From Bdellovibrionales bacterium RIFCSPHIGHO2_01_FULL_40_29 (GTDB taxonomy: Bacteria > Bdellovibrionota > Bdellovibrionia > Bdellovibrionales > Bdellovibrionaceae), in NCBI GenBank assembly GCA_001771815.1, contig MEPU01000007.1, positions 124,001-188,000 of the forward strand: a stretch of 64,000 bases of DNA, given 5' to 3'. The position numbers were made by a program, and so were the translations under genes. Positions 1-64,000 of the stretch are shown here, piece by piece; position 1 is the first letter of the stretch; the number at the start of each line of letters is the position of its first letter. Under the pieces are notes generated by a model. The model had not been told where the DNA came from, made no database searches, and was given only the letters and a program-made list of their open reading frames with translations.

Positions 1-778
1 TAACTACGGTGAATTCATCAATTTCTTGACGTAAAATTTGGCTGGCATAATCGTCACAGATCTCGCCTAATTTTAGATTTGTTTTTTTAAGGAATTCAAT
101 TTCTGGGGTATCTTGGTCAGTCAAGTTGACAGCATTCTGCATTTGCATGAATCTCAAAATATCACGTAAATTTTTTCGCACATCATGAACTTCGTCGACG
201 GTTAAGTTGGTTTTGGCCATGAGGGCTTTAGTGTCTTTAAGAAGCGATTTAAAATATTTTTTGACTGATTTTTTCTTTGCTGGTTGTGAGCTTTTTAAAA
301 GAGCATCAAAATCAAGCTCATCATGTCGTTTGAGGATTCTTTTCGCCATCTTTTGAGCACCTTCAGAGTCCACCATCAGTAAGTAATCTTTGAGCACTCC
401 AAAATCTCGTACAAATTCAGCGAATTCCTTAGGACTTTTGTGTCTTTCATCCGAGGTTTGAAAAATAGACCGCAAGAATGAAGAACTTTGGCGGAGCTTG
501 ATAATAAATTTTCGTTCGTCAGAGGGGAGCTCTTCAAGACCATTATCCTTAATGAATGATAAAATGGAATGCAGTTTTGAAATTTCAAAATCGCTGGTTA
601 AATTATTGTGGGCCATTGTCAAGAATTGCTGGGATTGTTTTTTTCCAGTGATCGAAATGATAAACTCAGTTGTTTTAAATGTTTTTTCAAAGAGTTCCGT
701 ACAAGACAAACCTTGGCCATGGGCACTTCCCATGGCAATCAGGATCAGTATCGGCAGTAAAAATCTGAGAATTGGCAT
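1..778 (-). CDS. Secreted protein of unknown function (C-terminus outside window)
   Basis: An open frame runs from the ATG at 778 off the left edge (259 codons visible, no stop). The protein begins MPILRFLLPILILIAMGSAHGQ, a clear signal peptide with cleavage likely after AHG, followed by a short cysteine-containing stretch (LSCTELF). The rest is charged and predicted helical, rich in Lys and Asp. A segment VHDVRKNLRDILRF near residue 205 loosely resembles the histidine-anchored helices of CHAD domains, but this is not enough to assign a family. No strong Shine-Dalgarno sequence is visible in front of the ATG. It is divergent from the ABC-F gene. I do not recognise the function. Confidence 0.75.
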   Translation of the reverse strand, partial: MPILRFLLPILILIAMGSAHGQGLSCTELFEKTFKTTEFIISITGKKQSQQFLTMAHNNLTSDFEISKLHSILSFIKDNGLEELPSDERKFIIKLRQSSSFLRSIFQTSDERHKSPKEFAEFVRDFGVLKDYLLMVDSEGAQKMAKRILKRHDELDFDALLKSSQPAKKKSVKKYFKSLLKDTKALMAKTNLTVDEVHDVRKNLRDILRFMQMQNAVNLTDQDTPEIEFLKKTNLKLGEICDDYASQILRQEIDEFTVV

Positions 779-896
779 TGGACGAATGTAGCGTAAAGCG
801 TATGCTTTCCACAACTGTAATGATTTTGACAGGGAAAACATGAAAGTGTCGAAGTTATGTATGCTGCCTCATGGGTAAAATGGCTCTAATCAAATT

Positions 897-925
897 TTGA
901 CATTTTTTGTCGTTTCAAGGATACT
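897..925 (+). promoter_or_regulatory. Possible sigma70 promoter immediately before the ABC-F gene
   Basis: TTGACA at 897-902 and GATACT at 920-925 are separated by 17 bases, which fits a sigma70 promoter. Transcription would begin at or next to the ATG at 932, giving an almost leaderless mRNA. An AAGGA at 917-921 would otherwise serve as ribosome binding site, so the two readings exclude each other. Confidence 0.3.
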
Positions 926-931
926 TCCGGC

Positions 932-2560
932 ATGGTTTCATTCAATGCAGTTACAAAACAACACGGTACACGAATTCTCTACGCCAACGCTTCATTTCAA
1001 ATTAATCCCGGAGATAAGGTCGGATTGGTAGGGCCCAATGGTGCTGGCAAAACCACATTGTTTCGTTTGTTGATGAAAGAAGAATCTCCAGATGCGGGAT
1101 CAGTCAGTGTTCCTGAAAAATTGCGATTAGGTTATTTTTCACAAAATATTGAAGAGATGCGCGGACGCAGTGTTTTGGAAGAAGTTTTGTCTGCAGGAAA
1201 CTTGGAAAGTCTCAACAAAGAAATTCAAGCCTTAGAAACCAAGTTGTCCGATCCTGATTTGACCGAAGCAGATATGATTGTCACGGTTGAGCGCTATGGT
1301 GAATTGCAATCTCAGTTTGAAGCTGTTGGTGGTTATGACCTAGAAAGCAAAGCTCAAGAAATTTTAGGCGGATTGGGATATTCAAACGAGGATATGCGAT
1401 TGGATGTCGGTAAATTTTCTGGTGGATGGAAAATGCGAGTGTCCTTAGCTAAAATTTTATTGCTGATGCCCGATATGCTTTTGATGGACGAGCCAACGAA
1501 TCACTTGGATGTGGAGTCCATCGTTTGGTTAGAGCAATGGCTCAAAGAGTACAAAGGCGCTCTTTTAATGACGTCGCATGACCGCGAATTTATGAATCGT
1601 CTCTGTACAAAAACCATCGAAGTCGCCAATAAGGCGCTGACTGTTTATGGTGGCAATTATGACTTTTATGATCGTGAAAAAGCCATTCGTCGTGAGCAAC
1701 TTTTAGCTGCAGCTTCACGCCAAGAAGATATGCTGGCCAAAGAAGAAGAATTTATCGCACGTTTTGCAGCCCGGGCTTCGCATGCGGCACAAGTGCAATC
1801 GCGCGTGAAAAAAATTGATAAAATTGATCGTATTGAAATTCCACCTGAAGATCGCGTGATGAATTTTGAATGGCCAACTCCTCCGCGCGGTGGAGAAGAA
1901 GTCGTAAAATTTCAGAACCTATCAAAAGTTTATGATTTAGAAGATGGTCGTCGTAAAAATGTTTTTTCAAATGCAACGGGATTGGTGAAACGCCAAGATC
2001 GCGTGGCTGTCGTCGGTGTAAATGGAGCTGGGAAATCAACTCTTTTAAAAATCATTACGGGACAAACCGATGCCACGGCCGGCACATGTAACGTGGGACC
2101 AAGTATTTCATATGGCTATTTTTCGCAAAATTCTTTGGATTTGCTGGATCCTAAGAAAACAATCTTGCAAGAGGTTGAGGGCCGAGTTCCCAATGCGGGT
2201 TTAGGATTTATTCGAAATTTGTTGGGTTCTTTTTTATTCTCTGGAGAAGAGGTCGAGAAAAAAGTATCCGTCCTTTCGGGGGGCGAAAAATCCCGCGTTC
2301 TCTTGGCGTGTATTTTATCTCATCCTGTGAATTTTCTTGTTTTGGATGAGCCCACCAATCACTTGGACATCAAATCACGAGAAGTTTTATTGAATGCCAT
2401 CAAAAATTTTCCAGGAACTGTGATGATGGTATCCCATGATCGGTACTTCTTAAAAGAAATCACAACCAAGGTTTTTGAAATTGATAAGAATGAGCTGCAT
2501 ATTATCGATGGTGATTATGCTCATTACTTGGAATTTAAATCCAAGCGAGCGTCCACTTAA
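932..2560 (+). CDS. ABC-F family ATPase (ribosome-associated type, YheS/YbiT-like)
   Basis: 542 residues with two ABC ATPase domains in one chain and no membrane segments, the ABC-F layout. The first domain has Walker A GPNGAGKTT (about 34-42), signature SGGWKMR (about 163) and Walker B MLLMDEPTNHLD (about 183). The second has GVNGAGKST (about 363), LSGGEKS (about 448) and LVLDEPTNHLD (about 468). The charged interdomain linker (about 240-310) corresponds to the P-site tRNA interaction motif of the family. ABC-F proteins bind the ribosomal E site and act in translation or antibiotic protection; which role applies here cannot be read from the sequence. AAGGA lies 10 bases before the ATG. The gene converges with the mrp-like gene with 11 bases between. 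Confidence 0.93.
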   Translation: MVSFNAVTKQHGTRILYANASFQINPGDKVGLVGPNGAGKTTLFRLLMKEESPDAGSVSVPEKLRLGYFSQNIEEMRGRSVLEEVLSAGNLESLNKEIQALETKLSDPDLTEADMIVTVERYGELQSQFEAVGGYDLESKAQEILGGLGYSNEDMRLDVGKFSGGWKMRVSLAKILLLMPDMLLMDEPTNHLDVESIVWLEQWLKEYKGALLMTSHDREFMNRLCTKTIEVANKALTVYGGNYDFYDREKAIRREQLLAAASRQEDMLAKEEEFIARFAARASHAAQVQSRVKKIDKIDRIEIPPEDRVMNFEWPTPPRGGEEVVKFQNLSKVYDLEDGRRKNVFSNATGLVKRQDRVAVVGVNGAGKSTLLKIITGQTDATAGTCNVGPSISYGYFSQNSLDLLDPKKTILQEVEGRVPNAGLGFIRNLLGSFLFSGEEVEKKVSVLSGGEKSRVLLACILSHPVNFLVLDEPTNHLDIKSREVLLNAIKNFPGTVMMVSHDRYFLKEITTKVFEIDKNELHIIDGDYAHYLEFKSKRAST

Positions 2561-2571
2561 TCATCACAGGG

Positions 2572-3357
2572 CTAGACCATAGTACTTATTTTTTTTGCCA
2601 AATCTTTGAAGACCAATCCTTCCGTTCCAGTGGGGTTGCTCTCGACAATCGGAATGCCGGCTTCTGAGGCTAAACTGACGGATGGATTAAATGGAATTTC
2701 AACCAGTTTTGGAATTTTTTTAGAATTCAAATACGAATTCATTTCACCTTTGGGATAGAGCTGAATTTTCTCTTGGTTTGTGGGATTCAGCATGTAGGAC
2801 ATATTTTCGACCATGCCGGCAATTTTAACTCCGGTGCGTTCAAACATATCAATGGCTTTTTTGGCATCAACTAGGGAAATATTTTGTGGGGTGGATACAA
2901 TGACAGCACCCCAAGTTGGGACTTTTTGTACCAATGAAAGTTGCACATCGCCTGTACCAGGAGGAAGGTCGATAATCAAATAATCCAGCTCGCCCCATTG
3001 AACATCACGAAAAAACTGATCCATGGCTTTAAAAAGCATCGGTCCTCGCCAAACGACCGCAGCACCTTCCTCGACCATAAATCCAATACTCATGATTTTA
3101 ATTCCGTAGCGGGTGATAGGGATAATTTTATTACCGTCTGCGATGGTGGGTTTTTGGTTGAGAGCTCCCATCATGCGCGGCAAGCTGGGGCCATAGATAT
3201 CGGCATCCAGCAGGCCAACTGTCCCGAATTCACGCAGGGCAAGGGCTAAATTTGTAGCGACGGTGCTTTTGCCAACGCCACCTTTGCCGGAAGCCACGGC
3301 TATAATCTTTTTAACGCCTGAAATGGGTTGCTGTTGATCAAATGGATTCGCTGCCAT
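2572..3357 (-). CDS. Mrp/NBP35-like P-loop ATPase lacking the CxxC motif
   Basis: 261 residues from the ATG at 3357, preferred over the in-frame GTG at 3363 because AAAGAGG sits at good distance before the ATG. The deviant Walker A is SGKGGVGKST (about 23-32), followed by LLDADIYGPSLPRMMG and LIIDLPPGTGD, all hallmarks of the Mrp/ApbC/NBP35 family of iron-sulfur cluster carriers. The N-terminal DUF59/MIP18 domain found in many Mrp proteins is absent. In the family the segment after ENMSY normally carries CPxC, which binds a bridging cluster in a dimer. Here it reads ENMSYMLNPTNQ, and the whole protein contains no cysteine. It is therefore probably an ATPase that cannot hold the canonical cluster. 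Confidence 0.92.
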   Translation of the reverse strand: MAANPFDQQQPISGVKKIIAVASGKGGVGKSTVATNLALALREFGTVGLLDADIYGPSLPRMMGALNQKPTIADGNKIIPITRYGIKIMSIGFMVEEGAAVVWRGPMLFKAMDQFFRDVQWGELDYLIIDLPPGTGDVQLSLVQKVPTWGAVIVSTPQNISLVDAKKAIDMFERTGVKIAGMVENMSYMLNPTNQEKIQLYPKGEMNSYLNSKKIPKLVEIPFNPSVSLASEAGIPIVESNPTGTEGLVFKDLAKKISTMV

Positions 3358-3398
3358 GAACACCTCTTTACAAAAATGATTCGTACCTTAATAATAAA

Positions 3399-3857
3399 AT
3401 GGTGAATAGCCAACTGTTTTTGTACCTCAACATTGTGATCGGCATCCTGTTCGTTGCCTATTTTCTTTTTTTTCGCGGGAAGCCGCAGCAACCAACAAAA
3501 TTGAATGTGAAAGCCAAAGAGGACTTCACGAAAAGCATCGTTAAGACGCAGGATCTGCCACCGCCATTGGAAGCTCGATTTTCTGAATCGAAAAAAGTGA
3601 CAGTTCTAGAACCTGAGGTCATCTCGCAGACTGTGATTTCAATAAAAGTGCGTCCAGCAAAAAATTTGGGTATCTACTTCGTTTACAATGGGCACGAATG
3701 GGAATGTCATGAGGTTTTGGGAGTGCCTCAGGGGGCATCGCTTCCCGTAGTTACTGAATCTTATCAACAATTAATAAAAACCAGTGACCCGAGTACTTTT
3801 CAATTCTATGAGTCCGCTTATCAAGGTATTTTGTCCCGGTGGAGAGATCGATTATGA
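3399..3857 (+). CDS. Membrane-anchored J-domain-like protein without HPD
   Basis: 152 residues. One N-terminal membrane segment (about 5-24, LFLYLNIVIGILFVAYFLFF) is followed by a low-complexity linker. The C-terminal region (about 100-148) has the pattern of a J domain: WECHEVLGVPQGASLPVV, a central helix TESYQQLIKT, then FQFYESAYQGIL. The invariant HPD tripeptide that activates DnaK is replaced by TSDPST, so DnaK stimulation by the usual mechanism is unlikely. It overlaps the next gene by 4 bases (ATGA) and is divergent from the mrp-like gene. The J-like reading is my inference; the protein could equally be called hypothetical. Confidence 0.8.
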   Translation: MVNSQLFLYLNIVIGILFVAYFLFFRGKPQQPTKLNVKAKEDFTKSIVKTQDLPPPLEARFSESKKVTVLEPEVISQTVISIKVRPAKNLGIYFVYNGHEWECHEVLGVPQGASLPVVTESYQQLIKTSDPSTFQFYESAYQGILSRWRDRL

Positions 3858-4660
3858 GTTTAGAAAATCAGGCTGCTGAGAAAATTCCATTGTTGCAAGT
3901 TGTGAAGAAAACCAGTGGCAGTTTTTTATATCCTCAGGTGATGTTGCTCATTGTTATCCCAATCCTGACGTCAGCTTTTTTTGTTTTTGGATCTTTTTGG
4001 CTAACCTGGGGGTTTTGGAGTGGAATGCTACAAGACGGGTTGGTGCTGATTAATCCTTGGTGGCAGGAGATGTTAGGGAAATTGCCGGTCTTTTTAAATG
4101 AGATTTTGAATGGATTAGGGCCGATCACATCATTTCTTTTATTCTTGTTTTTATTTGCTTTGGCATTTCCACTGATAATTGTTTTAAATTTGGCGATCAC
4201 TTCTGTTTTGGCCAGCACTTATTTGGTTCATTTTTTAAAACGTCGCGAGTATCCAGCTCTTGAAGAGAAAGGCTCGGGCGCCTTCATTCGTGGGATTTGG
4301 AATACGATCACGTCGTGTATTTTGTTTATTCTGGCATGGCTTGTCACGTTACCGCTTTGGTTGATACCAGGCGCACAAATTATTTTGCCGACAATATTAA
4401 CAGCTTGGTTGAATCGACGGATTTGTTTATTTGATGCGCTTGCTGATTTTGCCTCTCCTGAGGAATGGGAGCAAATTAAAGTCAATTTTTTTGGGCAAAG
4501 CTTTGCTCTGGGTGTGTTCACCACAATTTTAAATTATGTGCCGTTCGCTATTGTGTTTTCGCCGGTGGTGACGATGGTTGCATTTGTGCACTATGGTTTG
4601 GGGACGCTTCAGTTGGTTCGTACGACCAAATCAGCTAAAGAACTTAGCACATCATTCTAA
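3854..4660 (+). CDS. EI24/CysZ-like integral membrane protein
   Basis: 268 residues from the ATG at 3854, chosen over the upstream GTG at 3839 because GGTGGAGAG precedes it and it makes an ATGA overlap with the J-like gene. There are several strongly hydrophobic stretches: VMLLIVIPILTSAFFVF, ITSFLLFLFLFALAFPLII, a third around TSCILFILAWLVTLPL, and a C-terminal hairpin. The cytoplasmic-looking loop LADFASPEEWEQIKVNF followed by a final amphipathic and hydrophobic pair is typical of the EI24 domain family, which includes the sulfate permease CysZ. No sulfur genes are nearby, so substrate is unknown. Co-translation with the J-like anchor protein suggests they work together. Confidence 0.75.
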   Translation: MSLENQAAEKIPLLQVVKKTSGSFLYPQVMLLIVIPILTSAFFVFGSFWLTWGFWSGMLQDGLVLINPWWQEMLGKLPVFLNEILNGLGPITSFLLFLFLFALAFPLIIVLNLAITSVLASTYLVHFLKRREYPALEEKGSGAFIRGIWNTITSCILFILAWLVTLPLWLIPGAQIILPTILTAWLNRRICLFDALADFASPEEWEQIKVNFFGQSFALGVFTTILNYVPFAIVFSPVVTMVAFVHYGLGTLQLVRTTKSAKELSTSF

Positions 4661-4766
4661 CGCGACTGTAAACCAAATACCTCCGAATTTGACTGTGCTT
4701 TATCACAAATGCTACGTTTTCTAGAGATATTTTTTTCTGATTTCTTTAGGAAAAGCCGGAGGCTTT

Positions 4767-6122
4767 GTGGTCGTTAAAACTCTGCAAGATTTGAATACTT
4801 TGGTCAGTCTTTCCAAGCGTCGCGGTTTTGTTTTTCAAAGCTCAGAAATTTATGGTGGTTTAGGAAGTTGTTGGGATTATGGTCCTATTGGATCCATTCT
4901 CAAAATGAATGTGAAGCGGGCTTGGTGGAATGCTATGACTCGTCGAAGTGATATCGTGGGTCTTGATGCCGCTATTTTGATGCACCCTACAGTTTGGAAG
5001 GCTTCTGGTCATGTCGATGGATTTTCGGATCCGCTTGTAGATTGCAAAGATTGTAAAACACGTTTTCGCGCAGACAACACCGAATCTTATTTAACAAAAA
5101 AGCAATGTCCTCAGTGTGGTTCTAAAAATTTATCCGAAGAGCGCAATTTCAACTTGATGTTTAAAACTCACATGGGTCCATTGGAAGACACGGGAAGTGT
5201 CGTTTATCTTCGTCCAGAAACAGCTCAAGGACACTTTGTGAATTTTATCAATTGCCAGCAAAGCTCGCGGTATAAAATTCCATTTGGTATTGCGGCGATC
5301 GGAAAATCTTTTCGCAACGAGATCACTCCGGGTAATTTTATTTTCCGAACGCGCGAGTTTGAACAAATGGAAATGCAATACTTTGTGAAGCCCGGAACAG
5401 ATGAGGGTTTCTTCAATGAATGGAAAGAGCGTCGCCTTAATTTCTATTTAAAATTTGGAATTAAAAAAGACAACCTCAAGTTTCATGATCACGAAAAGTT
5501 AGCTCACTACGCGCGTGCTGCAACTGATGTTGAGTACAAATTTCCAATGGGATATTCAGAATTAGAAGGCATTCATAATCGCTCTGATTTTGATTTAACT
5601 CAGCACATGAAGTTTTCTGGTAAATCATTAGAGTATTTCAATGAAGCAACAAAAGAAAAATATATTCCTTACGTGATTGAAACAGCCGTCGGGTGTGATC
5701 GTTTGATTTTGGCATTCATGTGTGATGCCTATCGCGAAGAAGTCACTGTTCAGAAAGATGAAACAACGGGAAAAGAATCCGAGGATATTCGTATCGTGAT
5801 GGGTTTTCATCCAGAGATTGCTCCAATTAAAGTTTGCGTTTTACCTCTTTCGAAAAAAGAAGAGCTCACTGTTCCCGCAATGAAGATTCGAGATCAATTG
5901 GCCGAAGAGTTCGACGTGCAGTATGACGAGACGGCATCGATTGGAAAGCGCTACAGACGGGCTGATGAAATCGGAACGCCATTCTGTGTGACAGTAGATT
6001 TTGAAACGGCCAATGATGGTGCCGTCACTGTTCGTCACCGCGATAAAATGACTCAAGATCGAATTCAAATTTCGCAATTAAATACTTACGTTGCGAATGG
6101 TTTGCGAAATTTTAATACGTAA
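4767..6122 (+). CDS. glyQS: Glycyl-tRNA synthetase, dimeric class II type
   Basis: 451 residues. Attaches glycine to tRNA-Gly. The start is GTG at 4767 with a perfect GGAGG at 4757-4761. N-terminal [17 protein letters not shown] is the family's opening motif. A zinc-binding knuckle CKDC...CPQCG is at about 91-117, class II motif 2 is [19 protein letters not shown], and the motif 3 region is GCDRLILAF. The C-terminal anticodon-binding domain starts near [12 protein letters not shown] and has the expected [15 protein letters not shown]. This is the bacterial/eukaryotic alpha2 type rather than the alpha2beta2 type (glyQ plus glyS) of many proteobacteria. Confidence 0.97.
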
Positions 6123-6159
6123 CTTTATTAATTAACCCTAAAAATAAGGAGAGTTGTGA

Positions 6160-8823
6160 ATGGAAACTGTAAACACGACGAAATCCCAGATGCCAAATAA
6201 ATTTGTTTACTACTTTGCCGCTGGCGATGCTGAGGGCAATGCCTCAATGAAGGGTATCCTTGGTGGCAAGGGTGCAAATTTAGCAGAAATGACGGCAATT
6301 GGCCTACCGGTTCCTCCTGGATTCACAATCTCAACAGATATTTGCACGGCTTTTTATGATAATGGCGGAAAATTGCCAGAGTGGGTTCGCCCAAAAGTGA
6401 TGGAGGCCTTAGCCAAAGTCGAGACTCGTATAGGTAAAAAATTTGGGGATGTAAAGAATCCGCTTTTGGTCAGTGTGCGCTCGGGGGCTCGTGCTTCGAT
6501 GCCTGGCATGATGGATACTATTTTAAATTTAGGATTAAATGATCAAACCGTCGAAGGACTTTCGGCGACTTCGAATAACCCTCGTTTTGCATGGGATTCC
6601 TATCGTCGATTTATTCAGATGTACTCGGATGTTGTGATGGGGATGAATTCATCACTTCTTGAGGTTACTCTCGAGGACATGAAAGCTGAAAAGGGTATTC
6701 ATTTTGATACTGATTTGACAGCTGATGATTTGAAAAAATTAGTGGGAAAGTTTAAAGCCTTAGTTCAACAAATGACGGGACAAAGTTTTCCTGCTGATCC
6801 CGTAGATCAACTTTGGGGTGCAATCACAGCTGTTTTTAAAAGCTGGAATACTCCACGAGCAATCACATACCGTGATCTTCATTCCATCCCAGCCAGTTGG
6901 GGTACCGCAGTCAACGTTCAATCGATGGTCTTTGGGAACTTGGGTGAAGACTCAGCAACCGGAGTTGCATTCACTCGTGATCCCAGTACGGGCGAGAGAA
7001 AATTCTACGGAGAATATTTGATCAACGCTCAGGGTGAAGACGTGGTTGCGGGAATTCGCACTCCACAGCCTATTCATTTGTTGCAAGAAACAATGCCTGG
7101 TCCTTACAAAGATTTAGAAGCCGCATATCAAAAATTAGAGCTTTATTTTAAAGACATGCAGGATATTGAATTTACGATTGAAAAAAATAAATTATGGATG
7201 TTGCAAACTCGAACTGGAAAAAGAACGGCTAAAGCCGCACTTCAGATTGCTTGTGACATGATCGACGAAAAAATGTTAACTGAGGACGAAGCGATTTTGC
7301 GTGTTGATCCAGCGTCATTAGACCAATTGTTGCATCCCACTTTGGATCCAAAGGCAGTCAAAACAGTTTTAGCAAAAGGTCTGCCAGCCAGTCCGGGTGG
7401 TGTTTGTGGTCACATTGTTTTTACTCCTGAAGAAGCTGTCGAGCTTCGTGAAAAAGGTCAAAAAGTAATTCTTGTTCGTGTCGAGACTTCTCCCGAAGAT
7501 ATTGCTGGAATGATTGCTGCTCAGGGTATTTTGACGTCCCGAGGTGGAATGACGTCGCATGCGGCGGTTGTTGCTCGTGGTATGGGGAAATGTTGTGTTG
7601 CGGGTTGCAGCGAGATCGACGTCAATCATGAAGCAGAAACTCTTAAGGCAAAGGGATACATTCTTAAAAAAGGTGATCTAATCACTCTGGATGGCTCAAC
7701 CGGCGAAGTTTTTTTAGGCGAGGTGAAGACAATCGAACCTAAGTTGGATGGAAATTTTGATCGCTTGATGAAGATGGCAGATAAAATTCGTCGTATGAAG
7801 GTGCGCGCGAATGCAGATACTCCAGCAGATGCAAAAATTGCCCGTGAATTTGGAGCCGAAGGAATTGGGTTGTGTCGAACAGAGCATATGTTTTTTGGCG
7901 CTGATCGCATCGATTCCGTTCGCGAAATGATTGTTTCGGACACCAAGCCCGAGCGCGAGCGCGCGTTGGCCAAACTTTTACCAATGCAACGAGATGATTT
8001 TTATCAACTGTTTAAAATCATGGATGGTTTTCCAGTAACCATTCGTTTGCTAGATCCTCCATTGCATGAGTTTGTTCCCCACGCTGAAGACGAGATTGTT
8101 GAACTTGCAAAGCGAATTAAGTACGACGTGAATCGATTGAAAAATAAAATTGCATCATTGCACGAATTTAATCCTATGCTAGGACATCGTGGCTGCCGAT
8201 TGGCGATCACTTTCCCAGAAATTTATGAAATGCAATCGCGAGCGATTGCGGAAGCCGCTTCACAATTAGTTTCAGAAGGGTTCAAATTAATTCCTGAAAT
8301 TATGATTCCATTGGTCAGCACGGCCAAAGAACTTGAAATGCTTCGTGCTCAGACCATTGCAATTGTTGAAAAGGTGCAAAAAGAAAAAGGTATCAAGTTC
8401 GACTATCAGGTCGGAACAATGATTGAACTTCCGCGAGCTGCTGTGACAGCTCACGAAATTGCACATCATGCCGATTTCTTTAGCTTTGGTACAAATGATT
8501 TAACTCAAACAACATTGGGACTGTCCCGTGACGATGCCGGGCGATTCTTGGGCACTTATGTTTCTCAGGGAATCTTCGCAAAAGATCCTTTTGTGAGTAT
8601 TGATCAGGTTGGAGTGGGCACGCTTGTGAAAACGGGTGTGGATTTGGGTCGGCAGACAAAGGGTAATTTAAAGGTTGGCGTTTGTGGAGAGCACGGTGGA
8701 GATCCAGATTCCATCGAGTTTTTTGAGAATGTAAACTTGGATTATGTCAGCTGTTCACCATTCCGAGTTCCCATTGCTCGTTTAGCTGCAGCGCGAGCCA
8801 CTCTAAAGCGGAATAAAAAATAG
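6160..8823 (+). CDS. ppdK: Pyruvate, phosphate dikinase
   Basis: 887 residues, the usual length. Interconverts pyruvate, ATP and phosphate with phosphoenolpyruvate, AMP and pyrophosphate. The N-terminal ATP-grasp part opens with GGKGANLAEMTAIGLPVPPGF. The swivelling domain carries the phosphorylated histidine in GGMTSHAAVVARG (His near 466). The C-terminal PEP/pyruvate barrel has GLCRTEHMFF, FGTNDLTQTTLG and the catalytic cysteine in VGVCGEHGGDP (near 840). AAGGAGAG precedes the ATG. The 37-base gap to glyQS allows co-transcription. The enzyme would support gluconeogenesis from amino-acid-derived pyruvate, which fits a protein-consuming lifestyle (inference). Confidence 0.98.
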   Translation: METVNTTKSQMPNKFVYYFAAGDAEGNASMKGILGGKGANLAEMTAIGLPVPPGFTISTDICTAFYDNGGKLPEWVRPKVMEALAKVETRIGKKFGDVKNPLLVSVRSGARASMPGMMDTILNLGLNDQTVEGLSATSNNPRFAWDSYRRFIQMYSDVVMGMNSSLLEVTLEDMKAEKGIHFDTDLTADDLKKLVGKFKALVQQMTGQSFPADPVDQLWGAITAVFKSWNTPRAITYRDLHSIPASWGTAVNVQSMVFGNLGEDSATGVAFTRDPSTGERKFYGEYLINAQGEDVVAGIRTPQPIHLLQETMPGPYKDLEAAYQKLELYFKDMQDIEFTIEKNKLWMLQTRTGKRTAKAALQIACDMIDEKMLTEDEAILRVDPASLDQLLHPTLDPKAVKTVLAKGLPASPGGVCGHIVFTPEEAVELREKGQKVILVRVETSPEDIAGMIAAQGILTSRGGMTSHAAVVARGMGKCCVAGCSEIDVNHEAETLKAKGYILKKGDLITLDGSTGEVFLGEVKTIEPKLDGNFDRLMKMADKIRRMKVRANADTPADAKIAREFGAEGIGLCRTEHMFFGADRIDSVREMIVSDTKPERERALAKLLPMQRDDFYQLFKIMDGFPVTIRLLDPPLHEFVPHAEDEIVELAKRIKYDVNRLKNKIASLHEFNPMLGHRGCRLAITFPEIYEMQSRAIAEAASQLVSEGFKLIPEIMIPLVSTAKELEMLRAQTIAIVEKVQKEKGIKFDYQVGTMIELPRAAVTAHEIAHHADFFSFGTNDLTQTTLGLSRDDAGRFLGTYVSQGIFAKDPFVSIDQVGVGTLVKTGVDLGRQTKGNLKVGVCGEHGGDPDSIEFFENVNLDYVSCSPFRVPIARLAAARATLKRNKK

Positions 8824-8878
8824 CCTTATCATAAAAAGGGCATCAAAAATCAAGCATATCTAATAATTAGGCAGGGCC

Positions 8879-8900
8879 GCGCATCTCTCTATAGATGCGC
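8879..8900 (+). repeat. Hairpin downstream of ppdK
   Basis: GCGCATCT at 8879-8886 and AGATGCGC at 8893-8900 form a perfect 8-bp stem with a 6-base loop. No T-run follows, so it is not a canonical intrinsic terminator; it may stabilise the ppdK mRNA 3' end or act in a leader. A second small inverted repeat, GCGCA/TGCGC, lies just before the smc start. The 227-base gap holds no open reading frame that I would call. Confidence 0.5.
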
Positions 8901-8936
8901 CGCATTCCCAAAAGTGAGCTGGTACCTTTAGGAATG

Positions 8937-8964
8937 TTGACATGGGGGGTGGGGTCCTTAGAAT
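8937..8964 (+). promoter_or_regulatory. Sigma70-type promoter for smc
   Basis: TTGACA at 8937-8942 and TAGAAT at 8959-8964 with a 16-base, G-rich spacer. It lies about 90 bases before the smc start codon and is the best -35/-10 match in this gap. Confidence 0.55.
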
Positions 8965-9050
8965 TAATTTATATGACACTTAGCCTTTGGTCTGGCGCAT
9001 TGGACATTGTGCGCTGCCTTAAGGTTGTTAGCTAAACTAGGGGAATTACT

Positions 9051-12000
9051 TTGAGAATTAAAAAATTAGAACTGATTGGTTTTAAATCTTTTAAAGATAA
9101 AACAGTTATTCATTTTGATGCAGGAATCACGGGAATTGTTGGACCGAATGGTTGTGGAAAATCCAATATCGTTGATGCCTTGATGTGGGTAATGGGAGAT
9201 CAGTCAGCTAAAGATTTGCGAGCGTCAGCGATGACGGATGTGATCTTTGCGGGCGCAGAAAATTATGCGCCATTGGGTTTGTGTGAAGTTTCATTAACAC
9301 TTGAAAATGATGGTGGCCCATTTCCCGTAAAGTATTTGAAACATTCTGAAATTATGGTGACTCGCCGATTGCACCGTAATGGTGAAGGCGAGTATTTTAT
9401 CAACAAAGAAGTCGCGCGTTTAAAAGATGTCCAAGAGATTTTCATGGACACGGGCGCAGGTTCAAAAGGATTCTCGATTATAGCGCAGGGGATGATTGGA
9501 AAAATCATCACAGCAAAACCAGAAGACCGCCGCATGTTGATCGAAGAGGCCGCTGGAATTACAAAATTTAAAGCTCGTAAAAAAGAATCTCAAAGAAAAT
9601 TGATTTCAACAGATCAGAACTTGGTTCGATTACAAGATATCATCGGTGAATTAAAACGCCAGATCGATTCATTGCAGCGCCAAGCACAGCGGGCAGAACG
9701 GTACCGCACGATAAAGAATCAAATCGAAGATTTAGAACTTTGGTTATCCACTTTACAGTTTGTGGACTTGAAAAAAACAGCTGACGAAGCTCAGCGTATT
9801 TTTGACGATGCACAAAGCATCGAAATGGGGAGCGAATCTTCTTTGGCGACCATGCAATCAGAACTAGAGACTTTAAAGTTATCTATTCTAGAGCAAGAAA
9901 AAGCTGTCGAGACCAAGCAAAATGATTTTTTTAATTTTCAGAGTTCAGTTCAGAAAAAAGAAATGGAAATTCAAGAATTGCGATTTGAGCTAGAACAAGC
10001 CAAGCGCAATGAGCAAATGACTGGAAATATTCTGAATGAGCAAAAGGCTCGTCATGAGCTTTTATCACGTGATTTGACAGCTCTCATTGAGCAAGAGGAT
10101 ATTTTAAAAACAGAATCCGAAGAATTGACTTTAGAGTCAGCTCAAAAGTCAGAAGCTTTCTCAACGTCGCAAGTGCGCTATTCAACAATTGATGATGAAT
10201 TAACTATTAAACGTCGTGAGCAAATTGCTTTGGGCCAAACAGAATCATCTTTGGATGCACGAGTCCAATCTTTAACGACTCAAAAGACAGATTTAGAATC
10301 CACAATTGCTGACGAAGAGGTGACTCTCAGCGAACTTCGCGAGAAGCATCACGAGTTTGAAACACGTCGTCGCAAAGTTGCTACCACTTTGGACCAAGAG
10401 CGCCAATTGCATTTGGATTTATCAAATGATGCAGAATCATTTGAAGTGAATAAAAAAGTATTAACAGAGTCCTTGCAGCGTAAGCAAATCGAAGTGCAGG
10501 AATTCAAAGACAATTTAAATGAGACAGCATCTCGTTTGTACGGTTTAGAAAATCTTCATGCAAATTTTGAAGGTTTTGAAGAGGGCGTTAAGCAAGTGAT
10601 GCTTTGGAGCAAAGCAAAAACGGCGCAAATGCATGCCGATGGAACTGTGAGCGAGTTTTTTAAACCAGTCGCTGAAGCCATCGAGGTTCCTGCTGATTAT
10701 GAAATTGCAATGGAAGCCGCTCTGGGATCGAAATTACAGATGCTTTTATCTGACAAATCAGAACAGGCTGTTGAAGCTGTTGATTATTTAAAAGAGCAAA
10801 AATCAGGACGATCAAGTTTTTATTCCAACGATGAGCATTTTGAAAAATCATTGCAAGGCAATCCAAAGGCAGAGCCGGGTGTTCATGGTTTATTAAAAGA
10901 TTTAGTCACTTATCAACCTGAATACGCAACCAAGGTGGCTGAAATTTTGGATGGCGTGGCGATTGTTGATTCAATTCGCACGGCATTAACATTGCGGCCT
11001 CAGTACAAAGGATGGACATTCGTTACAACGGATGGTGACACGCTGTCTTCTGAGGGGGTTTTGACCGGGGGATCTAAAGAATCTGCGGAGTCTGGCGTGT
11101 TGAAACGTCGTCGCGAAATCAAAGAATTATCAGACAAGAAAAATGAATGGGCTGGAAAATTAGCACTCGCAACAGCGGCATTGAAAAAAGTAGAAGAGCA
11201 ATTGGCCAATGTGCTGACGGATTTTGAGGGCGCACAAAAACGTCGTATTGAACAAGAAATCAAAGTGGCCGAACTCAGAAAAGATTTAGAACGTTCTGAA
11301 AATGAATTGTCCCAGGCGGCAACGGCCGTCGAGCGTCAAGAGCGCGAAGTGCGTCGATTGCAAGATTCGCTTGAAGTGATGAATCAAAAATTATCAGAAA
11401 TGACCACGCACTTAACAGAGACACGTACCCAGAAAGCGGAGCTGGAGCAAACTGTCGATGCTTTATTGAATGAGTATAATTCAATGAAAGATGGCTTTGA
11501 AGAGATGCAAGCCAATGTTATGGATCTGCAAGTTCGTGCGGCGACTAAGAATCAAGAATACAGTGGTATTGTTCGTCAATTGGAAATGGTTCAAAAACAA
11601 GTGAACGATCTCAATTTGCAGTTGTCACGAATGAGTGAAGAAGCAGAAGGCTATTCATCTCAGATGAGTGAAGGTCAGTACACTCTAGAGCAAGCTAAGA
11701 TTGATTTTGAAAAGATGATGGCAGATGTCGAGACAAAACGTTTAGAAATGTCTCAGTTTAAAAATCAATTTGAGATGGAAACAACTCATATTCGCGAACT
11801 CGAAACTAAAGTGATAACAACTCAACGAGAACGCAATGATCGCTTATCAAAAATGAACGAGGCTCAGTTGAAACTCGAACAGGCCAAAATGAAAGAGCAG
11901 TACTTGGTGGATCAGGTCCGCGAAAAATACATGCTGATCTTGTCAGATGTTGTTTCAAAATATGAGAATCGTGAAGGGGACCCTGCGGCTGCTGATGGCG

Positions 12001-12635
12001 AACTGAAGGACCTTCGTGAAAAATTAGCAAAAATTGGAGAAGTGAATCTTTCGGCAATTACGGAATTTTCTGAAACTCAAGAGCGCTATGCCTTTTTAAC
12101 TCAGCAGCATGCGGATTTGACCGAAGCGAAGGATCAACTTCGAAAAGTGATTGATCGCATTAATAAGATTTGTTCAAAACGTTTTAAGGATACATTTGAT
12201 CTGGTGAATGAACGATTCCAAAAAGTTTTCCCAGTCTTGTTCGGTGGCGGTGAAGCCATGCTTCAGCTCGTAGAAGATACTGAGAAGAGCGAAATGGGTA
12301 TCGAAATTATTGCGAAGCCTCCAGGTAAGAAAATGCAGAATGTCACATTGATGTCAGGTGGAGAAAAAGCCCTGACGGCCGTGGCCTTGGTATTCTCAAT
12401 TTTCTTGGTGAAACCGTCTCCGTATTGTTTGCTGGATGAGGTTGATGCACCACTGGATGATGCCAATGTTTACCGTTTCAATGACTTGGTTAAAGAAATG
12501 GCGAAACGATCCCAGATTATTGTTGTGACTCATAATAAGCACACAATGGAAGTGGCTCAAAAGCTTTACGGCGTGACCATGCAGGAACGTGGAGTTTCGA
12601 CAATGGTTTCGGTTTCATTAGCAGATATTCAATAG
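9051..12635 (+). CDS. smc: Chromosome segregation protein SMC
   Basis: 1194 residues, normal length for bacterial SMC. N-terminal ATPase half: IKKLELIGFKSFKD, then Walker A GPNGCGKSNI (about 33-42) and the Q-loop region. Two long coiled coils flank a hinge at about 505-665, with VHGLLKDLV and LSSEGVLTGGS. The C-terminal half has the ABC signature LMSGGEKALTAVAL (about 1100) and Walker B CLLDEVDAPLDDAN (about 1125). The start codon is TTG at 9051, supported by AGGGG at 9039-9043. It acts with ScpA/ScpB in condensing and segregating the chromosome; those partners are not in this window. ftsY follows after 42 bases without a terminator. Confidence 0.98.
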   Translation: MRIKKLELIGFKSFKDKTVIHFDAGITGIVGPNGCGKSNIVDALMWVMGDQSAKDLRASAMTDVIFAGAENYAPLGLCEVSLTLENDGGPFPVKYLKHSEIMVTRRLHRNGEGEYFINKEVARLKDVQEIFMDTGAGSKGFSIIAQGMIGKIITAKPEDRRMLIEEAAGITKFKARKKESQRKLISTDQNLVRLQDIIGELKRQIDSLQRQAQRAERYRTIKNQIEDLELWLSTLQFVDLKKTADEAQRIFDDAQSIEMGSESSLATMQSELETLKLSILEQEKAVETKQNDFFNFQSSVQKKEMEIQELRFELEQAKRNEQMTGNILNEQKARHELLSRDLTALIEQEDILKTESEELTLESAQKSEAFSTSQVRYSTIDDELTIKRREQIALGQTESSLDARVQSLTTQKTDLESTIADEEVTLSELREKHHEFETRRRKVATTLDQERQLHLDLSNDAESFEVNKKVLTESLQRKQIEVQEFKDNLNETASRLYGLENLHANFEGFEEGVKQVMLWSKAKTAQMHADGTVSEFFKPVAEAIEVPADYEIAMEAALGSKLQMLLSDKSEQAVEAVDYLKEQKSGRSSFYSNDEHFEKSLQGNPKAEPGVHGLLKDLVTYQPEYATKVAEILDGVAIVDSIRTALTLRPQYKGWTFVTTDGDTLSSEGVLTGGSKESAESGVLKRRREIKELSDKKNEWAGKLALATAALKKVEEQLANVLTDFEGAQKRRIEQEIKVAELRKDLERSENELSQAATAVERQEREVRRLQDSLEVMNQKLSEMTTHLTETRTQKAELEQTVDALLNEYNSMKDGFEEMQANVMDLQVRAATKNQEYSGIVRQLEMVQKQVNDLNLQLSRMSEEAEGYSSQMSEGQYTLEQAKIDFEKMMADVETKRLEMSQFKNQFEMETTHIRELETKVITTQRERNDRLSKMNEAQLKLEQAKMKEQYLVDQVREKYMLILSDVVSKYENREGDPAAADGELKDLREKLAKIGEVNLSAITEFSETQERYAFLTQQHADLTEAKDQLRKVIDRINKICSKRFKDTFDLVNERFQKVFPVLFGGGEAMLQLVEDTEKSEMGIEIIAKPPGKKMQNVTLMSGGEKALTAVALVFSIFLVKPSPYCLLDEVDAPLDDANVYRFNDLVKEMAKRSQIIVVTHNKHTMEVAQKLYGVTMQERGVSTMVSVSLADIQ

Positions 12636-12677
12636 TTTTTATACTCTACGAATAGATGTCCGATGAACGCATAGGGA

Positions 12678-13898
12678 ATGGAAACGAAAATGTCTGAATC
12701 GCACTTTGATCAAATGACGTACTTGATGGGATTTATTTTTCTTTTAGTGCTCGTGATCATTGGCACCATAGCCTTTTCAATTATCCAGAAGCGAAAACTA
12801 AAAAAAGAAACTTCGGCTTTAAAAGAAAAAGCTCCAGATGAAGCTCGGTTAGATCATTTAAAATCTGAAATTGAAAAGGGATTGCCGTATCAGAACATTA
12901 AAGTGATTGATGTTCCTGTGGCGGCACCGGCGATTGAAAAAGAAATTTCAATCGCAGAAGCCTTGGTGAATACCGAAGCCAGTTTTTTTGGTCGAATTCG
13001 AAAAGCTTTTTCAAATTCAGATAAAGCCAAAGTGATCGATGATATCGAAGAAATCTTATACACCAGTGATCTTGGTCCACAGACAGTTGAAAAACTATTG
13101 GATGTGGTCAAATCCGAACTCTCATCAAAAGAGCTCGGAGATATTTCTTCGGTGAAGCAGGCGCTCCAAAGGGAAATGACTGAAATTTTAGAACCGATCC
13201 AAGCTGGTTTTGAAGGTCATATAAAACTGCAACAACAAATTCATCAGGCGGCGACGGGGCCCACGGTGTTGATGATTGTTGGAGTTAACGGAGCGGGAAA
13301 AACAACTTCAATTGGAAAAATCACATCTCAATTGGCTCAGGATGGGCAAAAGGTTTTGGTCGCTGCTGGTGATACATTTCGAGCGGCAGCGGGGAATCAA
13401 CTTAAAATGTGGACCGACCGGGCCCAAGCAACAGCTGAGTCTGGTAAAGGTGAAGTCGAGATTTTTTGGCCAACGAATACAACAGATCCCAGTGCAGTTG
13501 CTTTTGATGCTGTTCAGAAAGCCAAAGCTCAAAATTTTGATTACGTGATTTTAGATACGGCTGGCCGCCTGCACACGCAGGTCAATTTGATGGATGAGTT
13601 AAAAAAAGTGAAGCGGGTTATGGCCAAAGTCATTGCAGAAGCTCCTCATGAAACATGGATCGTCTTGGATGCAAATTCTGGTCAAAATGCTTTGATGCAA
13701 GCCAAAGAATTTCATCAGGCCCTGACGTTAAGCGGAGTGGTGTTAACAAAAATGGATGGCACAGCAAAAGGTGGAGTGGCCTTGGGGCTTGTCGATCAAT
13801 TGCAAATACCCATTAAATTGATTGGAATTGGCGAAAAAATTACTGATCTGAGATTGTTTAAACACACCGAATACGTCAATTCTATACTGGGCTTGTAG
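12678..13898 (+). CDS. ftsY: Signal recognition particle receptor FtsY with N-terminal membrane anchor
   Basis: 406 residues. GTPase receptor that docks SRP-ribosome complexes at the membrane. A true transmembrane helix at about 14-35 (YLMGFIFLLVLVIIGTIAF) replaces the purely amphipathic A-domain anchor of E. coli FtsY. An acidic/basic linker leads into the N domain (from about 95) and G domain: GVNGAGKTTSIGKI (about 203), GDTFRAAA, DTAGRLHTQ, TKMDGTAKGG and the closing GIGEKITDLRLF. An in-frame ATG at 12690 (MSESHF) is an alternative start and would not change the domains. Probably transcribed with smc. Confidence 0.96.
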   Translation: METKMSESHFDQMTYLMGFIFLLVLVIIGTIAFSIIQKRKLKKETSALKEKAPDEARLDHLKSEIEKGLPYQNIKVIDVPVAAPAIEKEISIAEALVNTEASFFGRIRKAFSNSDKAKVIDDIEEILYTSDLGPQTVEKLLDVVKSELSSKELGDISSVKQALQREMTEILEPIQAGFEGHIKLQQQIHQAATGPTVLMIVGVNGAGKTTSIGKITSQLAQDGQKVLVAAGDTFRAAAGNQLKMWTDRAQATAESGKGEVEIFWPTNTTDPSAVAFDAVQKAKAQNFDYVILDTAGRLHTQVNLMDELKKVKRVMAKVIAEAPHETWIVLDANSGQNALMQAKEFHQALTLSGVVLTKMDGTAKGGVALGLVDQLQIPIKLIGIGEKITDLRLFKHTEYVNSILGL

Positions 13899-13902
13899 TC
13901 GA

Positions 13903-13942
13903 GGTTCCTTTTGATTTTATTAAATAAAAGAGCCTTTTTTTT
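13903..13942 (+). terminator. Intrinsic terminator after ftsY
   Basis: An imperfect GG...CC stem with an AT-rich interior (GGTTCCTTT pairing with AAAGAGCC) runs from 13903 to 13934. It is followed by eight T residues at 13935-13942, just past the ftsY stop. Confidence 0.6.
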
Positions 13943-13945
13943 GGC

Positions 13946-13975
13946 AGTGTCTTAGTTTTAGACACTCGTAGTGTC
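13946..13975. repeat. Three-arm AGTGTC repeat able to form two exclusive hairpins
   Basis: AGTGTCT at 13946-13952 pairs perfectly with AGACACT at 13960-13966. The same second arm (GACACT, 13961-13966) can instead pair with AGTGTC at 13970-13975 across a 3-base loop. The geometry suits either a double operator or an antiterminator-like switch ahead of the L,D-transpeptidase gene. Confidence 0.5.
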
Positions 13976-14019
13976 ATTTATTCATGGTTTAAGGTGGTCG
14001 CATTTTTGTAACTCTTTGT

Positions 14020-14043
14020 AATGGCTAAAAGTAAATAGCCATT
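14020..14043 (+). repeat. Hairpin abutting the L,D-transpeptidase ribosome binding site
   Basis: AATGGCTA at 14020-14027 and TAGCCATT at 14036-14043 form a perfect 8-bp stem with an 8-base loop. The stem ends two bases before the AGGAG at 14046-14050 that serves the ATG at 14058. It may control translation or mRNA stability. Confidence 0.5.
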
Positions 14044-14057
14044 TTAGGAGAACACGT

Positions 14058-16817
14058 ATGTTGTTGCCGAAGTTACCACAGACTATCGTATCCACATTTT
14101 TATCATTGGCTTTGGCTTCGCAGAGTGTGACGGCTCAAAGTATGGATGCCTCAGGGGAAATTCAGAATATAACGGCAAACAATTTATTTATCCGAGCGGG
14201 AAGTTCCTTATTTGAAACTGATGACTTGGAAAAGGTTTATGAACAGAGAAATAATTTACCAATCTGGACGTCAAATGGAAAAGCCAGTCCATTTGCTTTG
14301 AATCTGAAAGCGGCGATCTCTAAACTTACTTTAAAGCACGGACTGATTGCATCGGATTATTGGACTTCTGAATTAGAGGGATATCTTGTTCATTTGAGTC
14401 CACAAAGTGCCATGGCCTTTGAGTTGGCAGCAACCCATGCTTGGGTGACATTGGCGAGCCATCTTTCGGATGGTCGCGTGGATCCATCAACTATTGATAA
14501 TGATGTGCGATTTAATAAACGAATTTTTAATGATCACTTGGTTGTGGCTCAGTCAGTTGCTGGAACTCCAGGAATGATGGCTGATATTTTAGAAACTTTA
14601 GCTCCACAACATCGATATTACAAAGACACACTTGAGATTTTGGCACATTTGCAATTCACCAAATCAAATGGCGGATACACAGTTCTGCGGAAATCAACGA
14701 ATACCATTAAACTGGGGCAAAAAAACGCATTGGTTCCGGCTATCCGCGAGCGCGTGCAGCAGTATGGATATAATCTTGTTGGTGTTGGCGATACTTATGA
14801 TCAGGAGCTTTCCGATATTATTCAGGAAATTCAGGCAGAACATGGTTATGAAGTTAATGCGGATTTAAAATCAGATTCTGGATTTTGGAATATTATGATG
14901 GTGCCTTTGGATCAGCGGATCACTCAGACTGAAGCCACTTTAGAGAAACTTCGCTGGTTGCCAAAGCAATTGGAATCCAACATGATTTTTGTAAATACCA
15001 ATGCCACTGAAGTTCGAGTTTTTGAAAATAATCAGATTGTGAATCAATTTCGATCCATCAATGGACGTGTCCTTCGTCGAACACCAATGATGAAAACGTG
15101 GATCACGCGCGTGATCTTTAATCCCCGTTGGACGGCAACAGATAGCATTGTTTTGCAGGATAAGCTTCCAGCGATTCAGAAAAATCCAAGATACTTAGAG
15201 ACCGTTCGAATGAAAATGTATTCTCGTAAAGATAAAACTTTGGTTGATCCAACAACATTGGATTGGAATCGTGATGGTCACGGAATTGCGCGTCGTCATG
15301 TTTTTGTGATGGATCCAGGTCCAAAAAATGCTTTGGGAACATTTAAGTTTCCATTGGTTCCAGATCCAACCAAGCCCACAGTTTCCAATACAGATGATAT
15401 CTTTATGCATTACACGGATGATCCAGAATTTTTCAAGCGTCCTCTCGCGCGTCATCTGAGTTCGGGTTGTATCCGTTTAGAACAGGCGCAGTGGTTGGCA
15501 GGTTATTTACTGAAGAATGTTCCTGGCTATGATGAGGCTTCTATTCAAAGTTTAATTGCTAAGGGTATTCCTGGTGAGGTTTTTCAAACGGATAAATCTG
15601 TGATGTTGCCAGAATCAGATTATCGCGCTGTTTATACGGTGCCATTGACAGTCGAAAAAACAAAATCAGGTCATGCGCGCTTTATGAAAGATGCTTATTT
15701 GCATGATCGTCGAATCGTTGCAGCAGTTATGGCGGCGAATCTTCGTCAGTCGAGAAAAAGTAAAAACGAATCTATCGCATCAACTTCGGTCACCACAGGT
15801 TTAAAAGTGATTGGTCAAGCCGGTTCGACTCAGCAATTTGCTGAAGTTGTTGCGATTCGTTGTGATGAACCTCGTTTTGGAGTTAACCCTCGAACGCAAA
15901 TGCGCACCATCAATCGACTTTGTGATCAGCCGGTAACTTTCTCATTAAATAGGAATCAGTCATTACCTGCAGGAAAGTATATTGTGGCCTTTGAAAATAC
16001 GATTCATCCAGGGTTTGTGGATGTGATTGAGGGTCGAGTGGCAACAATTCAGCTTCAAAAAATTTCTATTCCCCCATCTTTTGCACAAGATAAAGCCGTA
16101 AAAATTTACCGCGATTTTTCATCTCAGGTTGAGCAGAAGAAAGTATTATTTGAAAAATTTTATTATGGAAAAAATATTTTCCGTCAAGCGGTTCGCAAAT
16201 TTGGTGATTTTTACTTGGCCGGAATGACGGATATCGATGCGGCACCGCAGGCCAACTTTTCTTATTGTTCGGAGAACAGAATTGATCAACTGCGTTTGGT
16301 TTCAAATATCCGCGAACATGCTAAGTTTGTTTGTGAGTCTTTCAACCGAGCTCGGACAATGATGGATTACGCAGATCTTTATAAGTTTGCAAATAATGGA
16401 ACTTTCCAAGAGGCCGCTGCCGATTATCCAGGTGATATTATTCCGAAGCGTCATTATCGGTATTTAGTGGGCACGCCGATGATGGCGACAGATTTCGTGG
16501 CGGTGATGCCGGGAGTTTACCGCATTGAGGGGGAAACAGGACGTCAAAACATGCGGGCAACAACAACTGCATTAACAGAAACGTATGGCGATTTGACCCG
16601 TACATTTGGCAATTCGAAGAGTCATGGCGAAGTGGATGATATTGATCTCGAGACGACTGTTGATTCTGGAGCGATCTCAACAGGTCGTTGTGGTGAGGCC
16701 TCAGTTTGGCGTACTGAAAAACGATCTTATTGCACGCATGATGGATTAGACGGATGCTCCCGAGCTTTGGCCCAGCAATGTGAAGAAATGAAACTGGATT
16801 TGCGATTTAGAAAGTAA
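14058..16817 (+). CDS. Large secreted L,D-transpeptidase (YcbB-type) with long C-terminal extension
   Basis: 919 residues. Signal peptide (about 1-27, ending SVTAQS). A YcbB-type scaffold region follows (YEQRNNLPIWTSNGKASPFA, KHGLIASDYW), with a peptidoglycan-binding-like stretch near 230-270. The YkuD catalytic domain is at about 305-490, with the conserved histidine in IFMHYTDDPEFF and the nucleophile cysteine in RHLSSGCIRLEQA (about 467). Such enzymes make 3-3 cross-links or exchange D-amino acids in peptidoglycan in the periplasm. About 390 further residues follow the catalytic domain, much longer than usual, with several cysteines (RCDEPRF, LCDQPV, YCSEN, RCGEAS, YCTHDGLDGC) likely forming disulfides. 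In predators related enzymes modify the prey wall; that role here is inference. AGGAG precedes the ATG. Confidence 0.9.
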   Translation: MLLPKLPQTIVSTFLSLALASQSVTAQSMDASGEIQNITANNLFIRAGSSLFETDDLEKVYEQRNNLPIWTSNGKASPFALNLKAAISKLTLKHGLIASDYWTSELEGYLVHLSPQSAMAFELAATHAWVTLASHLSDGRVDPSTIDNDVRFNKRIFNDHLVVAQSVAGTPGMMADILETLAPQHRYYKDTLEILAHLQFTKSNGGYTVLRKSTNTIKLGQKNALVPAIRERVQQYGYNLVGVGDTYDQELSDIIQEIQAEHGYEVNADLKSDSGFWNIMMVPLDQRITQTEATLEKLRWLPKQLESNMIFVNTNATEVRVFENNQIVNQFRSINGRVLRRTPMMKTWITRVIFNPRWTATDSIVLQDKLPAIQKNPRYLETVRMKMYSRKDKTLVDPTTLDWNRDGHGIARRHVFVMDPGPKNALGTFKFPLVPDPTKPTVSNTDDIFMHYTDDPEFFKRPLARHLSSGCIRLEQAQWLAGYLLKNVPGYDEASIQSLIAKGIPGEVFQTDKSVMLPESDYRAVYTVPLTVEKTKSGHARFMKDAYLHDRRIVAAVMAANLRQSRKSKNESIASTSVTTGLKVIGQAGSTQQFAEVVAIRCDEPRFGVNPRTQMRTINRLCDQPVTFSLNRNQSLPAGKYIVAFENTIHPGFVDVIEGRVATIQLQKISIPPSFAQDKAVKIYRDFSSQVEQKKVLFEKFYYGKNIFRQAVRKFGDFYLAGMTDIDAAPQANFSYCSENRIDQLRLVSNIREHAKFVCESFNRARTMMDYADLYKFANNGTFQEAAADYPGDIIPKRHYRYLVGTPMMATDFVAVMPGVYRIEGETGRQNMRATTTALTETYGDLTRTFGNSKSHGEVDDIDLETTVDSGAISTGRCGEASVWRTEKRSYCTHDGLDGCSRALAQQCEEMKLDLRFRK

Positions 16818-16829
16818 TAAGCTTAAGTC

Positions 16830-17369
16830 ATGCAAACAATGATGCTTTTATTTTTAGCTGGTCTTCTGTGGTTTCATACGGCTTTGGCAGCGATCACACC
16901 TTTTCAAAAAAATATCTCAGCTTGTTTGAAAAACCAGGTTGATGTTGTGGGTATTAAAAATCTGGATGGTTTGTATCGGGTCTTGGAAAAAAAATTTCCT
17001 TTAAGAACAACTGAAATTCTGTACCGCGAGGTTCTATTTAAAAAGCATTCAAACCTGCAAAAACTCAAATTTGAGAATGGCAAATTGGCTCTATATAAAG
17101 TGCTCGAGGACAAATCATTAAAGCTTATGAATAATGACGTGCGTCAAAAAGGTTTAACCGAAGAGTCTTCTATCAATGATCTGCTTGTTGGTGCTGATAT
17201 CCAGGAGGACTGGCTGAAAGCGCGTGAGATACGTTCGGGTCAAAGTGTGCTGCAGTACAGCCGACAGCATGGTAAAATGACAGCCCTGAGTTTCAAAAAA
17301 ATTGGAGCAAAAGAGACTTTAGAGTGTTCACTTATTGAACTATCCGATATTTGTTTGTGCCGCCGTTAA
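16830..17369 (+). CDS. Small secreted protein of unknown function
   Basis: 179 residues with a signal peptide (MQTMMLLFLAGLLWFHTALA, cleavage near 21). The mature part is basic with few recognisable features. Cysteines are in SACLKNQ, LECSLI and the terminal CLCRR. It starts 12 bases after the L,D-transpeptidase stop and is almost certainly co-transcribed with it, so it may act in the same envelope process. No family recognised. Confidence 0.75.
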   Translation: MQTMMLLFLAGLLWFHTALAAITPFQKNISACLKNQVDVVGIKNLDGLYRVLEKKFPLRTTEILYREVLFKKHSNLQKLKFENGKLALYKVLEDKSLKLMNNDVRQKGLTEESSINDLLVGADIQEDWLKAREIRSGQSVLQYSRQHGKMTALSFKKIGAKETLECSLIELSDICLCRR

Positions 17370-17376
17370 AAGATGC

Positions 17377-17404
17377 TTGCCAGGCTTTTCCTACTGTCTA
17401 TACT
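17377..17404 (+). promoter_or_regulatory. Sigma70-type promoter for the zapA operon
   Basis: TTGCCA at 17377-17382 and TATACT at 17399-17404 are 16 bases apart, about 60 bases before the zapA ATG. A good match in a short gap. Confidence 0.55.
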
Positions 17405-17465
17405 ATTTATGTAAGTTATTGTTAACTTTGGATTTTTTAAAGAAGTTATAGGAACAAAGACAGTC

Positions 17466-17789
17466 ATGGCTGAAACACACAAGGCACAAAAAAAACAAAC
17501 CTTCGATTTTAAGATAGCCGGTGTTTCATACAAAATTAAAACATCTCACGATGAAAATACAGTTAATGAACTGGTTGAGTTTGTTAACAAAAAAGTGACT
17601 GAAGCAATGTCCGCTACAAAAAACTCATCTTTTCAGAACGCCGCCGTACTGGCAGCGCTTAATATCGCTGAAGAGATGATTCTTCTCAAAAAACGAGCTG
17701 GGGCTGAATTAGATAAATTGGAAGCGAAAGCTTTAAAAATGGCCCATGAACTCGAAAATTCCAAAGCAAGCAAAGTGAACTGGAACTAA
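17466..17789 (+). CDS. zapA: Cell division protein ZapA
   Basis: 107 residues, standard ZapA length. N-terminal globular part FDFKIAGVSYKIKTSHDE...VNELVEFVNKKVTEAM, the hallmark ILVNLAEE-like segment here as AALNIAEEMILLKKRAG, then a C-terminal coiled coil. ZapA tetramers bundle FtsZ filaments at midcell. It is first in a run with the 5-formyl-THF cyclo-ligase, rny, tyrS and a ferredoxin; the zapA/cyclo-ligase neighbourhood is common in proteobacteria. The 32-base gap to the next gene leaves no room for the 6S RNA often found at this spot. Confidence 0.92.
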   Translation: MAETHKAQKKQTFDFKIAGVSYKIKTSHDENTVNELVEFVNKKVTEAMSATKNSSFQNAAVLAALNIAEEMILLKKRAGAELDKLEAKALKMAHELENSKASKVNWN

Positions 17790-17821
17790 TCCAGTCGCGG
17801 CTTATTAAATTTGGAGTTAGT

Positions 17822-18397
17822 TTGCAATCGGTATCGAGTATAAATCTTAATAAAATGGAAATGCGTCGTGCTGTTGCTCATGATCTAAAGCAGCTTACGC
17901 AGTCTGAGCGTCTGCAAAAATCAACTCGTATTCAACAGAAGCTACAGCAAGTGCTGGTTCAAAAATCGGGTATTTGGGCCTCATTTATCCCGCTAGCCTC
18001 AGAACCTCAATTGGATTGGAGATTAGTATCCTCTGCGATTCAGTGGTGTTTTCCATTGATTCAGGAAAATCAGTTGGTCTTTAAAGGCTCAGTCAGTTTA
18101 TTTCAAAAAAACACATTGGGATTTCTGGAGCCGAGTGATGGGGAAATTATCCCTCTGAGTGCTATTCAGGGTTTGATTATTCCAGGGTTGGCTTTTGATC
18201 GTCAGGGGATTCGCCTGGGTCGCGGCCAGGGATATTATGATCGTACATTAAAAAATTATAAGGGCTCTACCGTTGGAGTCTGTTTTCATACGGCATTAAA
18301 AGATTTTGTTCCTCACGAAGAGCATGATCTGAAATGCCAACTCATTTTAACAGAAGAAACTTCTGTAGCAGTTGAAGGGATCACATCATGGAATTAG
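17822..18397 (+). CDS. 5-formyltetrahydrofolate cyclo-ligase
   Basis: 191 residues. Converts 5-formyl-THF to 5,10-methenyl-THF with ATP. Conserved features include RIQQKLQQVL, IIPGLAFDRQGIRLGRGQGYYDRTL (the folate/ATP motif, with the GRGQGYYD signature) and VGVCFHTALKDFVPHEEHDLK. The start is TTG at 17822, supported by GGAG at 17812-17815; an ATG eleven codons later lacks as good a site. The last 10 bases overlap the rny start, indicating translational coupling. Confidence 0.93.
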   Translation: MQSVSSINLNKMEMRRAVAHDLKQLTQSERLQKSTRIQQKLQQVLVQKSGIWASFIPLASEPQLDWRLVSSAIQWCFPLIQENQLVFKGSVSLFQKNTLGFLEPSDGEIIPLSAIQGLIIPGLAFDRQGIRLGRGQGYYDRTLKNYKGSTVGVCFHTALKDFVPHEEHDLKCQLILTEETSVAVEGITSWN

Positions 18398-19953
18398 TAT
18401 TATTTGTTTTGGTTGGATTTATAATTGGAGCTTTTGTTGTTTTTGCTTACAAGCGAATTCAAGACCAAAACACCAAAAAATCAGCTCATAGCGAAGCTGA
18501 AAAAATTATCAACAAGGCCAAGTCAGAGTCTTTAAAAATCAAAAAAGACTCTGAAACGAAAGCGAAGGATTTTGAAGTCAAGGCTCGTAAGACGATTGAA
18601 ACTGAAATCAATAAGCAAAAAGTCACTTTAAAAAATAAAGAGACTCAACTTGAGCGACGTTTGAAGGAAATTGAAGATCAAAATAAAAACAAACAAGATG
18701 AGAATGACCGTTTTGCGAATCAGTTAAAAGACCGTGAAGAAAAAACCTCGATTGCTGAATCTCGTTTGAAAGAGGCCGAAAAAGCAACTCAAGAGCAAAT
18801 TCAATTTTTACAAAAGAAATTGGAAAATATTGCTCAAATGTCTCAGGAACAAGCGAAACGAGAGCTTTTTCAAGTATTGGAAGAGACTGCAAAAGTTGAA
18901 GCCAGCAAGCGTATTGCAGAAATTGAAGAAGAGGCCATCAAAGAATCTGATAAGAAGTCACGAAATATCTTGGCGCGGGCCATGGCACGATTTGCTTCGG
19001 AGTACACATCTGAGAGAACTGTTTCTGTGATGAGCTTAACATCGGACGAGATGAAGGGTAAAATTATTGGTCGTGAAGGCCGTAATATTCGAACATTGGA
19101 ATCCATGTGTGGAGTCGATTTGATCGTGGATGACACCCCAGAAACAATTGTTATTTCTGGATTTGATCCCATCCGTCGTGAACTTGCTCGTCGAACAATT
19201 GATAAATTAATGGAAGACGGTCGCGTTCATCCGGCACGTATCGAAGAAGTTGTAGAAAAACAAAAAGCCGAGCTGACCAAGTCTATGAAAGAAGAGGGCG
19301 ATAAAGTGATCGCCGAGCTGGGTATTGGATCATTGCATGGAGAATTAACCAAAATGGTTGGCAGTTTGAAATATCGATCAACCCATGCGCAGAATGCATT
19401 AAACCACTCGTTGGAAGTGGCGCATATCTCGGGATTATTGGCGGCTGAAATTGGTGCTAATGTGAAGGTCGCAAAACGTGCGGGATTATTGCATGATATT
19501 GGTTTAGCTGCAGATCATACCTTCGAGGGAAATCATGCGTACGTAGGGGCAGATCTTGCTAAAAAATATGGTGAATCTGAAGAAGTGGTGAATGCGATTC
19601 GTTGTCATCATGAAGACGAGAAACCAGCTTCATCTATTGCTTGGATTGTTCATGCTGCGAATGTGTTATCGAATGCGCGCCCGGGTGCAAGACGCAATCA
19701 AATGGATAATTTTATTAATCGCTTAAAAGATCTTGAAAGCATTGCTAATTCTTTTGATGGCGTTATCAAAGCTGTAGCGTTGCAAGCGGGACGTGAAGTG
19801 CGTGTGTTGGTCGAAAGCTCTCGAGTCACTGATGATCAAAGCATGATGCTTGCGCGTGATATTGTGAAAAAGATCGAGCGAGAAATGGCTTACGCGGGGC
19901 AAGTTAAAGTCACTGTGGTGCGCGAAAGCCGCTCGGTAGAAATGGCTCGTTAA
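18388..19953 (+). CDS. rny: Ribonuclease Y
   Basis: 521 residues, the usual length. N-terminal transmembrane helix (LVLFVLVGFIIGAFVVFAY), a long charged coiled coil to about 200, KH domain (GKIIGREGRNIRTLESMCGVDLIVDDTPE) and HD phosphohydrolase domain. The metal-binding HD is in LLHDIGLAADH and a second histidine pair in RCHHEDEKP. Membrane-anchored endoribonuclease that initiates mRNA decay. It overlaps the cyclo-ligase gene by 10 bases and tyrS follows after 6 bases. Confidence 0.97.
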   Translation: MELVLFVLVGFIIGAFVVFAYKRIQDQNTKKSAHSEAEKIINKAKSESLKIKKDSETKAKDFEVKARKTIETEINKQKVTLKNKETQLERRLKEIEDQNKNKQDENDRFANQLKDREEKTSIAESRLKEAEKATQEQIQFLQKKLENIAQMSQEQAKRELFQVLEETAKVEASKRIAEIEEEAIKESDKKSRNILARAMARFASEYTSERTVSVMSLTSDEMKGKIIGREGRNIRTLESMCGVDLIVDDTPETIVISGFDPIRRELARRTIDKLMEDGRVHPARIEEVVEKQKAELTKSMKEEGDKVIAELGIGSLHGELTKMVGSLKYRSTHAQNALNHSLEVAHISGLLAAEIGANVKVAKRAGLLHDIGLAADHTFEGNHAYVGADLAKKYGESEEVVNAIRCHHEDEKPASSIAWIVHAANVLSNARPGARRNQMDNFINRLKDLESIANSFDGVIKAVALQAGREVRVLVESSRVTDDQSMMLARDIVKKIEREMAYAGQVKVTVVRESRSVEMAR

Positions 19954-19959
19954 AATAGA

Positions 19960-21183
19960 ATGAAAACGTTTTTATCCCCCGAAGAGCAATTAGAACGAAT
20001 TCAGTTTGGCGCTGTTGATTTTATCAGCGAAAAAGATTTTATTAAAAAACTCAAACGAAGTTACGATTCAAAAAAGCCCTTGAGAATTAAATTTGGTGCA
20101 GATCCCAATCGACCGGATATTCATTTAGGCCACACGGTGGTGATCAATAAGTTAAAAGTTTTGCAGGATTTGGGACATCATATCCAGTTCTTAATTGGAG
20201 ATTTTACGGCATTGATCGGTGATCCGACGGGTAAAAACACAACCCGTCCAATTTTGTCGCGGGAAGAAATTGATGAGAATGCAAAATCTTATGCCGAGCA
20301 AATATTCAAAATTTTAGATCCTGAAAAAACGGAAACAGTTTACAATTCAGCTTGGCTTTTGAAGCTGACAGCAATTGATTTTGTGAAATTAACGGCTCAG
20401 TACACTGTCGCCCAAATGTTAGAGCGTGATGATTTTACAAAACGTTATAAATCAAATATACCCATTTCAATCCATGAGTTTTTGTATCCCTTATGTCAGG
20501 GCTATGACAGCGTTGCCATGTGTTCTGATTTAGAATTGGGTGGAACAGACCAAAAGTTCAATTTATTGGTAGGGCGGCATTTGCAGTCGAATTATGGTCA
20601 AGAGCCTCAGTGTGTTTTGACGATGCCCATTTTAGAAGGCTTAGACGGTGTTCACAAGATGTCGAAGTCTTTGGATAATTATATTGGTGTTAATGAATCT
20701 CCGAAAGATATGTTCGGAAAAACAATGCGTATTTCAGATGAGCTGATGTTTCGCTATTTCGAATTGCTCACGGATATGAAACCCGCTGAAATCACCACTC
20801 TGAAATCAGAAATTGAAAGCGGAAAAAAGCATCCACGCCAAGTGAAAGTTGATCTGGCAAAGTTTTTAGTGAAGCGATTTCACTCGGTAGCGGCAGCTCA
20901 AGATGCTGAAGACGAGTTTAACCGGATTTTTGTTGATAAAGGAATGCCAGATACAATTGAAGAGTTTCAGACAACGCCTCAATCCATAGGGTTAGCCCCG
21001 TTGATGACGTTGTGTGGATTAACAGCCAGCAATGGTGAAGCCGTTCGGTTAATCACGGGTGGTGGTGTTCAGATTGATCAACAAAAAATTTCAGATAGTA
21101 AGTTGAAGCTCGATTTGAAATCCGGTGATGAGCTGGTGATCAAGGCGGGTAAGAAAAAGTTTATGAAAGTTGTTGTGAAATAG
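19960..21183 (+). CDS. tyrS: Tyrosyl-tRNA synthetase
   Basis: 407 residues, class I. The HIGH equivalent is HLGH (about 56-59) in [14 protein letters not shown] and the KMSKS loop is intact (about 233). The tyrosine-binding region is [15 protein letters not shown], with [22 protein letters not shown]. The C-terminal S4 RNA-binding domain holds [15 protein letters not shown]. The overall form is the TyrRS subfamily of about 400 residues (TyrZ-like). It lies one base before the ferredoxin gene, in the zapA-rny operon. Confidence 0.96.
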
Positions 21184-21184
21184 T

Positions 21185-21583
21185 ATGAAGATTAAATTTT
21201 TACCTCAAAATGTTGAATGTGATGTCGATCCCTCCAAATCGCTTTTGCAGATTGCCACGGAAAACGGATTGAAAATTAAATCAGTTTGTAATGGTGTGCC
21301 GTCGTGTGCGGAATGCCGAGTTAAAATTGTTGCTGGAGATAACTCGATTCCAGAGCCGGGTAAGGCGGAACTCAGTTTGATTGGTTCAAGTTATTATTTG
21401 GATGGTCGTCGTTTGAGCTGCCAGGTTCGATGTTTTGGTCCAGTCACTGTGGATTTGACTGAGCAAGTGAATAAGGTCGATACCCAAAAGAAAGTCCGCG
21501 GATTCAAACAAAAAGATCAGAAAGAGCTTTCGGCCGTACAAGATACGATGATTCTTAATAAAGTGGAACCTGCAAAAAAGTAA
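21185..21583 (+). CDS. 2Fe-2S ferredoxin
   Basis: 132 residues. Plant-type ferredoxin fold: cluster cysteines in VCNGVPSCAECRVKI and the fourth in RRLSCQVRC, with the adrenodoxin/Isc-like spacing. A Lys-rich C-terminal tail of about 35 residues (KKVRGFKQKDQKELS) extends beyond the fold. Electron carrier of unknown partner. The start is one base after the tyrS stop, so it belongs to that operon. It converges with a histidine kinase gene. Confidence 0.88.
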   Translation: MKIKFLPQNVECDVDPSKSLLQIATENGLKIKSVCNGVPSCAECRVKIVAGDNSIPEPGKAELSLIGSSYYLDGRRLSCQVRCFGPVTVDLTEQVNKVDTQKKVRGFKQKDQKELSAVQDTMILNKVEPAKK

Positions 21584-21606
21584 TTGCAACTGAAAAAAAG
21601 TAGTTA

Positions 21607-22941
21607 TTAGGTAACCATATCTAAATCAGGCATGCTCAAGGGCAGTTTAATCGTTACAACGGTGCCTCGAGATTCGGGATCAGATACGGAATGATGTTTG
21701 CTAGATAAGCTGAGTTCTCCATTCATCTCTTTTAAAAATCGCATAGCTACCGGAAGTCCTAAGCCAGTGCCCTTTTCGCCTTGAGTTCCCAGAGAGCTCG
21801 TTCGCTCTTCAATAGAGAACAGCCGCTCAAGTTTTTCAGATTCAATGCCCTGCCCCCAATCGCGAATGGTGACAAAGACTTTTGATGAATTCATGAGTTC
21901 TGCTGTGATTGAAATTTTTTGACCAGGTTCCGAAAATTTTAAAGAGTTTGTTAGAAAATTAGTGAGCACTTGAAAAATAAAAACATCTTTATCAACATTA
22001 ATGTAAAAATCATCGGTTAAGTTAAGCGTGTTGAAATCAATATTAATATTTTTAGCACTGGCTTGCTCATGAGTGAAGCCAATGGCATCTTTGATGAGAT
22101 CTTTTATAGACCAATGATTCATTTTTAAAGTGATTTTTCCGGTTGTAAATGTGTGTGCAATTGTATTTAGATTTTTAAAAATACGAAGCATTTGCTTGGA
22201 ACTCACAATGATTTTATTCAGTTTTTCTGGCGGAAGTCCGCCATTGCGTTCACCCAACTGAGAGATCATTGAAATTGTTTGCAGGGGATTAGCTAAATCA
22301 TGGGACAAAGCAAAGAATATTGTTGAGAGTAGTTTTTGTGATTCATTAGAGATCTTTGTTTTTTGTTCACGTTCACTTACTGCGATATAAGTGTTAGCTG
22401 CGATAGCAATAAAAGGGATCAAAAAGAATGTTAGTCGCAAAGTTAAAAGAGCATTTGCGGATAGCGGGCCGAACTGGGGCCCTAAATTGTAGTCCATAAC
22501 GGTCAATACTGTGTAGCAAAGCAGTGGTATCAAAATACAGAAAGCGATTGATTTTTTTTCATCCATAGAGAAATGAACAAATGGAAAAATAGCTCCAAGA
22601 AGCAATGCCCCTGCCGCGAAAGAATTTGAACCTAAGTAGAAACCACACGACATGACCAGCAAGGAGGCGATTGTAATGGTGCTGAGTCTAGAGAGTGTTG
22701 TCCACCCCATAGAATTAAATCCCAGCGAGGCTATCAAGAAAGAAAAACTAGCGACCATGAATCCTAGGGTAATAGGAAGGTCCTGTATCGTGATGTAGAA
22801 AACAAGGGCCAATGCTAAATTGATGATAAAAAAAATCATCCCATTTAAATTGATTTGTTTGATATAGCACTGATGATCTTGGGGGGTTGTTTGAGTTCCC
22901 AGTTTTAGTAAGTGATCTAAATAATTCCTAGATTTTTGCAT
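21607..22941 (-). CDS. Membrane sensor histidine kinase
   Basis: 444 residues from the ATG at 22941, which has AAGGAAG before it; an in-frame TTG at 22962 is less likely. Six or so N-terminal hydrophobic segments (about 30-200) form an integral sensor without a clear periplasmic domain. A HisKA region follows with the phospho-accepting histidine in FFALSHDLANPLQT, and then the ATPase domain with N box FLTNSLKFSEPG, DWGQGIESEKLERLF and GTGLGLPVAMRFL. No response regulator is adjacent, so it is an orphan. The ligand is unknown. Confidence 0.9.
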   Translation of the reverse strand: MQKSRNYLDHLLKLGTQTTPQDHQCYIKQINLNGMIFFIINLALALVFYITIQDLPITLGFMVASFSFLIASLGFNSMGWTTLSRLSTITIASLLVMSCGFYLGSNSFAAGALLLGAIFPFVHFSMDEKKSIAFCILIPLLCYTVLTVMDYNLGPQFGPLSANALLTLRLTFFLIPFIAIAANTYIAVSEREQKTKISNESQKLLSTIFFALSHDLANPLQTISMISQLGERNGGLPPEKLNKIIVSSKQMLRIFKNLNTIAHTFTTGKITLKMNHWSIKDLIKDAIGFTHEQASAKNINIDFNTLNLTDDFYINVDKDVFIFQVLTNFLTNSLKFSEPGQKISITAELMNSSKVFVTIRDWGQGIESEKLERLFSIEERTSSLGTQGEKGTGLGLPVAMRFLKEMNGELSLSSKHHSVSDPESRGTVVTIKLPLSMPDLDMVT

Positions 22942-23030
22942 TTTTACTTCCTTAGGGTGCAAAAACTATATCGTCATACTTTAGTGAAGTGTTAAACTTT
23001 ATTAATATATCAGTGAATTATTTTTAATAG

Positions 23031-23053
23031 TCCTGTTTCAACCTGAAACAGGA
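23031..23053. repeat. Perfect 10-bp inverted repeat between the kinase and the Fe-S gene
   Basis: TCCTGTTTCA at 23031-23040 and TGAAACAGGA at 23044-23053 with a 3-base loop. It lies downstream of the Fe-S carrier gene on the minus strand and upstream of the histidine kinase. There is no T-run in either direction, so it is not a standard terminator; a kinase-gene operator or an mRNA-end hairpin are alternatives. Confidence 0.55.
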
Positions 23054-23086
23054 GTCTCGGATTGAAGCAAAAGTGATTGATTGAAT

Positions 23087-23413
23087 CTAGACGTTGAAAC
23101 TGGAGCCACAGCCACAATTTTTAGTGGCATTGGGGTTGTTGAAAACAAACCCTTTTCCATTTAGGCCGCCGGAATAATCCAAAGTCATACCAATTAAATA
23201 AAGAAAGCTTTGTCCATCGACAACAATCTTTTCGCCAAAGGCTTCAAAAGATTTATCCCCATCCCGTAGTGCAGTATCAAAATCCATTTTATAAGACAGA
23301 CCCGAGCAACCACCTTTTTTGACTTCAACACGTAAAAAGGCTTCTGCGGGTTTATTGTCTTCAGCCTTTAAAGCTGTAATTTTTTTTGATGCTGTTTCTG
23401 AAATCTGTATCAT
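23087..23413 (-). CDS. A-type iron-sulfur cluster carrier (ErpA/IscA family)
   Basis: 108 residues. The three conserved cysteines are present: KKGGCSGLSYKM and NCGCGSSF near the C-terminus. It receives and hands on Fe-S clusters. The internal VDGQSFLYLIGMTLDYSGGLNGKGFVFNNPNA is typical of the family. It is 23 bases downstream of the cysteine desulfurase gene in the same direction, so the two form an Fe-S assembly operon. No scaffold (IscU/SufBCD) is in the window. Confidence 0.93.
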   Translation of the reverse strand: MIQISETASKKITALKAEDNKPAEAFLRVEVKKGGCSGLSYKMDFDTALRDGDKSFEAFGEKIVVDGQSFLYLIGMTLDYSGGLNGKGFVFNNPNATKNCGCGSSFNV

Positions 23414-23436
23414 ATGCGGACCAGTATACCTGATTT

Positions 23437-24591
23437 TTATTGAGATTTAAATACCTTAATCAGCACTTCCAAGGCTTGATTCATCTCAGCTTCTGTTGTC
23501 CATCTTCCAATAGACAAACGGATCGTATTTTGAGCCTGATTTAGGCTTAATCCAATAGCTTTTAAAACATGGCTGCTGGTGACCTCGGTGGTGCTGCAGG
23601 CAGACCCTTGACTGAAGGCCAAGCCAGTTAATTGAGGGAGCGCCAGTTCAATAGGGCTGTTCATTGTTAAACTCAGGTTGATTGGGGAGCGTCGTTCCAA
23701 TTCAGGGCCATTTAAAGATACCGTCGGAATGAACTCTTTGAGCTGTTCATAGAACTTTTGGAGCATTTTCTGAGTTTGTTGGGATTCTTGAAGCCATTTT
23801 TCATTTGCCATTTCACATGCTTTGCCCGCACCAACAATACCAGGGACATTCAATGTGCCAGAGCGTTGGCCATGTTGATGGCCACCACCAAAAAGATAGG
23901 GAACGATTTCAACATGAGGATTGGCCGAACGGGTGAATAGGCATCCGACCCCCTTCGGGCCATACAGCTTATGAGCTGAAAATGTTAAAAAATGCACGGG
24001 TGTTTTTTCTAAATTCACATCAATCTTGCCAACAGCTTGGGTGGCATCGGTGTGAAAATAAATTTGCTGATCATTACAGATTGGGGCCAATTCAGAAATG
24101 GGATTGATGCTGCCGATTTCGTTATTAACCCACATTATACTGACTAATTTTGTATGGGGTTTGATCCATTTCTGGAGTATTTCTGGCGTGATGGTTCCAT
24201 CTTTTTGAACAGGCATGAAGTCCACGTCAATACCTTCGTATTTCTTAGCAGCAAGAAAAGAATTGATAACGCTGAGATGTTCGGTGGCAGAAGTTAAGAA
24301 ATGTATTTTTTCATTTGGATTTTCGGCACGCAATTTTCGAATCAAGCCAAAAACAACAGAGTTATTTCCTTCGGTAGCCCCAGCATTCCAAATGATTTCA
24401 TTCGACTTGCAGTGAATGAGTTTTGCCACCTGCCCAGTTGCTGTTTTGACTGCTGATTCTGCGGTCCAGCCATAGGCATTCAATGTATTTGCCGGATTGC
24501 CAAATTTTTCGGTGAAATAAGGCAACATTGTTGCGACAACTTCGGGATCAGTGGGTGTCGTTGCGTTATAGTCCAGGTAGATGGGTTTCAT
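23437..24591 (-). CDS. Cysteine desulfurase (NifS/IscS family)
   Basis: 384 residues, PLP-dependent, supplies sulfur from cysteine. Opens with IYLDYNATTPTDPEV. The PLP lysine is in TFSAHKLYGPKGVG, and the sulfur-accepting cysteine is in a short loop FSQGSACSTTE, characteristic of group I desulfurases. Other features: GATEGNNSVVFG, VNNEIGSINPI and YLFGGGHQHGQRSGTLNVPGIVG. Transcribed with the A-type carrier. It is divergent from the ribonucleotide reductase gene with only 41 bases between, so the two promoters must overlap. Confidence 0.95.
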   Translation of the reverse strand: MKPIYLDYNATTPTDPEVVATMLPYFTEKFGNPANTLNAYGWTAESAVKTATGQVAKLIHCKSNEIIWNAGATEGNNSVVFGLIRKLRAENPNEKIHFLTSATEHLSVINSFLAAKKYEGIDVDFMPVQKDGTITPEILQKWIKPHTKLVSIMWVNNEIGSINPISELAPICNDQQIYFHTDATQAVGKIDVNLEKTPVHFLTFSAHKLYGPKGVGCLFTRSANPHVEIVPYLFGGGHQHGQRSGTLNVPGIVGAGKACEMANEKWLQESQQTQKMLQKFYEQLKEFIPTVSLNGPELERRSPINLSLTMNSPIELALPQLTGLAFSQGSACSTTEVTSSHVLKAIGLSLNQAQNTIRLSIGRWTTEAEMNQALEVLIKVFKSQ

Positions 24592-24632
24592 GATTTACGT
24601 CCTCAGAATCCAGGATTATTCTATATTCACTT

Positions 24633-26897
24633 ATGAGTCAAAAGAAGACCCTGAATCAACCTCTATTTGTGAACTATTTTGTAAAACCCAAGCAAAAAGC
24701 CATTGCCCTTTTTAAATGGAAAAGAGTGGATTCCTTAATTCAAGATCAGCAAGGCCATGTCTATTTTAAAAAAAGCCATGTCAAATCTCCGGTCAAGTGG
24801 TCATCGACGGCAATTGATATTGCCGCCAGTAAGTATTTTCGGAAAACAGTTCAAAAAGAAAATTCAATCGAAGCACTTATCGAACGCATTGGAATGGGAT
24901 TAGCAGGCGCCGCCAAGGGAAGCGGTCTATTCCCAGATAAAAAATCTGTCGACGGATTTGTTGAAGAATTAAAGTATTTAATGTACTCGCAAAAAGCGGC
25001 TTTTAATTCTCCGGTATGGTTTAACTTGGGATTAAAAGAGGCCTATGGGTGTTCTTCGAAAAGCACTCATTTTGCATTTGATTCAAAATCAAAAAAAGTC
25101 AAAAAAATAAATGATGCCTATTTGCGCCCGCAAATTTCAGCATGTTTTATTCAATCACTGGACGATTCTATCGAAGGTATTTTTGAGCTGATTAAGAATG
25201 AAGCCAAGTTATTTAAATATGGTTCGGGAACAGGAACTAATTTTTCAACATTGAGATCAAAATATGAACATCTGTCTTCGGGTGGGACCAGCTCGGGATT
25301 AATTTCTTTTCTTGAGGTGCTGGATCGTTCGGCCGGTGCCATCAAATCAGGTGGAACAACTCGTCGGGCTGCAAAAATGGTTTGCGTTGATCTGGATCAT
25401 CCAGAAATTGAAGAGTTTATTGATTGGAAAATGCACGAAGAAAAAAAAGCCCGCGTCTTAATTGAAGCGGGCTATTCCGGAGATTTGGATGGCGAAGCAT
25501 TTCGAACAGTGGCAGGACAGAATGCCAATAATTCTGTTCGTATTCCAGATCGTTTTATGCAGTCCTTGAAAAAGAATCAAGATTGGTTTTTAAAAACAAA
25601 AGATGGAAAAAATTTAAAAAATCTCAAAGCCTCTGAATTGTGGCAAAAAATTTGTCGTGCGGCTTGGTCATGTGCTGATCCAGGCTTACAATTTGATGAT
25701 ACCATCAATGACATGCACACATGCAGAGAGTCGGGACGAATTCGAGCCAGCAATCCCTGTTCGGAGTATATGTTTCTAGACGATTCGGCCTGTAATTTAG
25801 CCTCTATCAACTTGGTGCAATTTTTAGATTCATCAAATAACTTTAAGATGAACGATTTTCTACATACTGTGCGCACATTATTTATAGCTCAAGAATCTCT
25901 GGTGAATTTTGCCAGTTATCCAACAGAGAAAATTGCACAGCAGTCAGTGGATTTTCGTCCCTTGGGTTTAGGATACGCCAATTTAGGTTCATTGTTGATG
26001 CGCATGGGTTTGCCCTATGATTCTGATGAGGGCCGCGCGTGGGCCGGATTTATCACATCCCTGATGACGGGAATGGCCTATAAGACCAGCGCTGAAATGG
26101 CATCGCGATTAAAACCATTTTCTGGATTTAAAAAAAATAAAATTCCGATGCTGAAGGTGATGAAAAAACATCAGCAAGCCAATAAAAATATTCAATGGCA
26201 ATTATTACCAGAAGAATTTCAAAAATTAACTCTCAATATTTGGAACGAAGTCATCCAGTTGGGTAACAAGCATGGCTTTCGAAATGCGCAAGCCACAGTG
26301 ATTGCACCAACGGGGACAATCGGGCTTGTTATGGATTGCGACACAACGGGTATCGAACCTGATTATTCTTTGATTAAGTATAAAAAACTTTCGGGTGGTG
26401 GAGTTCTGAAAATTGTGAATCAGTCGGTAGATTATGCTCTTCAACACTTGGGATATTTTGATGATCAGATTGAAATGATCAAAGCCCACTTGTTGCAACA
26501 TGAAACATTAAAAGGATCAGCAGTACGACCTGAGCATTTAGCCATTTTTTCAACGGCAACAGGGGACATGTATTTAAGTCCCGAATCGCACATCCAAATG
26601 ATGGCTGCAGTTCAACCATTTATCAGCGGTGCCATTTCAAAAACGGTGAACTTGCCAGCGGAAGCCACACTGAAGGATATCGGCAATATCTATCAACAAG
26701 CCTGGGATCTGAAACTCAAGTCGATTTCCGTTTATCGAGATGGCAGCAAGTTTGTACAACCGTTATCTGGAAGCAGTAAAAAAAATAAAAATGAATTTTC
26801 CTATCCCAAATGTTCCGAGTGCGGCAGCCAGACCGTTTTGGAATCGGGTTGCTACCGTTGTTTGAATTGCGGAACGACAACGGCCTGTGCGTCGTGA
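24633..26897 (+). CDS. nrdJ: Class II (adenosylcobalamin-dependent) ribonucleoside-diphosphate reductase
   Basis: 754 residues. Makes deoxyribonucleotides using B12 as radical source. Key motifs: [20 protein letters not shown] (first redox cysteine), [26 protein letters not shown] (radical cysteine with its Asn and Glu, about 373-377) and the substrate loop [23 protein letters not shown]-terminal zinc-ribbon-like tail CSECG...CYRCLNCG resembles the NrdJ tail that carries redox cysteines. There is no N-terminal ATP-cone. The organism can therefore make DNA precursors with or without oxygen provided B12 is available. No cobalamin riboswitch fits in the 41-base upstream gap. Confidence 0.93.
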
Positions 26898-27044
26898 TGA
26901 GTAATTCCAAATAATGTCGTGGTGTTGAACTTTTAGATACCCAGAGCGTATTAAATCCAATCTATTGCAGTTGATTTGGACCTCAAATCGCATAGGTTTA
27001 CTCTTTGAAGCGAGAACTATCGTTTTTGAAAGAGTAGGTACATC

Positions 27045-29165
27045 GTGATTTTGAAAAAAATGAGTCTGTTGTCTATGGGTTTGTTATTGGCTCAACCGGG
27101 TTTTGCTAAGTCTGCGGATTTGGCCAGTGCGAGTATTGCGGTGAAGATGTCGGCCTTTGAGATGCCTGCCGAATACAATTGTCCTCTTTTTTCGAATTCT
27201 CCCTATACGGACATGTTGAATTCTTTAGATAAGATGCAAGACAATCTCAATCAAGTGTTTCCACAATGTGAAAACAAAGCCAATCATGTGAAGCTGAATG
27301 AAACATCAGATAAGCTTCATAAGAAAGTCCTCGAAGCTCAGACATTTCAAAAAAATGGTCAAACCTATAAACTGTCGTTATCTGCAAATACGATTGTTGA
27401 TTTAACTCGCGTTTTGCAGCAATCCTTGGTCAGTATGTCTCAGGCTCAGACCAAAGCGTGTTATCGCTCTGAGGCACAATTTCGAAGTGTTATTTTTTCG
27501 ATTAATGATACGTTTCAAAGTTTATCTCCGTTGATCTTGGATATTGCCACTCAAAATCCGGCTATTGGACAAACGCTGGGACCTGCTTTAAAAATACTGG
27601 CGGGTGCCGATGCGATTTCCAAAGGATTGTCGCTGATCGAACAGATTGCAAAAGACTCTATTCAATTTGATATGACTGATAAAGACAACCGCATCAACAC
27701 GGTAAAAAACACGTGTCAATTTATGAAACTTTACAATCGGTTGACCTATTTGCGTCTTTCGCGTTTGGGTCAAGTTCAGTCTATACATCAGAAGTTTCAA
27801 ACTGAAATTTCTGAGATTCAATCAAAAGTTCGCATCGCAAATGTCAATCGCAGTGAAGCCTTGCCTGCAGGTTCTCGAAAATTTCCAATGTTTGTAGCGG
27901 GGAATGATTCTCGTGTTGTTGGTGATAGGGCTTTGGTGTTATTTGAAAAATTGAAAGTGTCTGGCCCTGCGGAGCAAAGTAAAATCCAAAAAGCCCTGTC
28001 TGATTTTGATGATGCAAAAAAGGATAATTTTTCAGAGATCACTCAGTGTCAGGTGATCAAGACCAGTTTGAAATCCACCAGTTTACAAGAATTCCTAGTG
28101 GATTTAAAAGATTTCTCTGAAAGTGCAAAAATTAATTATAACATAGAAACTGAATTGGATATTATCGCCGAATACCAAAGCGAGCTTCAGAAGGTCATCG
28201 CCAATGGCAGTCGTTCGTTGTGCACTCAGTTCGGACAGGATTGGTTGCGCAAGGTCGATCAGATATTTATTTTGGGTCGACAGATGGTGGCTCAGTATGA
28301 AGTTCAACTGATTGAGCTCAACGGCGAAGCTTATTTGATCAAACAAAAGAAATTGGCCAAAGATGCTGAAAAATTGCAAGCCATCGAGTCGGATTACAAA
28401 AATTTAAAGACCATGTTGAATTATGCTTCTTTTGAATCCAGTGAAATGGAAAAAAGAGCCAAAGGAATGCATAAGTATCTTTTTGCAGGTCCGGATAAAG
28501 TGGTTTCGGAATGCGCGACACGAGCTAAAGAAGAAAAATGTGGAGTGGTTGATGGTGTTGCTGGAATCGCAAAAGCCTTTTATCAAGAGTATCGTAATCA
28601 AGGACCAGTGTATGAATTGGTGCTTAACAATGAGAAGTATTTCAATGAATCTTACGATAAAATGAATCGAGCTATGATTTATTTGCAACGCTATGAAGAT
28701 CAGTTTTTGCCGGCAGCCATACAGGCCAAGAAAAACAGTCCGGTAAAGAAAACTTTTGACGAGTACTTTGCGGCACGCGAGAAAAATGCGTTTGCCATGG
28801 ATCATATGACCACAAAGTTTTTAGTTAAGGGGACATCTGGGCATACGCAAGTTTGTTCACAAGCAAAACTAGTGGTGAGTGAATACTTAAAGGCGACCGA
28901 TCATATGATGAGCACCTATGGTATGTGTGAAATGATTAAGAATGTTATGCATGAGCCTGATGTTTCTAAAAAACTGAAGGCCTACTGTATGCCGATAAGT
29001 GATCGTGAAGATTCAAAGCTGAATCAATTGCGATACCGTCTGGCAGGGCGAAGTGATGCGTCTTCAAAACGCCCTGAGACGGAAGTTTTATACTTTAATC
29101 GTTCGCCAAAGGCTTTTGTTGATCAAGTGCTTGTTCGTATGAATGAATTGGGATGTTATAACTAA
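27045..29165 (+). CDS. Large secreted helical protein of unknown function
   Basis: 706 residues. Signal peptide (MSLLSMGLLLAQPGFAKS; cleavage near 23). The GTG at 27045 is the longest start, and an ATG at 27060 (MSLLSM) is an equally good alternative. The mature protein is almost entirely helical and coiled-coil-like, with cysteines scattered through it (YNCPLF, FPQCENK, KACYRSE, NTCQFM, SLCTQFG, SECATRAKEEKCG, YGMCEMI, AYCMP, LGCYN) that could form disulfides in the periplasm or outside the cell. No domain recognised. It converges with the desaturase gene, the stop codons overlapping by 4 bases. Confidence 0.8.
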   Translation: MILKKMSLLSMGLLLAQPGFAKSADLASASIAVKMSAFEMPAEYNCPLFSNSPYTDMLNSLDKMQDNLNQVFPQCENKANHVKLNETSDKLHKKVLEAQTFQKNGQTYKLSLSANTIVDLTRVLQQSLVSMSQAQTKACYRSEAQFRSVIFSINDTFQSLSPLILDIATQNPAIGQTLGPALKILAGADAISKGLSLIEQIAKDSIQFDMTDKDNRINTVKNTCQFMKLYNRLTYLRLSRLGQVQSIHQKFQTEISEIQSKVRIANVNRSEALPAGSRKFPMFVAGNDSRVVGDRALVLFEKLKVSGPAEQSKIQKALSDFDDAKKDNFSEITQCQVIKTSLKSTSLQEFLVDLKDFSESAKINYNIETELDIIAEYQSELQKVIANGSRSLCTQFGQDWLRKVDQIFILGRQMVAQYEVQLIELNGEAYLIKQKKLAKDAEKLQAIESDYKNLKTMLNYASFESSEMEKRAKGMHKYLFAGPDKVVSECATRAKEEKCGVVDGVAGIAKAFYQEYRNQGPVYELVLNNEKYFNESYDKMNRAMIYLQRYEDQFLPAAIQAKKNSPVKKTFDEYFAAREKNAFAMDHMTTKFLVKGTSGHTQVCSQAKLVVSEYLKATDHMMSTYGMCEMIKNVMHEPDVSKKLKAYCMPISDREDSKLNQLRYRLAGRSDASSKRPETEVLYFNRSPKAFVDQVLVRMNELGCYN

Positions 29166-30112
29166 AAGCCCACCATCTTTTGAAGAGCTTCATCCCAAAG
29201 TTTGAGTTTCATCAATTGAAAGGTCTGCGAGATGTGCAGACCTTTTATTTTATAAAACTGAGTCAGGTGTAGGTGAGCCTCGGGTAGACGATACATGGGA
29301 ATACGTGCATCCAGGTGATGAACATGATGAAATCCAATATTTCCAGTCCACCAGTTCACAAAGGGTGAGGTTTGATAGTACGAACTTCCGTAGAGTCCTA
29401 CTTTTTCAAAATCATAAGAATCTTCTCGAAACCAAACGGTATCTTCAAACTGATGCTGAGCATAGAACAGCCATATCGCTAAGATAAAGCTCAAAGAAAA
29501 AGTTGGAGCTTGCACCAGAATCAACTTCAACAGAATTTCATTTTTATAGGCAAAATAGAAAATCCCCATAATGAGTAAATTCAAAAATAAAATATTAGAG
29601 ACAATTTTTTTATGAAAGTGTTCGAATGGAAATCGAAAGACTCCTAAGAAAAGAACAAAGGGGCCCAGCATACAAAATACGAATGGATTTCGATAAAAGC
29701 GATAAAGTGCTTTTTTAAAAAAATGAGCTTGCTGGTATTCAGAGGTGGTGAGTAGCCAAATATCCAAACTGTGGTGCCGACGATCAAGATTTCCTTGATT
29801 GGTGTGATGGCGATTGTGCAATTGGCGCCACATTAAAAAAGGGGTGTAAAAGAAAAATCCCGAAATATGTCCTAAAAGAGTATTGAGGGTCGCATTTTTA
29901 GTAAATGAATTGTGACCTGAGTCATGCATGATTATAAAAAGACGAGCATGAAACCAATGTGCTGGAATGGCTAAAGCAATCACCCACCAGTAGGAATAAT
30001 CATAAAGCCAATAGCTAAGTGCCATTAAAAATAAAAAAGGCACAAGCGATGTTAATACCACCGCAAGTGCCTTTTTAGAGTTAGGTTGGCGAAATTGACT
30101 AAGATCCATCAC
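29162..30112 (-). CDS. Membrane fatty acid desaturase
   Basis: 316 residues with three histidine boxes typical of the di-iron membrane desaturases: HDSGHNSF (about 66), HNRHHTNQGN (about 101) and HHVHHLDARIP (about 259). Hydrophobic segments lie between boxes one and two and again in the middle. Introduces double bonds into lipid acyl chains using oxygen; regiospecificity is not evident. It begins 2 bases after the glutamine synthetase stop (GTG at 30112 or ATG at 30109), so it is translated from the same message. Confidence 0.9.
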   Translation of the reverse strand: MMDLSQFRQPNSKKALAVVLTSLVPFLFLMALSYWLYDYSYWWVIALAIPAHWFHARLFIIMHDSGHNSFTKNATLNTLLGHISGFFFYTPFLMWRQLHNRHHTNQGNLDRRHHSLDIWLLTTSEYQQAHFFKKALYRFYRNPFVFCMLGPFVLFLGVFRFPFEHFHKKIVSNILFLNLLIMGIFYFAYKNEILLKLILVQAPTFSLSFILAIWLFYAQHQFEDTVWFREDSYDFEKVGLYGSSYYQTSPFVNWWTGNIGFHHVHHLDARIPMYRLPEAHLHLTQFYKIKGLHISQTFQLMKLKLWDEALQKMVGF

Positions 30113-30114
30113 GC

Positions 30115-32349
30115 TTAAAGAAGCGTGTGGGCCAAAAGCATTTCACGATACTTTGGTAGCGGCCATAACTCGTCAGCGACCAAGAGCTCCGATGTATCAA
30201 TTGCATCACGCAATTTCAGGGCAGCCGGTTGCAGGTCTTCCATGATGTTCCACATGCGTTTGTGTTCATCATGGGATTTTCGAGATTTCTCAACTGCTGA
30301 TTTGAAAGAATCAAAATTTTTCAACACAGCTGCAAAAATAGTTTCAAATTCCGTCGAGCGATCCTTATGAAGTTTCTTAAGTGGTGCGCTAGACATAGCC
30401 TGATGAGCACTGCCGAGTAGGGTCATTTGTTTTTCTAATGCCGGAATAATGTATGTGCTGGTGATCTCAAGTAAACTTGAATGCTCGAGATCCAGCGTTT
30501 TAACATAGCGTTCAACGGCAATGTGATAACGGGATTCAATTTCTTCTCGCGAGAGCACTTTTGAATCGATTAAAAATTGAGTTTTATTTTTGTCTTTTAA
30601 AATGTCTAAGGCTTCCGGAGTGGTATTGAGTATTGGCAACCCACGTTTTTTGGCTTCCGCTTTCCATTCGTCAGAATAACCATTTCCCGAAAAGCGAATG
30701 GCTTTTGTTTCTTTGACTAGGCCGCGAATCAATTCTAAAACCGCATCGTCGCGTTTTTTCTTTTTCAAAAGTTCTTTCAGTTTTAAAGAGCACTCTTTAA
30801 ATGCCATGGCCACGGCTGCATTTAAAAATGACATCGGAACAGCTACATTCTGTGATGAACCAACGGCTCGGAATTCAAACTTGTTTCCTGTAAAAGCAAA
30901 TGGACTGGTGCGATTTCGATCCGTGTAATCTTTTGAAATATTGGGGATCTGACTGACGCCGAGATCAATAATTTGCTCATCTGTAGCTTTATGAACTTTG
31001 CCGGCTTCAATAGTATTTAAAATATTTTCAAGCAAGCTTCCAAGAAATACAGAAATAATCGCAGGTGGCGCTTCATTAGCGCCTAGGCGATGATCATTGC
31101 CCGGGCTGGCAATAGAAGCGCGCAGAACTGCAGAATTGTCATTAACAGCTTTTAAAATAACAGACAGGCACGCTAAAAATCGCAAATTTTGATGTGGTGT
31201 GTGTCCGGGTTCTAAAAGATTTTCGCCTTTATCATTGGCCATAGACCAGTTGTTGTGTTTTCCAGAGCCATTGACTCCGGCAAATGGTTTTTCATGAAGT
31301 AAGCAAACCATACCATGCTTTAAAGCAACACGTTTTAAAACCTCCATGGTTAAGAGATTGTGATCTGAAGCGATATTCATATCTTCAAAGATGGGAGCCA
31401 ATTCAAATTGGCTTGGTGCAACCTCGTTATGACGAGTTTTGACGGGGATTCCCAATTTGTACAATTCGAACTCAGCTTCTTGCATAAAGGCTTTAATTCG
31501 CGTGGGGATCGATCCAAAATAGTGATCTTCTAATTGTTGACCTCGGGCAGAAGATGATCCTAATAAACTGCGGCCGGTCATGATTAAATCGGGGCGCAGG
31601 GCTACAAAATTTTTATCAACCAAGAAATACTCTTGTTCGGCACCTAAAGTTGTTTGAACTTTTTTAGCATCCACGTCACCGATTAATTTTAAAAATTCAA
31701 CAGCTTCATTCGACAGTGAGTCAATCGAGCGTAGCAGCGGTGTTTTATTATCTAAAGCTTGCCCGTGATAGCCGAAAAAAACAGTCGGTATGCAAAGGGT
31801 TTTTCCATTTTCTTCTTCAATAATAAAAAGAGGCGATGTGGGATCCCAAGCTGTGTAGCCACGAGCTTCGAAAGTGGAGCGCATTCCGCCAGATGGAAAT
31901 GAAGATGCATCGGGTTCACCTTGAATCAACTGCGATCCTGTAAAGCGTTCGATCACTCGCAGTTCTGAATGATGAGCGTGTTGAATGGAAATAAAGGCAT
32001 CGTGTTTTTCAGCCGTCGAACCTGTCATCGGTTGAAACCAGTGACAGAAATGTGTCACACCTTTAGAAACAGACCATTCTTTAACGGCACTGGCGATAGC
32101 TTCTGCAGTTTCTTTGGGTAATTTTTTACCTTGATCCAATGTCTTAAGAAGATTGGTATAAGAATCTTTGGGTAATTTTTCTCGCATCTGGGCCAAGCCA
32201 AATGTCATGCAGCCAAAATATTCAGAAACTGGCGCGTCTTTGCCAAAAGAATCTTTGACGCGTTCAATTTTACGAATGGGTTGATCGATTGCCGCCTGAA
32301 AAGCATGACGACGCGGATTGGTCGAACTCAGTTTCTGAGTTGAATCCAT
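30115..32349 (-). CDS. glnN: Glutamine synthetase type III
   Basis: 744 residues, the size of type III enzymes rather than the 450-residue type I. N-terminal ASIN-like start PVSEYFGCMTFG and LRVIERFTGSQLIQGEPDASSFPSGGMRSTFEARGYTAWDP are characteristic of GSIII. Active-site segments: LGAEQEYFLVD, KTRHNEVAPSQFELAPIFED, HEKPFAGVNGSGKHNNWSM, LGANEAPPAIISVFLG and NRTSPFAFTGNKFEFRAVGSSQN. Assimilates ammonium into glutamine. Upstream (32381-32393) is a small dyad TTATCAATGATAA that could bind a regulator. Co-transcribed with the desaturase downstream. Confidence 0.96.
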   Translation of the reverse strand: MDSTQKLSSTNPRRHAFQAAIDQPIRKIERVKDSFGKDAPVSEYFGCMTFGLAQMREKLPKDSYTNLLKTLDQGKKLPKETAEAIASAVKEWSVSKGVTHFCHWFQPMTGSTAEKHDAFISIQHAHHSELRVIERFTGSQLIQGEPDASSFPSGGMRSTFEARGYTAWDPTSPLFIIEEENGKTLCIPTVFFGYHGQALDNKTPLLRSIDSLSNEAVEFLKLIGDVDAKKVQTTLGAEQEYFLVDKNFVALRPDLIMTGRSLLGSSSARGQQLEDHYFGSIPTRIKAFMQEAEFELYKLGIPVKTRHNEVAPSQFELAPIFEDMNIASDHNLLTMEVLKRVALKHGMVCLLHEKPFAGVNGSGKHNNWSMANDKGENLLEPGHTPHQNLRFLACLSVILKAVNDNSAVLRASIASPGNDHRLGANEAPPAIISVFLGSLLENILNTIEAGKVHKATDEQIIDLGVSQIPNISKDYTDRNRTSPFAFTGNKFEFRAVGSSQNVAVPMSFLNAAVAMAFKECSLKLKELLKKKKRDDAVLELIRGLVKETKAIRFSGNGYSDEWKAEAKKRGLPILNTTPEALDILKDKNKTQFLIDSKVLSREEIESRYHIAVERYVKTLDLEHSSLLEITSTYIIPALEKQMTLLGSAHQAMSSAPLKKLHKDRSTEFETIFAAVLKNFDSFKSAVEKSRKSHDEHKRMWNIMEDLQPAALKLRDAIDTSELLVADELWPLPKYREMLLAHTLL

Positions 32350-32537
32350 AGTGGAACTCCTTCATTTTGACCTCGGTGAATTATCAATGATAACTCGTGC
32401 GAAGTATGGGTTGTCGCGGTCTTAATAGAATTCACAATGTGAGCTCTTTAAAACCGTATTTAAATCATAGAAGAAATCCAGAGATTCCGTCAATGGGAAC
32501 CTTTTTTAGAGGGGGCTCTGTGTCTTAAAATCCTTGT

Positions 32538-33848
32538 TTAGGCAGCGACTTTTCCTTTGATTTCATTTTCAAAGTTTTGCACCACTTCAGACAGAAACTC
32601 AGATTGCTGGGCCATGGTATCGGCATGGTTTGCCGTTTCAGCTGTCGATTGCGACGAGTCAGAAACAACTTGATCAATTTCTAACATGGCTTTTGTGATT
32701 TGATTGATGCCTACAGATTGTTCTTGAGTATTGGCTAGAAGCTCTTGGTTGATTGTTTTGACTTCCTGAGCTGATTTCAAGATCCCTTCGAATATTTCAA
32801 GATTCGATTCAACAAGTTTTTTGCCTTTTTCAACGCGATTTGTGCTTTCTAAAATCAACGAGCTGATATCTTTAGCGGCAACAGTACTTTTTTGAGCCAA
32901 GGTTCTGACGGCATCGGCAACCACGGCAAAACCTTTGCCTTGTTCGCCTGCGCGGGCGGCTTCAACGGCTGCATTCAAGGCTAAAATATTTGTTTGAAAA
33001 GCAATATCTTCAACCACTGATATGATTTCTTGAATTTTAGAAGCACCTTCTGAAATTTCAGCCATCGCAATCTGAAGGCCCTGATTTTCAGATTGTCCTT
33101 TGGATGCAAAATCATAACTTGCAGTTGCCATCTGAAATGCTTTTTCAGAGGATTCCACAGTTTTTGATAAGATTGAGCTCAATTCATTGAGAGTGGACGA
33201 TGTTTGTTCAATGGCAGCGGCTTGAGTGGAGCCCTTTTTTGAAAGATCTGCTGACAGATCTTTCAAAGTTGAGCCCGAGTTGCGCGCTTGGGTGGCTGTT
33301 TCTTTTAACATGCCCACAGAAATTTCTAAGCGCTTCGAGGCGCGTCCTAAAAAGAAAAACATCGCTAATGAAAGTAATCCTTGAAAAAATACAGAGGCAC
33401 CAATCACAGTATAAAGTGTTTTACGAAGTGCGGAATCAACACTCTCGTAACTGTAATAGACTGTCACCGATCCAATAATATCATCGGCTTTGCTTGGCGA
33501 AGCCACCGTGCGTTCTAAAGATGGAAATCCTGCAAAGGGTTGTTTTTCAGCATTTGAAATAACTTTGTTTGATTTGTCTTTAAACTCAACGGCCACAATG
33601 TCTTCATCGACAATCAGTTGTTGGGCATATGTATTTAAAAGGGCCACATCGAAATTCCAAATGGCCTGAGAAGACGCATGTTTAACGTAGTCAAAAAGGG
33701 AAGATATTTTCTGATTGAGAGCTTGCTTGCCCACTTGTCCTTGATAGTTATAGGCTAAAGTTGAAGCGCATAAAATAAGAGAACTAGAGATGATATTTAA
33801 ACCAAATAAACTTCTCTTCATCAATGACCAAGTAGAAAAATCAAACAT
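32538..33848 (-). CDS. Methyl-accepting chemotaxis protein
   Basis: 436 residues from the ATG at 33848 (MFDFSTW), preceded by AAGAAGGA. A longer open frame to 34046 would overlap the cinA-like gene by about 90 bases and has no start signal. N-terminal membrane segment (about 12-33), periplasmic sensor of about 120 residues, second membrane segment [22 protein letters not shown], no obvious HAMP domain, then the cytoplasmic signalling hairpin with the invariant tip [36 protein letters not shown]. It senses an unknown ligand and signals to CheA/CheW, which are not in this window. Confidence 0.93.
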
Positions 33849-33954
33849 AGAGTAATATCCTTCTTTAACGTTTTGATTCGACGCTTTCTCATCGGACGCG
33901 AAAGATGGAAACTTGATTTTGAATTTTAATGTTTCAGGATGAGACACGAGCTCA

Positions 33955-35082
33955 TTATGTTTGATTAAAATGAACAAGGGCCATTTCTGTAAAATAGTAT
34001 TTATTGCGATCCTGCATTTGTGGTGAGGTGTAAGCAGAATCAACAAGGAATTGCTTGCGGGTGCCTAAGTAGTCATAGATAAAAAGCATTTTTCGACCAT
34101 CGTCGTGTGGTAGTAGCGCCATAAAATTCTCCTCACCTTCAAAGAGATCTGCAAAAGGGGCGTCAGGGGATTGTTTCCAGCTCCAGCGACTGTGATTTTT
34201 TAAAAAGGGCTGAAGGCGTCGGTGCAGGAGGCCGCCGGTGATGTAATCATAGAATGTAAAATCAATATCTTTCAGCAACTGAGACGTGATTTGAGCTAAA
34301 TCCACAAAATCTTTTGCGACCGTAATATGAGCCAGTGCGCGATCGATGTCTTGAACCAAGGGATTCACCAACAGGCCATTGTTCGCGGTGTAACTTATTT
34401 TCACTTCAACATAAGGCAGATGAACACGGTAGCCGATTTCAAGTTTATCTTTGTGGGGAAACTTTTGAGCAAAGCCTTCGACTATATGGGCGACTTCAGA
34501 TTCACCAACGCCCAAGGTATCCCAAGACTTTGTGATGGTTTTTATTAAATTTTCAGCAAGTGGCGAGATGATTTCTAGAAGACGATCATTCCAAAGGCCT
34601 TCGATTTCTTTTGGAGGTCCTGGTAAAACAAAAACATGAAGGGAGTTAGTTGGCGTTTCAACTTTTAAATAAAATCCATTGGCGGTGCCATTGGCGTTCT
34701 CTAAAACAAGGGATCCCTCAGGAAAAAAACACTGTTGTTTTTGAGACTCGCGCACGGGGTAACCTCGGGACGATAATCGTCGCTGAACATATTCCCAAGA
34801 AGGTTCATGAAATTTTAAATCTTGTCCACTCCACTGACTGATCAGATCACGCGTGAAATCGTCAGAAGTTGGCCCCAGGCCACCGGTAACAAAAAGCCAT
34901 TCCGAGTCTTTGGCTAAAAAGTCTAAGGCCTTCAAAATCAAAGTTCGATCATCAGGAACCGTAAGGTGAAATGGAATTTTTAATCCTAAGGGGATCAATT
35001 TTTGTGATATCCAAGAGGCATTCTGGTTGATGATTTGGCCTGTTGTGATTTCAGTTCCGACTGCCAATATTGATGCTTTCAT
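33955..35082 (-). CDS. CinA-like protein (MoaB/MogA-type domain)
   Basis: 375 residues from the ATG at 35082, with AAGGA upstream; an in-frame TTG at 35088 is possible. The N-terminal half is the CinA/MoaB fold: [44 protein letters not shown] and [16 protein letters not shown]. The C-terminal part (about 280-375) is in the position of the NMN amidohydrolase domain of CinA, but is short and shows none of its motifs that I recognise. Members of the COG1058 group act in pyridine-nucleotide salvage or unknown nucleotide reactions. Confidence 0.85.
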
Positions 35083-35193
35083 AAGCAAGATTCCTTAAAA
35101 TTCAATGGCAAAGCGCCTTTAAAGAACTTTATAAGAACGAACAAAACTGTTAGAGTCAAGGCTCGAAAAAATACTCTAAACGCCGAGGTCACG

Positions 35194-36399
35194 ATGTCTA
35201 CTTGGAAAGATTTTGATTTATTGAACCCCACTGATGAACACCGCATGTTACGCGACACTTTAAAATCTTTCGTTGAAACTGAAGTTGAACCTCAAGCTCA
35301 CGAATTTGATCGCCATGAAAAATTCAATTTACCACTCTTTAAAAAATTAGGTGAACTGGGTTTGCATGGGATCACTGTTCCTGAAAAATTTGGTGGCGTC
35401 GGAATGGATGCGACAGCAGTTGTGTTGACCCATGAGGAACTGTCGGCCAGTGATCCTGGTTTTTGTTTGGCCTATTTGGCTCACGCCCTTTTGGCGGTGA
35501 ATAATTTGGCCGTGAATGGTTCCGAAGAGCAGAAACAAAAGTATTTGCCAAAGCTGAGCTCTGGCGAGCATATCGGTGCGATGGCGATGTCAGAACCCGA
35601 TTATGGAACTGATGTGTTGGGAATGCAGACGACGGCAGTGAAACAAGGTGATCATTATGTTTTGAATGGTCGCAAAATGTGGATCACTAATGGATCCATT
35701 GATGATCAAAAAACGGCTTGTGATTTCGTATGGGTTTATGCCAAAACCGGCGAGAAAAATGGACGCGCCTTGCTATCCACTTTTATTGTGGAAAAATCTG
35801 ATATGGGATTTTATGTCGGTCAAAAAATCACGGACAAGTTGGGAATGCGAGCTTCAAATACCGCAGAATTGGTTTTCGAGAATTGTAAAATTCCAGGGAA
35901 TCGCTTGGTGGGCAAGGAGGGCGATAGCATTCACCATATGATGAGAAATCTTGAAATTGAGCGCGTCGGATTAGCCGCCATGAGCTTGGGAATTGCTCGC
36001 CGTTCCATTTCCATTATGAATAAGTATGCGATCGAACGCCATGCCTTCGGAAAATCATTGAATGCTTATGGTCAAATTCAAAAGTATATTGCGGACTCTT
36101 ATGCTGAATACAAAGCGGCGCAATCCTATGTCTATGAGACCGCTCGTCGCATGGATTTAACCAAAGAGGGAAATCGCTTGGATTCAGATGGTGTTAAGTT
36201 AGTGGCCACCACGATGGCAAAGAATGTTGCTGATCGAGCAATTCAAGTGTTGGGTGGTTATGGGTATGTCGGAGAATACGTGGTTGAGCGTTTGTGGCGC
36301 GATTCGAAGTTATTAGAAATTGGTGGCGGGACTATCGAGGCCCATCAGAAAAATATCACTCGCGATTTATCAAAAGATTTTATTAAAGCCGGGTTTTAA
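35194..36399 (+). CDS. Acyl-CoA dehydrogenase
   Basis: 401 residues, FAD-dependent. N-terminal helical domain (DTLKSFVETEVEPQAHEFD), middle beta domain AMSEPDYGTDVLGMQTTAVKQGDHYVLNGRKMWITNG and C-terminal helical domain with RHAFGKSLNAYGQIQ and QVLGGYGYVGEYVVERLWRDSKLLEIGGGTIEAHQ. The catalytic glutamate in short- or branched-chain dehydrogenases would be in this last region or at about 250 (LEIERVGLAAM). The form is closest to isovaleryl- or short-chain acyl-CoA dehydrogenases, though substrate is not decided by sequence alone. GAGGT precedes the ATG. The stop overlaps the start of the next gene (TAATG). Confidence 0.93.
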   Translation: MSTWKDFDLLNPTDEHRMLRDTLKSFVETEVEPQAHEFDRHEKFNLPLFKKLGELGLHGITVPEKFGGVGMDATAVVLTHEELSASDPGFCLAYLAHALLAVNNLAVNGSEEQKQKYLPKLSSGEHIGAMAMSEPDYGTDVLGMQTTAVKQGDHYVLNGRKMWITNGSIDDQKTACDFVWVYAKTGEKNGRALLSTFIVEKSDMGFYVGQKITDKLGMRASNTAELVFENCKIPGNRLVGKEGDSIHHMMRNLEIERVGLAAMSLGIARRSISIMNKYAIERHAFGKSLNAYGQIQKYIADSYAEYKAAQSYVYETARRMDLTKEGNRLDSDGVKLVATTMAKNVADRAIQVLGGYGYVGEYVVERLWRDSKLLEIGGGTIEAHQKNITRDLSKDFIKAGF

Positions 36400-37097
36400 T
36401 GTTTAGACTGAAAAACCCCATCGAGTATGCACCCAAGAAAGAAGCCGATGTGGCTGCTATTATGGAGCATATTTTCCCTATTTTGACACCGGAGAGGCAG
36501 AAGAAAATATTGCAAGTGACCCGCGAGCGTTGTTTTGACGTCAGTGTTGTTCTGGAGAATATTTATGATCGTGGGAACACCAGTGCTGTGATGAGAACGG
36601 GCGAGGGATTGGGTTTTGCAGATTTTCATGTGATAGAAACCTTTGATAAATTTAAAGAATCCAATCGGGTTACTCAGGGTGCCGACAAATGGGTTGAAGT
36701 TAAAAAATGGAAATCCACAGCCGAGGCTATTGAGCATTTTAAGAAAAATAAAATTCGAATTTGTGTGACCTCGCTCGAGGCCGCTAAACCCATTCATGAG
36801 GTGGATTTTTCAACACCCATCGCCTTGGTCTTAGGAAATGAGAAAAGTGGAATTTCTAAAGAAATTCTCGAGGCCGCTGATGAACGGGTGATTATTCCAA
36901 TGCCGGGATTTGTGCAGAGCTTTAATATTTCGGTCGCGGGTGCCCTGTGTTTATATCAGATTTATCAAAATCGACTGCGCACATTGGGAAAAAATGCTGA
37001 TGTGACCGAAGAGCAAATTCAAATACTGAATGCTCAGTATGCTTTGCGCACTTTGGATTCGGCGGTTGATATTTTGAATAATAAACTTCAAAAATAG
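36399..37097 (+). CDS. TrmH/SpoU family tRNA or rRNA 2'-O-methyltransferase
   Basis: 232 residues with the SPOUT knot. Motif 1 is VLENIYDRGNTSAVMRTGEGLGF (catalytic Arg in DRGN), motif 2 is IALVLGNEKSGISKEIL and motif 3 is IIPMPGFVQSFNISVAGALCLYQ. The N-terminal MEHIFPILTPERQKKILQV matches TrmH (tRNA Gm18 methyltransferase) better than RlmB, which makes tRNA the likely substrate. The start codon shares one base with the acyl-CoA dehydrogenase stop. Confidence 0.92.
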   Translation: MFRLKNPIEYAPKKEADVAAIMEHIFPILTPERQKKILQVTRERCFDVSVVLENIYDRGNTSAVMRTGEGLGFADFHVIETFDKFKESNRVTQGADKWVEVKKWKSTAEAIEHFKKNKIRICVTSLEAAKPIHEVDFSTPIALVLGNEKSGISKEILEAADERVIIPMPGFVQSFNISVAGALCLYQIYQNRLRTLGKNADVTEEQIQILNAQYALRTLDSAVDILNNKLQK

Positions 37098-37100
37098 AAA

Positions 37101-38651
37101 TCAACTTAACCGGGTTAGTAAAAACCCTTTCATCAAATTTTGGGTGTCGTCTGTTTCACCAAAATCCAAACTGAGAAGTGGCAATCGATCCAATTTAAAT
37201 TTTCCATGGGGTAGATTTTTTGAAAATTCGGCGATCAACTCATGGCGTGTCCATTTTTCATAGTTGCAGGTGAAGAGCAACTGCCCATTCACAGCCAAGC
37301 AATTCCAAATGAGATGAGCCAGTTCGCCAAGATTTTTTTCAATCTTCCAAATGGAATCTTGGCTGCGTCCGAAGGAAGGTGGATCACAGATAATAAGATT
37401 CCAGGTGCGATGACGTTTCTGGGCCCCCTTGAGGAACAGCATGCAATCTTGAGCAAAGAATTCATATTTTTCAGAAGAAAGTGCATTGGCTTTAAAGTTT
37501 TCTTTGGACCACTCTAAAAATTTCTTACTGGCATCCACGGACGTCACTTGCTGAGCTCCGCCTAAAGCGGCGGCCACAGAAAATCCCGAGGTGTAGCTGA
37601 ATAAATTAAGAACATTCTTATCCAGAGCCATTTTTCGAATCCACTGTCGATTTTCACGCTGATCTAAAAAGAGTCCAGGCGAGAATCCAGAGTTGGTTTT
37701 TAAAACATACTGAATCTTTTCTTCAAAAGCATGCCAGGTGGTTTCTGGAGTTGATTGCTGCAGAGTTGTTTGTTCCAAACCGCCAACCCCCTGACCGCGA
37801 TCCAGCATATGCCGAATAACAGAGTGTAAGTGCTGGTCATTGGCAAAGTTTTGAATTTGGGTCTGTTGCAAATGAGTTAGGCCATTTGCAGAATAATCAT
37901 AAACCCAAAGGTGATCGTTAAAAATATCAACTCGTAGATCCTTGAATTCTAAATGCAAAAGTCGAAACGAATCATGTTTTTCTAAATGAAAAAGTTCAGA
38001 TCGATTGAAAAAGGCATCATCCAGTAAATTTCGAATCATCAACGGATCAGGTTTTTTAAAACTAGGAGGTATTTCCGACTCAAAAGAATAGGATTTTCCA
38101 TGAAGAGTAAAATTCAACCGACTGGCGTGCAGGCACAGTCTAAACCAAGGCGCGCCACCATGCTCGGGGTCTCCGAGGATCGGGATGTTCATGGATTCTG
38201 CATGCAATCGAATCTGGTGGGGTTTCCCTGATTTAGGAATGGCCTTCCATAAATGAAAATCTCCGGCGGGTTGAACATATTCTAGTAAAGTCTCGCTGTT
38301 GGGTGGCAAGCCTGGTGTATTGACGAAGCGATTTTGTTTTTTTTCAATATGGGATTTTACCAGATAAAATTTTTCATCAGGCTTGCGATCTGTTAAGAAA
38401 AAGTAAGTTTTCTGAATCAAGTGATCTTCAAAAAGTTCGCTGAGGAGGCTGGCTGAGTCTTTGTTTTTGGCGAAAAGGACTAATCCAGAGGTTTCTTTAT
38501 CTAAGCGATGCACGATATATAGCGGGGCGGCTAGTTTTTGACTAACGGCCTCAACAAAACCAAAGTGGCCATCATCAACTTGATGCATGCGAATACCATT
38601 TGGTTTAAAAAAGACTACAAAATCATCAAAATCCTGAAAGCGAAGCTGCAT
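37101..38651 (-). CDS. Fusion of RluA-type pseudouridine synthase and RlmI/K-type rRNA methyltransferase
   Basis: 516 residues. The N-terminal half (about 1-215) is an RluA/RsuA-type pseudouridine synthase without an S4 domain: FVVFFKPNGIRMHQVD, catalytic aspartate in HRLDKETSGLVLFAKN, and KAIPKSGKPHQIRLHA. The C-terminal half (about 235-516) is a SAM-dependent methyltransferase of the RlmI/RlmK class: FSPGLFLDQRENRQWI, VLNLFSYTSGFSVAAALGGAQQVTSVDAS (SAM loop) and the catalytic NLIICDPPSFGRS. Both domains look complete, so one polypeptide probably makes two modifications, most likely in 23S rRNA. It converges with the TrmH-like gene, 3 bases apart. Confidence 0.92.
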   Translation of the reverse strand: MQLRFQDFDDFVVFFKPNGIRMHQVDDGHFGFVEAVSQKLAAPLYIVHRLDKETSGLVLFAKNKDSASLLSELFEDHLIQKTYFFLTDRKPDEKFYLVKSHIEKKQNRFVNTPGLPPNSETLLEYVQPAGDFHLWKAIPKSGKPHQIRLHAESMNIPILGDPEHGGAPWFRLCLHASRLNFTLHGKSYSFESEIPPSFKKPDPLMIRNLLDDAFFNRSELFHLEKHDSFRLLHLEFKDLRVDIFNDHLWVYDYSANGLTHLQQTQIQNFANDQHLHSVIRHMLDRGQGVGGLEQTTLQQSTPETTWHAFEEKIQYVLKTNSGFSPGLFLDQRENRQWIRKMALDKNVLNLFSYTSGFSVAAALGGAQQVTSVDASKKFLEWSKENFKANALSSEKYEFFAQDCMLFLKGAQKRHRTWNLIICDPPSFGRSQDSIWKIEKNLGELAHLIWNCLAVNGQLLFTCNYEKWTRHELIAEFSKNLPHGKFKLDRLPLLSLDFGETDDTQNLMKGFLLTRLS

Positions 38652-38748
38652 CGTTTAATATAAACACGGTTGGTATTGTGGGTCACCCCAATCTTCGATA
38701 CGATAGCTTGAATTTTTTAAATAAAAAGTACATCCCATGGAGGTTGTC

Positions 38749-39333
38749 ATGTTCAAAGGTATTCTTTTATTAATTACAGTTTTATTTTTAACATCATGTG
38801 GAATTCAAAGCATTCCCCAAAGTAAGAATGATGTTGAGGCTTCACTAGCTGAAATCACAAATCAGTACAAGCGGCGCGCTGATCTTATTCCTAATTTGGT
38901 GAATGTTGTGAAAGGCTATGCGTCTCATGAAAAAAGCACTTTAGAAGGCGTCATTGAAGCGCGCTCTAAAGCCACGCAAATCACGATTGATCCAACGAAG
39001 GTCACACCAGAAAAGTTGGCTCAGTTTCAGGCGGCTCAAGGTCAATTATCACAAGCATTAGGTCGTTTAATGGTTTTAAGTGAAAATTATCCTAATCTTA
39101 AGGCCGACACCACCTTTCGTGATTTGCAGGCGCAAATTGAAGGAACTGAAAATCGCATAACGGTTGCACGTAACCGCTACATTGAATCTGTGAAAGGATT
39201 TAATAATTTGGTGACTGTTCCTCCAACGAGCTGGACAAATTCATTGTTTTACAAAAATGACAAAATGCCACAGTGGGATGTTGCCGCAGCTGAAAAAGAA
39301 AAAAATGAGGCTGCTCCCGAAGTTAAGTTTTAA
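38749..39333 (+). CDS. lemA: LemA family lipoprotein
   Basis: 194 residues from the ATG at 38749; GGAGG at 38739-38743 decides for it over the ATG at 38737. Lipobox LFLTSC gives a lipidated cysteine near 17. The rest is the LemA helical fold, with the typical YKRRADLIPNLVNVVKGYASHE, LSENYPNLKADTTFRDLQAQIEGTENRI and ARNRYIESVKGFNNLV segments. LemA proteins lie beside TPM-domain proteins in many bacteria, as here; function is poorly known (envelope). Confidence 0.93.
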   Translation: MFKGILLLITVLFLTSCGIQSIPQSKNDVEASLAEITNQYKRRADLIPNLVNVVKGYASHEKSTLEGVIEARSKATQITIDPTKVTPEKLAQFQAAQGQLSQALGRLMVLSENYPNLKADTTFRDLQAQIEGTENRITVARNRYIESVKGFNNLVTVPPTSWTNSLFYKNDKMPQWDVAAAEKEKNEAAPEVKF

Positions 39334-39346
39334 GAGTTAGGCTATT

Positions 39347-40090
39347 TTGAAATTTTTTGAACGCTTTCTCGTATTGAGTTTTATTTTGAGCCTAAGCCTA
39401 ACAGCTTGGGCTTTTAAAGTTCCGTCATTAACTGGCCCCGTGATAGACGAGGCCGGAATGTTATCGAATTCAGCCCGCCAGCAGATCGAACAATCCCTGT
39501 ATCAATTCAAACAATCCGGTGGCGCTCAAATTCAAGTCTATATTGCCAAGTCATTGCAAGATGAGTCTTTGGAAAGTGTCACCATTCAAATTTTTGATCA
39601 ATGGAAATTGGGCGACGAGAAAAAAGATAACGGGATTTTATTTTTTATTGCCGCCGAAGAGCGCCGCATGCGTATCGAAGTCGGCCAAGGCCTCGAGGGT
39701 GATATTCCCGATGTGATCGCCAAGCGGATCATTGCCGATATTGTGACTCCGTTTTTCAAACGGGGTGAATACGATTTTGGCGTGGCCCAGGGTGTGGCAG
39801 CACTTCAAGGGTATTTAAATGCTTCGCCAGAGCAGAAGGCACAACTTCAGCAGAAACTTCAAGATTCTAAAGATCGTGGTGGTGTCGAAGGCAAAGCTAA
39901 AAAATATGGATTCTTTATTCTGCTAGGAATTTGGTTGCTGTTATTTTTGATCAATCCAGGAATGGCGCTGAATATTTTATTGTTTGCATTAGCCCGTGGT
40001 GGTGGTGGTGGCGGTGGCGGTCGATCGGGCGGCAGTTGGTCCGGTGGTGGTGGTCGATCATCCGGTGGCGGCGCTTCGGGGGGATGGTAA
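39347..40090 (+). CDS. TPM-domain protein with glycine-rich tail (YgcG-like)
   Basis: 247 residues with a TTG start at 39347 and a TTAGG a few bases upstream. Signal peptide (about 1-22, LTAWAF). The TPM domain (about 25-150) has GPVIDEAGMLSNSARQQIE, IQVYIAKSLQDESLE, GILFFIAAEERRMRIEVGQGLEGDIPD and FKRGEYDFGVAQGV. A transmembrane pair at about 182-215 is followed by a tail almost wholly of Gly and Ser ending SGGW. This is the standard companion of LemA. Confidence 0.92.
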   Translation: MKFFERFLVLSFILSLSLTAWAFKVPSLTGPVIDEAGMLSNSARQQIEQSLYQFKQSGGAQIQVYIAKSLQDESLESVTIQIFDQWKLGDEKKDNGILFFIAAEERRMRIEVGQGLEGDIPDVIAKRIIADIVTPFFKRGEYDFGVAQGVAALQGYLNASPEQKAQLQQKLQDSKDRGGVEGKAKKYGFFILLGIWLLLFLINPGMALNILLFALARGGGGGGGGRSGGSWSGGGGRSSGGGASGGW

Positions 40091-40091
40091 A

Positions 40092-40721
40092 ATGAAAATG
40101 AAAATAGATTCCCCTAAAATTGAAAAAGCCATAGATGATTTTGAAAATCATGTCGATTGTGAATTGATTCCCGTGATCACTCGGCATTCTAGTTACGTCG
40201 AGCATATTGCTTGGGTGATATCGCTATTGTTACTGATTCTATTTATTGGGATTATCGATTTGTTATTTCAAGATTCTTGGCAATCAAAGACAGTTTATTA
40301 TGCAACAGCTCCGGTTCTTGCCATTATTTTAGGTTTTTTGCTGGATAAATCTGATCTAGTAGATCGTTTCTTTATTTCTAAAAAAGAGCGTGAACGCCAA
40401 GTCTGGGAAAAGGCTCAACGTATCTTTTTATTAAAGCGTAACGAGGCCCATAAGAGCCGTCAGGCCCTATTGCTGTTTGTATCTTTGATGGAGCGTCGAA
40501 TCGTTATTTTTCCAGACCCTGGAATGCAATTGCCGGGTTTAGATGCTTTGCAAAGCAAAATGCTTAAAATTATTCAAGCTGACTTCAAAAACGGGCGCTA
40601 TGAGCAGGGCTTTTTAGATGCAATCCAGTTTTTAAAGACCGAACTAGCTACAAAGTACCCCCAAACCCAGCAATCTTCACAAAATCACTATGCGAATAAG
40701 TTGATTTGGTGGGACGTTTAG
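40092..40721 (+). CDS. TPM-domain membrane protein
   Basis: 209 residues from the ATG at 40092, right after the preceding stop; the GGGGGG of the glycine codons serves as ribosome binding site. A longer frame reaching back to 39996 only reads the glycine repeat in the wrong phase. N-terminal TPM half (KIEKAIDDFENHVDCELIPVITRHSS), two membrane helices (about 39-58, 70-87), then the second TPM half (RRIVIFPDPGMQLPG, DFKNGRYEQGFLDAI). Third gene of the lemA cluster. The C-terminal tail is Gln/Ser rich. Confidence 0.88.
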   Translation: MKMKIDSPKIEKAIDDFENHVDCELIPVITRHSSYVEHIAWVISLLLLILFIGIIDLLFQDSWQSKTVYYATAPVLAIILGFLLDKSDLVDRFFISKKERERQVWEKAQRIFLLKRNEAHKSRQALLLFVSLMERRIVIFPDPGMQLPGLDALQSKMLKIIQADFKNGRYEQGFLDAIQFLKTELATKYPQTQQSSQNHYANKLIWWDV

Positions 40722-40748
40722 CATATCTTTTTTGAATCAATAATCCGT

Positions 40749-40824
40749 GCAGTCGTAGTTCAATGGATAGAATTCCCGGCTTCGAACCGGTAGGTTGCAG
40801 GTTCGAGTCCTGCCGACTGCACCA
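40749..40824 (+). tRNA. tRNA-Arg (anticodon UCG)
   Basis: A full cloverleaf including encoded CCA: 7-bp acceptor GCAGTCG/CGACTGC, D arm GTTC...GAAT, anticodon loop CTTCGAA with TCG at 34-36, and T arm GCAGG-TTCGAGT-CCTGC. Discriminator base is A. The anticodon stem is CCCGG/CCGGT, so the 27-43 pair is a C-U mismatch. Reads CGA (and possibly CGN) arginine codons. A run of eight T follows CCAC directly and may terminate transcription. Confidence 0.95.
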
Positions 40825-40865
40825 CTTTTTTTTGGGCTTAAATCAATAGGCTACGGTTAATCCAT

Positions 40866-41777
40866 TTAAATAGGCTTTATTTTTCCGGCAGAAATTGAAA
40901 ATTGCTTTTTAAAAACATGAGAAAATGCGGATTCTGATTGATACCCAACCTGAGAAGCCACTTCAGAAACTAGTTCTCCTTGAGATAAAAGAGACCATGC
41001 CAGTTGCATTCTTAACCACGTTAAATATTCGAAAGGTGTTTGCCCGCTCAATTGTTTAAACTTTTGAGCAAAAGTCGTTCGAGATAAACCAGCCTCTTTT
41101 GCCAAACTTTCTAAAGACCAATTCTTTTCAAGATTCAAATGCACTTGATTCATCGCCCGAGCTATCTGAGGATTTGCATAAATTGATAAAAGTCCCTGTT
41201 TGTTTTGGTTAACTTGAATGTAATACCTGAGAGCGTATATAAATAGTAGTTCGGAAAGAGAATTAAGAATAACCTGTTTTGCAGGGGACTCGCCAAGGTT
41301 CTCTTTAATTATTAAATCTAAAACAGGTGTCAGCCATTCTTTTGAGTCTTCATAAGGAATAATAATCGCAGTAGGTAATGCCTTTAATATTTCGTCACTT
41401 CCTCTGTGGTTAAAAATAATTTCACCGCAAAGCAACCCTGTGTCGTTAGAAGTTTTATTTAGTTGAAAGCTAAAAACCTCTGTTTTCGCTTTTTCTTTCT
41501 TAGTATTTCCCATAGTATGAGGAACTTCTTTGGGGAATATAACCATATCTCCGTATTTAATAATTCCATCAAAAATTTTCGGTATCTTAAGGTAACACTC
41601 ATGAGCCGTTACAATATGAAAGCAAGTCGAGCCAATTTCTCTTTCCGCGACCTGCCAATTTCCGCAAATTTTCGCATTTTGATAAATGCTAACATTCATC
41701 TTTAATAACCAAAGGATATGAGAAAAAGCATCAGTTCCGTACTTACTCGCAGTTTTATTGGGTTTTATAGCATTCAT
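40866..41777 (-). CDS. AraC-family regulator with cupin domain
   Basis: 303 residues. The N-terminal cupin-like sensor (about 15-180, Cupin_6 type: DAFSHILWLLKMNVS, YGDMVIFPKEVPHTMG) is followed by the C-terminal double helix-turn-helix: WSLESLAKEAGLSRTTFAQKFKQLSGQTPFEYLTWLRMQLA and SEVASQVGYQSESAFSHVFKKQF. It is divergent from the AhpD-like gene with about 70 bases between, and is the obvious candidate regulator of it. The start has no strong ribosome binding site. Confidence 0.92.
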   Translation of the reverse strand: MNAIKPNKTASKYGTDAFSHILWLLKMNVSIYQNAKICGNWQVAEREIGSTCFHIVTAHECYLKIPKIFDGIIKYGDMVIFPKEVPHTMGNTKKEKAKTEVFSFQLNKTSNDTGLLCGEIIFNHRGSDEILKALPTAIIIPYEDSKEWLTPVLDLIIKENLGESPAKQVILNSLSELLFIYALRYYIQVNQNKQGLLSIYANPQIARAMNQVHLNLEKNWSLESLAKEAGLSRTTFAQKFKQLSGQTPFEYLTWLRMQLAWSLLSQGELVSEVASQVGYQSESAFSHVFKKQFSISAGKIKPI

Positions 41778-41846
41778 AATTCGACTTAAACACCTTAGTA
41801 TAAATTAAGTCAAGAAGGCTTAAAACCACTCAAAAAAGGAGAACAT

Positions 41847-42392
41847 ATGAATCAATTTAAATTCTACACCGCAGAAGCAGCGCAGGGTGAATCAAAAGAA
41901 TTACTTTTAGGAATTAAAAGCAATTTTGGATTTATTCCTAACATGTTTGCATACATGGCAGAAGCGCCAACAACAATCCAAGCCTATCTGCAACTGAATG
42001 AGCTTGTCGCAAAGACTTCGTTTACGGTTTCTCAGCAACAAGTCGCTTTGCTTGCGGTGAGCGTAGAAAATGAATGTGGCTTTTGTGTGATTGCACACCG
42101 AGCTATCGGTAAAATGAAAAAAGCTAATGTAGAAAGCTTAACTGCCATCGCAGAAAATAAAGAAGTAACAGACCCAAAAGATAAGGCGTTAGCTCATTTT
42201 GTTCGAACAGTTGTTAAAACAAAAGGAAAACCAACGGAAAAAGATGTCGAACAATTTTTAAATGCTGGCTTCACAAAACAGCAAGTTTTAGAATCTATAC
42301 TTATGGTCTCTATAAAAACTTTATCTAACTATATTAATTATTTAGTTAAATCAGAACCTAATAAAGAATTATTAGAACTTTTAAAAGCTTAG
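41847..42392 (+). CDS. AhpD-like carboxymuconolactone decarboxylase family protein
   Basis: 181 residues. The CxxC redox pair and histidine of the AhpD family are in ECGFCVIAHRAIGKM (about 72-80), with the preceding NELVAKTSFTVSQQQVALLAVSVENECGFC. The N-terminal FIPNMFAYMAEAP is typical of the peroxidase-related subgroup. Likely a small disulfide-active antioxidant enzyme. AAGGAGA gives a strong ribosome binding site. An intrinsic terminator follows directly. Paired with the divergent AraC regulator. Confidence 0.9.
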   Translation: MNQFKFYTAEAAQGESKELLLGIKSNFGFIPNMFAYMAEAPTTIQAYLQLNELVAKTSFTVSQQQVALLAVSVENECGFCVIAHRAIGKMKKANVESLTAIAENKEVTDPKDKALAHFVRTVVKTKGKPTEKDVEQFLNAGFTKQQVLESILMVSIKTLSNYINYLVKSEPNKELLELLKA

Positions 42393-42397
42393 TTTTC

Positions 42398-42432
42398 ACA
42401 TCCCAAAGATTTTTCTTTGGGATGTTGTTTTT
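42398..42432 (+). terminator. Strong intrinsic terminator
   Basis: ACATCCCAAAGA at 42398-42409 and TCTTTGGGATGT at 42414-42425 form a perfect 12-bp stem with a TTTT loop, followed by TGTTTTT. It separates the AhpD-like gene from the SRPBCC gene. Confidence 0.9.
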
Positions 42433-42447
42433 ATTAAAGGAGCTCAA

Positions 42448-42888
42448 ATGAGAATTATTAGTTTAACTGAAAAAATAAACCGAGATCAAAAAATTATTTG
42501 GAAGTGGATTTCCGATTATGGAAATATTCATCGAATTCACCCAGCACTAACTCACTCATACATCGTAGGTGACAAACAGTGTGGAGTAGGTGCTATCAGA
42601 GTTTGTGAAATGCCCGGAAAGAATTTTATGAAAGAACAAGTGGTAGAGTGGGAAGAAGGTAGGTTTTTTACAATAGAACTCATCGAGACCTCAATGCCTA
42701 TGAAGTCCGCTCGAGCCACAATCGGAATTAATGAACTAGCTGAAAACTTAAGCGAGCTTTACATGAAAGTTTCTTACACACCTAAATTTGGTGTTTTCGG
42801 AAAAATCATGGATATTTTAGTGTTACAATTTATGATGAAAAAAATGATGGAAGGCATTTTTAAAACTTTAAAAAAAGAAATAGCTTAA
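42448..42888 (+). CDS. SRPBCC family (polyketide cyclase/dehydrase-like) protein
   Basis: 146 residues with the helix-grip START-like pattern: an N-terminal strand MRIISLTEKINRDQKIIWKWISDYGNIHRIHP, central strands with GVGAIRVCEMPGKNFMKEQVVEWEEGRFFTIELIE, and a long C-terminal helix (FGKIMDILVLQFMMKKMMEGIFKTLKKEI). These proteins bind or transport hydrophobic small molecules; the ligand is not known. AAAGGAG precedes the ATG, but a strong terminator separates it from the gene before, so read-through or its own promoter is needed. Confidence 0.82.
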   Translation: MRIISLTEKINRDQKIIWKWISDYGNIHRIHPALTHSYIVGDKQCGVGAIRVCEMPGKNFMKEQVVEWEEGRFFTIELIETSMPMKSARATIGINELAENLSELYMKVSYTPKFGVFGKIMDILVLQFMMKKMMEGIFKTLKKEIA

Positions 42889-42890
42889 GG

Positions 42891-42925
42891 ACGGTAATTC
42901 CTAGTCTTACGGGGTCAGATACCGT
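42891..42925. repeat. Short inverted repeat with GGGGTCAGATACC
   Basis: ACGGTA at 42891-42896 and TACCGT at 42920-42925, the latter in GGGGTCAGATACCGTTACC. The wording recalls REP/RAYT-type palindromes seen at gene ends in proteobacteria, but only one copy is visible and no RAYT transposase is present. Confidence 0.3.
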
Positions 42926-42974
42926 TACCTTCAAGAATTTTTGAAATTTTCCTAGTTCATGAGGAACTGGTATT

Positions 42975-43544
42975 TTAAATTCTACAAAGATTCTGAAAGT
43001 GCAGATCGAGCTCATGCGGAAGTGCTTTTATTCTCCCCTCGAGCCATTGTTTAAGTATTGAAAAAAAGGCTCCGGCATAGAAGTGAGATTTTATCTCAAG
43101 TTCGATGGCGCTTAGTTTTGAACTTCGCTCATCAGCTTGAAGCTCATGTTTAACTAACTCGACAACCATTTCAAAAGCTCTTTTCTGAACAAGAACTCCA
43201 CCACGATTTCCGAGTAGGGCTTTAAATAAAAGTCTATTTTGATTGGCATGATCAAGCAGCGGGAGCGAAAATTTAAATACAGTCTTTTTTTTACTCTGAG
43301 ATTCTAGACTTTCATTTTTTACATGTGCGGTGAGTTCATTCATTAACTCGTCAAAACCGCTTAAGAGCAGGTCATCTTTATCTCTGAAGTGCGCATAAAA
43401 AGTCGATCTACCCACGTTTGCATGATCTAAAACATCTTGGATAGTGACGGCATCGTATCCTTTGGAGACAATTAAAGGAATCAATGCTTTTCGTATCAAT
43501 CCTTGAGTTCTCAAAATTCGACGGTCCACTTTTTTATTTTTCAT
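42975..43544 (-). CDS. TetR-family transcriptional regulator
   Basis: 189 residues from the ATG at 43544 (MKNKKVDRR), with AAGAGG just upstream; the longer frame to 43595 lacks a start signal and would cover the operator-like repeat. N-terminal helix-turn-helix: TIQDVLDHANVGRSTFYAHFRDKDDLL. The C-terminal ligand and dimerisation half resembles the TetR_C group (HFYAGAFFSILKQWLEG). It is divergent from the sterol-desaturase-like gene, which it most likely represses. Confidence 0.92.
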   Translation of the reverse strand: MKNKKVDRRILRTQGLIRKALIPLIVSKGYDAVTIQDVLDHANVGRSTFYAHFRDKDDLLLSGFDELMNELTAHVKNESLESQSKKKTVFKFSLPLLDHANQNRLLFKALLGNRGGVLVQKRAFEMVVELVKHELQADERSSKLSAIELEIKSHFYAGAFFSILKQWLEGRIKALPHELDLHFQNLCRI

Positions 43545-43577
43545 TAAACCTCTTTTTATAAAACAAATGGCATGGTT

Positions 43578-43595
43578 TTGTTCTGTATCGAACAA
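43578..43595. promoter_or_regulatory. Candidate TetR operator
   Basis: A perfect TTGTTC-N6-GAACAA dyad between the TetR gene and its divergent neighbour. A second palindrome AACATGTT (43657-43664) and a direct repeat ATCAAACA (43631 and 43650) lie in the same gap. Any of them could be the operator. Confidence 0.45.
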
Positions 43596-43698
43596 TTGCC
43601 CCCAAGCTGTCTCTTGTGTCCATTTTATTTATCAAACATAATGTATTATATCAAACAACATGTTCGAAATGTAAAAAGTTTTTAAAGGGAGATAACTC

Positions 43699-44553
43699 GT
43701 GAAAAGATTAATTACCTATACTTTGTACCCGGTCTTGCTATTTTCAATCTTTGGTTTATTTTATGCTGCGCAAACGTATGGGTGGGATTTGAAAATGACG
43801 TTCGCAATTATGGCCGGTGTCAGAATTGTCGTTTTACTAGCTACAGAATTTTTATTCCCAGCAAAAAAAGAATGGATGATATCGTGGGGATCATTTCTTA
43901 GAGATCTAAAGTACATGATGAGCGGCGGCGCAATTTTAGGGTTACTAAATTTAATGGGTGTTTGGCTTGCGATTGATTACAGTCGATTTAATACGGGAAT
44001 ATTTCAGGACGTCCCAGTATGGCTTGAATTAGTTATTACGATACTTATCTATGAGTTTTTTCAGTATTGGTATCATCGGTACAGCCACGAAAATCTAGGT
44101 CCACATGGCTTTTGGTTTTGGAAAGTTCATGCAGCCCATCATCTGCCTGATAAAGTTTATTTACTTATGCACCCGGCCGGGCATCCGATCAATTTCTTAA
44201 TTACACTTTTTATTGTTCAAGCACCTTTGGTTTTATTGGAATCAAAACCAGAAGTCATTTTTCTTTTTAATGCACTTTTAGGGCTGCAAGGGTTGGTTTC
44301 ACATTTTAATGTTGAAATCAAAGTGGGATTTCTTAATTACATTTTAGTTGGAACAGAGTTGCATCGATTTCATCATAGCGCTGACCCTAAAGAGGCAAAA
44401 AACTATGGTGTTCTTACAAGTTTTTGGGATATTGCTTTTGGTACATTTTATTACCACCCTGACTTGCCAGCGAGATTGGGTGTGTTCGACGAAGAAAGTT
44501 ACCCCCGTAGCAATGAATTTATCAAGGTGATGAAAATGCCTTTTGTGAAATAA
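43699..44553 (+). CDS. Sterol desaturase/hydroxylase-superfamily membrane protein
   Basis: 284 residues. The histidine clusters of the fatty acid hydroxylase/sterol desaturase family are present: YWYHRYSHE (about 117), WKVHAAHHLPD (about 137), HPAGHPINF (about 155), VSHFNVEI and ELHRFHHSADPKEAKNYG (about 219), which together bind di-iron. Five or so membrane segments. It hydroxylates or desaturates a lipid or isoprenoid substrate of unknown identity. Controlled by the divergent TetR gene (inference from position and operator-like dyads). AGGGAGA is upstream of the start. Confidence 0.9.
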   Translation: MKRLITYTLYPVLLFSIFGLFYAAQTYGWDLKMTFAIMAGVRIVVLLATEFLFPAKKEWMISWGSFLRDLKYMMSGGAILGLLNLMGVWLAIDYSRFNTGIFQDVPVWLELVITILIYEFFQYWYHRYSHENLGPHGFWFWKVHAAHHLPDKVYLLMHPAGHPINFLITLFIVQAPLVLLESKPEVIFLFNALLGLQGLVSHFNVEIKVGFLNYILVGTELHRFHHSADPKEAKNYGVLTSFWDIAFGTFYYHPDLPARLGVFDEESYPRSNEFIKVMKMPFVK

Positions 44554-44802
44554 TGAGAGAGTTCACGCACAAAGTTCGAAACTCCTCAAGCTGGGCTCAC
44601 CATTTTTCTCGTAACACTGCCTTCTCAAATCCTAATAAGTTTATTTATATCGGCATGTAGTTCGACATATCCATTTTGTTTAAAGCTTTACAAGTTAAGT
44701 TGAATGCGTCTCGTATTAAGTCAGACGAGCAAGATTATTTGCAAGTTTGAACCGGACACTTCATAGTTTTTAAAGCACGTTAACTCAAAAAGGAATTTGA
44801 AA

Positions 44803-45945
44803 ATGAAATTGCATTTAAAAATTTTAGGTCTTTCATTGATTGTCTTGTCAACTTACTCAGCCCACGCCGTTGACGGTGTAACAGATACTGAAATCATCAT
44901 TGGTTCGAATCTGGTTTTGTCGGGTCCAACCCAAGATTTGGGGCAAGGTTTTAAAAACGGGTATGATCTGGTTATTAATAAAGTGAATGCCGCGGGTGGA
45001 ATTCATGGTAGAAAAATTAAATTGATTGTGAAGGACGACAAGTATGAGCCCATTGTTTCAAATGCAAATACAAAAACCCTGATCACTGCAGATAAAGTTT
45101 TTAGTTTGTTCGGGTATGTGGGGACTCCGACAACTCAAGCGTCGGTGCCTTTGATCGTTGAAAATAAAGTTCCACTATTGGGTATGTTTACGGGGGCCGA
45201 GATTTTTCGAAAGCCTGTGAATCCGTTGCTCTTTCATGTCAGAGCTTCCTATTATCAAGAAACGGAAAAGCTGGTTAAGCATTTTACGGAAGATCTTAAG
45301 CTGAAAAAAATTGCGGTGTTCATGCAACAGGATGCTTACGGAGCTGCGGGTCGCGATGGTGTGGTTGCGGCCTTGGAATCACGCGGATTAAAATTGGCAG
45401 CTGGTGGTGCTTATGAAAGAAATACTATTAAAATCGAGGCCGGATACGAAAGTATCAAGCAGGCGGCGCCGGAGGCTGTAATTTTAGTCGGTGCCTATAA
45501 AGCCTGTGCGGCATTTATTAAAAAAGCTAAAGCGGATGGTTTGAAAATTCGAATTGCAAATATTTCGTTCGTGGGAACTCGAAGTCTGGTTGCTGAAATG
45601 GGTGCGGATGGCGAAGGGACTTATATTTCCCAAGTGATGCCGAACCCATGGAAAAGTTCTTTTAAAGTTGCACAAGACTATCGTAAAAACATGGATGCCT
45701 CGGGAAATAAAAACTATGATTACACCAGCATTGAAGGCTATGTCAGCGCGTTGGTATTAATTGAGGCTTTACAGGCCGCGGGTAAAGATTTAACTCGCGA
45801 GTCGTTTCAAAATGCTTTACGTAAGCTCAACTCTGATATTGGTGGAGTCAAAATAAATTTTGCTGGTTCTCAGTTCGGTCAAAACCAAGTTTATTTGACT
45901 AAAGTTAAAGGGAAAGAAGTCATTGACGTCGAAAAGATGGATTGA
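44803..45945 (+). CDS. ABC transporter solute-binding protein, branched-chain amino acid type
   Basis: 380 residues from the ATG at 44803, with AAAAGGA before it; a TTG at 44797 is less likely. Signal peptide (cleavage after AHA near 24). The mature protein is the type I periplasmic binding fold of the LivJ/Leu-Ile-Val group: TDTEIIIGSNLVLSGPTQDLGQGFKNGYDLVINKVNAAGG, then KLIVKDDKYEP and a hinge at about 125-140. No permease or ATPase is next to it, so it is an orphan: either a partner of a distant transporter or a sensor subunit. The 249-base gap upstream holds nothing coding that I can see. Confidence 0.9.
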   Translation: MKLHLKILGLSLIVLSTYSAHAVDGVTDTEIIIGSNLVLSGPTQDLGQGFKNGYDLVINKVNAAGGIHGRKIKLIVKDDKYEPIVSNANTKTLITADKVFSLFGYVGTPTTQASVPLIVENKVPLLGMFTGAEIFRKPVNPLLFHVRASYYQETEKLVKHFTEDLKLKKIAVFMQQDAYGAAGRDGVVAALESRGLKLAAGGAYERNTIKIEAGYESIKQAAPEAVILVGAYKACAAFIKKAKADGLKIRIANISFVGTRSLVAEMGADGEGTYISQVMPNPWKSSFKVAQDYRKNMDASGNKNYDYTSIEGYVSALVLIEALQAAGKDLTRESFQNALRKLNSDIGGVKINFAGSQFGQNQVYLTKVKGKEVIDVEKMD

Positions 45946-45973
45946 GTGCCGTTATCATGTTTTAGCTCTTTAG

Positions 45974-46021
45974 AATTATACCCGGGTAATATTGACAATC
46001 GAATATTACCCGGGTATAATT
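45974..46021. promoter_or_regulatory. Perfect 20-8-20 inverted repeat, likely double operator of the DUF2239 gene
   Basis: Two 20-base arms (45974-45993 and 46002-46021) are exact reverse complements around an 8-base centre. Each arm contains the palindrome TACCCGGGTA, so the site reads as two operator copies on opposite strands. It ends 17 bases before the ATG of the DUF2239 gene, with AGGAG between. Either a tightly repressed promoter with a cooperative dimer pair, or an mRNA hairpin. No similar site is seen elsewhere in the window. Confidence 0.8.
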
Positions 46022-46038
46022 GAACTCAGGAGTTAAAA

Positions 46039-46608
46039 ATGAATACCTATACAGCCTTCGAGAGTTCTCAAAAATTAATCAGCTCTGATCTTGAAAAAGT
46101 TCTTTTAACCGTTAAGAAAAGACTCAAGTCAAATCGTGACGCCAGTATACTGATATTTAGTGATTCCACGGGGAAGCAGATGGATTTTGATCTGAGTGGA
46201 ACAGACGCGGACGTTATTGAACGACATAAAATCTATACCGCTCAAATGGCTTCGCCTCAATCTGGTGTTGGTCGTCCAAGGCTAGGTGTCGTTCCCCGGG
46301 AAATATCATTGCTGCCAAGTCATTGGGAGTGGCTGAACAATCAAACGGGCGGTTCTTCAGCGACAATAAGGTTATTGATTGATGAAAAAATGAAGTTGGG
46401 TGTATCGGATAAACAAAAGGTAAAAAAATCTCAAGAGGTGGTGTATAAGTTTTTAACCGTTATGGCCGGTGATTTGCCAAACTTTGAGGAAGCCATTCGA
46501 TATTTGTACCGATCTGATCGAAAGAAGTTTATTGAACTTATTTCTGATTGGCCGAAAGACATTGGGAAGCATGCTTTAATGTTGGCCGCAGATGTTTTTG
46601 AAAAATAA
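46039..46608 (+). CDS. DUF2239 family protein
   Basis: 189 residues. The family pattern is clear: TYTAFESSQKLISSDLEKVLLTVKKRL, ILIFSDSTGKQMDFDLSGTDADVIER, GRPRLGVVPREISLLPSHWEWLNNQTGGSSATIRLLIDE and a C-terminal helical half (FLTVMAGDLPNFEEAIRYLYRSDRKKF). The PRLGVVPREISLLPxHWEWL segment resembles a ribbon-helix-helix-like or small DNA-binding element, but function is unknown. It is controlled by the large inverted repeat immediately upstream. A decayed partial copy lies at 47957-48006. AGGAG precedes the ATG. Confidence 0.85.
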   Translation: MNTYTAFESSQKLISSDLEKVLLTVKKRLKSNRDASILIFSDSTGKQMDFDLSGTDADVIERHKIYTAQMASPQSGVGRPRLGVVPREISLLPSHWEWLNNQTGGSSATIRLLIDEKMKLGVSDKQKVKKSQEVVYKFLTVMAGDLPNFEEAIRYLYRSDRKKFIELISDWPKDIGKHALMLAADVFEK

Positions 46609-46650
46609 AAAATAACCGCATCTGCCAGGAAAATATGGTTTATAAAAATA

Positions 46651-47805
46651 TCATCTGGAGTGCGCATGACGGATTCTCAGTGACCAGGGTTTTAGTATGG
46701 ATTCTTCTTCTGTTAACTGGCGAAGCGCAATGGCATCTAAAATATCAGAGGCTCGAACAACACCGACCAGTTGATTGTCCTGCACAACGGGAACGCCACC
46801 CATTATGGTCTTTAAAGTTAAAATCATAATATCTTCGATGGGATCATCGGGATGAATGACTTTTAGAAGCTCAACACTGATATCCTTGATGCGCATAGTA
46901 TCCCATGTTTTTTTAGGAATTTGTTTCAATAAATTTGCTGTTATGAGTGATGGTTGTCCCGCCTCTCGGATGACAGGCAAAAGAAGTGTTTTGGAATGTG
47001 CCATTTGAAAAACGGCTTCTGAAATTGTGGTATTTTCTGAAATTGAAGGAAGTGAAATCATCAGGTCTCTGGCTCGCAGACCTTTGAGCAAAGCCTGGCT
47101 CATGACGACAAAGTACTCACTTTTTGCAGCGGCATAAAGAAAAAATGCAATCAACATCAAAAGGAAATTAAATTGCAGAAAACCAATGACTCCAAAAATC
47201 CAGACAAACACTTGGCTGACCTTGACAGCAGTCCATGTTCCCAGAAGGTATCCTTGCTTTGTTACAAGAAACGCTCTCAGGACTCTTCCCCCATCCATTG
47301 GAAAGGCGGGTAAAAGATTAAAGATACCAAGAGCTAAATTGGTTTGTCCCACCCAATAGCAAAAAAAATCGATGTTTGCAGAGTTTGAGAGTTCTCGTAT
47401 CCCGAAAAGAGTTGCAGCAATGCCTAAGCTCACCAAAGGACCAATGATGGCAACTTTAAATTCAATGGAGGGTTCTTCAGGAATTTCTTCTATTTGGGAA
47501 GCGCCGCCCAACATCATTAAAGTAATCGCTCTGACTTTGAGGCCTTTAGCCTGTGCCATAAGGACATGGCCAAATTCATGAATAAAAATGGATAAGACTA
47601 AGGCCAAAGAAAAAATAACAGCCCAAATAAAGGGGGTTCCTGATACGTCATTGATGTTGGCTTTAGAAAGTTGAATAACGACTGGAAATTGGATCATGGC
47701 AACGAGGGCGACGTAGAACAAAAGGAAAAGAAGGCTGATGTGCAGTCTTATGGCCACCCCACGCAAAGTCAATAATGTCCAGCCAGAGATATCTTCTTTC
47801 AACAA
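46651..47805 (-). CDS. Site-2-type M50 metalloprotease with CBS domains
   Basis: About 384 residues with a TTG start at 47805, chosen because AAAGGAA precedes it and no ATG is available; the open frame itself extends to 47850. Six-helix membrane core with zinc motif HEFGH in FIHEFGHVLMAQAKGL and the third ligand in NLLPAFPMDGGRVLRAF, both intact. The C-terminal third (about 240-370) is a pair of CBS domains: LRARDLMISLPSISENTTISEAVFQMAHSKTLLLPVI and LKTIMGGVPVVQDNQLVGVVRASDILDAI. This is the SpoIVFB-like, CBS-containing S2P group, in which the CBS part gates the protease by nucleotide. Substrate unknown. Confidence 0.9.
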   Translation of the reverse strand: MLKEDISGWTLLTLRGVAIRLHISLLFLLFYVALVAMIQFPVVIQLSKANINDVSGTPFIWAVIFSLALVLSIFIHEFGHVLMAQAKGLKVRAITLMMLGGASQIEEIPEEPSIEFKVAIIGPLVSLGIAATLFGIRELSNSANIDFFCYWVGQTNLALGIFNLLPAFPMDGGRVLRAFLVTKQGYLLGTWTAVKVSQVFVWIFGVIGFLQFNFLLMLIAFFLYAAAKSEYFVVMSQALLKGLRARDLMISLPSISENTTISEAVFQMAHSKTLLLPVIREAGQPSLITANLLKQIPKKTWDTMRIKDISVELLKVIHPDDPIEDIMILTLKTIMGGVPVVQDNQLVGVVRASDILDAIALRQLTEEESILKPWSLRIRHAHSR

Positions 47806-47956
47806 GCGCCTGCTTCCTTTTTTCGAATTAAAGCATATGTGTTGCCACAAAAAACTTTAAGGAACTTAACTCATCACAAAGTTCACCATTTTTTGATGAT
47901 TGCAATTAAAAGACCATCGATGCGGGGCTGAAGGAAATGCCTGTAGGAGTGCATTG

Positions 47957-48006
47957 GGGCTTGTCGCATAAATTAAAGGTAAAAAAGACTCAAAAAGGTG
48001 GTGTAT
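47957..48006 (+). pseudogene. Decayed fragment of a DUF2239 gene
   Basis: Fifty bases align with 46398-46446 inside the DUF2239 gene with about 40 identities and one inserted base. The relic frame reads LSHKLKVKKTQ against VSDKQKVKKSQ in the intact gene; the insertion then breaks the frame. No longer match could be followed on either side. Together with the M50 gene in between this suggests an old tandem duplication of the locus, with one copy lost. The rest of the 47806-48039 gap holds no gene that I can support. Confidence 0.5.
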
Positions 48007-48039
48007 GGTGTGTGGCTGGGCTTTGTTTCTAGCATTTGT

Positions 48040-48924
48040 TTAAAACTCGAAACTGCGCATGAGTTCTTTGGTTATTTTATTTTCAATTTTTCGATCTGCT
48101 GTAACTAAAAATATTTCTTCGCGAATGTGATCAAGTTTTCCAATCTCGATGAGCTCTTTGGATTGCAATTGACGGCTTAGTGAATGGGCCGCTGCGGGTA
48201 GCAGTCCAAGACCACTGATTGCCATCAATTCTTTGACGGCAATGTCTTGAGTTTCACTGAGAATTTCAAAGTCAATGGCATGTCGAGTACGCCAGTGATC
48301 TAAGTCAAAACGAAGTTTACTGTCGTAAGTCGGAAGTAAGACGGGTTGACCTGTTAAGGATTCTGGAAATTTCTTTTTTAAATGCTTAAACTGCGGAGCG
48401 CCATAAAATGAGATCGAATTCGTCATGATTGAACGATAAAATATGCCTTTGGTCTCAGTGGACGAGGGGATAAAATTGGTAATCAGCAAATCAATGCGGT
48501 GATGGCGCAGGTCTCGAATCAGTTCATCCGATTTGCCCTCGAGCAGAGTGATTTGACAGGGCGAGATTTTCAGGGCTGCGTGAACGAGCTTCAGCACGAT
48601 TTGTTTTGGAATGCTATCAAGTGCTGCAATGCGGAGATCAGGTTTTGCTGGCTTAAACTTATTCTGTAAGGTCTCGCTCATTTCCGTGCCCAAGGCGAAA
48701 ATCTGATGGGAATAAGTCAATGCCACTTTCCCGTGTTCAGTGAGTGTTAATTTTTTATGATGTCGTTCAAAGAGCTGTACACCCAATGAATCTTCGAAGA
48801 TTTTAAGTTGGGCAGAAAGAGTAGGCTGCCCAAGGCGTAGCTTGATAGCTGCCTTTGAAACGCTTTGTTCCTCGGCAATAGTTTTAAAATAGTAAAGGTG
48901 GTGATAGTTGATCCATTTTTCCAT
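48040..48924 (-). CDS. NhaR-like LysR-family regulator
   Basis: 294 residues from the ATG at 48924 (MEKWINYHHLYYF), with GGGGTG upstream; the longer frame to 49035 adds residues with no place in the family. N-terminal winged helix-turn-helix: INYHHLYYFKTIAEEQSVSKAAIKLRLGQPTLSAQLKIFEDSLGVQLFERHHKKLTLTEHG, close to the NhaR type. The effector domain includes LLEGKSDELIRDLRHHRIDLLITN. It is divergent from terC, and a LysR-type box sits between them. Confidence 0.92.
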   Translation of the reverse strand: MEKWINYHHLYYFKTIAEEQSVSKAAIKLRLGQPTLSAQLKIFEDSLGVQLFERHHKKLTLTEHGKVALTYSHQIFALGTEMSETLQNKFKPAKPDLRIAALDSIPKQIVLKLVHAALKISPCQITLLEGKSDELIRDLRHHRIDLLITNFIPSSTETKGIFYRSIMTNSISFYGAPQFKHLKKKFPESLTGQPVLLPTYDSKLRFDLDHWRTRHAIDFEILSETQDIAVKELMAISGLGLLPAAAHSLSRQLQSKELIEIGKLDHIREEIFLVTADRKIENKITKELMRSFEF

Positions 48925-48943
48925 TCGGCACCCCAAGGAATCT

Positions 48944-48966
48944 TTGTATTGATAATTACGATACAA
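48944..48966. promoter_or_regulatory. LysR-type box between the regulator and terC
   Basis: TTGTAT-N11-ATACAA, a perfect dyad with the T-N11-A core expected of LysR regulators. A second dyad ATTGAT...ATCAAT overlaps it. Position is 20-42 bases ahead of the regulator's start codon, in the shared divergent promoter region. Confidence 0.6.
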
Positions 48967-49038
48967 ATCAATGTATTTATCTATTTGAGCAATGTACTTA
49001 AAGAATGGATATTTACTTAAAACAAAGGACGCCAAATT

Positions 49039-50055
49039 ATGACTCTTTTTCCGTTTGCAGAGTATTGGACTTTTTATATGGGTTTTATTCTGCTGGTGAT
49101 GACCATACTGGCATTGGATTTAGGAATATTTCATAAGGATGCTCATGAGGTTTCTTTCAAGGAAGCATCCCTTTGGACAACCGTTTGGATTTCTATTGCC
49201 TTGGTTTTTAATGTTTTATTTTATAAGTTTGCACAGTATCGCTTTGCGCTCGATGTACGGCTGATGGCTATCCCTGGCTTTGATCCCAATGAAGCCGCTA
49301 AGCAATCGGCCTTAGAATTTTTAACGGGCTACTTGGTCGAAAAATCTCTGGCAATTGATAATATATTTATTTTTGCAGTCGTCTTTTCCTATTTTGCAAT
49401 TCCGCGCATTTATCAGCACCGCGTTTTATTCTGGGGAATTCTTGGGGCGTTGATTTTTCGGGCTCTTTTTATCGCGATGGGCTCCGTTTTGATGCAGTAT
49501 AAAGTTGTTGTTATTTTCTTTGGTGTGCTTCTCATTGCTACTGGGATTAAAATGTTTTTTGCAGGAACTGAAAAGCAGAATCTTGAAAATAATTTCTTTG
49601 TTAGACAACTTAAAAAAGTATTTCGAATACATCCATTTATTGAAAAAGATCATTTTTTTTGGAAAAAAAATGGCCTGATCTATGTCACACCACTTTTCTT
49701 AGGACTTATTTTTATCGAATTGACCGATATTATTTTTGCAGTGGATTCTGTCCCCGCAATATTTGCACTGACCAAGGAGCCTCTGATTGTATTTACCAGT
49801 AATATTTTTGCGATCTTGGGTTTGCGTTCGATGTATTTTATGTTGGGCGGAGTGATGGAAAAATTTGTTTACATTAAGTATGGCTTAGCAGGAGTTTTGA
49901 TTTTTGTCGGATCAAAGATGGTCTATTTGAATGAGGTATTTGGTGGAAAGTTTCCAATATCGTGGTCATTGGCTATTATTGCATTTCTTATCGGATCATC
50001 CATTGTTGTTTCAGTCATTATGGATCGTCGTAAGTCGAAAATCCCGCATCACTAA
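49039..50055 (+). CDS. TerC/Alx family membrane protein
   Basis: 338 residues with eight or nine membrane segments. Family motifs: ALDLGIFHKDAHEVSFKEASLWTTVW, EKSLAIDNIFIFAVVFSYF (acidic residues within the membrane), LFWGILGALIFRALFI, then LIFIELTDIIFAVDSVPAIFALTKEPLIVFTSNIFAILGLRSMYF. Members export manganese or respond to alkaline pH (Alx) or tellurite. Divergent from an NhaR-like regulator, suggesting sodium or pH response (inference). No yybP-ykoY riboswitch is visible upstream. The end of the gene forms half of a terminator. Confidence 0.94.
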   Translation: MTLFPFAEYWTFYMGFILLVMTILALDLGIFHKDAHEVSFKEASLWTTVWISIALVFNVLFYKFAQYRFALDVRLMAIPGFDPNEAAKQSALEFLTGYLVEKSLAIDNIFIFAVVFSYFAIPRIYQHRVLFWGILGALIFRALFIAMGSVLMQYKVVVIFFGVLLIATGIKMFFAGTEKQNLENNFFVRQLKKVFRIHPFIEKDHFFWKKNGLIYVTPLFLGLIFIELTDIIFAVDSVPAIFALTKEPLIVFTSNIFAILGLRSMYFMLGGVMEKFVYIKYGLAGVLIFVGSKMVYLNEVFGGKFPISWSLAIIAFLIGSSIVVSVIMDRRKSKIPHH

Positions 50056-50089
50056 GAGAGGGGCAGTGATATGCCTGATGCGGGATTTT
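50038..50089. terminator. Bidirectional intrinsic terminator between terC and the OmpA-like gene
   Basis: AAAATCCCGCATC at 50038-50050 and GATGCGGGATTTT at 50077-50089 are perfect reverse complements. On the plus strand the stem ends in TTTTT and on the minus strand in TTTT. The left arm overlaps the last terC codons. Confidence 0.85.
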
Positions 50090-50105
50090 TCAGAGAATCA
50101 ATACT

Positions 50106-51455
50106 TTAATGAATGGCTGTTTCGTCCGGAGTGATAATAATATCTACGCGGCGGTTTTGAGCGCGCCCTTCTTTGGATTTATTTGTTGCGATGGGCTTTT
50201 CAAAACCATAGCCTTCGGCTTCGATATTGATGTCATCAAAACCATTTGTTTTAAAGTAAGTTGCGACAGCATCGGCTCTTTCCGTTGAAATAGATTTGTT
50301 CTGAGCCACTGTGCCCGTTGAATCTGTGTGGCCTTCGACTTTGATTTCTGCAGCTTGAAGTGCTCGTGCCACATCAGTCACCTTAGAAAGCAATTCAAGA
50401 GATGGGCCAGGGACAGAAGCTTGGCCACTTGCAAAGTTCATTTTTTTTAAGCGAATCAGCAAGCTATTTCCTTGTTGAAATGTTTCAGCTTCATCAGGAG
50501 AAAACTGCGCGCGAGCCTCTTCAATAGCTCGCTGAATTTCGATAGAGCTCTTGGCTGAATCAAGATTTTCTTTTGTCAGCGCAAGATCTTTTTCTTTTGC
50601 TGTGGCTTCCGATGATGTCACGGATAAATCTGATTCTAGATTTTTAATTTGACGATTCTGATTCACCATCGTGACAGCTGTTGATTCTGGAAGTTTTCCA
50701 CCATTCTTAGAGATAACCTGCATCACCTCGTTCAACATCATGGCGTCATTTTTTGCAGTTGCAACGGGGGCTGCAAAACCGCTTGGATTGCGCACATTCG
50801 CTGATATAAGAGATTCTGCTGTTTTTAACGAAAGTTCCGCTTTTCTTAAGGTGTTGGGTGCATAGCGGTCAGCGCCATCTTTTTTGGCACCATTGATATT
50901 TGCCTTAGCTTCTCCGAGATGGGTTAATACAGTGGCTTTTCGTTCAAGATCAATATAGCGATCCTGAAGTTTTACCATTTTTTCAGCGCTTATTTTTTCT
51001 AAATTTTTTGATTGGTTGCTCACATCGGAATCGATATCTTTGAGCTCATCACGAAGTTCAGAATATGTTCCAGCCCCAGCAGTCAATGCGGTTTGTCGGG
51101 CATCGAAAAGGGTTCCGGCTTTTGCGCCGCGGGTGGCGGAAAGTTCATAAGATTTTTCCAAATATCCACGAGCAATTCGCAAGTCATTCAAAACCTCATC
51201 TTGCTTTTGATTTGCAGCTAAATCAGATTTTGCTTCGCGGTGCCATTTAACAGCATTGTCGAATTCATCTTTTGCAAGGACGTCGACATTTTTTAGTATT
51301 GCAGAATTTAAATCGCTATCTAGTTTTGAAATTTCTTCTTGTGGATTAGCTGTGCTTGGAATATCGGCCTTCTTGATATTCGACGCACAGGCAACAAAGG
51401 TCATCAGTACAGGGATCATAATCCATGATTTCATAAAATAACTTTTTGTTCGCAT
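50106..51455 (-). CDS. OmpA-family lipoprotein
   Basis: 449 residues from the ATG at 51455, with GGGAGGAAG upstream. Signal sequence ends in a lipobox-like TFVACASN, so the mature protein is probably lipidated. The long middle part (about 40-330) is helical and coiled-coil-like. The C-terminal OmpA domain (about 340-445) has MNFASGQASVPGPSLELLSKV, VEGHTDSTGTVAQNKSISTERADAV and the peptidoglycan-binding end EGRAQNRRVDIII (Asp and Arg present). Links outer membrane and wall. A 20-base palindrome lies upstream. Confidence 0.9.
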   Translation of the reverse strand: MRTKSYFMKSWIMIPVLMTFVACASNIKKADIPSTANPQEEISKLDSDLNSAILKNVDVLAKDEFDNAVKWHREAKSDLAANQKQDEVLNDLRIARGYLEKSYELSATRGAKAGTLFDARQTALTAGAGTYSELRDELKDIDSDVSNQSKNLEKISAEKMVKLQDRYIDLERKATVLTHLGEAKANINGAKKDGADRYAPNTLRKAELSLKTAESLISANVRNPSGFAAPVATAKNDAMMLNEVMQVISKNGGKLPESTAVTMVNQNRQIKNLESDLSVTSSEATAKEKDLALTKENLDSAKSSIEIQRAIEEARAQFSPDEAETFQQGNSLLIRLKKMNFASGQASVPGPSLELLSKVTDVARALQAAEIKVEGHTDSTGTVAQNKSISTERADAVATYFKTNGFDDINIEAEGYGFEKPIATNKSKEGRAQNRRVDIIITPDETAIH

Positions 51456-51481
51456 AAAGTATTCTTCCTCCCAAAAGGTGA

Positions 51482-51501
51482 CATTCAAAACATTTTGAAT
51501 G
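51482..51501. promoter_or_regulatory. 20-base palindrome upstream of the OmpA-like gene
   Basis: CATTCAAAA at 51482-51490 and TTTTGAATG at 51493-51501 around two bases. It is in the 5' leader or promoter of the minus-strand gene, 27-46 bases before its start. Operator-like; no regulator is identified. Confidence 0.45.
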
Positions 51502-51656
51502 GTTACGAATGGATTTGGCCCTTTTTGAATAATGGCTGCAATAATATTTGCAGTTGTTGTGAGGAACTCGACATTTCAGCTGTGAGATGACAGTTTCCGC
51601 TTTACTTCATGTCTTGGGTCTTGAATAATTTAAACTATGATGAAAAACCTTAAAAG

Positions 51657-52697
51657 ATGTCGTCACAGATGATACAAGCCGAAGATCTAGCAGGTTTATC
51701 TGATGCGGAAATCTTAAAACTTCGTTTTAAAGATATTGTTTTGACACTTCCGGGGACTGAAGTCGAAGCGCGAATTCAGCAGTTGTATTCAGAACTCGAG
51801 GCCAAAGGTTTGGTTTTTCGACCGCAGTTTTTTTTTGGTGATGAGTGGTTTAGTCCCGAAGGGATGAATGCGATTTCAATTCCATTTTATCTTGCCAACA
51901 CACGACTTAAAAATTTAGAAAAATCATTGATGCTAGAGGTCGAAGGTGGTGATTCGGAATGGTTTATGAAGCTGCTTCGACACGAAGCGGGTCATTGTTT
52001 TGATCATTGCTATCGGTTTTCAAAGCGTAAAAATTGGAGCCAGGTTTTTGGTTCTCCCAACTTAGAGTATCAGCCAGAAACATATCGACCTCAGCCGTAT
52101 AGCAAAAGTTTTGTTAAGCATCTGGATCGCTGGTATGCGCAAGCGCATCCAGATGAGGATTTTGCAGAAACTTTTGCAGTTTGGTTAACACCCACTTCTG
52201 ATTGGAAAAAAGATTACAGTCGTTGGCCCGTGGCCTTAGCGAAATTAGAATTTATGGACATGCTCGCATTTAAAAGTAAAAAACTGAAAATTGTGGCTGA
52301 GACCGGGCGATTCCCAAGCGATGTTTCGCGATTAACATCAACATTGGAGAAGTACTATCAAAGACGAACTCGTGAACAGGCGGATGATTATCCTGATTTT
52401 TATGACAGTGATTTGCGGCGAATTTTTAATGGTGATAGCAGTTTAGCTAAACGTGAATTTTCTGCGGGACGATTTATGAATCGCAACCGCAAGTCTATTG
52501 TCGCCACTGTCGCCTGGGCGACAAGTGAAAGAAAATTTACTATTGATGCATTGGTGAAACGTTTGATTTTACGATGTGATAAGTTAGAACTGCGATTAGG
52601 GAAAACGGAAATCCAAACCACCATGGAAGTCGCCAGCTTTCTAACAAGTCTAGTTAAAAATTATCTTTTTACTGGAAAATTTAAGCGAGAGGCATAA
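51657..52697 (+). CDS. Putative zinc metallopeptidase
   Basis: 346 residues without signal peptide. Gluzincin-like motif LLRHEAGHCFDHCY (about 103) with a downstream glutamate in AHPDEDFAETFAVWLTPTS (about 165-180), the arrangement of the group annotated as putative zinc-binding metallo-peptidases. The N-terminal ILKLRFKDIVLTLPGTEVEARIQQLYSELE and the C-terminal basic helical part are specific to this type. It is followed after 5 bases by an ATP-grasp ligase, a pairing that suggests joint work on one peptide. Substrate unknown. There is no strong ribosome binding site before the ATG. Confidence 0.8.
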   Translation: MSSQMIQAEDLAGLSDAEILKLRFKDIVLTLPGTEVEARIQQLYSELEAKGLVFRPQFFFGDEWFSPEGMNAISIPFYLANTRLKNLEKSLMLEVEGGDSEWFMKLLRHEAGHCFDHCYRFSKRKNWSQVFGSPNLEYQPETYRPQPYSKSFVKHLDRWYAQAHPDEDFAETFAVWLTPTSDWKKDYSRWPVALAKLEFMDMLAFKSKKLKIVAETGRFPSDVSRLTSTLEKYYQRRTREQADDYPDFYDSDLRRIFNGDSSLAKREFSAGRFMNRNRKSIVATVAWATSERKFTIDALVKRLILRCDKLELRLGKTEIQTTMEVASFLTSLVKNYLFTGKFKREA

Positions 52698-52702
52698 CCA
52701 AT

Positions 52703-53704
52703 ATGAAGCCATTAAAAATTCTTCTATTGTTTGACTTGGCGATAGAACTGCCACCAGAGGAATACGCAGATCACTGGAATACTCCGGATTGGAAACCTGA
52801 AAAAGATATCAAAAATACACTGACCAAACTAGGGCATGAAGTGATTCCTCTTGGAATTTTTAACAGCATAAATCCATTTTTAAAAATTGTTCATGAACAA
52901 AAGCCTGATCTTGTTTTTAATATGAGCGAAGCTTTTAATAATAAAAGAGAGTTTGAACCCAATTTAACGGCTTTGATGCAATTGGTAGATGTGCCGTTCA
53001 CCGGCTCAGGTCCGTTAAGTTTGCATTTATGCAAAGACAAGGGTCTTACTAAAATTTTACTGGGCCATCACCGGATTCGCACACCCAAATTTGTGGTGGC
53101 TAAAAAATCCAAACCTGTGGAGTCCCTTAAAAAATTTAAGTTTCCGGCTTTTATTAAACCACTTCAATTGGAATCTTCCGAGGGAATCTCTCAGGTTTCT
53201 TATGTTGAAAATGAAAAAGATGCTTTGGCCCGAGTGAAGTTTATTCATGAGCGCCTTGAGGCGGATGCCATCATCGAAGAATTTATCGATGGTCGCGAAG
53301 TTTATGTCAGTCTGCTGGGAAATGAAAAATTAAATGTTTTTCCACCGCGAGAACTTTTCTTTAAGCAGGTTCCCGATGACGAGCCCAAATTTGCGACGTA
53401 TCGAAGTAAATGGGATAAAGACTATCGAAAAAAATGGGGTATTGATACCGGCTGGGCAGCACCAATGCCGACTTCGACGCAAAAAAAGCTCAATGAAATT
53501 TGTAAAAAAATTTATCGATTGTTGCATATTCAAGGATATGGTCGTATTGACCTTCGCATTGACGCTCAGGATGAAATCTATTTTATTGAAGCCAATCCCA
53601 ATCCATCCATTGCGAAGCAGGAGGATTACGCTCTATCTGCTAGTAAGAGTGGCCTAGAGTACGAAGATCTGATTGCAAAGATTGTTTCTTTGGCTGTGGG
53701 ATGA
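52703..53704 (+). CDS. ATP-grasp ligase, D-Ala-D-Ala ligase-like
   Basis: 333 residues with the Ddl-like ATP-grasp order. N-terminal KPLKILLLFDLAIELPPEEYADHWNTPD differs from Ddl; then FNMSEAFNNKREFEPNLTALMQLVDVPFTGSGP, the central PAFIKPLQLESSEGISQ and IIEEFIDGREVYVSLLG, and the metal-binding YFIEANPNPSIAKQ. It probably ligates an amino acid or peptide. Because the active site differs from true D-Ala-D-Ala ligases and the neighbour is a peptidase, a peptide-specific ligase is more likely than cell-wall synthesis. GAGAGG is before the ATG. Confidence 0.86.
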   Translation: MKPLKILLLFDLAIELPPEEYADHWNTPDWKPEKDIKNTLTKLGHEVIPLGIFNSINPFLKIVHEQKPDLVFNMSEAFNNKREFEPNLTALMQLVDVPFTGSGPLSLHLCKDKGLTKILLGHHRIRTPKFVVAKKSKPVESLKKFKFPAFIKPLQLESSEGISQVSYVENEKDALARVKFIHERLEADAIIEEFIDGREVYVSLLGNEKLNVFPPRELFFKQVPDDEPKFATYRSKWDKDYRKKWGIDTGWAAPMPTSTQKKLNEICKKIYRLLHIQGYGRIDLRIDAQDEIYFIEANPNPSIAKQEDYALSASKSGLEYEDLIAKIVSLAVG

Positions 53705-53863
53705 ATAAGCTGTAGAACTTTTTGACAGTGACGACCTGTGACTCTTTGTGAATGGGCTAGACATCATTTCATTTTTTAAATCATTCTATGAGATTTCGCG
53801 GTGGCTTTATATTCGCTAGTATAGCCTTGAAAAACAACTCTGTTTGAAAAGGGACCGAACTCT

Positions 53864-54865
53864 ATGAAAAAAATGATTTTGCACAGTATGATTTTCACAT
53901 TGTCTTTGATGTCTGCGCTTTCAGCCGTAGCTTCGGACAATATTTATGACTACAACTACTGGGGTCATGAGATCATTCGCAAATATACGGCACAAATTGC
54001 TGCTTCGGGCACACTCGAGACCATCAGTTCGGATCCTAATAAGTGTCTGCCTGTTTATAAGAATGCGATCGCAAACGGAGTTTTAGATATTCGCTATGCT
54101 CTGGGATACTTTGATGATTCTCAAGGGACTGACGTCATGTGGGATGGCGTGAATTATGGGATTTCTCCTAGTTTGGATATTGGAATGTACAACAGTATTC
54201 GTCGCGCTTTGACTGAGCCATGCTCGAACAGCGAACAGGCAGATCTTTGTGGATTCAAAGTGGCTTCGGAAGGTCTTGGAATTTCGGTATTGGAAAAACC
54301 AGTTGTCTTAGCGGGTGGTGCATCTGTACTGGCGCGAATGACACTGACATATGCCTCGGCATCAGAGTCCTTTGTGTTGAATCAAGGCGAGCTTAGTGAG
54401 CGTCAAAAATTTTTGGCGGAACAGTCCGAAAAAAATTATTTTGGTGGGATTGGCCATGCGGATATTGTGATTTACAATGGGCACTCGCGCGATGGTGGTG
54501 GACCAGATTTTAATCCTCCAATTCTGGATAAATCTTTGCACGTGAACTATCGGGGCTATTATCAAGTGAAGCGTCCTGGGATTCGTCGTGTGCTTGATTT
54601 GATTCGAAATGGTCCTAACAAAGACAGTGTGATGACTTTTTTCTCATGTTATTCAAGAAAACATTTTTATACGGATTTGCTTAAAGCAAATCCGAAACAA
54701 CGACTGGTTCTATCTGCTGATACAATCGATTATTATGATTCACTGAAAGCGTCGATGGGATATTTGCAAGGGTTTTTGCGTGGAGCTTGCGGACAGGAGC
54801 TGGCAGATGTCGCCAAGCAGGGTGAAAAGATTAAAGATGGATTTATAGGATATCAAATCAAATGA
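53864..54865 (+). CDS. Secreted protein with caspase/gingipain-like (clan CD) catalytic pattern
   Basis: 333 residues. Signal peptide (cleavage near 23, SAVAS). Near 205 a predicted strand ends in ADIVIYNGHSRDGGGPDF and near 260 another ends in DSVMTFFSCYSRKHF. Strand-His-Ser/Gly followed about 55 residues later by strand-Ser-Cys is the arrangement of the catalytic His/Cys dyad in caspase-fold peptidases. The N-terminal third is unrelated to known families. It overlaps the next gene, a serine peptidase, by 4 bases (ATGA), so the two are translated together. The peptidase assignment is inference; secretion is well supported. Confidence 0.72.
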   Translation: MKKMILHSMIFTLSLMSALSAVASDNIYDYNYWGHEIIRKYTAQIAASGTLETISSDPNKCLPVYKNAIANGVLDIRYALGYFDDSQGTDVMWDGVNYGISPSLDIGMYNSIRRALTEPCSNSEQADLCGFKVASEGLGISVLEKPVVLAGGASVLARMTLTYASASESFVLNQGELSERQKFLAEQSEKNYFGGIGHADIVIYNGHSRDGGGPDFNPPILDKSLHVNYRGYYQVKRPGIRRVLDLIRNGPNKDSVMTFFSCYSRKHFYTDLLKANPKQRLVLSADTIDYYDSLKASMGYLQGFLRGACGQELADVAKQGEKIKDGFIGYQIK

Positions 54866-56226
54866 ATAATATTATTGTCCTCTTGATTCTGTTAGTCAGT
54901 TCGGTGGGGATGGCGATTGGTTCAAATGCGCCTATTGAATTAAACAGCGAATGCCGTCAGTTTATCGATTCGATCGAGGCGAAATATCAGTATGACTGGT
55001 TGAAAGTTTCCGAGATCCCGGGAGCAAGTAAGACAATTTCGGTATTTTACTATTTCCGCAAGACCAATAATTTAAAAAACCCGGTGATTTTTTTTAATGG
55101 AGGACCTGGGTCCACCAGTCATGGTGTTGCAACAGATCTTGAAATGAACAAGGTGAAAACAGGCAATGGAGGCATTGACTTCATATTTATGGATCAGCGC
55201 GGGACGGGATGTTCTTCTCCATTTCCGATTGGAGCTAATCCTGACTCTATTGAACGTCTCAAGTGGTATGGAACGGCTGGAATTGTTAATGATGCCGAAG
55301 AGATTCGTCAAAAATTAATTGGAACTCGAAAATGGAAAATTTTTGGACAAAGCTTTGGTTCGTATGCAGTTCATCGCTATTTAAAAATGTATCCTGCATC
55401 AATTGCAAAAGCATATGCTCATGGATACCCCGTTGGACCGACAGATTTTGAGTTCAGTTTTGCACGAGTTGCTTCTCAAATGGTAATTGCTGAAGTGTAT
55501 TTTAAAAAGTACCCAATGGATCGTCAGCGATTGTTTGAACTCAATCAGTACTTATCAAATAGTAAAAATTGTTTTCGTAGCGGAACAAGGGAATATTGTG
55601 GTTTTGAAGTTCTGACTCCGCTGGTTTACTTCTTAGCTTTTAAGGGCAGTTGGGACGCTCTTCATTCCTGGCTTCAGAAGATAGTTCCACAACAATCAAT
55701 CAATGAAATAGGCATTCGTGAGTTTATTGAAAGTCAGAAGACACAGCTGTTTGTTTATCATGGGTTGTCAGCTATTGATGATTATTATATGGAATACAGC
55801 ACGATTGCTCTTAATTTTATTGGTGTTTATGATTCTAACACCACACCCATAGATTCCAGTAAGTGCTTGGCCATTTATGAAAAGATGCAAGCAGTCTACA
55901 AGGTTAATTTACAGAATATTTTACTAGATGAATGCAAAGCTCCGATTCAGTTTCAATACAGAGATCAAATTTATTCGCAAATCAAAGCTAGACTTTCGAA
56001 TCAGAACTTTGATTTTGTGCAGATTGAAGATATCAAAAAAAGTTTAACAAGTTATAAAATTCCTTTTTTCTTATACTCTGGTGGACTTGACAGTTTGATT
56101 CCTAAAGAGCTCTTTATTCAAGAGGTAAAACAGCTCGGAAAGTTAGTGAACTATACAATTTTTCCTAACTCGGGCCATGACGGTTTTCTCAGCGAGAAGA
56201 AAATATTCCAAGATTTGGCGCGCTAG
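54862..56226 (+). CDS. Secreted alpha/beta-hydrolase, proline iminopeptidase (S33)-like
   Basis: 454 residues. Signal peptide (about 1-20, SSVGMAIGS). Oxyanion segment NPVIFFNGGPGSTSHG (about 75-88), then FIFMDQRGTGCSSPF, nucleophile elbow IFGQSFGSYAVHRYL (Ser near 159), acid in FLYSGGLDSLIPKELF (about 416) and catalytic His in TIFPNSGHDGFLSEKK (about 440). All triad positions are present. Resembles S33 aminopeptidases and periplasmic tripeptidyl peptidases. Its ATG overlaps the stop of the clan CD-like gene, so both are likely exported to act on the same peptides. Confidence 0.88.
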   Translation: MNNIIVLLILLVSSVGMAIGSNAPIELNSECRQFIDSIEAKYQYDWLKVSEIPGASKTISVFYYFRKTNNLKNPVIFFNGGPGSTSHGVATDLEMNKVKTGNGGIDFIFMDQRGTGCSSPFPIGANPDSIERLKWYGTAGIVNDAEEIRQKLIGTRKWKIFGQSFGSYAVHRYLKMYPASIAKAYAHGYPVGPTDFEFSFARVASQMVIAEVYFKKYPMDRQRLFELNQYLSNSKNCFRSGTREYCGFEVLTPLVYFLAFKGSWDALHSWLQKIVPQQSINEIGIREFIESQKTQLFVYHGLSAIDDYYMEYSTIALNFIGVYDSNTTPIDSSKCLAIYEKMQAVYKVNLQNILLDECKAPIQFQYRDQIYSQIKARLSNQNFDFVQIEDIKKSLTSYKIPFFLYSGGLDSLIPKELFIQEVKQLGKLVNYTIFPNSGHDGFLSEKKIFQDLAR

Positions 56227-56269
56227 TCACCCTGCCCATGGCGTGGGTATTGCTTTTTCCTTGTCGGGA

Positions 56270-56289
56270 CCTGTAAACCAGGATTTTTT
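56270..56289 (+). terminator. Weak terminator-like hairpin before cphA
   Basis: CCTG-TAAAC-CAGG followed by ATTTTTTG. The stem is only 4 bp, so it may be chance, but it sits between the S33 peptidase and cphA. Confidence 0.3.
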
Positions 56290-56307
56290 GCCCCGAAAGG
56301 TCACGCT

Positions 56308-59016
56308 ATGGAATTACTCTGGATAAAGACAGTCTTTGGACCTAATGTTTATCATTCACAACCTATTGTTATTATGAAGGTCAGTTTGAATGCGCTGACA
56401 GAAGTTTCAAGTTTAGAAATCCCTGGGTTTAATCAACGTTTGCTGGATTTGTTTCCAGGCTTAATGGAGCACACATGTTCGCTCGGGACACGAGGTGGAT
56501 TTGCCCAAAGGCTCCAATCCGGAACTTATTTGGCTCATATCACAGAGCATGTTGCCATTGAGCTGAGTCAATTGAGCGGAATTGGGGTTCGCTTCGGAAA
56601 GACAAGGCACGTTGGAAAAACGGGCCATTATGAAATTGCAGTTACATTCAAGAATGAAAAAGGTATGTGCCGATGTCTTGAGGAAGCTTTTACTTGTATA
56701 CAAGCTTTGCTTAAAAATGAATATTACGATGTGAAAAAAGCTGTGTTAGGGATTCAAGTTTTGGTTCGTGATACCGGACTTGGTCCCAGCACATTGGCCA
56801 TTCTGAATGCGGCTCAAGAACGCAATATTCCAGTTCGTCGAATAGATTCGTTAAGTAGCCTTTATCAACTGGGTTTTGGAAAAGCGCGACGCTTTATACA
56901 AGCGGCTAGCAGCAATCAAACCAGTTTGATTGCTGCAGATGTTGTTCAAGATAAATTTCTAACTAAGAATTTACTTAAGCATTATTTTTTACCAACCCCT
57001 GACGGACTGATCATTCGATCAGTTGATGAGTTAAAAACTATTTCTAAGCGATTAAGGCCGCCACTTGTGGTGAAACCATTCAACGGAAATCAAGGCAAGG
57101 GTGTGACCTTGAATTTAACCTCTCCCGTTGAATTGGAAAGTGCTTTTCATTTTGCTCAAAAAACTTCTTCGTCAGTATTGATCGAGGAGATGTGTTTTGG
57201 GGATGATTTTCGAATATTAGTTGTGGGTGGAAAAATGGTGGCTGCGGCGATGAGAAATCCCCCCAAAGTTATTGGTGATGGTGAGTCCACGATCCAAGAA
57301 CTGATCGAGGCATTGAATAGTGATCCCGCTCGAGGTGAAGGCCATGAAGCTCTTTTGACAAAAGTTCAGATCGATGAAGTTCTCTTGAGTTTTTTAGACA
57401 AACAGCAACTGACTTTAAAAACAGTTCCTGCTGCAGATGTTGTGGTCGTGTTGCGGGGGAATGCGAATATTTCATGCGGAGGTACGGCCATTGATGTCAC
57501 AGGAATTGTTCATCCTGAAATCAAAAGTTTAAGCGAACGAGTGGCACGTCTTTTTAATTTAGATATTTGTGGAATTGATCTGATTCATACGGATATCTCA
57601 GCGGCAGTCAATGAGCAAACAAAAGTCATTGAAGTTAATGCCGTTCCTGGTTTACGCATGCATTTGACGGCGTTTGATGGATCACCACGCGATGTGGGTG
57701 GAACCATTGTGGATATGCTTTTCCCACGTCATCAAAGCGCACGCATTCCAATTATTTCAGTTACGGGGACAAATGGTAAAACCACTGTTTCGCGGTTGAT
57801 ACAAAAAATTCTTTCAGAAAATGGATTCAATGTTGGTTTGACGACAACAGATGGTATCTGGATCGGCTCAGAAAAAATTGCAAGCGGTGACACCACTGGA
57901 CCACAGTCCTCTGAAACTGTTTTAGCTGATCCTCAAGTGGACTGTGCTGTTTTGGAAGTGGCCCGCGGGGGGCTGGTTCGTGGAGGATTGGCCTATGATT
58001 GGTCTGATGTGGGTGTGATTACAAATATTTGCCCCGATCACATCGGGCAAGATGGAATTGAAAATATCAAGGATTTGATCTGGATTAAATCGTTGGTGGC
58101 TGAACGTGTTCGTGAAGGCGGAGTGTTGGTGCTCAATGCAAATGATGAGGCCTCGAGTGGTTTGAAAGAGCATCCACGGATAAAGAGCATTTCACGAAAA
58201 GTATTTTTATATTCGATGGATCGGCAGACGCCCTGTTTTCGAGAGCATCTTTTACAGGGTGGCAGTGGTGTTTGGGCCGAAGCTGGAAGTATTTTTATAA
58301 AAAACGGGGAAGGTGTTTCTCGACTGATGGCTATTGAAGCTATTCCGTTAACTTTAAATGGAACAGTTACCTTTCAAGTATCAAATGTATTAGCTGCAAT
58401 TGCTGTTTGCAGTGGTTTAAAAATTGATGCGGCAGTTATAGTGAAAGGACTGATGAGTTTCAGACCGGTGCACGACAATCCAGGGCGATTTAGTCTTTAT
58501 CAGGTGCGTGGTGGCCACGTGATCGTCGATTATGGTCATAACCCCGAGGCTTTATCTGCGGTCAGTCGTTTTATGAAGCACTGGCAAGGTGGTAAAAAAA
58601 CAGCTGTACTGGGATTGCCGGGGGATCGCACAGATGATCTTCTTATTCAAAGTGCTGAAGTCATTGCAAAAAACTTTAATACAATTCTGATCAAAGAAGA
58701 CAATGATTTGCGAGGGCGGCAGCCTGGTGAAGTGGGGCGAATTTTAGCCCGGGCAGTGCACGATAAAAATCCAAGAATAAACTGTGACATAGTACTCGAT
58801 GAGAAAGAAGCGATCACAAAAGCGTTAAGAACGATTGATGTAAATGAGTTGGTCATCATTTTTTACGACAATCTTGCGACGACCATGGAGTGTTTAAAAG
58901 AATTTGATCCGATTCCGCTAGAGGGGATTCCTAATCATCATCGACGTCGGGATAAAAGTGCTCGCCGTGCTCGCGCTCAAGAAGATTTAAAATCTTATTC
59001 ACATGGTATCCAATGA
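56308..59016 (+). CDS. cphA: Cyanophycin synthetase
   Basis: 902 residues, the size of CphA1. The polymer-binding N-terminal domain (about 1-165) has HITEHVAIELSQLSG. The ATP-grasp domain (about 205-490) carries VVKPFNGNQGKGVTLNL, RGNANISCGGTAIDVTG and VIEVNAVPGLRMH, and adds aspartate to the backbone. The Mur-ligase-like domain (from about 495) carries SVTGTNGKTTVSRLIQ, AVLEVARGGLVRGGLAY, VDYGHNPEALSAVSRF and DRTDDLLIQSAEVI, and adds arginine to the side chain. Makes multi-L-arginyl-poly-aspartate, a nitrogen reserve. The C-terminal tail is basic (HRRRDKSARRARAQ). The stop overlaps the cyanophycinase start. Confidence 0.97.
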   Translation: MELLWIKTVFGPNVYHSQPIVIMKVSLNALTEVSSLEIPGFNQRLLDLFPGLMEHTCSLGTRGGFAQRLQSGTYLAHITEHVAIELSQLSGIGVRFGKTRHVGKTGHYEIAVTFKNEKGMCRCLEEAFTCIQALLKNEYYDVKKAVLGIQVLVRDTGLGPSTLAILNAAQERNIPVRRIDSLSSLYQLGFGKARRFIQAASSNQTSLIAADVVQDKFLTKNLLKHYFLPTPDGLIIRSVDELKTISKRLRPPLVVKPFNGNQGKGVTLNLTSPVELESAFHFAQKTSSSVLIEEMCFGDDFRILVVGGKMVAAAMRNPPKVIGDGESTIQELIEALNSDPARGEGHEALLTKVQIDEVLLSFLDKQQLTLKTVPAADVVVVLRGNANISCGGTAIDVTGIVHPEIKSLSERVARLFNLDICGIDLIHTDISAAVNEQTKVIEVNAVPGLRMHLTAFDGSPRDVGGTIVDMLFPRHQSARIPIISVTGTNGKTTVSRLIQKILSENGFNVGLTTTDGIWIGSEKIASGDTTGPQSSETVLADPQVDCAVLEVARGGLVRGGLAYDWSDVGVITNICPDHIGQDGIENIKDLIWIKSLVAERVREGGVLVLNANDEASSGLKEHPRIKSISRKVFLYSMDRQTPCFREHLLQGGSGVWAEAGSIFIKNGEGVSRLMAIEAIPLTLNGTVTFQVSNVLAAIAVCSGLKIDAAVIVKGLMSFRPVHDNPGRFSLYQVRGGHVIVDYGHNPEALSAVSRFMKHWQGGKKTAVLGLPGDRTDDLLIQSAEVIAKNFNTILIKEDNDLRGRQPGEVGRILARAVHDKNPRINCDIVLDEKEAITKALRTIDVNELVIIFYDNLATTMECLKEFDPIPLEGIPNHHRRRDKSARRARAQEDLKSYSHGIQ

Positions 59017-59855
59017 CCAATAGTAAATATAAACGCATTCGAAAAGTTGCCAGAAAAAAGAAGGGACCAGGCTCCTTGATTATTATTGGTGGTGCTGAAG
59101 ATAAAGAACACATGCGAATCATTCTGCGCGAGGTCGCACAACGTTCAAGTCAGGGCTCATTGGTGATTGTCACAGCTGCCAGTGAAGTTCCGCTGGATCA
59201 CTGGCGGGATTACAGACGAATTTTTAGTGATTTGGGTGTTAAAAGAATAGAACATCTTTTGATTCAAGACCAGAATGACGGTCATTCTCTTGAGAAAATT
59301 TTGATTTTAAAAGAGGCTCGCACTGTTTTTTTTACCGGTGGCGATCAACTGCGGATCACCACAAAACTGGGGGGGACGCCAGTCATGGATTGTATCTTTG
59401 AAATTTATGAAGCCGGAGGAACCATCGCAGGAACATCTGCCGGAGCTTCCATGATGGGAGAAACCATGCTGATGGGTGGTGGTTCAAGTGGTGTCGAATC
59501 TCATAAGGTGGGAAACTGGATGATGGCACCAGGATTGGGTTTGGTTGAAAATATGGTGATCGATCAACATTTTGCTCAGCGTGGTCGTATTGGAAGACTG
59601 ATCAGAGCTGTGGCATTAAATCCGGGTGTGTTGGGAATTGGAGTCGACGAAGACACAGCGATTATTATTGAAGAATCAAACTTTCGCGTCGTCGGCAGTA
59701 ACGCTGTCTATGTGATCGATGGGCATCATGTGAGTTACACAAATATTGCCGAAGCTTCGGCTGATAAAGCCATGTCGATTCATGATGTTAGACTTCATAT
59801 CCTGATTGAGAATGAAGTGTTTGATTTAAAAACAAGAAAGATCGAAACGTCGTAA
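59013..59855 (+). CDS. cphB: Cyanophycinase
   Basis: 280 residues, S51-family serine peptidase. The nucleophile serine is in TIAGTSAGASMMGETM (about 149), with GSLIIIGGAEDKEHM near the start, VFFTGGDQLRITTKL and MVIDQHFAQRGRIGRL. Splits cyanophycin into beta-Asp-Arg dipeptides; no signal peptide, so it acts inside the cell as expected for re-use of the store. The ATG lies inside the cphA stop region (ATGA). No isoaspartyl dipeptidase for the final step is present in this window. Confidence 0.96.
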   Translation: MTNSKYKRIRKVARKKKGPGSLIIIGGAEDKEHMRIILREVAQRSSQGSLVIVTAASEVPLDHWRDYRRIFSDLGVKRIEHLLIQDQNDGHSLEKILILKEARTVFFTGGDQLRITTKLGGTPVMDCIFEIYEAGGTIAGTSAGASMMGETMLMGGGSSGVESHKVGNWMMAPGLGLVENMVIDQHFAQRGRIGRLIRAVALNPGVLGIGVDEDTAIIIEESNFRVVGSNAVYVIDGHHVSYTNIAEASADKAMSIHDVRLHILIENEVFDLKTRKIETS

Positions 59856-59866
59856 AAAAAAGTGAA

Positions 59867-61237
59867 TTAAATCATTCTTGATGTTTCATAGGGAAGCAAT
59901 ATTCCCGTCATGTCTTTAGGCACGTCAATACCAAAAATGATAAATAGAGTTTTAATCACTTGCAAACTGATCGTTTTGCGTTGAAAGGAATAGAGTTGTT
60001 CGAGTGCTTTTTGGATATCACTTTTGGATCCCGCAGAATCTAAGTGATCAAAAAATTCGGAGACTCCATGAATCAAGCGCGAATACGGATGAAGTTTTTC
60101 CTTCATGAGGCGTTGAGGGAATCCAAAGCCGCCTTCATTTTCGTGGTGTTGTTGAGCAACCAATAGGACTTCTTCGGGGATGTCCTTAATTGTGGATAAA
60201 ATTTCATAACTGAGATACGGATGATTCTCAAATTGCTTCACATGTTGGGGGTCAAATTGAGTTCTGTTTCTGACAAAAAGTTCCGGAGTCACACGCAGTC
60301 CAACATCACAAAGTAACCCTGCCATAGCAATTTTACTGAGAATTTTAGGATGAGTCCATTTCCAATGAATAGCGATGGCTGTTGAAAGAAATGAGACCTG
60401 CGCACCATGATCGGCCAGGTCATGGCCCTCAGAAGACATGCTCTCCAGTATTTTAAAAATATCTTCGTGACTAAATGCAATTTGGCTATAATTTTCAAAA
60501 CTCGTCAGAGCTTTTTTAAAAATTTCTGAATTCATATGCTCACAATAAGCACTTGTTGAAATGGTCTTGGTCAAATGCGTGAACAGTTTTTGTTTTTTGA
60601 CTTGTTCCAAGGGCTTAGACTGGACCAGAGTCGAAATAGAAAATTGGATATCAATATATTTCGTGTAATCAGCGGCCGTTAAATAGACATACTTAAGGCC
60701 TTTTTTTGCATAATTTTGAAGTCGCGCATCCGAGAGCTCTTGCCCTTTTCTGGCCAGACACATGAAATTGGAATCGATTTGTAAAAAAATATCAAACCGA
60801 TTTGCTGAAGATTGAATAAATTCAGTCAAAGAGACACGAAAAAATTTCTGCTGATCAATTGTGGGGTCAGCTTGTCGTAAGACAAGACCAACTACATTCT
60901 TCAAATCATCTAAATCAAATGGCTTAGATATAAATTCGTCGACACCCAGGTCATAGGCTTTTTGCATCGATATAGAATCCAAATCTCCAGTCATGAGTAT
61001 GAATGAGGTTTGGTTTTTACGGAGATCCTCTTTGATGGACATAAAAAAATCAATTCCACTTTGTTCAGGCATAACCACATCAGAAATAATCAAATCAAAG
61101 TGTTCTTTTTTAAGAAGAGTTTGGGCTTCAGCGGTGGAAATACAGTAGTGTGATTGGTATCCATTTGTCGCCAAAAAGGATCCGACCGATTCAGCCAGGT
61201 CCAGTTGGTCATCAATAACCAGAATATTTTTCTTCAT
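59867..61237 (-). CDS. Response regulator with degenerate HD-GYP-like output domain
   Basis: 456 residues. Receiver domain (about 1-120): ILVIDDQLDLAES, phospho-acceptor LIISDVVMPEQSGIDFF (Asp near 54), FILMTGD and FISKPFDLDDL. A middle region (about 130-240) of unknown type follows. The C-terminal HD-like region has LADHGAQVSFLSTAIAI, LLCDVGLRVTPELF, NHPYLSYEIL and HHENEGGFGFPQRL. In HD-GYP phosphodiesterases these would read HDxGK and HHExxDGxGYP; here both the Lys and the GYP are altered, so c-di-GMP hydrolysis is doubtful. Divergent from a histidine kinase that may be its partner. Confidence 0.9.
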   Translation of the reverse strand: MKKNILVIDDQLDLAESVGSFLATNGYQSHYCISTAEAQTLLKKEHFDLIISDVVMPEQSGIDFFMSIKEDLRKNQTSFILMTGDLDSISMQKAYDLGVDEFISKPFDLDDLKNVVGLVLRQADPTIDQQKFFRVSLTEFIQSSANRFDIFLQIDSNFMCLARKGQELSDARLQNYAKKGLKYVYLTAADYTKYIDIQFSISTLVQSKPLEQVKKQKLFTHLTKTISTSAYCEHMNSEIFKKALTSFENYSQIAFSHEDIFKILESMSSEGHDLADHGAQVSFLSTAIAIHWKWTHPKILSKIAMAGLLCDVGLRVTPELFVRNRTQFDPQHVKQFENHPYLSYEILSTIKDIPEEVLLVAQQHHENEGGFGFPQRLMKEKLHPYSRLIHGVSEFFDHLDSAGSKSDIQKALEQLYSFQRKTISLQVIKTLFIIFGIDVPKDMTGILLPYETSRMI

Positions 61238-61328
61238 GTGTCTAAGAGTTTAACAAAAAAATAATCAAATACAACGATGTAAGCTGTATTTACCAGACTG
61301 TACTAAAGTGAGACAGTTTAATTGATTT

Positions 61329-63047
61329 ATGTTTAGTCAGGAACAATCCGATGACTATTTTGAGTCGAAAGGATATATTTTGAGTCTACAAAATAAAAAA
61401 CTATCTCAGTCAGTCTATAAAGAATTTGTTAAAGCATCTCGTTTTTCGACTGTAACGCATCTGTTAGTTGCGTTAGGGATTATGTCTTTTTTTCGTGATA
61501 ATTTCTTCCAACATCAGTTCAAAATCATCAGTATTATAGGAATTATTGCAGTCAGTAGCATTCGATTTATTTATTCTTTCCAGACTCAAATGGAACAATC
61601 GCACTGGATGCGAATTTTTTCAGTATTATTAAGCCTAACCTCTGTTTTGTGGGCAGTTTTCTTTACAAATTTGGCCGTGTCCAGTCAGTCGGACATGTCT
61701 TTGTTGTTATTTTCTTTTTTGGGGCCGGTGGCTCTTTGTGCAGGGTCACTTTTAACGATGACACTTTCGCGGATGAATTCACTTCTTTTTCAAACTCCGA
61801 TGATGGTGGGTCTTGTGATTTCTTTTGGTTTGATATTTGGCAATACTCCAAGTGCTCACTTGGGAATTTTTACGGTGGTCATTTTCTGGTTTCATACAAG
61901 TGCTGCTCAAGAAAATTGGAATGCAACGTGGTCTAAGTTACAGATTTATAATACAGAATTACAGAGCATCATTGACTCTATTCCTGGTGGATTAAGCGTT
62001 GTTAAGAATGGCTGCTATTCAAAAATGAATTCTTATTTTAAAGAATCTCTCAGCTTCGAAGAGCGCGAGTTGAAGGGGTGTCCTATTGAGCTGTTGAATA
62101 CGAAGTCAGATTTCACAAAAGCTCTGATTTTATTTTCTGAGTCGGATTTGATTCGTTCGCAGCGAGAATTTATTTTGCCCACAGCTCTAGGGGACAGAAC
62201 TCATTATGTGATCTTTCAAAAAGTAGATTCCGCTGACGTTTCATCAAAAATTATTATTTCGACATTTGATATTGAAGATCTGAAGAATGCACAGAAGGAT
62301 TTAGAGCTTCAACGTACAAAAATGGAATACAACGCTAAAATGGCCTCGTTGGGTGAGATGTCCAGTGGTCTGGCGCATGAAATTAATAATCCATTGGCTG
62401 TTATTTCTGCGCGGGCTCAAATTCTGCAAGGTGAGTTTGAATCAGGACTTTTCAATAAGGATAAATCCATCAAGTCCGTTGAGACGATCATGAATATGAC
62501 GTATCGAATTTCTAAAATTATTAAATCTCTGAAATTATTCGCGCGGGACACGTCTACTGATAGTTTTGAAGAGGCCAGTCTGACAGATATTATTAATGAA
62601 ACTGTTTCTTTGTGTGAAATTCGATCAACCAAGTACGAAGCCCATATCAGTAAGCGAGGCCTTGATGAAGATATTCGAGTTGAGTGCCTTCCAACCCAGA
62701 TCTCTCAGGTGCTTCTGAATGCTTTTAATAATTCTTTCGATGCTATAACGACATTGAAAGAAAAGTGGATTCAAATTGAAGTGGTTGATGAGGGCTCTAA
62801 AGTTCGAGTTGAGATTACAGATAGTGGCGGTGGAATTCCAGAGGCTATTCAAGCTAAAGTGATGTTGCCATTTTTTACAACCAAGGAAGCCGGAAATGGA
62901 ACGGGCTTGGGGATGAGCCTTTCAAAAGGGATTATTGATAGTCATCGTGGTGAAATTTTCTTTGATCACCAATCTAAAAATACAAAACTGGTTGTGGTTC
63001 TGCCAAAAACTCAAATTGAAAAGGTTCGATTGGCTCAATCTGCATAG
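61329..63047 (+). CDS. Membrane PAS-containing sensor histidine kinase
   Basis: 572 residues. N-terminal membrane part of about six segments (about 35-195), then a PAS-like domain (about 205-330), a HisKA region with the phosphorylated histidine in MASLGEMSSGLAHEINNPLA, and the ATPase domain (N box LLNAFNNSFDAI, EITDSGGGIPEAI, then GNGTGLGMSLSKGIIDSH). This is the NtrB-like subgroup with HEINNPLA. No strong ribosome binding site precedes the ATG. Its likely partner is the divergent response regulator at 59867-61237. Confidence 0.93.
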   Translation: MFSQEQSDDYFESKGYILSLQNKKLSQSVYKEFVKASRFSTVTHLLVALGIMSFFRDNFFQHQFKIISIIGIIAVSSIRFIYSFQTQMEQSHWMRIFSVLLSLTSVLWAVFFTNLAVSSQSDMSLLLFSFLGPVALCAGSLLTMTLSRMNSLLFQTPMMVGLVISFGLIFGNTPSAHLGIFTVVIFWFHTSAAQENWNATWSKLQIYNTELQSIIDSIPGGLSVVKNGCYSKMNSYFKESLSFEERELKGCPIELLNTKSDFTKALILFSESDLIRSQREFILPTALGDRTHYVIFQKVDSADVSSKIIISTFDIEDLKNAQKDLELQRTKMEYNAKMASLGEMSSGLAHEINNPLAVISARAQILQGEFESGLFNKDKSIKSVETIMNMTYRISKIIKSLKLFARDTSTDSFEEASLTDIINETVSLCEIRSTKYEAHISKRGLDEDIRVECLPTQISQVLLNAFNNSFDAITTLKEKWIQIEVVDEGSKVRVEITDSGGGIPEAIQAKVMLPFFTTKEAGNGTGLGMSLSKGIIDSHRGEIFFDHQSKNTKLVVVLPKTQIEKVRLAQSA

Positions 63048-63136
63048 TCGATCGATTATTCAGCACGTCAAAACTAAATCTTAACAGATTTTTTGTTGAT
63101 TGGAGTATTTCCAAATGCAATTCTTCATTTCAGTTA

Positions 63137-63204
63137 CCTAAGTATATGCTGGAGATAGGGTTCAGCGTTTCTACCGGGCACCGTAACAGGCCTGACTACA
63201 AAGG
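63137..63204 (+). ncRNA. Purine riboswitch aptamer, guanine type
   Basis: P1 is GTA (63142-63144) with TAC (63197-63199), continued past a small AA/AA loop by CCT (63137-63139) with AGG (63202-63204). J1/2 is TAT (63145-63147). P2 is GCTGGA (63148-63153) with TTCAGC (63161-63166) around loop GATAGGG. J2/3 is GTTTCTAC (63167-63174). P3 is CGGGC (63175-63179) with GCCTG (63190-63194) around a loop containing CCGTAAC. J3/1 is AC (63195-63196). Matching positions to the known aptamer gives U22, U47, U51 and A52, and C74 (63196), which reads guanine rather than adenine. The GG of L2 can pair with the CC of L3. The outer P1 pairs cover part of the AAGGGG ribosome binding site (63201-63206) of the endonuclease gene, so bound ligand should block translation. 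Confidence 0.85.
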
Positions 63205-63212
63205 GGATTTTA

Positions 63213-64000
63213 ATGAAGCAAACGTCTATTTTTATAGCGTTTTTTGTTCTCACGGTTTCTTATACTGCCCAAGCACTTCAACAATCACAGCAGTCTTATT
63301 ATGGTTCTGAGTTTTACTCGTCTATATTAAATCAGGCCAAAGATGAAAAGCTTAAGTTGGGACTTAAAAAGATACTCAAGTCAGGTCATATTCGCGCTCC
63401 AGGTCGGCCCGATCAGTTGGTGGAATCGTGCGATTCCATAAAGAACTGCTCCTCTCAGAACTCAATTGGTTATAGTAACGCTCGGAAGTTCTTATTTGGA
63501 AAATTCTATCTCGTTAAAGTGGATAGTGGAAATTATGGGATCAAAGAATTTTACTGTGACCGCGTTTATCAGAACTCTGATTTTGGTAGCGGTCAGCGCC
63601 CAGGTCCCGGACTTGTTCCAGATAATAATGTAATCAACGTAGAGCACACATGGCCTCAGTCAAAATTTACCGGTAAATACTCTAAAGAGATGCAAAAATC
63701 AGATTTGCATCACTTGTATCCTACAGATTCGCAAATGAATTCGATTCGCGGAAACCATATGTTTGGTGAAGTTGAGCGAGATGGGCAACACACCAAATGC
63801 TCAGCGTCTCGTACGGGTCAGGGTTCAGCAGGTGGTGCAACAATTTTTGAGCCACCGAATAACCACAAAGGTCATGTCGCTCGAGCTATATTTTATTTTT
63901 CAGTACGTTATGATATTCCTATTGCCCCCGCAGAAGAAGTTATTTTAAAGACTTGGGCGGAGCAGTTTCCGGTAGATGCTGAAGAGTCTCTTCGTAATGA
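63213..64000 (+). CDS. Secreted endonuclease I (EndA/NucM family), C-terminus outside window
   Basis: The frame is open to the right edge (262 codons seen). Signal peptide MKQTSIFIAFFVLTVSYTAQA. Endonuclease I motifs: FYCDRVYQNSDF, EHTWPQSKFTGKYSKEMQKSD (catalytic His in EHTWPQS), LHHLYPTDSQMNSIRGNHMFGEV (HHLYP with the metal-binding Asn) and an FEPPNNHKGHVARAIFYFSVRYD end segment. Non-specific DNA or RNA cleavage outside the cytoplasm. AAGGGG (63201-63206) gives a ribosome binding site six bases before the ATG, and a guanine-type riboswitch lies immediately upstream. In a predator it would degrade prey DNA (inference). Confidence 0.93.
   Translation, partial: MKQTSIFIAFFVLTVSYTAQALQQSQQSYYGSEFYSSILNQAKDEKLKLGLKKILKSGHIRAPGRPDQLVESCDSIKNCSSQNSIGYSNARKFLFGKFYLVKVDSGNYGIKEFYCDRVYQNSDFGSGQRPGPGLVPDNNVINVEHTWPQSKFTGKYSKEMQKSDLHHLYPTDSQMNSIRGNHMFGEVERDGQHTKCSASRTGQGSAGGATIFEPPNNHKGHVARAIFYFSVRYDIPIAPAEEVILKTWAEQFPVDAEESLRN

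Follow-up and report, generated by a model that had tools for sequence, protein, structure and literature searches.

A Conserved Double Operator with an Embedded Promoter Suggests That DUF2239 Proteins Are Autorepressors

RESULTS

A putative double operator is fused to the DUF2239 promoter. In the 64,000-nucleotide stretch of Bdellovibrionales DNA analyzed here (the window), a perfect inverted repeat just ahead of a DUF2239 gene consists of two palindromes that flank and overlap a promoter, and this architecture is found at DUF2239 genes or at the leaders of their operons, and almost nowhere else. Our reading of the repeat is that of a double operator fused to the DUF2239 promoter, with the DUF2239 protein as its binder and autorepressor, to which we assign a probability of about 0.8. 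The architecture is observed directly; the identity of the regulator as the DUF2239 product, its fold, and the repression that it would exert are inferred.

The arms of the repeat (45974-45993 and 46002-46021) pair at all 20 positions (100% complementarity) and enclose an 8-nt loop. Each arm has the 10-base palindrome TACCCGGGTA as its core (45979-45988 and 46007-46016), and 17 nt separate the end of the repeat from the ATG of DUF2239 at 46039. The first-pass annotation had described all three features in these terms; its observation of the repeat is correct and weightier than was first claimed. The repeat amounts to two 20-bp palindromes, AATWTTAYCCGGRTAWWATT, in which AT-rich arms surround a CCGG core and whose centers lie 28 bp apart; we designate them the putative operator sites O1 (AATTATACCCGGGTAATATT, 45974-45993) and O2 (AATATTACCCGGGTATAATT, 46002-46021), both without strand. 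It is the longest perfect inverted repeat of the window, the runner-up having arms of 13 nt (loops of 3 to 20 nt), and the longest perfect arms in 10 shuffled windows were 9 to 12 nt. Across the 2.93-Mb genome, TACCCGGGTA occurs exactly twice, both times in the repeat, and no further site with three or fewer mismatches to the 20-mer was found.

The repeat encloses a sigma-70 promoter that matches the consensus at 12 of 12 positions. Its −35 element TTGACA (45992-45997, + strand) begins within the right arm of O1, and its −10 element TATAAT (46015-46020, +) lies within the right arm of O2 after a 17-nt spacer; elsewhere in the window, no other sigma-70 promoter with a 17-nt spacer and at most one mismatch was found. 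This embedded promoter had been overlooked in the first reading of the sequence. Judging from the promoter geometry, transcription is predicted to start at 46026-46028 (approximately 46027, +), about 7 nt past the −10 element, which is 3′ of the repeat and right at the sequence-predicted ribosome-binding site AGGAG (46028-46032, +). Since the predicted start is downstream of the repeat, the repeat would act as DNA unless an upstream transcript is used. The conservation of the left arm of O1, which lies outside both promoter elements, is a sign of a bound protein.

Instead of repressing this promoter, binding might activate it or set up a bistable positive loop, given that the geometry leaves some room for a dual role and O1 lies where activators sometimes bind. 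However, a promoter with a 12/12 consensus match and an ideal 17-bp spacer has no need of an activator, and O2 extends over the spacer and the −10 element. We regard activation as quite improbable and repression as the better reading.

The operator pair is conserved in at least 13 phyla. DUF2239 is present in 39 of 148 related genomes, and most loci where it is the first gene have both sites, with TTGAC, ahead of it. At least 13 phyla have DUF2239 genes preceded by the same pair with TTGAC between the sites, namely, Bdellovibrionota, Pseudomonadota, Fibrobacterota, Myxococcota, Hydrogenedentota, Acidobacteriota, Bacillota, Planctomycetota, Armatimonadota, Melainabacteria, Chloroflexota, Marinimicrobia, and Deinococcota, the labels being those of the record titles, several of which belong to metagenome bins, so that individual assignments may be wrong. 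It was also found at most of 80 genome loci spanning many phyla and at plasmid DUF2239 genes of Deinococcus, Phyllobacterium, Cupriavidus, Paenibacillus, Eleftheria, Rhizobium, and Comamonas. The absence of the repeat upstream of orthologs had been named at the outset as an argument against its significance; its presence upstream across phyla instead favors the feature.

We scored both sites together, with the threshold set at the 99.9% quantile of 2,780 dinucleotide shuffles, and found the pair directly upstream, within 130 to 150 nt of the start, in 94 of 139 DUF2239 loci. The spacing was 27 to 29 bp in 84 of these (mode, 28), and TTGA lay between the sites in 84 as well. At 21 more loci, the pair preceded the first gene of the operon or was found after correction of the start, which brings the count to approximately 115 of 139; about 17% of the loci, including most copies on viral contigs, had no recognizable pair. 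The score had been shaped on the 139 loci and was then frozen for a held-out set of 24 loci, of which 23 came from Alphaproteobacteria drawn separately. The upstream region exceeded the shuffle maximum in 18 of the 24, one of which has a doubtful second site (hence approximately 17), compared with 0 of the 24 downstream regions.

Some loci depart from the simple arrangement. Where DUF2239 is second behind an MFS transporter, as in the Bdellovibrio-like loci examined, the pair lies ahead of the transporter, approximately 1.2 to 1.4 kb upstream. In three Bradyrhizobium loci (L065, L073, and L074), the pair is approximately 0.9 to 1.2 kb upstream of DUF2239, which suggests that the operon there is led by another gene. 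At three plasmid loci (L040, L043, and L046), the open frame extends upstream through the operator, which a longest-frame gene call hides; the pair on the Phyllobacterium plasmid sits inside such an over-extended frame. Two record labels also drew attention. In L051 (CAKLQH020000010.1), labeled Acinetobacter phage MD-2021a, DUF2239 lies beside cysN/cysD in the same gene order as in Acinetobacter baumannii L047, so the record looks like a bacterial chromosome rather than a phage. In L126 (JAUEPE010000028.1), labeled Frankia sp. RB7, the DUF2239-MATE locus is Bradyrhizobium-like, so the label or the assembly may be wrong.

Conservation resides in each site and not in the pairing of the arms. At 77 non-redundant loci, each of the two sites forms the palindrome AATWTTAYCCGGRTAWWATT by itself, with its AT-rich arms kept, and perfect pairing of the 20-nt arms is found at 1 of the 77, namely, the window. 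What is selected is each site's own dyad, and the earlier proposal that exact conservation of the arms reflects selection does not hold. When sites were matched within loci and after permutation (of 26), the inverted sense gave 16.35 versus 15.52 and the direct sense 16.42 versus 15.94; a slight within-locus excess in both senses is as expected from shared ancestry and composition.

These observations weigh against the very stable mRNA hairpin that the first-pass annotation had also proposed; such a structure in the leader would block translation or terminate transcription. The strand does fold at −46.7 kcal/mol (z, −7.1), and inverted matching within loci slightly exceeds the permuted value, but direct matching does likewise. 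The only strong promoter sits within the repeat, so that the transcript would begin past it, at approximately 46027, and the features that were kept are each site's palindrome and the DNA spacing. A terminator was ruled out by the lack of a T-run, and a known RNA family was set aside since Rfam gave only microRNA-like matches, far short of the gathering scores and typical of any hairpin. Taken with the single case of perfect pairing, this makes the hairpin highly improbable. Of the two interpretations offered originally, that of a protein-bound operator stands: two regulator dimers on one promoter are well supported by the two kept palindromes that flank and overlap a consensus promoter across phyla.

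The pair is tied to DUF2239. A reverse scan for two TAYCCGGRTA sites, in which a promoter was not required, covered 291 genomes of the phylum and 50 DUF2239-bearing genomes. In these 341 genomes, it returned 27 pairs (13 + 14), 26 of which were at DUF2239 or its operon, and the reversed control pattern returned 1 match. All pair-bearing genomes in the scans carry DUF2239. The sole exception in position is a pair in genome G055 ahead of a gene with a SnoaL-like domain (PF07366, E 4.7e-27). This locus (L155; G055:C1:3780963-3781000) has a perfect operator pair 84 kb from DUF2239, ahead of a SnoaL-like polyketide cyclase gene. In Novosphingobium (L120), a SnoaL-like gene lies directly behind DUF2239, so the SnoaL-like gene of G055 looks like a true second target of the regulator.

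The neighboring genes vary widely, leaving DUF2239 as the only constant partner of the pair. Among 58 downstream genes scanned, MATE efflux genes were the most frequent (18, mostly in Bradyrhizobium), followed by those for alpha/beta hydrolases (6), RPE65-type oxygenases (4), DsbA-like proteins (3), and leucine carboxyl methyltransferase-like proteins (2), with single cases of P450, SnoaL, and others. The plasmid neighbors include MATE, a transporter annotated for arabinose, and DUF1330. This neighborhood suggests that DUF2239 senses small, perhaps hydrophobic or foreign, compounds, and it would repress the linked efflux or detoxification genes as well as its own promoter.

Conserved operators do not by themselves identify their binder, and another, separately encoded protein could bind the palindromes, DUF2239 being merely a target; the pair at the SnoaL-like gene of G055, so far from DUF2239, would fit such a regulator. 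Against it, the co-occurrence of pair and DUF2239 and the 26 of 27 pairs at DUF2239 or its operon extend over unrelated phyla, and no other gene nearby is constant. A non-local regulator would also be expected to have more sites, whereas the genome of the window has only this pair. We consider a separate binder unlikely and favor the DUF2239 protein itself. The statement in the first-pass annotation that no regulator is adjacent is thus probably wrong, the DUF2239 gene being the one that most likely encodes it.

The DUF2239 protein has a candidate DNA-binding segment. The gene (46039-46608, +) encodes a protein of 189 amino acids, the proposed regulator of its own promoter, which is matched over its whole length by the Pfam DUF2239 model (PF09998; residues 3 to 183 on model positions 1 to 182, E 2.9e-61). 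The best-conserved stretch of the family reads GRPKLGVxxREVTLLPRHWxWLxxQxGGASxxLRxLV. Its first half looks like an AT-hook core and is GRPRLG in the window (codons 78 to 83; 46270-46287, +). In an alignment of 61 sequences, G78, R79, P80, L82, and G83 are invariant, residue 81 is K or R in 60, and R occurs at position 77 in just 27; the GRP core is flanked by basic residues, as in AT-hooks.

The second half (codons 87 to 119; 46297-46395, +) resembles a strand-helix-turn-helix with the G-x-S turn of ribbon-helix-helix (RHH) proteins. Its predicted layout is a strand near 87 to 92, a helix at 93 to 100, the GxS turn at 105 to 107, and a helix at 105 to 119, and G105-x-S107 is invariant throughout the alignment. 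With hhalign, the DUF2239 core matched members of RHH_4 gathered within this analysis with a moderate probability of 72 and a score of 25.6, compared with at most 21.0 for 200 column shuffles and 11.7 for the reversed control. The N- and C-terminal parts gave no match to the RHH_4 members, the profile comparison with RHH_1 (PF01402) gave none to DUF2239, and hmmscan against Pfam returned neither an RHH nor an AT_hook hit.

An AlphaFold2 model built from the 61-sequence alignment (pLDDT 84) has the helices at 93 to 100 and 105 to 119, with residues 71 to 92 loose and the strand segment mostly below a pLDDT of 50, in keeping with a strand that forms only upon dimerization; a model built without an alignment was poor (pLDDT 56). 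No RHH chain was among the Foldseek or VIA-align matches, which scarcely cover the RHH-like segment, its strand being disordered in the monomer model. As for fold relatives, the C-terminal helices match unrelated helical proteins with a middling best Z of 7.1, none of them meaningful, and no solved structure with a sequence match to DUF2239 was found.

In Acinetobacter (L047:3986-4534 and L051:814-1362), the operator is divergent (TACCCTGATAA / TACCCCGATAA) with a closer spacing, and otherwise invariant residues of the DUF2239 protein are altered (LLP to LQK and GGAS to ASAS). Operator and segment residues have changed together here, a possible switch of specificity seen in one clade only. Covariation of Gly86 with altered operator cores, initially seen in 3 of 3 cases, was contradicted by L232, which combines Gly86 with a canonical operator.

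DISCUSSION

A mechanism that would account for these features can be proposed. The central segment of DUF2239 may dimerize as a ribbon-helix-helix and recognize the CCCGGG core through the major groove, with the AT-hook-like GRPKLG ahead of it placed in the minor groove at the AT-rich arms; the two hooks of a dimer would then match the two AT arms of a palindrome. With a dimer on each site, the −35 element, the spacer, and the −10 element would be covered and RNA polymerase shut out, resulting in tight autorepression of a promoter that, once free, would be very strong. Release would come from a signal, perhaps a hydrophobic or xenobiotic small compound detected by the N- or C-terminal domain, and would co-induce operon partners such as MATE or MFS efflux, alpha/beta hydrolase, RPE65-type oxygenase, SnoaL-like cyclase, or P450.

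On balance, we lean toward DUF2239 being a previously unrecognized, bacteria-wide family of transcription factors that combines AT-hook-like and ribbon-helix-helix elements with new flanking sensor domains and uses a nearly unchanged double operator with an embedded promoter, in at least 13 phyla, to govern efflux and detoxification genes that differ among genomes. This would give a concrete, testable function to the widespread family PF09998. The linked MATE, MFS, hydrolase, and oxygenase genes hint at the kind of signal sensed, and a reporter from one species should serve most, given the constancy of the operator. For a local regulator, a cognate site kept across Bacillota, Deinococcota, and Bdellovibrionota is out of the ordinary and should make the protein-DNA code of the family readable. 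In the literature searched, which did not cover subscription journals, we found no relevant paper on DUF2239, PF09998, COG3644, or the operator sequence, none on RHH combined with an AT-hook, and no operator matching the CCCGGG core with its 28-bp pair spacing.

The closest parallels are DNA-binding proteins of three kinds. AT-hook proteins (HMGA and the bacterial CarD; Pfam AT_hook) have an (R)GRP core beside basic residues and bind AT-rich DNA. DUF2239 likewise has a GRP core by basic residues, and AT-rich arms flank its operator core; unlike those proteins, it has a single hook and no Pfam AT_hook hit. RHH autorepressors (MetJ, Arc, CopG, NikR, ParD-type antitoxins, and MazE6; Pfam RHH_4, PF13467) use paired palindromic operators over the promoter to control their own gene. 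The DUF2239 protein would resemble them in its predicted short strand-helix-helix segment with a G-x-S turn and in the proposed control of its own gene through paired palindromes, which overlap the promoter as in autorepressed operons. Autoregulation through an 18-bp operator is one example among RHH proteins (PMC9477884). However, DUF2239 has a Pfam family of its own and carries large additional domains at both termini as well as an AT-hook-like sequence ahead of the RHH-like segment, and its sequence similarity to RHH proteins is detectable by profile comparison alone. Finally, as an apparently self-repressed regulator beside efflux and detoxification genes, DUF2239 recalls the local drug-sensing repressors of the TetR/MarR type, such as TtgR and AcrR, although it has no TetR or MarR domain and, in many genomes, has no linked partner and, judging from the sites, controls itself alone.
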